Source of the DNA: a virus
Reading direction: 5' to 3' (one strand)
Virus record (IMG/VR): IMGVR_UViG_3300049914_000195
Location: 1 to 20,266 of that record
DNA length: 20,266 nucleotides
Position numbers and translations under genes: made by a program. Positions 1-20,266 of the stretch are shown piece after piece. The notes beneath the pieces are model-generated. The model worked only from the letters and a program-made list of their open reading frames with translations, was not told where the DNA came from and did not search any database. Each line of letters begins with the position of its first letter. Position 1 is the first letter of the stretch.

Positions 1-420
1 TTCATTCGGTCTCAGTCAGATGAAGCTCACTGTGCTGCAAGCGCAATCCTACACGAGCTTTTCTTTGAGGGCTTGTCTGTTCTACCTTCTCCACCATCTG
101 TTTCTGTACAAAGCGCATTGATCAACAGATTCAACAGCGTTGATTCTTGGTGGGACGAGATGATTCAAGTTGGAGTGCTAGCACATGGTTGGGCCGTGAC
201 CGTTGTGTCTCCGAAGGACCATCAGGATATTCAAACGGTCTTGCTTGATCCAGGAGAAAGCAACTTCCCTCCAGGGTACATGCCGATCTGCGCAGTCGAT
301 TGTCATGAGCATGCTTATTGGATGGACCATGGATTTGACAAGAAGAGGTATCTTGAAGCAATGAAGAGGTTCATAAACTGGGAAGCTCTCGACGAGAGGT
401 TCTCCTTTGCAACGAGGTAG
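1..420 (+). CDS. C-terminal part of an unrecognised phage protein (5' end outside window)
   Basis: The frame is open from the first base to the TAG at 418-420, so this is the last 139 residues of a gene that begins upstream of the window. A TTG at 73 could act as a start but has no clear ribosome binding site, and the frame runs through it without a stop, so I treat the gene as truncated by the window edge. The visible part has aromatic-rich stretches (a WW pair near the middle, YWMDHGF later) and ends in a basic, helical-looking tail. I see no catalytic motif and do not recognise the family. It sits three bases ahead of the next gene and upstream of a Mu F-like head protein. That position is where portal or other head-vertex genes usually lie, but nothing in the sequence itself shows that function. 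Confidence 0.7.
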   Translation, partial: FIRSQSDEAHCAASAILHELFFEGLSVLPSPPSVSVQSALINRFNSVDSWWDEMIQVGVLAHGWAVTVVSPKDHQDIQTVLLDPGESNFPPGYMPICAVDCHEHAYWMDHGFDKKRYLEAMKRFINWEALDERFSFATR

Positions 421-423
421 CAC

Positions 424-867
424 ATGGGCGATCCACAAAAGCTGAAGGCATTCATAGACAAAGACCAGCAGGACGAGTCAGACGGCCAGGGGGACCAAGG
501 TGACCAGGGCGATGGTGACCCTGATGACGAGCAGGACACCAGCGAGGAAGCACAGAATCAGCGCAAGATGAACCCAGAAGTGAGCTACATGGAACTCGAC
601 CAGGAAGCGGGAGCGTTCGCCTGTGGCGAGTGCATCCATGTACACCCAGGTGAAGAGGACGGGGAAGGCTCGTGCATTCACAAGCTGGTCCGAGCCAAGG
701 TGTCCACGAAGAACGGAAGCTGTGACCTGTACAGTCCGGCTGAAGCGAACATCGTGTTTCCTCCTGGAGAAGGGGGCGCTGAAGATGAAGAAGACGAAGA
801 GCTGGACGAAGAAGATGAGAGCGAGGATGAGGACGAAGAGTACGACGAGGATGAAGACGAGGGGTAA
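424..867 (+). CDS. Very acidic small protein with a four-cysteine cluster
   Basis: This 147-residue protein starts at ATG 424, with the purine-rich stretch GAGGTAG just upstream. It has three parts. Residues 18-40 are rich in D, G and Q. Residues 50-105 form a compact segment with cysteines at 67, 70, 84 and 100 (C-x2-C-x13-C-x15-C), followed by DLYSP. Residues 120-147 are an acidic tail in which 24 of 28 residues are D or E. The cysteine spacing suggests a small metal site (zinc or iron-sulfur), which is inference. The gene directly abuts the Mu F-like head protein (stop 865-867, next start 868). The acidic tail could mimic DNA or keep the protein soluble beside a basic partner. I do not recognise a named family. 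Confidence 0.85.
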   Translation: MGDPQKLKAFIDKDQQDESDGQGDQGDQGDGDPDDEQDTSEEAQNQRKMNPEVSYMELDQEAGAFACGECIHVHPGEEDGEGSCIHKLVRAKVSTKNGSCDLYSPAEANIVFPPGEGGAEDEEDEELDEEDESEDEDEEYDEDEDEG

Positions 868-1812
868 GTGCCTCCGAAGTTGCGGCCTTTCTACACTGTG
901 CTCGAAGAGCACCAACGATTGCTCAGTCGCCTGACCGATCGTCGTGCTCTTCCTCGTCTGAAGAAGTTGTACGAAGAAGCCCATGATACTGTTGCACGCA
1001 AACTACGAACTCGGCTCAGTCCAGCCCTCAAGGATACGTTCACTACCCATCAGCAACGAATAGTCCTTGCCCAATTGAAGCAAGGGCAGCTCCACATTGC
1101 AGGTGCTCTGGCAGGCGAGCTATCCGACGTGACGAAGGAAGCACAGATAGACTCTGTGCGAGGGCTTGCGCGCAACATAGCCAAGCTTGAGAAGCACTTC
1201 ACAGGCGCAGAGATCACCATACCAATAGACGAGGCTTGGAAGCTGCACAGTCTCGTAGGGAAACGCCGAGCTGCACTGGACACCATGCACCAGCGGAGCA
1301 TTGCAAGGTGGGGAGCCAGGCTGTTCAACACAGTGCATGAGTCCACGTCAATGGCGCTCGCCACGAGCGCAACGACGGAAGAAGCTATCGAGCTGATCCC
1401 GAAAGCAGCAGCAGACGAGTGGTGGCAGGGCGAACGGATAGTGAGGACAGAAACCGCATGGGCTGGGAATCTTTCTATAAGTGACGGGATCAAGGAATCG
1501 GCCGAGATTTTGCCAGACCTGATGAAGCGGTGGACGGAGCATGTAGATGATAACTCAGGCCAGCCATTGGATGACCGTGTTGCGCCTGACTCGCTTGCTA
1601 TGCACGGGCAGATAACAGACGCGGATGGCGAGTTTGACTTCCCTGATGATGCAGAGGACATGACACCACAGGCAATCGCTTCCATGAAGGCTCGTGGACC
1701 TTGGACTGCGCCTCCGAATCGACCGAATGATCGGGCCTCTATTCAACCATGGCGTGAGTCTTGGAACATTCCAGCCTATCGCCTTGTTGGTGGTGGGCGT
1801 GTTTGGGTGTAG
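868..1812 (+). CDS. Phage Mu F-like head morphogenesis protein
   Basis: This 314-residue protein starts with GTG at 868, immediately after the previous stop, and the GAGGGG at the end of that gene serves as ribosome binding site. The N-terminal two thirds are mostly helical and charged. The C-terminal part follows the pattern of Mu gpF-type proteins: RTETAWAGN at 193-201, the helix with LMKRWTEHVDD at 218-228, GQPLDDR at 231-237, and PPNRPNDR at 282-289 in the place where the family usually has PPxHPxCR. The cysteines and histidine common in that family are replaced here, so any metal site is probably lost. Family members are minor head proteins needed for head assembly and lie between portal and scaffold or capsid genes, as here. 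The assignment is from motif order only. Confidence 0.75.
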   Translation: MPPKLRPFYTVLEEHQRLLSRLTDRRALPRLKKLYEEAHDTVARKLRTRLSPALKDTFTTHQQRIVLAQLKQGQLHIAGALAGELSDVTKEAQIDSVRGLARNIAKLEKHFTGAEITIPIDEAWKLHSLVGKRRAALDTMHQRSIARWGARLFNTVHESTSMALATSATTEEAIELIPKAAADEWWQGERIVRTETAWAGNLSISDGIKESAEILPDLMKRWTEHVDDNSGQPLDDRVAPDSLAMHGQITDADGEFDFPDDAEDMTPQAIASMKARGPWTAPPNRPNDRASIQPWRESWNIPAYRLVGGGRVWV

Positions 1813-1826
1813 CAAAGGGGATCTGA

Positions 1827-2195
1827 ATGGCACTCCAATTCAAGAAGCTCAAAGCTCTTGTTGACAGAGAGTCTCCAAAGAAGAAGCGCCCCGAAGATGA
1901 CGAGCTTGATGGCTACAGCACAGACGACGCCAAGCTTGCCAAGTACGTTGAGGAGGAAGGCGAGAAGGTCAACGACAAGGGCGTTGACCCAGATACCAAG
2001 AAGCTCTTGAAAGATTACGACCCTGATCACAATCCTGCGTCATGGGTTAGGGATGAAGCAAAGTGGGAGCGAGCGAAAGAGGCTGTTGACCCAGAAGGCG
2101 AAGGGGCCGAGAAGTACGATACTCCGTACGCCGTCGTAGTCTACGTATATAAAAGACTCGGTGGGAGGGTTAAGAAAACAAAGGGTGACAGGTGA
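1827..2195 (+). CDS. Small conserved phage protein with an ASWV-WERAK / VYKRLGG domain
   Basis: This 122-residue protein starts at ATG 1827 with AAAGGGG at 1814-1820 as ribosome binding site. The first 60 residues are charged and probably flexible. The C-terminal half carries a motif set I associate with a small domain seen in many phage structural operons: [19 protein letters not shown], then [17 protein letters not shown]. In those phages the domain is found alone or fused to other virion proteins, and its role is not established. The stop overlaps the GTG start of the HNH nuclease gene by four bases, so the nuclease is translationally coupled to this gene. Confidence 0.75.
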
Positions 2196-2671
2196 CTCTT
2201 GTAGAAAGATTTCTTGCGCTCGTTACGGTTGAGCCTACTACAGGCTGCTGGCTTTGGCGTGGTGATCGCGCGAACAATGATAGGCCAGCAATAAAGGTGG
2301 CTAGCGTTTGGCATGTAGCCGCACGACTTTCGTACGAGCTTTTTGTTGATGCAATCCCACCTGGACTGTTTGTTTGTCATACATGTGATGTTGGTGAATG
2401 TGTACGTCCAGATCATTTGTGGGTTGGCACGCATGCAGAAAATATGGCTGATGCAGCGCGCAAAGGGCGCATGCATCGGGGTGAGTGTCATGTTTTGCAC
2501 AAGTTGACTACTGTGCAGGTTGCACAGATCAAGGCCAAGTATAAGCCATACAAGGTAACGGCACTTGAACTAGCCATAGCATACGGCGTCAGTCAAGGTG
2601 CTATACGAAGCATAATCAACGGTGACAACTGGGGATGGATGGGCGGTAGGATCAAAATCAAGAAGGAGTAG
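2192..2671 (+). CDS. HNH homing endonuclease with a C-terminal helix-turn-helix
   Basis: This 159-residue protein starts with GTG at 2192, overlapping the previous stop. It has the layout of free-standing phage HNH nucleases. A WLWRG segment lies at 20-24, and the core spans about 61-93 with CHTCD (62-66), C70, RPDHLWVGT (72-80), EN (83-84) and a KGR ending. The CH and PDHL histidines with the downstream asparagine are the expected metal and catalytic residues. Residues about 104-146 look like a small DNA-binding helix-turn-helix ([11 protein letters not shown], then [15 protein letters not shown]). Such enzymes cut DNA to spread their own gene and are usually not needed for the virion. The gene interrupts an otherwise structural operon and appears more AT-rich than the capsid and tail genes, consistent with separate acquisition. 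Confidence 0.93.
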
Positions 2672-2674
2672 GTC

Positions 2675-3493
2675 ATGAACTGGGAAGAGCACAACAATAG
2701 TTTGCTGTCACAAGGCATTGCTCCTGTTCCAAAGCACCGTCAGGCAATTGATGCGTTTTCTGGTGCTGTAGGTAAGAAAGCACTGATTGAACAGCATCGT
2801 GCCAGTGAGCACTTGTTCAAGCCTCCTGAAGAGTCAGCACATACAGGCAGCGAAAGCTACGCGGACAAGATCAAGCCTCAAGTAGTTCAGTCTTTTCAGA
2901 AGACGTACAAGGACATTGTCAAAGAAGGAACCAACCCAAAGCAGGCGCATGCCATTGCTGTTTCTGTTGCGATCAGAGAGCACGGCTTATCTCAAGATGA
3001 CGTAGAGAAGATCACAAAGGACCATGGGCTTGGTATGCACAAAGGAGAAACTATGCGCAAATGGCCAAAGCAATCATCAAAGCAAGCAGAACACCGTGAG
3101 CTTAGGGAGATAGACGAAGCAAAAGAACTAGACATAGAAGATGCAGAAGCAGAGTACGAAGCTAAGCATCCTGAGATCACCAGACAGCGAGACAAGGATG
3201 CTGCAAAGACTTACCACAAAGAGTACAAAAGTCTTGTCAAGTCTGGGGTTGGCCCAAAAGAAGCACATGATAAGGCTGCGATGAAGGCAGCTAAAAAGCA
3301 TGGGACTTCCATGTTCAATGTGGAAGAGGCTGCGAAGGGCCTAGGTGCTGGGAAGTATGGTAAAGGCACTACCAAGCTCAAAGATCCCCACAAGGAGCAA
3401 CTTGCAAGGCTTCAGCAGACAAGGTCGGCACAGACCGGACCCAAGGGTGGGAGGTACTACACACTCCCAGGTGGCGGAAAGAAGTACATCTAG
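2675..3493 (+). CDS. Virion-associated candidate with duplicated 47-residue module
   Basis: This 272-residue protein starts at ATG 2675, with AAGGAG at 2663-2668 as ribosome binding site. Two segments, residues 74-120 and 180-226, align without gaps at a spacing of 106 residues and share the pattern F/Y-x2-x-YK-x-[LI]VK-x-G-x2-PK-x-AH-x3-A-x3-A-x3-HG followed by a GLG. This points to an internal duplication separated by a strongly charged, coiled-coil-like linker (130-170). The last 20 residues include TGPKGGRYYTLPGGGKKYI, a glycine and aromatic tail resembling ends I associate with other phage structural proteins. The function is unknown. Its place in the head operon suggests a virion or head-assembly role. 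Confidence 0.85.
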   Translation: MNWEEHNNSLLSQGIAPVPKHRQAIDAFSGAVGKKALIEQHRASEHLFKPPEESAHTGSESYADKIKPQVVQSFQKTYKDIVKEGTNPKQAHAIAVSVAIREHGLSQDDVEKITKDHGLGMHKGETMRKWPKQSSKQAEHRELREIDEAKELDIEDAEAEYEAKHPEITRQRDKDAAKTYHKEYKSLVKSGVGPKEAHDKAAMKAAKKHGTSMFNVEEAAKGLGAGKYGKGTTKLKDPHKEQLARLQQTRSAQTGPKGGRYYTLPGGGKKYI

Positions 3494-3554
3494 ATTTCCA
3501 GAGCTTGCACTTTGTTGTTGATTTCGGCTAGTCTTCACACTGTAGAGGTCCACC

Positions 3555-3791
3555 ATGGCGACCAAAGCGACTTTCAACTCTTCGATACCTACGGACGAAC
3601 CGATCCTCATACGCCCAGGCGTCATGCACAGGGAGGATGACTTTCACGGAAGCGCGAAGCACTATGCGCTCCCGCCAGAGCATCCGGAGCGCACAGCCAA
3701 GGGCGATCTAGGTTTCGCAGGGTTGCCTGCGCCGACGCATTCATTTGAGAGTGGGGACGCTGCTCCGTTCGCTAACTTGCACAAAGGGTGA
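3555..3791 (+). CDS. Small hypothetical phage protein (78 aa)
   Basis: The gene starts at ATG 3555 with GAGG at 3545-3548 as ribosome binding site and ends three bases before the next start. The protein is rich in proline, histidine and glycine (for example ALPPEHPERTAKG) with no hydrophobic segment and no motif I recognise. It is the first of four consecutive genes for proteins of about 50-80 residues between the Mu F region and the scaffold gene, all on the same strand. Small structural or accessory proteins are common at this position, but no function can be read from the sequence. Confidence 0.75.
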   Translation: MATKATFNSSIPTDEPILIRPGVMHREDDFHGSAKHYALPPEHPERTAKGDLGFAGLPAPTHSFESGDAAPFANLHKG

Positions 3792-3794
3792 TCA

Positions 3795-4016
3795 ATGTTC
3801 AAGGCAACTCCGCAGGCCACAAGAAGCTTGAGAAAGATCGCCGAGACCAAGAACAATCCATCCAGCTTTGTGGAAGCTCCTCAGTATTGTGCGCAGTGCG
3901 GCGTCCCGCTCACGGGAGAGGTTCAGCACGGAGCGCACTACGGGGACAGCGCAGAACAGGCTAAGCCGAGCATTCCGACAGGAGCCATGACGCCGTTCAC
4001 GCTTGGAGGAAGTTGA
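3795..4016 (+). CDS. Small hypothetical phage protein with a CxxC knuckle (73 aa)
   Basis: The gene starts at ATG 3795, four bases after the previous stop, in the string TGATCAATGT. A single CAQCG knuckle lies at about residues 32-36, followed by a histidine-containing stretch (VQHGAHYGD). The C-terminus is PTGAMTPFTLGGS. One CxxC pair with nearby histidines could bind zinc, but this is inference. It does not match a family I know. Close spacing on both sides indicates translation as part of the same operon. Confidence 0.72.
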   Translation: MFKATPQATRSLRKIAETKNNPSSFVEAPQYCAQCGVPLTGEVQHGAHYGDSAEQAKPSIPTGAMTPFTLGGS

Positions 4017-4019
4017 TCA

Positions 4020-4181
4020 ATGTGCTCAAACCAGGAACTCGCAGAGAAGTCTGGCCAGGACAAGGGCAAAGAGCCTGTCAATGTCTACGATGACATGTGT
4101 GGGAAGCACGAGGGCAGAGCTTCCGTGGAAGGCTCGTCCAAGGAGCCACCTGCACAGCCATCGCCGATGAAGATCAGTTGA
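4020..4181 (+). CDS. Very small hypothetical protein (53 aa)
   Basis: An open frame runs from ATG 4020 to TGA 4179-4181. The start is supported by GGAGG at 4005-4009 and by the repeated start context TGATCAATGT, which also surrounds the start of the gene before it. The protein begins MCSNQELAEK, contains VNVYDDMCGKHEG, and ends in a proline and serine-rich tail. It has two cysteines and no hydrophobic segment. Without it, the operon would have an unexplained 200-base gap. The reading frame is short, so the call rests on the ribosome binding site and on packing against its neighbours. Confidence 0.6.
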   Translation: MCSNQELAEKSGQDKGKEPVNVYDDMCGKHEGRASVEGSSKEPPAQPSPMKIS

Positions 4182-4222
4182 AGATCAGCAGCGACAACCC
4201 CTGCTGAACAGGAGTGATAAAC

Positions 4223-4432
4223 ATGACGATGCTTTCAGAGGAAGCTGCTGATGTTGGCCAGGACAAGACCAACAAGGACTTCACGCAGAAGTACGACAGT
4301 GCGCACGGGACGTACAAAGACCCGATCGAGCAGGTCGCCGTGGAAGAGCGCCTGCCGACCGTGTCAATGCCAAAGGGTCCGGACCCGGACCCTTTTGTGA
4401 TCGGGCCTATGACGGGCGGCGAGAGGATATAG
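4223..4432 (+). CDS. Small hypothetical phage protein (69 aa)
   Basis: I prefer ATG 4223 over the in-frame GTG 4214, because GGAG at 4211-4214 lies eight bases upstream of the ATG, which is normal spacing, while the GTG overlaps the ribosome binding site itself. The protein is acidic to neutral with a KTNKDFTQKYDSAHGTYKDP stretch and a proline-rich end (KGPDPDPFVIGPMTGGERI). I see no recognised motif. It ends six bases before the next start. Confidence 0.72.
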   Translation: MTMLSEEAADVGQDKTNKDFTQKYDSAHGTYKDPIEQVAVEERLPTVSMPKGPDPDPFVIGPMTGGERI

Positions 4433-4438
4433 CACTCG

Positions 4439-4822
4439 ATGTCTGATCGTTTCTCGCTTGAGGGCAGTTATGCCGTCGTTCCACTGTCGCCACCAGCGTC
4501 AGCGGACTTCGACGTGATTGCAGCCATTGACGAAACAATCATTCTCAACGACAAGAGTGCAAACTCATACGACCTGGCTCTGGACGCTCCGTTCGTCGTT
4601 CCGTTTGGTGGTGTTACGAACGCGCATGTGCTCATCTTGAAGCTCATATCAGGGCTCAAGTTCAAGGCCCTCATTACAACTTCAGATGGGGCCTCGCAGA
4701 CCGTCCCAGTGGACTCTTTGTTGATCATGATTGCACAGGGAGCGCCCGTCACAGCGCTTTCACTTGTGCGCACCGTGGCGACTCTGACATCTGTGCGAGT
4801 GTTTCTAGGACAAAAAGCGTAG
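4439..4822 (+). CDS. Hypothetical beta-rich phage protein, possible capsid accessory protein
   Basis: This 127-residue protein starts at ATG 4439, with GAGAGGA upstream at long spacing. It is made of alternating hydrophobic stretches typical of a small beta-sandwich (for example YDLALDAPFVVPFGG and ALSLVRTVATLTSVRVFLG). It has no cysteine and no coiled coil. Beta-rich proteins encoded just before scaffold and capsid genes are often decoration or minor virion proteins, so a virion role is plausible, but I do not recognise the family. It is followed after 25 bases by the fibronectin-like protein, with which it may form a pair. Confidence 0.8.
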   Translation: MSDRFSLEGSYAVVPLSPPASADFDVIAAIDETIILNDKSANSYDLALDAPFVVPFGGVTNAHVLILKLISGLKFKALITTSDGASQTVPVDSLLIMIAQGAPVTALSLVRTVATLTSVRVFLGQKA

Positions 4823-4847
4823 ATCACTTTTCAAAGGGAGATCACAC

Positions 4848-5570
4848 ATGACGGCACCAACTGTTCCAACCCTCAAGGACGTTCTGAACGCTGCGCATCC
4901 TTCAGAGATCGCAGATGCTCTTCGCAAGCTCGCACTCGGCACTCTTCTAACAAGTGAAGAGTACGACACTGGAACGTTCGCGATCAGCACCCCACCGACC
5001 AATGCTACCTTCACAGCAGGCGCTGGGATTCTGCCAGCCGCGACCTACTACTACCGAGTCGTGGCGAAAAGTGCAGTCGGGAACACTCTTCCATCGACAG
5101 AGACTAGCCTCGTATTAGCGGCAGTTGGCGGTGTCCTCGTGAAGTGGGGTGCACTGGCAGGCGCGACCGGATACGACATCTATGGTCGGAGCACAGGCGC
5201 TGAGCTGTACATGGCGTCGGTTGATGCGAACACGCTCCAGTGGCTCGACAACGGTTCTGTCGTTCCTGCGGGCGCATTGCCGACTGCGCTGCTGACCACG
5301 GTCGTTCTCCCGTACGAGGCAGCATACGTGCAGAGCGCACGTATTGTCACGGCGACCACAGCGTCCATCGTTGGGACGTACATGGCAGCGGACTCCAGCG
5401 CGACTGCAATCACGGCCGGTACTTCTGGCGTCGTGGGCATCTGCAAGCTGGGAGTGGACCGGAAGACGCTGACGTTCCTCACGGCGTCTGATGCAACTCG
5501 GGTGATCGTGCGCTACTCGCGGATTTCTACCCCGCTTGCGACGCCGTTCTTCCCGAACACGAAAGCGTAG
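4848..5570 (+). CDS. Virion protein candidate with fibronectin type III-like segment
   Basis: This 240-residue protein starts at ATG 4848 with AAGGGAG at 4834-4840. Residues about 58-137 fit a fibronectin type III-like sandwich as found in phage decoration and fibre proteins: PAATYYYRVVAKSAVGNTLPS, then VKWGALAGATGYDIYGRSTG and a closing WLDNG. The N-terminal 45 residues are helical (LKDVLNAAHPSEIADALRKL). The C-terminal 100 residues (SARIVTATTASIVGTY, then GICKLGVDRKTLTF and VIVRYSRI) look like a second beta domain. Domains of this kind commonly bind sugars or decorate the capsid surface. The position just ahead of the scaffold gene favours a head decoration role over a tail fibre, but this is inference. 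Confidence 0.8.
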   Translation: MTAPTVPTLKDVLNAAHPSEIADALRKLALGTLLTSEEYDTGTFAISTPPTNATFTAGAGILPAATYYYRVVAKSAVGNTLPSTETSLVLAAVGGVLVKWGALAGATGYDIYGRSTGAELYMASVDANTLQWLDNGSVVPAGALPTALLTTVVLPYEAAYVQSARIVTATTASIVGTYMAADSSATAITAGTSGVVGICKLGVDRKTLTFLTASDATRVIVRYSRISTPLATPFFPNTKA

Positions 5571-5753
5571 TTTGGTGGACCCGAGAAGTGAACCGTACCT
5601 GGAGGGCCCAAAGCCCTCCAGGGAATAACAAAGCGAGCGGTCGCCTTTTTCGGTTGGCGTTGACTTCGCTGTGCACACGCGCACGGCGGCGGAAACAGCC
5701 GGATAGCACAGACCGGGCGAGGCACCCAAAGCAGAGGAAAGCGAGCGCAAGCT
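5571..5753 (+). promoter_or_regulatory. Structured intergenic region ahead of the scaffold gene
   Basis: This 183-base gap has no convincing gene. It contains a perfect 10-bp hairpin, CCTGGAGGGC at 5598-5607 with GCCCTCCAGG at 5613-5622 around a five-base loop. It is not followed directly by a T-run. A short stem GCGA/TCGC at 5633-5644 is followed by CTTTTT at 5645-5650 and could act as a weak intrinsic terminator. Further on, CTGTGC at 5669-5674 pairs with GCACAG at 5706-5711, enclosing CGGC/GCCG at 5687-5701. The region may set the ratio between the upstream proteins and scaffold plus capsid, by termination, RNA processing or mRNA stability. Confidence 0.55.
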
Positions 5754-6641
5754 ATGACACCGGAAGAGCAGGCAGCAGCACAAGAAGCAGAGAATAAAGC
5801 AGCAGCGGAAGAAGCAGCTTTGAGGGCAGCTGGAACGGACAATGGCGACGGGACGATCACACAACCAGACGGCAGGGTTGTTGTGCTTCATCCTTCAGCG
5901 TACAAGCGGATCAGGGAGGAGTCGAGGGCCAGAGGGAAGAAAGAAGCAATGAACGAGATCGAAGCAGCGGCAAAAGCAGCAGGGTTTTCTTCCCTACAGG
6001 AAGCGCTTGCAGCTGCATTTCGAGGAGGCCCCAGCCGCTCGAACGGGCATAGGGACAGGCACGACCAGCGCAATGGACAAGGCAACAGGAACGGCCAAGA
6101 GCGCCAGCTACCTGTCCAAGCAGTGGCTCCAGGGCCCGCACCGACCCCACCGAACTCTCATTCCGACAGGAAAGCCTGGGACCGTTACGAGAGAGCACGA
6201 CAGCAATGGGAGAAGGATCGGGATGTGTACCGACGGAGGATTGCTTCGGAGTCGAACAAAAGGCGGGATCTCCAGCGCCAGTTGGACGCCAAGGACGCTG
6301 AGATGTCTCTCCGCGAAACGGCTGTAGCAGTCGGCGTGAAGGATGTGGACTACGCTCTGCGTTTGCTCACGCGACACTTGGAGGGCAAGCCTGAAGAAGA
6401 GCTGAAGGACTTTGACGAGTGCAAGTTCTTCGAGGGCCTTCGAGAGGGCAAGCCTTATCTGTTCGGTGAATCCGTGGTGCCTGCAACGACAGGAACGAAC
6501 GGGAATACACCGATCCCGCCAAAGCCAGGCACGACCGCTGCTGCGAACGCGAAGGATGCACAGGTAGATGCGAGGGAAATGAAACAGGAGGAATTTACAG
6601 CAAAACTCCAGAAGATGGGCTTGGACCGTATAGGCTTGTAG
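5754..6641 (+). CDS. Putative capsid scaffolding / assembly protein
   Basis: This 295-residue protein starts at ATG 5754, with a purine-rich AGAGGAAA upstream at longer than usual spacing. Residues 1-27 are alanine and glutamate-rich. Residues about 50-90 are basic to helical (YKRIREESRARGKKEAMNE). Residues 90-150 are a low-complexity, R/N/G/Q and proline-rich linker, and 150-195 are strongly coiled-coil (DRYERARQQWEKDRDVYRRR, then RRDLQRQLDAKDAEM). The C-terminus ends in a helical EEFTAKLQKMGLDRIGL. High charge, coiled coil, lack of cysteine and the place directly before the major capsid gene are what phage scaffolds show. Scaffold sequences are poorly conserved, so the call rests on composition and position. 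Confidence 0.75.
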   Translation: MTPEEQAAAQEAENKAAAEEAALRAAGTDNGDGTITQPDGRVVVLHPSAYKRIREESRARGKKEAMNEIEAAAKAAGFSSLQEALAAAFRGGPSRSNGHRDRHDQRNGQGNRNGQERQLPVQAVAPGPAPTPPNSHSDRKAWDRYERARQQWEKDRDVYRRRIASESNKRRDLQRQLDAKDAEMSLRETAVAVGVKDVDYALRLLTRHLEGKPEEELKDFDECKFFEGLREGKPYLFGESVVPATTGTNGNTPIPPKPGTTAAANAKDAQVDAREMKQEEFTAKLQKMGLDRIGL

Positions 6642-6746
6642 ACTGAGCAGGCATTGCCTCTTTTCTGGGCGCTGATTTGACAAGGAAGCCAGAAGCGGAA
6701 TAACTTTGCGCTTGTAGGTGGCGCAACAACCGCAACACCCAGGAGA
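6642..6746 (+). promoter_or_regulatory. Capsid gene leader with candidate promoter and hairpins
   Basis: TTGACA at 6677-6682 matches the bacterial sigma-70 -35 consensus exactly. AATAAC at 6699-6704, 16 bases downstream, matches the -10 consensus at four of six positions, which would place the transcript start near 6711. Before it, a bulged stem around AGGC-ATT-GCCT at 6649-6659 runs into TTTT and could be a weak terminator for the scaffold transcript. TTCTGG at 6663-6668 can pair with CCAGAA at 6689-6694, and TTGCGC at 6706-6711 with GCGCAA at 6721-6726. The strong ribosome binding site AGGAG at 6741-6745 sets the capsid start at 6753. A separate promoter would fit the high capsid demand. 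The -10 element is only moderate. Confidence 0.5.
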
Positions 6747-6752
6747 ATGGCA

Positions 6753-8144
6753 ATGCCTGACTTTTCAACGATCATTCAAGACCCCACGATTCGCCAGATC
6801 GTCCAGGAGAACATCCTGGAACGTGCGTTCCACGACGCTCTCTTTCCTCGACTTTTGTACAGAGGAGAAGCGACTCCTCAACTGTGGCCTGCCAATGTAG
6901 GCGACTCGATGGTCTTCACAGGCGTCGGGCTCATCAAGCCGAAGATGGCCCCTTTGGCTCCTGGTCTGGACCCGACCCCGTCGAGCTACCAGTCTGAGCA
7001 ATGGCCTGCGACGATTCAGCAGTACGCAGACACGATCGACACTCACATGCCGACAAGCATCGTGGCGATTGCCAACCTGTTCCTTCGGAATGCTCACCAG
7101 CTCGGAATGTCTGCTGGCCAAGCACTCAATCGCCTCGTTCGTGACCGTCTGTACAACGCGGCTGTGAGTGGGAACACAGTGACGACCGTGGCTCAGGGTG
7201 GTGGTGGCTCTGCTTCGATGCACGTGCAGCGCCTGAACGGGTTCACCAAGGCTCGCCGGCCGGATCTTCCCACCGGGAGCCCGGTTCGGTTCGACACGGT
7301 CTCCGCAACGAACCCTCTCGCAATTACCATTGGAGGCTCGGCTGCTTCCGTGGTTGGTTTCACTCCGGACATTGCTGGAGACGAAGTTGGCCCTGGTGTG
7401 CTCACCCTCGCTGTTGCAACGACTTGGGCTGCACGAGTCGCTGTGCTCGCTTCGGATGCCTCGTTCTTGCAGAGGGTTGGTGGTGGGGCAACCATCGACG
7501 CGCTGACGGCTGCCAACATCATGACTCTTGCGGACATCCGCTCGGTCGTGGCTCGGTTCTGGCAGCAGAACGTTCCGGAGCAGCCTGACGGAAGGTTCCA
7601 CTGTCATCTCTCTCCATCTGCGCAATCCGAGATCTTTGCAGACGCTGAGTTCCAGCGTCTGCTCACGGCTCTGCCGGACTACTACATGTACAAGCAGTTC
7701 GCCCTCGGCGAGCTTCTTGGAGTGGTCTTCTTCCGGAACTCTGAGGCGCCAATCGCCCAGACGGTCGAAGGTGGGCCGACTGCTGTGTACAGCTCTTCGG
7801 ATCCTCTCGCCCTGGAGCTCTATACGACTGGCATCGCAACGGGCATTCCCGTCCAGCACACGCTGTTCGTGGGGCAAGGGCTGATCCATGAGTACTACCA
7901 GGAACTCTCGCAGCTCATCACAGAGGCAGGGGTCACCGGTCGGGTTGGAGAGCCTCGGATCACCAACAACTCCATCGAGGTTTTCTCGGAGCGCATCCAG
8001 CTCATTCTCCGTGCTCCGCTCAACCGCTTGCAGGATCTCGTTTCGACATCCTGGAAGTTCATTGGTGACTGGCCTGCGCGGACGGACGTAACGACTGGTG
8101 ACGGTGCTCGCTACAAGCGCGCCACAGTGATTCAGCACGCATAG
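6753..8144 (+). CDS. Major capsid protein, N4 gp56-like (HK97 fold)
   Basis: I place the start at ATG 6753 because AGGAG at 6741-6745 lies seven bases upstream, whereas the earlier in-frame ATG 6747 is only one base from it. The product is 463 residues. The N-terminus (IIQDPTIRQIVQENILERAF) and the segment TPSSYQSEQWPATIQQYADT look like the N-arm and extended-loop region. The stretch from about residue 258 (ADIRSVVARFWQQNVPEQPD, then FHCHLSPSAQSEIFADAEF) is the recognisable N4 gp56-type core. It is followed by LGVVFFRNSEAPI and a late GQGLIHEYYQELSQLI segment. The length suits this family, which forms the icosahedral shell. The gene follows the scaffold candidate and is followed by a structured non-coding region, not directly by the next gene. 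Confidence 0.88.
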   Translation: MPDFSTIIQDPTIRQIVQENILERAFHDALFPRLLYRGEATPQLWPANVGDSMVFTGVGLIKPKMAPLAPGLDPTPSSYQSEQWPATIQQYADTIDTHMPTSIVAIANLFLRNAHQLGMSAGQALNRLVRDRLYNAAVSGNTVTTVAQGGGGSASMHVQRLNGFTKARRPDLPTGSPVRFDTVSATNPLAITIGGSAASVVGFTPDIAGDEVGPGVLTLAVATTWAARVAVLASDASFLQRVGGGATIDALTAANIMTLADIRSVVARFWQQNVPEQPDGRFHCHLSPSAQSEIFADAEFQRLLTALPDYYMYKQFALGELLGVVFFRNSEAPIAQTVEGGPTAVYSSSDPLALELYTTGIATGIPVQHTLFVGQGLIHEYYQELSQLITEAGVTGRVGEPRITNNSIEVFSERIQLILRAPLNRLQDLVSTSWKFIGDWPARTDVTTGDGARYKRATVIQHA

Positions 8145-8145
8145 G

Positions 8146-8607
8146 AGCCATAGGCTTCATGGGCTGTGTTGCTGCCATCGTTCTACTTTTGCAGGGCTTG
8201 TCCCTGCATTCCGGGAGCCTTTGTGCTCCCATCTCGGCTGCCTTTGTGCAGCCTCTAGGAGCGCATGAACGACAGTTCATTTCAGGTCTAGCTGACGCTG
8301 TGACCTGGCACTCCGCAGACTCTAGATTACCTTTCGGTGATCGCGCCAGTGAGTCTGTTTACGGGCCTTTGATCCCACGGTCGGGATCTCTTTTGGCCCT
8401 GTGCAGAGAAGCAAACCCTGGCTTTTGCCATGGAACCGCTTTCTCTGCTTTTGGTGGCCCCACCTTCGCAGCTTTTTGCTGCACTCATTGGTGTGGACAT
8501 TTCGATGCGCTTTACGCTCATCAAAGTAGAGCGCTGCTCGGCTCGTCTCTGTTACCCCTACGGCTCGGGTAGAGCCGGTTATTACAGAGACATCTTGCAG
8601 CGCTCTG
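8146..8607 (+). ncRNA. Candidate large ornate structured RNA after the capsid gene
   Basis: There is no convincing gene here, but the region is a nearly continuous series of plus-strand hairpins. Stems (5' arm/3' arm): AGCCAT 8146-8151 with 8159-8165 (one bulge); TGCAGGG 8190-8196/8202-8208; GGGAGC 8213-8218/8225-8230; GGCTGC 8236-8241/8248-8253; ATGAAC 8265-8270/8275-8280; CAGGTC 8283-8288/8302-8307 enclosing AGC/GCT; CAGACTC 8316-8322/8351-8357 enclosing GATTACC 8325-8331/8336-8342 (one G-U); GGGCC 8363-8367/8395-8399 enclosing GATCCC 8371-8376/8383-8388; GCAGAGAAGC 8403-8412/8438-8448 (one bulge) enclosing TGGC/GCCA; GGTG 8453-8456/8461-8464; GCAGC 8468-8472/8478-8482; GATG 8504-8507/8519-8522; and AGAGCGCTGC 8528-8537/8597-8606 enclosing GTCTCTGT 8545-8552/8584-8591 and CGGCTC 8561-8566/8572-8577. 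By my count about 240 of 462 bases pair locally. The RNA would be co-transcribed with the capsid gene. Ends and function are unknown. Confidence 0.8.
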
Positions 8608-8631
8608 CCACCGTTCCTCAAGGAGAACATC

Positions 8632-9084
8632 ATGGCGAAGAAGGGCTTTGATCCAATCGAGAACGCCAAGGCGACCACGAAGGCATCTCCTGGAAGAGCT
8701 AGCACTCCAGAAGCTTCTGAGCCTGCACAACCATCCCAGCCTCTTCGAGCGAGGGGCGCACCTGGTGTTCTGGAGAACAGAGAGGCTCTGCAAGAGGGAG
8801 CTGACCACGAAACACATACGACTTTCGTGGGTGGATGTGAGGGGTGCGCAGCGGACGCCGCACGTGCAGCGGCCGAGCAGAAGGCAAAGGATGAAGAGAT
8901 TGCCAAGGCTATCCCGGATTTTGCACCAACCATCGAAGCACAGCGCTTTCGTGTGACTGAGCGCAAGATCATCATGAGCAATGGGTCACTGACAACGCTG
9001 GCAGCAGGGTCGATTGTCAGTGTACTGACGCATGACCTTGCGTCCTTGCGTACTCAAAACGTGAAGATGGAGCCTGTAGAGTAG
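8632..9084 (+). CDS. Hypothetical phage protein with conserved C-terminal beta segment
   Basis: This 150-residue protein starts at ATG 8632 with AAGGAG at 8620-8625 as ribosome binding site. Residues 1-60 are low-complexity and proline and alanine-rich, followed by a GGCEGC knuckle near 67-72 and a charged alanine-rich helix (ADAARAAAEQKAKDEEIAKA). The last 45 residues (FRVTERKIIMSNGSLTTLAAGSIVS, ending LRTQNVKMEPVE) resemble a tail module I have seen in proteins encoded just after phage capsid genes, where a short strand pair is followed by a helix and a final EPVE-like end. A capsid-associated or connector-adjacent role is plausible but not shown. It is the first gene after the structured RNA region. 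Confidence 0.75.
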   Translation: MAKKGFDPIENAKATTKASPGRASTPEASEPAQPSQPLRARGAPGVLENREALQEGADHETHTTFVGGCEGCAADAARAAAEQKAKDEEIAKAIPDFAPTIEAQRFRVTERKIIMSNGSLTTLAAGSIVSVLTHDLASLRTQNVKMEPVE

Positions 9085-9114
9085 AGGCTCTTCAATGGAG
9101 GCAGTTGGCTGCAC

Positions 9115-9516
9115 ATGGCGTTCACGACCCCAGAACGTGAGAGGATCCGGTATCACTTAGGGTACGGGTCTGTCCAGCCTGCTGCTTCGATCCAATACGG
9201 TCTTCCGCGCCCTATTCAGACGATGTTCCTTGTTGAGACAGCAATGTCCAACATCCTTGTGGAAGCAGAAGACAAGATACGTCGAATCCTAGGTGTGATG
9301 GATGGCATTGAAGAACAGATGATCGACGCACAGCCACGCCTTGCAGCAACTCAGCTTGACGAGCTGCACATCCGAGGGGACGAAACAGACGCTCTGGAGA
9401 ATGAGTACGTTCGATGGGGCTGTCGCCTCTCGGACATCTTGATGGTCCCCATCTATGCTTATAGTACCAAGTACAAAGGGCACTTCGGTGGGTGCAACCT
9501 TCCAGTGAGAGGGTGA
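9115..9516 (+). CDS. Putative head-tail connector / head completion protein
   Basis: This 133-residue protein starts at ATG 9115 with GGAGG at 9097-9101 upstream. It is mainly helical, begins with TTPERERIRYHLGYGSVQPAAS and continues with a long helix (ILVEAEDKIRRILGVMDGIEEQM). It ends in YAYSTKYKGHFGGCNLPVRG. Small helical proteins encoded directly after the capsid gene and before the neck genes in myovirus operons are usually head-completion or adaptor proteins that close the head and accept the tail. The assignment comes from size, fold type and position; I cannot name an exact family. Confidence 0.65.
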   Translation: MAFTTPERERIRYHLGYGSVQPAASIQYGLPRPIQTMFLVETAMSNILVEAEDKIRRILGVMDGIEEQMIDAQPRLAATQLDELHIRGDETDALENEYVRWGCRLSDILMVPIYAYSTKYKGHFGGCNLPVRG

Positions 9517-9519
9517 CCT

Positions 9520-10071
9520 GTGCCATTTCCAGTTCACCCGAAGCCTTTCACAGACTTGAGTGGGCTAGACCTATCCAAAACGCTTGCGCGCAAGCTGATC
9601 CCTGTTGCGGATCATCTTAGGGACTTGCGTACAAAATTCGGAATGCGGCCCTATGAAGTCCACATTGTCCGAACGCGCTGGACAGGTGGCGAGCGCGGGG
9701 TCGGCGAGGAGTTTACGGAGTACGACGTAGCGATACTGCCGACTCCTAGGATCGCTGACTTGACAGGGCTTGCCGACATTGTGAACCCTGTGGGCCTTGA
9801 CGAGTTTGGCCCTGTGATCCTTGATGAGGTGAGTGGAAGATACACAGAAGACCAACTGACTGGCAACCATGATGACGGGACACCTTCTACAGAAGATGAG
9901 AACTTCTTCTACGAGGTGGTCTTTCCTATGCCAGATGGGATGTCTGGCAACGTCGAACGCAGAAGGTTCTTTCCTGCTTCAGCGCCTCATTACACAGCAG
10001 GGAAATTTGAGTGGGTCATCAGGCTTGAGCGCACGCGCTCCGACCGGGCTCGCGGAGATTCATCACCATGA
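9520..10071 (+). CDS. Putative neck / head-closure protein
   Basis: This 183-residue protein starts with GTG at 9520, four bases after the previous stop, with GAGAGGGTGA as possible ribosome binding site. After a helical N-terminus (LDLSKTLARKLIPVADHLRD) it appears beta-rich (RPYEVHIVRTRWTGG, EYDVAILPTPRIADL, NFFYEVVFPMPDG, KFEWVIRLERTRS). That pattern suits head-closure or stopper proteins that lie between connector and tail-completion genes. It overlaps the next start by four bases (ATGA), so the two products are coupled. No catalytic motif is visible. Confidence 0.6.
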   Translation: MPFPVHPKPFTDLSGLDLSKTLARKLIPVADHLRDLRTKFGMRPYEVHIVRTRWTGGERGVGEEFTEYDVAILPTPRIADLTGLADIVNPVGLDEFGPVILDEVSGRYTEDQLTGNHDDGTPSTEDENFFYEVVFPMPDGMSGNVERRRFFPASAPHYTAGKFEWVIRLERTRSDRARGDSSP

Positions 10072-10586
10072 ACAGGGTGGTCAAGATCGACGCGAAAGAC
10101 TATTCTGCCTATCTGCGAAACATCGCAACGGCAGAGATCCCAAAAGCTATTGAGCGTGGCTGTCTGTCTGGGGCTTTGCGCTGCATACCGATCGTCCAGC
10201 GCTCCACTGAGACAGCACCTCCAGCCAACCCAGCCGGAAAGGGGGTAGGGGGTGCATTCAACTATGGGGATTACAAACGCGCTTGGAAGGCTACACCAAC
10301 CAAGGGCGGAGCAGCTGTTTTCAATGATCGGCTATATGCAGCAGTCATTGAAGAAGGCAGACGCGCAGGAGCCAAGATGCCTCCTTCTGACCCAGACGTG
10401 ATTGCTCATTGGGTTCAGAGACACCTAGGCAAGTCGAAGAAGGAAGCCAAGCAGCTCAGCTTCGTCATTCGGCGTGCTATCAAGGCACGTGGACTCAACC
10501 CAAGGCGCGTCCTTGCACGTGCGATCCCAGAGATGGACAAAGCTGTAGACGAGGAGATCATCCGGGAGCTGGAGGCAGCCTACTGA
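10068..10586 (+). CDS. Tail-completion / HK97 gp10-like minor tail protein
   Basis: This 172-residue protein starts at ATG 10068 in an ATGA overlap. The layout resembles HK97 gp10-type neck and tail-completion proteins: an N-terminal helix pair with conserved small residues (CLSGALRCIPIVQRSTETAPP), a glycine-rich loop and beta segment (GKGVGGAFNYGDYKRAWKATP, AAVFNDRLYAAVIEEG), then the typical IAHWVQRHLGKSKKEAKQL, IRRAIKARGLNPRRVLARAI and a long C-terminal helix. The VIEEG stretch takes the place of the family's common VEFG. Such proteins join tail to head. The stop overlaps the next ATG (TGATG type). Confidence 0.72.
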   Translation: MNRVVKIDAKDYSAYLRNIATAEIPKAIERGCLSGALRCIPIVQRSTETAPPANPAGKGVGGAFNYGDYKRAWKATPTKGGAAVFNDRLYAAVIEEGRRAGAKMPPSDPDVIAHWVQRHLGKSKKEAKQLSFVIRRAIKARGLNPRRVLARAIPEMDKAVDEEIIRELEAAY

Positions 10587-11296
10587 TGACGATACCTCCT
10601 TCACTGCTTCCTGTCCGAACAGGCACACGGGTCATCCTCGATCCTGGTGACAAGCCCGTCTACAGCATTGTCCAGGAGACAGATGCACGCACAGCAATCG
10701 CACGTGGGCTGAAGGAGTACATAGAACAGCTTGAATGGAATGCGTATGGTGGGCGTTTGCTCCGCTTCAAGCACGTCTATGACACGTGGCCACAGTCGGA
10801 AGAGAAGGCTGAGTACCCGAGCGCGGCTGTTGCAGCAGTAGGGAAAGGGAACTACGACGCTTCCAGGTTGACGCCTGGAGCGTATGAGTCGACAGTTGAA
10901 GGGAAAGCACTGATCAAAACAAGCGAGATGACAATAGACGTTCAGTTGGGGATATGGGCCACAGACACGAAAGAGCGGATGTGGCTTGTTGCGATGCTTG
11001 AAGACAAGCTATCACCGACTGACTTCATGTACGGTTTGCGCTTGGAGCTTCCGCACTACTTTGGAGCACGAGCAACATACGAGCCTTTCGACATGGCGTA
11101 CGACGATTCTCCAGAGAACGCCATGAAGAGATCTCGTCTGGCGACTATCACGCTGCATGGGGCTATGTCTGTCCTTCGACTCGCACAGCTGCCTGGGATG
11201 CGACCCATGCCTGGAACGCAAATTGTCGAGCAGGACTCTGATTTTGAGGTTCCTGGAGATGGGGTCACACAGGTCTTTAGAGGTCAAACGGGTTGA
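10586..11296 (+). CDS. Putative tail terminator-like protein
   Basis: The same frame is open further upstream, but ATG 10586 overlaps the previous stop (ATGA), matching the style of its neighbours, so I start there (236 residues). The middle and C-terminal part (MTIDVQLGIWATDTKERMWL, KLSPTDFMYGLRLELPHYFG, then YDDSPENAMKRSRLATITL) follows the pattern of tail terminator and neck proteins, with a strand, a helix with an aromatic or acidic end, and a late strand pair. It lies directly before the sheath gene, the usual position of the tail terminator in contractile-tail phages. The assignment is by pattern and synteny. Confidence 0.6.
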   Translation: MTIPPSLLPVRTGTRVILDPGDKPVYSIVQETDARTAIARGLKEYIEQLEWNAYGGRLLRFKHVYDTWPQSEEKAEYPSAAVAAVGKGNYDASRLTPGAYESTVEGKALIKTSEMTIDVQLGIWATDTKERMWLVAMLEDKLSPTDFMYGLRLELPHYFGARATYEPFDMAYDDSPENAMKRSRLATITLHGAMSVLRLAQLPGMRPMPGTQIVEQDSDFEVPGDGVTQVFRGQTG

Positions 11297-11323
11297 TGTA
11301 GTATCTAGGTTTGGAGGTGCACT

Positions 11324-13321
11324 GTGTCGGGATTCATTAGAAGATACCCCTACTTTCCAGGTTTGGACGTCATTGCATTGATCGAAGGTGCTATCGTCAT
11401 TGATGCGCCTCCTCCTGGACAGATTCAGGGCGTTTCAACAGGAGTGGCTTGCCTTGTGGGTGAGTTTGCAGACATGACGTACGGTGTCTCTGTTGACTCA
11501 GCTGGAGCAGTGACCACCAAGCCACAGCCCATTGAAGTGTTTTCCAGCCAAGACATGCTGAACAAGGTTGGTGGTTGGGACGAGACCCTTGGCGAGTTTG
11601 GAGTGAGCGGAGGGAATGGGTTTGCGGCTCTCCGGAACAAGATGTTCTCCAGGCTCATACTCGTACCGATCAACCTGTGCAGCTCGAAGGGCATTCGCTT
11701 GTTCAGGCAGCTTGCCACGAACAAGAGCGCCACAGACCCGACGCCTGTTGTGCCTGTCCAAGGGGCAACAGTTGCGGCAGGGCGTGAGTTCAAAAGTGGT
11801 GTGAACAGAGCACGCATTGGGCAGGCGATTGCATTCTCTTCCGACCAAGCATACGAAAGCGGCGTTGATGGCGCGGTGACAGCAGCGGGCGCTCCTGCTG
11901 CAACACAGTCATTCGGCTCTGCGGGTGCCTCTTTCCTTACCGTGCAGCGACCGGATGGGAAGGTTGGCGTCAAGATCGGTGACGTGGTTGTCATCGGACA
12001 GATTGGTGGGGCGCTTGGGCTGGGCTCGAACGCTGCAACGTACCGTGTCCACTCTGTCACCAGCGCAGTAGCTCTCGTCTTGGAGAAGCTGGACGGATCA
12101 ACGTTCGATTGGGTGTCGACGGTAGCTTTGCCTTGGCGCATTCACGCTGGAGCTGCTGCTGACTCTGCTCCAGAAGGCAATGAGATCACAATGGTTGGAG
12201 GGTACGACGTTCCTGCACGCCCTCTCGACGCAACCATACCAGTTGACACGATCCTCGCGCCGACTGTTGTTCCTCCAGCCCCAGCAGCAACTTCATGGGA
12301 CTTGCTTTCCGGGCTTGGTGCACGAACCCAATCAGTTGATGGTCTGATTTACACTGCGGCAACCCAGGCACCGAACGCTGTAGCAAGTGCCAGTTTCGAG
12401 GCACTGTACGCTCTGGCAATCGATTCACTGCTTGACGACAGCTACCCAGCTCGGGATGTGAATATCATCTGGTCTGCTCGTACAGACGCAGTCATTCGAG
12501 CCAAGCTCAAGCAGCATGTTCTTCAGGCAAGCGCTCAAGGTGTGGGTCGCATTTGCACGATCTCCCCAGAAGTAAGCCAGCTCACCAAGGCAACGGTCCT
12601 TGGAGATGCAGACCCAGGGGTAGGGGCTAACAGAGACGAGAGTGTGATCTACTGCTGGCCAGGCGCACAGACGTTCATTCCAGAAGCTGTCACTTTCAAC
12701 ATCAAGACAGCGCTTGGGACGCTTGATCCCACAGGGCTCATCGATGACAGGACTGATGGTTGGCTCGCGGCGGTCATGTCCAACTTGCCTCCGGAGCAGA
12801 ACCCTGCTCAAAGCGGGCCTCCTGTCTCAACTGTGATGGCAGGCGTTCTCGGGTTCCAGCGTGGGATCACTGCTTTGTCCATGGCGGACTACATCTCTTT
12901 CCGCCAGCGAGGCATCGTTGCACTGAAGATCGACCGAACTGCTGGCCCTATCTTCCAGTCAGGTGTCACAACATCCCTCGTGAGCGGCCGGAAGAACATC
13001 AATCGCAGGCGGATGTCTTACTACATCGAGGACTCCGTCGCAGACAGGCTGAACCAGTTCTCCAAGCAGCTCATGACAAACCAGCTCAAGGACTCTGCGG
13101 TTGGAGAGGTCACTGCGTTCTTGCTCGACCTCCTTTCTCCAGACAACCCACCAGCTCAGCGCATTGCGGCGTTCCAAGTGGATAGGACTAGTGGAAACAC
13201 CCCTACTTCGCTTGCGCTTGGTGTGTACGTAATCATCGCGCGTGTGCAGACGCTTGCCAGTGCTGATTTCCTCGTGTTTAACGCGGAAATTGGGGAATCG
13301 GTCAAGGTCACAACGACGTAG
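11324..13321 (+). CDS. Contractile tail sheath protein
   Basis: This 665-residue protein starts with GTG 11324, six bases after GGAGG at 11313-11317. The first 30 residues (FPGLDVIALIEGAIVIDAPP) are strand-rich like sheath N-termini. A long variable middle region contains repeated small-residue beta segments. The last 150 residues have the conserved sheath pattern: YISFRQRGIVALKIDR, GRKNINRRRMSYYIEDSVAD, LNQFSKQLMTNQLKD, and a final strand set near VYVIIARVQTLASADFLVFN that donates to the neighbouring subunit in known sheaths. It forms the outer contractile layer around the tube and shows that this is a myovirus-type tail. Length is in the upper range for sheaths, with the extra residues in surface-exposed domains. 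Confidence 0.88.
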   Translation: MSGFIRRYPYFPGLDVIALIEGAIVIDAPPPGQIQGVSTGVACLVGEFADMTYGVSVDSAGAVTTKPQPIEVFSSQDMLNKVGGWDETLGEFGVSGGNGFAALRNKMFSRLILVPINLCSSKGIRLFRQLATNKSATDPTPVVPVQGATVAAGREFKSGVNRARIGQAIAFSSDQAYESGVDGAVTAAGAPAATQSFGSAGASFLTVQRPDGKVGVKIGDVVVIGQIGGALGLGSNAATYRVHSVTSAVALVLEKLDGSTFDWVSTVALPWRIHAGAAADSAPEGNEITMVGGYDVPARPLDATIPVDTILAPTVVPPAPAATSWDLLSGLGARTQSVDGLIYTAATQAPNAVASASFEALYALAIDSLLDDSYPARDVNIIWSARTDAVIRAKLKQHVLQASAQGVGRICTISPEVSQLTKATVLGDADPGVGANRDESVIYCWPGAQTFIPEAVTFNIKTALGTLDPTGLIDDRTDGWLAAVMSNLPPEQNPAQSGPPVSTVMAGVLGFQRGITALSMADYISFRQRGIVALKIDRTAGPIFQSGVTTSLVSGRKNINRRRMSYYIEDSVADRLNQFSKQLMTNQLKDSAVGEVTAFLLDLLSPDNPPAQRIAAFQVDRTSGNTPTSLALGVYVIIARVQTLASADFLVFNAEIGESVKVTTT

Positions 13322-13330
13322 GAGGTTCAC

Positions 13331-13981
13331 ATGCCACGAACAGAGATCATAAACACCAGTGGTGGGGCTGTGACTTTGCCTATGCCGTACGGCGTCATCG
13401 TTGCGGCAGGCAAGGGCGTCGTCGTTCCGGATGACGTCCCTACCGTCATGGGGCACCTTGGCAGTATGATCAATGGCATACTCAAGGTTCTGGCCGTCCC
13501 AGAAGGGTCAGCATACGATGTGCTGCCTGTTCCTGTAGGTACGGATTCTATTCAGCCGGAAGCGATTACAACAGAAAAGCTTGATGAACTTGCGGTAACA
13601 TACGAAAAGATCAGCTATGTTGATCCATTGGGCATACGCCCTTACTTTGTAATTGCAAGGACTTTTGTAGCTGGCATTGGTGGTGGAGCAGACGACATAG
13701 TCATCTACGATGCAAATGCCCCATTTTCTTTTCGCGTACTTGACGCTCAGGTGCTGGTCACAACCGTCGTTCCAGGTGGCACCATTACGATCAGAAATGC
13801 AAAAGCAGGTGGCGGTGTCGCTCTTTCAGACGCTTTTTCTACCGCTGCGCCTGGGAGGAACTGGGACTATGGCACCGTAGGGATCACTCCGGTGATCCCA
13901 GCGGGTGGAACTTTGGTCCTGCGCCGGAGCAATAACCTGAGTGCTGGGGAGATGCTCATACCTGTCATTCGGGTGCCTTGA
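13331..13981 (+). CDS. Hypothetical beta-rich virion protein between sheath and tube
   Basis: This 216-residue protein starts at ATG 13331 with GGAGG at 13321-13325, coupled to the sheath stop. The N-terminal 60 residues (EIINTSGGAVTLPMPYGVIV, VVVPDDVPTVMGHLGSM) resemble a small beta domain found in phage structural proteins. The C-terminal 110 residues (YFVIARTFVAGIGGGADDIVIYDAN, FRVLDAQVLVTTVVPGGTI, LVLRRSNNLSAGEMLIPVIRV) look like a jelly-roll or sandwich built of regular strands. Proteins at this position are often surface or fibre-attachment proteins. I do not recognise a named family. It is the last gene before a strong terminator. Confidence 0.75.
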   Translation: MPRTEIINTSGGAVTLPMPYGVIVAAGKGVVVPDDVPTVMGHLGSMINGILKVLAVPEGSAYDVLPVPVGTDSIQPEAITTEKLDELAVTYEKISYVDPLGIRPYFVIARTFVAGIGGGADDIVIYDANAPFSFRVLDAQVLVTTVVPGGTITIRNAKAGGGVALSDAFSTAAPGRNWDYGTVGITPVIPAGGTLVLRRSNNLSAGEMLIPVIRVP

Positions 13982-14068
13982 CACTCATGCACGAGGTTGC
14001 TAGCGTTATGACTTGATTGAGCCCCGCAAGGGGCACGCGAGTTCACTTCAGAGTTTTGAAGGATAGGC
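13982..14068 (+). promoter_or_regulatory. Structured segment ahead of the tail tube terminator
   Basis: This gap has no gene. GCCCC at 14021-14025 pairs with GGGGC at 14030-14034 around a GCAA loop, a GNRA tetraloop that is unusually stable and often takes part in RNA tertiary contacts. CTTCA at 14046-14050 can pair with TGAAG at 14057-14061. With the terminator that follows, this gives three consecutive hairpins. A TATGAC at 14007-14012 resembles a -10 box, but I find no matching -35 element. Confidence 0.5.
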
Positions 14069-14109
14069 GCGCGGGGTTGCCATCAGAGGCTCCCCGCGCT
14101 TTTTCTTTT
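14069..14109 (+). terminator. Strong intrinsic terminator before tail tube gene
   Basis: GCGCGGGG at 14069-14076 pairs with CCCCGCGC at 14092-14099, an 8-bp all G-C stem. A further GCC/GGC pair lies inside the loop (14079-14081 with 14088-14090). The stem runs straight into TTTTT, one C and TTTT at 14100-14109. This is the classical Rho-independent form and the best terminator in the window. The tail tube gene starts only 17 bases later, leaving little room for a promoter between them. Confidence 0.88.
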
Positions 14110-14126
14110 GAGCAAGGAGAGATCAA

Positions 14127-14561
14127 GTGGCGCAGCGAATTAAAGGTCAAGAAATTGAACTGATGGTGATTATGGATGGAAGGCCGCTGACCTCAATCAC
14201 AGACGTGCGAAGCTTCGAGGTCGCAGCAAAAACAGACATGCTCGAAGAGTCGTACCTTGGGGAGACGACAGACAGGTATGACGAAATCTTCAAGGGTGTC
14301 CGTGGCCGAATGGACCTCCACTTCGAGAACAAGGACATCTTCAACTTGCTCATCGGAGTAATAGACCGTGCTCGTCGGCGCACTCCTGGGACCATCATCA
14401 ACATCAAGGCGACCCTCAACTTTCCGAATGGGGATCGACCAATGGTGCTGATCAACAACGTGGTCTTCGGCGAGCTGCCAATCAACTTCGCTTCGCGCAG
14501 TGACTACGGTGCGATCACGCTGGACTTTCAATCAAGCAACCTCACCTTCATCACAGCCTGA
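14127..14561 (+). CDS. Tail tube protein
   Basis: This 144-residue protein starts with GTG 14127, with AAGGAGAG at 14115-14122 as ribosome binding site. It shows the pattern of contractile tail tube proteins: an N-terminal strand (QEIELMVIMDGRPLTSITDV), the loop segment ESYLGETTDRYDEIFKGVRG near residues 40-60, LHFENKD, and late strands (MVLINNVVFGELPIN and GAITLDFQSSNLTFI). Size and position after the sheath and before the assembly chaperone and tape measure agree. Tube subunits stack as hexamers to form the inner tail channel. Its mRNA lies directly downstream of a strong terminator. Confidence 0.85.
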   Translation: MAQRIKGQEIELMVIMDGRPLTSITDVRSFEVAAKTDMLEESYLGETTDRYDEIFKGVRGRMDLHFENKDIFNLLIGVIDRARRRTPGTIINIKATLNFPNGDRPMVLINNVVFGELPINFASRSDYGAITLDFQSSNLTFITA

Positions 14562-14591
14562 TAGACGGGCTGCAACAAAAGGAGCAACACA

Positions 14592-14966
14592 ATGGGAGTG
14601 CTGGACGACAAGCATGCAGAAGTGAAACCGTTGTCTCGACAGGTCTATACGTACAACGTTCCGGTCAAGATTCCTGGGGATGTCCGAAGTGTTGGTGTTG
14701 TAGAGCTCACCGCGGACGAAGAGCTGCAAGCGACGAAAAGATCACGAGGGGACACGTTCAGGCTTGCGTACGAGCTTGCGAAGCAAAGCCTTGTGGAAGT
14801 GAATGGAGAGAAGGTAAGCCTCATGGACGGTTCTGCCGACGCGATCTGGGCGAAGATGAACCCAAAGTTGAGGAACCTCGTACTTGCAGCGTACAGCGAC
14901 ATTCACACTCCAACAGAGGAGGACGCAGCGCTTTTTCTCAAGACCAGGGTAACGCAGGTCGGCTGA
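14592..14966 (+). CDS. Tail assembly chaperone (lambda gpG-like, zero-frame product)
   Basis: This 124-residue protein starts at ATG 14592 with AAAGGAG at 14578-14584. It begins with a beta region (RQVYTYNVPVKIPGDVRSVG), has acidic and helical segments (LTADEELQATKRSRGDTFRL, AKMNPKLRNLVLAAYSDIHT) and ends FLKTRVTQVG. The gene lies between tail tube and tape measure, where tailed phages encode the chaperone that coats the tape measure protein during tail assembly. Sequence similarity in this group is weak, so position, size and the open -1 frame that continues into the next segment carry the call. Confidence 0.72.
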   Translation: MGVLDDKHAEVKPLSRQVYTYNVPVKIPGDVRSVGVVELTADEELQATKRSRGDTFRLAYELAKQSLVEVNGEKVSLMDGSADAIWAKMNPKLRNLVLAAYSDIHTPTEEDAALFLKTRVTQVG

Positions 14967-15178
14967 GCCTTGCTCTATATGCTCTGGTGCTGTCCAAGCT
15001 ACCTTCGCATGAAAAGAGGATATGGGACTTGGTTGCGTACTTGGGGCGCTACGGTCACCAGCCTGCAAGCGTTTCTCTTCAACTTCCAATAGGGGACATG
15101 CGACGCCTTGCTGAATCTGTGAACGATCTGGTCAAAGAAGAGTCTGATGCTGCACGAGGAGGCGAAAAAGAACTGTGA
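14936..15178 (+). CDS. -1 frame extension of the tail assembly chaperone (lambda gpGT-like)
   Basis: The -1 frame relative to the chaperone gene has no stop from 14504 to the TGA at 15176-15178, and no ATG, GTG or TTG until a GTG at 14987 that lacks a ribosome binding site. A slip on TTTTT at 14932-14936 would join residues 1-115 of the chaperone to 80 further residues, giving about 195. The extension contains LSLALYALVLSKLPSHEKRI, WDLVAYLGRYG and an acidic helical end. AGGAGG at 14917-14922 lies nine bases before the T-run, like the stimulator upstream of the dnaX slip site. The heptamer itself is not a standard X-XXY-YYZ. The final stop overlaps the tape measure GTG. Confidence 0.65.
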   Translation, partial: SQDQGNAGRLSLALYALVLSKLPSHEKRIWDLVAYLGRYGHQPASVSLQLPIGDMRRLAESVNDLVKEESDAARGGEKEL

Positions 15179-16884
15179 CAGTTACCCATGAAGTCAAGGC
15201 AGAGTACACAGTAGATCCAGCAAAAGCGGTGGGAGCGCTTGGGAAGATTGCTGCGTCGGCTGGGCGCATCAATAGCACGTTTGACAAAGCGTCTACTCTG
15301 CTCGGATCTGTCGCTTCTGTGGGTGGCTCTGTAGTTGCTGCGTTCTCATTCGAGAAGATCATCAGCACGACCAAAGAACATCTTGGGATGATCCAGCGCA
15401 TCAGCACACTCACAAAGACTGATGTTCGATCTGCTGATGCGCTGGTTGGTGCCTTTGAGGACGTAGGGATAGAAGGAGAGACAACAGAACGGATCTTGCT
15501 TGGGATGAGCCGGCGAGCCTCGATGATGAACCTGGGCATGCAAGGCATGAACAGAACGGTCGGAGGCACCCGAGGAATGTTTCAACGGCTCGGCGTGGAC
15601 GTTCGTAAAGGGATAGAGCCTGCACTCATGAAGATGTCCAAGCTCTACAAGGAAGGGAAAGTTGACGTTTCGGAGCTGGGCACAGCATTTGGAGTTCCAA
15701 GACAGCAAGCACTTGACATGGTGCGCTTGTTGGAAAAAGGCCCAGGTGAGATCAAGAAGATGATCGCGTCTGGCAGAGAGTTTGCCATTGGTGATGATAC
15801 GATGGCACAATTCAACCGAATGCGAACTGCTTCCATTTCTGCAAAGGATGCTTTGCAGCGCATGCAGATCATGGTTGGCTCTGAGCTGATGCCTGTGCTT
15901 GCCGAGCTGATGGAAGATGCAACAAAGAAGATCAAAGAGTGGTTGCCTGAAGTCAAGAAGTTCGCTGTCTTCTTGCGCGAGAATTTGCATGCTGCTCTTG
16001 ATACGATCCTCAAGATTGGTAAGGTTCTGCTTGCCAACTACGCCACCATCAAGGCTACGACTGCTCTGCAAGCCCTAGGCATGCTCAAAGGAGCTGGGGG
16101 TATGGGCATAGGGGGGCTGGCCAGCAAAGCTCTAGGCTATGTCCGGGGGGCTCCTACGGGGGTTGCAGCTGCGACTCGCGTAGCGTCAACCCTGGTGGGC
16201 TTTGGGGCTAGTCCTGCTTCAATGGCGAAGGCTCTGCCAATGCTTGGCAGCGTCATGCGTGTGGTGGCCATGCTTGGACGCTTGACGGCTTTGGGGGTTG
16301 TGATTGGGTTCGTTCTTGGGGCAGTCCAAGTCATTCGGACCAACTTCTTGGGCATCAAAGACTCGATGCTTGGGTTCTGGAACAGACTGAGGGCTCACGT
16401 TGCAGTCATCCACAGGCTCTTTGCACCAGTCATCCAAGCGTTCTCAACGGACGGGACGATAGGGAAGTTCTTCGGAACGATCATTGTCACCGTCATAAAG
16501 AGCATGATGGATATGGTAGAAAGGATCTTCACTACAGTTGAGATCATCATCTTGTGGGTCAGCAAGATCATAGATGACCCAGAGAAGCTCATGAGCCCTC
16601 TGGACACGCTTGTAGAGGCAGGGAATGAAGCAGCCAAGATGCACAGGGATGCTCTGCGCAAGCAAGCAGCAGAAGAAAAGGCGAGGCTTGCACTGGACAG
16701 AGCTACACCAAAGGATCGTGCACTCAATCATTATGACTTCAGGAACAGTAGGTTCTCGATAACCCAGAACTTCGAGGAGGGCTTTGATCCAGATCGTATT
16801 GCACTTGCGTTCTCGAATGACTTGGCTTCACTAGGCGAAAAGAAGTTGATGAGTGGCTTCAGTCCGCTGTACGCAATCAGGTGA
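15175..16884 (+). CDS. Tail tape measure protein
   Basis: This 569-residue protein starts with GTG 15175 in a GTGA overlap with the chaperone extension. Residues 10-300 are mostly helical with conserved glycines (TKTDVRSADALVGAFEDVGI, ELGTAFGVPRQQALDMVRLL), a pattern common in tape measures. Hydrophobic blocks at about 336-386 and 431-466 could insert into the host inner membrane during DNA entry. The C-terminus (YDFRNSRFSITQNFEEGFDP, DRIALAFSNDLASLGEKK, GFSPLYAIR) is a conserved-looking end probably bound by the baseplate. By the usual relation of about 0.15 nm of tail per residue, the tail would be near 85 nm. I see no peptidase or lysozyme domain. Confidence 0.88.
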   Translation: MTVTHEVKAEYTVDPAKAVGALGKIAASAGRINSTFDKASTLLGSVASVGGSVVAAFSFEKIISTTKEHLGMIQRISTLTKTDVRSADALVGAFEDVGIEGETTERILLGMSRRASMMNLGMQGMNRTVGGTRGMFQRLGVDVRKGIEPALMKMSKLYKEGKVDVSELGTAFGVPRQQALDMVRLLEKGPGEIKKMIASGREFAIGDDTMAQFNRMRTASISAKDALQRMQIMVGSELMPVLAELMEDATKKIKEWLPEVKKFAVFLRENLHAALDTILKIGKVLLANYATIKATTALQALGMLKGAGGMGIGGLASKALGYVRGAPTGVAAATRVASTLVGFGASPASMAKALPMLGSVMRVVAMLGRLTALGVVIGFVLGAVQVIRTNFLGIKDSMLGFWNRLRAHVAVIHRLFAPVIQAFSTDGTIGKFFGTIIVTVIKSMMDMVERIFTTVEIIILWVSKIIDDPEKLMSPLDTLVEAGNEAAKMHRDALRKQAAEEKARLALDRATPKDRALNHYDFRNSRFSITQNFEEGFDPDRIALAFSNDLASLGEKKLMSGFSPLYAIR

Positions 16885-16887
16885 CCT

Positions 16888-18039
16888 GTGCCTCTTCTTG
16901 GAGAAGCATCGAATTCGTCAACGTCCGTCTCGGCAGCGAGTGCCTTCGAGATTGAAGAGCTGTCTGGAGATGAGAGGCTCTTGCAGCTTGTTGGTCGTGC
17001 ACTACCATTCCGGCCGATCGAGATCCCAACAACGATGCGCGCAGTGGCCACGTACTGTGCAGGCAATCCGATTGGGACACTGCAAGTGCTAGGGTCTACA
17101 CGAGATGTTGTGACCGTACAGGGCAAGTGGAAAGATCGCTTTATTCAGCCCACAGGAACAGACGTTACTTCGATCACAAATGAAGGCGCAGCCATCCTAG
17201 ATGGAGAGTTGATTCAGAACGTAGGTGAGCTCGTTCGCTCAGTTGAAGACTTTACAGTCAAGGGGCAGCTCGTAGAGATACGATGGGCTGAGCAGACCAG
17301 ACGTGGTGTGATCACTAGGTTCGTTCCGAAGTGGGACAACGTCCATGACGTAGAGTGGGAGCTACAGTTCACTCTGATTTCCGATGGCTCAGTAGACGCT
17401 CCACCTACGTTCATGGAGCTTGATCAGCAAACGATTGCGTCAGAACTGAAAGCAGCAGTGGACAACGTTCTTGCAGGCACAAAGATCGTGACTTGGAGCA
17501 ACGCTTTGCTTGATGAAGTGAACGTGCTTGATGCTGCTATTGAGGAAGCATCTGATGCTGCGCGAGACACTGTCGCAAAGACGGTTTCACAAGTCATGGC
17601 ACCTGTTGACGCAGCAAAGAGAATGCTTGGTGTGCTTCAGCATGCCATCGATTCAGCTCAGTCACTTGCTGAATTCACACAGGCACGTGTAGATCGAGCT
17701 GTCAGTGGTCTTGCTATAACTACTCCAACCTTTGGTGAAACCCTTGAGGCTTCTTATAGCATACGCAACGTACGATCTTGTGCAATTCGATCTCGTTCTG
17801 TGGCACTACAGCATCGAGAAAGCCTTCGGGACACCGTAGGTCTGCGAGCTGCGCCTGCTACGCACATCATGAGGCAAGGCGAAGATCTCAGAACAGTCTC
17901 GACGTACTACTATGGGCGTCCAGACGAGTGGAGGCGCATTGCTCTGTTCAACGGTTACGACGGGGCATCCGTGCCACAAGGCAAGTTGATCGCTATACCT
18001 CCAGCGACTGAAGATGCTTCACAGCAGGGGGTGGCTTGA
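16888..18039 (+). CDS. Baseplate protein with C-terminal LysM-like domain
   Basis: This 383-residue protein starts with GTG 16888, four bases after the tape measure stop. The N-terminal 190 residues are beta-rich (LPFRPIEIPTTMRAVATYCA, GKWKDRFIQPTG, DVEWELQFTLISDG), like proteins that cap the tail tube or connect it to the hub. A helical region follows (220-290). Residues about 326-372 resemble a LysM module: HIMRQGEDLRTVSTYYYGRP, EWRRIALFNGYDGASVPQGK and a closing IAIPP. In contractile tails, LysM proteins at this position connect tube and baseplate hub. The stop overlaps the next ATG. Confidence 0.75.
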   Translation: MPLLGEASNSSTSVSAASAFEIEELSGDERLLQLVGRALPFRPIEIPTTMRAVATYCAGNPIGTLQVLGSTRDVVTVQGKWKDRFIQPTGTDVTSITNEGAAILDGELIQNVGELVRSVEDFTVKGQLVEIRWAEQTRRGVITRFVPKWDNVHDVEWELQFTLISDGSVDAPPTFMELDQQTIASELKAAVDNVLAGTKIVTWSNALLDEVNVLDAAIEEASDAARDTVAKTVSQVMAPVDAAKRMLGVLQHAIDSAQSLAEFTQARVDRAVSGLAITTPTFGETLEASYSIRNVRSCAIRSRSVALQHRESLRDTVGLRAAPATHIMRQGEDLRTVSTYYYGRPDEWRRIALFNGYDGASVPQGKLIAIPPATEDASQQGVA

Positions 18040-19943
18040 TGTCTGACAATCCTGCTGTCAACTACGTTTTCTACCCTTCGATGGTCGCTCACTTGTTCCT
18101 TCGCTTTGATGAAGCTTTGCACCTGGTGAGTACACCCATGTCAGCACCTTTGTCTGTTGGAGGATACACACCAGGTGGTGTCCCATCCTTGTCGAACAGC
18201 CCTTTGATCGTGAGCAAGGGTAAGGACAACCTCACAAGTGTGATGAACCGCATTCCGAGAGAAGCGAGTGTAGAACTGTCTGGGTATCGACAGGCAGGCA
18301 AGTGGAATGTGACGATGGACTACAGGGACTTTCCTGTTGACCCGAGGCTATGCCGCGCTGTTGCTGTGGAGATGCACCTTGGAACAGTGCGTCCACAGGA
18401 CTTCGGCGAAGGAATGACCAAGTACAAGCCAGGTGGGGGGCGTGCGAGCATTCTAGAGACACGAGAAAATGGCGTGATGCGTCAAGACACGCTTCTCATC
18501 TATGGGCTTGCTGATTCCATTCACTCTGAATGGTCTGACAAAGGTGCTTGGGTCAGAATGGAAGGCAGAGACCTTCGCGGAGTCCTGCTTGATGCCATGG
18601 CGCGTCCGTCCTTGCTTGCGAAGCTCAAGCTGTCTGAACCGATCGATGATGTTGTAGCGCAAATCATAGCGCTCCATCCGTTCGGTGAGCAGATCACTAT
18701 CTCTACGAACGTAGACGACTGGCCAGGCAAAAGGATTCCGAGTCCATGTGAGGAGAGCGGGCTCACACGTGTGAACCTTGGAGCAGCCAAAGGCAAACCT
18801 GGGACTTCCCCTCAAGGCGATTCAAACCAGCTTTCTGTCTGGGACATCATCACAAACTACTGCTTCCTCGTCGGTGCGATCCCGTACTTCATAGGACAGA
18901 CTCTTTACATCCGGCCATCGCGTAGCTTGTACGACAGAAACAAGACAGATCCACATGGGAACCCAAGCGCACAAGGTGGTCTACAGTCCACGTCCACAAA
19001 GACGATTGGTGCTGGTGGTGCTACTCGCTTGGTGCATACGAGCAAGGGGCAAGAGAAATGGGCAATTCGCCATCTTGTCTTTGGTCACGACATCGTCAAC
19101 TTGGAGTTCGAGAGGAAGCTTGGTGGGATCAAGGTTCCACAGATTGAAGTCGTTTGCTTGGACACGTCTTCAAAGAACCGTGGCCACCAAAAGCTGATGA
19201 TCTCTACGTATCCACCAAGCACCCCATCACAAGAAAACGTAGACCCTGAAGCTGTTGACGAGCAAGGCCCAAACGCTTCGGTGACTGCGGACGCTTCAAC
19301 ACAGAAAGCGCTGACAAACGACGTTGCACCTGGAGGGCAGACGCACAAGCAGGTTATACGAATTCCGATCTCTGGCGTGCATGACAAGAGTGTTCTGGAC
19401 AGGATTGCAAGGGATCTCTGGGAAGAGATTGGTCGTGGAGAGATGGGCGGAAAGGTGTCAACGAAAACGCTCACATCGTTTGGAGGATCGAGCCAGAATC
19501 CGGACTTGCTGAGCTTGAGACCAGGTGACCCAATAGAGATCAAGTTTGACGTGCGCAAGTTGCAGTCTGTACCGCCATTGGAGAATTCGGTTACTGATAC
19601 GTTCCGTCTGCCATTCGAGCAGCAGGTACAGGAAGTCATGAAGCGTATCCCAGACCAGAACCTTGCCAGAGTGCTAGTCGCTACAGCTCGAAACCAAGTT
19701 CAGGAGCTTCAGAGCTTCTTTCGTGTGAACAACGTTCGCTTCGGATGGGCAGCAGAAGGGGAAGGTGTTGACATCCAGTTCGACTTTCAGAATTTCTTGG
19801 AAGCGCGCAGTGACATTGATCCACAGAAGAAGAACACGACGCCAAGCAAGAAGAGGAGTGTATCAGGCCCCAAAGCAAACGTACCGAGGCTCCCAGGCTC
19901 GAAGGTTCCACCTGGTAGCAGTGGAGCTTCAGGGTCTTGGTAG
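18039..19943 (+). CDS. Baseplate hub protein candidate
   Basis: I start at ATG 18039, which overlaps the preceding TGA, rather than at the TTG one codon earlier, giving 634 residues. The first half (MNRIPREASVELSGYRQAGK, WNVTMDYRDFPVDPRLCRAV, LIYGLADSIHSEW, VRMEGRDLRGVLLDAMA) has the strand and loop pattern of hub proteins of the T4 gp27 / P2 gpD type, including the D-x-R-x-L segment in which the hub domain is built. The second half contains a strand-rich body and a disordered, charged end (PQKKNTTPSKKRS, then PGSKVPPGSSGASGSW). The gene lies between the LysM protein and a spike-like gene, the usual order for baseplate hub genes. The exact family is uncertain. Confidence 0.65.
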   Translation: MSDNPAVNYVFYPSMVAHLFLRFDEALHLVSTPMSAPLSVGGYTPGGVPSLSNSPLIVSKGKDNLTSVMNRIPREASVELSGYRQAGKWNVTMDYRDFPVDPRLCRAVAVEMHLGTVRPQDFGEGMTKYKPGGGRASILETRENGVMRQDTLLIYGLADSIHSEWSDKGAWVRMEGRDLRGVLLDAMARPSLLAKLKLSEPIDDVVAQIIALHPFGEQITISTNVDDWPGKRIPSPCEESGLTRVNLGAAKGKPGTSPQGDSNQLSVWDIITNYCFLVGAIPYFIGQTLYIRPSRSLYDRNKTDPHGNPSAQGGLQSTSTKTIGAGGATRLVHTSKGQEKWAIRHLVFGHDIVNLEFERKLGGIKVPQIEVVCLDTSSKNRGHQKLMISTYPPSTPSQENVDPEAVDEQGPNASVTADASTQKALTNDVAPGGQTHKQVIRIPISGVHDKSVLDRIARDLWEEIGRGEMGGKVSTKTLTSFGGSSQNPDLLSLRPGDPIEIKFDVRKLQSVPPLENSVTDTFRLPFEQQVQEVMKRIPDQNLARVLVATARNQVQELQSFFRVNNVRFGWAAEGEGVDIQFDFQNFLEARSDIDPQKKNTTPSKKRSVSGPKANVPRLPGSKVPPGSSGASGSW

Positions 19944-19952
19944 AGGACAAGC

Positions 19953-20266
19953 ATGCTGAGCAGAACAAGAGCCAGTCGAGCACCTGACTTTTCGCGCATT
20001 GGAAACGCGATCTCTAGGCCAGGGATTGACCCTAGGGTTTGGGTGTCCCTTGCGATTGTGCGCTCTGTCTCAGTAGACCCAGCAGAAGGTGTGTTCGTTG
20101 ACGTGCTTCTTGTTCCTTCAGAGCTTGAGACGACGGCACGACTTGGAGCTGAATACTCAGGGAATGGCTTTGGACTGTACATGCCACTCCTGGAAGGAGA
20201 TGAAGTCCTCGTGACAGCTCCACGTGGAGACCCGGCAGAAGGTCTTGTGGTGACGAGGAGGCTGCA
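19953..20266 (+). CDS. Baseplate spike / gpV-like protein, N-terminal part (3' end outside window)
   Basis: An open frame runs from ATG 19953, after AGAGGA at 19942-19947, to the end of the window (104 residues visible). After a basic start (MLSRTRASRAPDFSRIGNA) it has an OB-fold-like strand series: WVSLAIVRSVSVDPAEGVFV, VDVLLVPSELETTARLG, YMPLLEGDEVLVTAPRGDPA and EGLVVTRRL. The segment LLEGDEVLV followed by a short D-P loop is typical of spike and baseplate assembly proteins of the gpV / gp45 type, which form the trimeric tip under the hub. The position right after the hub candidate supports this. The C-terminal needle would lie outside the window. Confidence 0.7.
   Translation, partial: MLSRTRASRAPDFSRIGNAISRPGIDPRVWVSLAIVRSVSVDPAEGVFVDVLLVPSELETTARLGAEYSGNGFGLYMPLLEGDEVLVTAPRGDPAEGLVVTRRL

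Follow-up and report, generated by a model that had tools for sequence, protein, structure and literature searches.

To our knowledge, very few natural RNAs as large and ordered as the one described here are known in bacteria and phages. HEARO is a large multidomain bacterial RNA, and the pRNA of phage phi29 is a phage RNA tied to head morphogenesis. Of the other large RNAs, GOLLD has a conserved 3' region and a less conserved 5' region, and ROOL contains pseudoknots and is dispensable in one host (PMC12286853). The functions of GOLLD and ROOL are unsolved, and an RNA of the capsid operon adds another large phage family.

We analysed a 20,266-nt stretch of viral DNA from IMG/VR (hereafter, the window). 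We consider it about 95% probable that this phage and other uncultured environmental tailed phages carry, between the major capsid protein (MCP) gene and the next gene, g150, a large structured RNA that has several domains, is read on the same strand as the capsid mRNA and belongs to a family not catalogued before. Novelty is meant relative to Rfam 15 and to a literature search of limited scope (a 2017 survey of 224 RNA motifs lies outside it), in which the RNA is undescribed. The conserved part measures about 355 nt (8258-8612), or up to about 490 nt with the 5' hairpins, so that the RNA spans roughly 350-500 bases. We would class it as a new family among the large ornate RNAs.

Folding and coding potential of the gap behind the capsid gene

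A gap of 487 nt separates the capsid gene from the next gene (Table 1). A sequence-only reading had described about 460 bases here as hairpin-rich, without a convincing gene and with more local pairing than the other gaps, and further analysis bore this out. The RNA fold of 8140-8631 has an energy of -224.5 kcal/mol compared with -166.9 +/- 6.3 kcal/mol for 100 dinucleotide shuffles (z = -9.2), and none of the 100 shuffles reached the same energy. When 67 consecutive 300-nt segments of the window were scanned, the two that cover the gap, 8101-8400 (-31 kcal/mol) and 8401-8700 (-29 kcal/mol), ranked highest in excess stability; the third-ranked segment had -16 kcal/mol and the median was -3.6 kcal/mol.

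The same reading had named three outcomes that would contradict it, namely folding no better than in shuffles, relatives lacking compensatory changes, and a strongly conserved protein encoded in the interval; all three were checked and none was observed. The sole long ORF of the gap (8159-8572, 137 aa) matched no PHROG family, and its frame is not kept, as relatives read the core as ANPGF.HGTA, LANPGFVPWN or ANPAFLRLEP in differing frames. GC-rich DNA folds well and this one ORF is present, which could suggest a chance structure or a hidden coding region. However, the shuffle test, the slide and cross-clade tests given below and the lack of a conserved frame all contradict such an explanation, which we find hardly credible; judged from the aligned sequences, it is already refuted by covariation.

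A fold shared by two clades

Searching with the MCP gave 80 loci in IMG/VR, plus a single contig from a genome collection. In most relatives, the MCP stop codon and the g150/g133 genes are separated by non-coding sequence of several hundred bases that shows an excess of folding energy. Conspicuous there is an element consisting of GCAAACCC, a variable hairpin and UGGAACCGC, with flanking arms that are divergent yet complementary (domain D). When all viral contigs were scanned for this pattern, 117 stretches were reported and 114 of them examined. Of the 46 sites with a P2 stem of at least 4 pairs, 45 also encode capsid protein; at the other (L144) the contig ends inside the RNA and the sequence continues into g150. 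Thus, all 46 database sites with the motif and the P2 stem fit the MCP-RNA-g150 context, and 65 of the 68 stretches without the stem have no capsid match. Each of 9 RNA-bearing records has one strong RNA site.

The alignments used were anchored or plain ones. For the D hairpin we aligned 35 core sequences (A1). Twelve columns are invariant, 99.5% of the cells of the P2 helix are paired, and double changes occur in 11 of the 15 D-hairpin pairs. Covariation across the 35 sequences was 0.54, compared with 0.13 for shuffled and 0.08-0.15 for slid controls. A D-hairpin model that included the window in its training set matches 8399-8451 (48 bits, E 7e-9). Further 3', 32 sequences have in common a pseudoknot with an approximate consensus of CCC-NNA-CGNNN-GGG-UWA-N'N'N'CG. 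Covariation of its stem 2 was 0.72 against 0.16 when shuffled, with the partners in most rows picked by eye, and a mechanical descriptor of the pseudoknot scored at least 22 in more than 20 real loci, while 85 shuffled loci reached 21 at most. The P5 helix, which starts mostly 25-33 nt ahead of the pseudoknot, reaches up to 16 bp, is unrelated in sequence between phages and ends at a conserved GCCRCC; its median length was 12.5 bp with its own partner and 5 bp with swapped partners. The GCCRCC in turn pairs with GGYGGC just 3' of the D hairpin to form P3. Searches for domain B and P3 were statistically weaker in the window's own clade, and support for both comes mainly from a sister clade.

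This sister clade (L199-L222), with an MCP about 46% identical, also carries the RNA, with its domains in the same order as in the window. Eleven sister-clade RNAs were aligned by sequence alone (A3). RNAalifold predicted 126 pairs, and after two doubtful helix pieces were dropped and pseudoknot stem 1 was added, the final model had 123 pairs in 20 helices, 96% paired. The compensatory changes to be looked for in relatives are present: 64 of the 123 pairs show double compensatory changes, where shuffling leads one to expect 32 and sliding gave 8-16, and the covariation score was 0.43 compared with 0.18 shuffled and less than 0.09 slid. A covariance model (R2) of the sister clade's D-to-3' part, with the window excluded from training, found the window RNA at 8394-8619 (E 6e-7, a rough value owing to short calibration) and also matched about 30 other loci behind the MCP gene. 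The 3' domain closed by P3, which contains two hairpins, P5, P6 and the pseudoknot, is present in the window by this match.

Table 1. Features of the capsid-g150 junction in window coordinates; A1 and A3 are the alignments described in the text.
Feature	Position	Strand	Basis or detail
MCP gene, upstream neighbour	6747..8144	+	phrog_1357 major head protein, E 8e-12
5' hairpins	8145-8158, 8191-8207, 8213-8230, 8236-8253	+	predicted local folds
Domain A, three-way junction GGAGCGC..(hairpin)UU(hairpin)..GCACUCC	8258..8314	+	equivalent of A3 helices 3-5
Domain B, stem, inner hairpin and conserved one-sided bulge	8316..8357	+	A3 helices 6-7
Domain C, GGGCC..CCCACGGUCGGG..GGCCC	8363..8399	+	fold
Domain D	8403..8448	+	P1 8403-8410/8440-8448; P2 hairpin 8419-8430; A1 covariation
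Conserved internal loop of domain D	8411-8418 GCAAACCC / 8431-8439 UGGAACCGC	+	A1 alignment
P3 5' strand, GGUGGC	8453..8458	+	pairs with 8607-8612, closing the 3' domain; A3 helix 14
P5 5' strand	8528..8537	+	pairs with 8597-8606
P6 5' strand	8545..8551	+	pairs with 8585-8591; A3 helix 18
H-type pseudoknot, CCC-UA-CGGCUC-GGG-UA-GAGCCG	8555..8577	+	both stems paired in 32/32 sequences
P5 3' strand and P3 3' strand (GCCACC), 3' end of RNA	8597..8612	+	
Short pyrimidine stretch and RBS AAGGAG of next gene	8613..8631	+	sequence
g150, next gene, small protein	8632..9084	+	DPxExAK motif in N-terminal part, most members

Within the individual domains, both inner hairpins of domain A show compensatory changes in A3, the bulge of domain B is GCGCCA in the window (consensus approximately YRCRCCA), and a CCCNCGGUCGGG hairpin in domain C recurs in several relatives. 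Folding the one sequence to minimum energy does not recover P3 or the closing stem of domain B, so the comparative model is preferable for both. The RNA had been placed at 8146-8607; comparison backs 8258-8612, whereas the hairpins at 8145-8253 are real folds of a local kind. In most relatives, too, the MCP stop codon is followed by hairpins, but their sequence differs.

The CGGU loop of domain C is complementary to ACCG in the 3' strand of the D internal loop, and a tertiary contact between them is possible; the near-invariant letters of the D loop place such a contact beyond the reach of covariation. CUUCGG, which forms a UUCG tetraloop, occurs at 4.9 per kb in the RNA region of relatives and 0.3 per kb in the MCP gene, a 16-fold difference.

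With respect to strand, the A3 helices contain 118 GU and 7 AC cells when read on the capsid-sense strand, a count that is partly circular because the structure was predicted on that strand. The energy comparison is not circular, and gave a consensus of -156 on the capsid-sense strand and -129 on the opposite strand. The element is therefore read on the strand of the capsid mRNA, and with base pairs kept by matching changes in dozens of relatives it almost certainly acts as RNA rather than encoding a protein.

Across the whole window no Rfam model reached its gathering score, and at permissive scores there was no credible match in the gap or in the RNAs of relatives. Permissive matches to sX14, the L31 leader, miRNA models, RAGATH-25 and groES scored far below gathering and were rejected. 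The Rfam covariance models of GOLLD, ROOL and HEARO did not match, in agreement with the earlier reading, which could match the sequence to neither GOLLD nor ROOL, and the same was true of group I and II introns and Rfam ribozymes. The compact pseudoknotted fold, the highly conserved internal loop and the position at an operon junction would suit a ribozyme or a processing element whose cut would separate the capsid part of the transcript from the downstream genes. We think this very improbable, because no Rfam ribozyme family matches even at permissive thresholds and because L217 (4206-4363) and L220 (2351-2508) have cleanly deleted the conserved D hairpin and kept all other domains. Domain D is thus a detachable module. 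Taken together, the 64 of 123 compensatory pairs, the pseudoknot and the lack of an Rfam relative strongly support the earlier proposal that an ornate RNA of a new kind follows the major capsid gene.

Distribution and neighbouring genes

The MCP of the window is 25-30% identical to the annotated capsid proteins of phages Kromp and phiKX1. The RNA is absent from these two isolated phages and from some clades, and BLASTN of two of the RNAs against 50,697 phage records gave no match. On a tree of 79 capsid proteins (midpoint root, many weak forks, big-gap loci scored as RNA-bearing), 18 RNA-less loci with gaps of about 80-150 nt need at least five presence/absence changes. Since the deep rows L094, L087 and L183 carry the RNA, repeated loss is likelier than repeated gain, and the comparison suggests that the RNA was probably lost several times. 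Horizontal transfer, suggested by L214, was rejected given that its MCP is 67% identical to that of L004. Matches of the model R1 in the phylum of L082 (2 of 201 genomes) had no capsid context and were taken as chance.

Downstream, most g150 proteins carry a DPLExAK motif close to the N-terminus, followed by a proline-rich middle and, at the C-terminus, a small conserved domain without a Pfam or PDB match. Free-standing ORFs, several HNH-like by eye, are repeatedly inserted around the MCP-RNA-g150 junction, and in L006 and L012 they follow g150. L077 also has an ORF that resembles dCTP deaminase by eye, and the window has an HNH homing-type endonuclease of its own (PF13392, E 4e-6) at 2192-2671, amid the structural genes. 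Near the RNA, scanning for sigma-70 promoters gave nothing that exceeded shuffles.

The position of the RNA bears on a possible role in cis. Wherever a start codon was found, the closing strand GCCRCC nearly always lies about 20-60 nt ahead of it, and the RNA ends at the g150 ribosome-binding site. Genes are inserted between MCP and RNA in L031, L070, L077 and L096, and none between RNA and g150 in the loci examined; a terminator-like hairpin sits at the same junction in 11 of the 18 RNA-less loci. Each of these observations favours a device that would set the ratio of the high-copy capsid gene to the low-copy head genes on its other side, by partial termination at the RNA 3' end or by control of the g150 ribosome-binding site. 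The fixed MCP-g150 position and the MCP-side insertions are also what is expected of a cis element of g150; phage head genes are syntenic, so the fixed position is weak evidence either way. Against a cis device, the U tract is short, just UU in the window, and a body of 350-500 nt with a pseudoknot and conserved internal loops far exceeds what attenuation needs. We regard such a device as a serious possibility, albeit a doubtful one.

Possible roles and comparison with known RNAs

The fold is conserved on the capsid-sense strand and stands in a fixed position, in single copy and with optional presence. Of the earlier suggestion that the RNA might be abundant, co-produced with capsid mRNA and active in assembly, packaging or control, the sequences bear on the shared strand and the fixed position between MCP and the next gene. 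Because no known attenuator appears to need such a body, we tentatively and slightly favour a discrete ornate RNA. It would be transcribed with the capsid operon, presumably late in infection, and would fold co-transcriptionally into a compact body, beginning with domains A to D and continuing with the domain closed by P3, which contains P5, P6 and the pseudoknot. It may then accumulate as a discrete or processed species and, by analogy with other ornate phage RNAs, could act in trans as a folded RNA, alone or with protein. Its size, pseudoknot, near-invariant unpaired letters, UUCG caps, modular domains and dispensability resemble features of GOLLD and ROOL, and its absence from some clades, Kromp and phiKX1 parallels the non-essential ROOL (PMC12286853).

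A simpler idea from the outset was a set of stabilising or attenuating hairpins. As a stabiliser, the row of strong hairpins would shield the capsid mRNA against exonucleases attacking its 3' end, which is consistent with the many UUCG-type caps and with hairpins directly behind the MCP stop codon in most relatives. Protection, however, needs no pseudoknot, near-invariant internal loop letters or ordered domains, and L077 keeps the RNA even though more than 2 kb of other genes intervene after the MCP gene. We consider a stabiliser quite unlikely, and simple hairpins of either kind leave the pseudoknot, the near-invariant internal loop, the ordered multidomain architecture and retention at about 45% MCP identity unexplained.

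The RNA might instead be a structural or assembly part of late infection, forming oligomers or attaching to the prohead, the portal or the packaging machinery; we regard this as unlikely. If it were true, head morphogenesis would use a large RNA part unlike phi29 pRNA. The fixed place in the capsid operon, together with natural RNA-less relatives, makes a role in head gene expression or assembly open to comparison or deletion.

Compared with this RNA, phi29 pRNA is much smaller, and it gave no match in the Rfam scan. OLE RNA is large, bacterial and, as here, multidomain, with no Rfam match to the window RNA. Unlike HEARO, this RNA has no attached conserved HNH gene, and nearby HNH-like genes are sporadic and lie outside it. 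ROOL is phage-borne, of similar size, pseudoknotted and dispensable, like this RNA, but often lies near tRNA islands (a frequent, not universal, context for both ROOL and GOLLD), whereas this RNA always lies behind the MCP gene. Assembly into homo-oligomeric cages is a further mark of ROOL and GOLLD. GOLLD is longer and also often near tRNA islands, whereas this RNA lies at the capsid gene in a window with no tRNA; like this RNA, GOLLD is a large ornate RNA of phages and prophages with a conserved 3' region and a less conserved 5' region.
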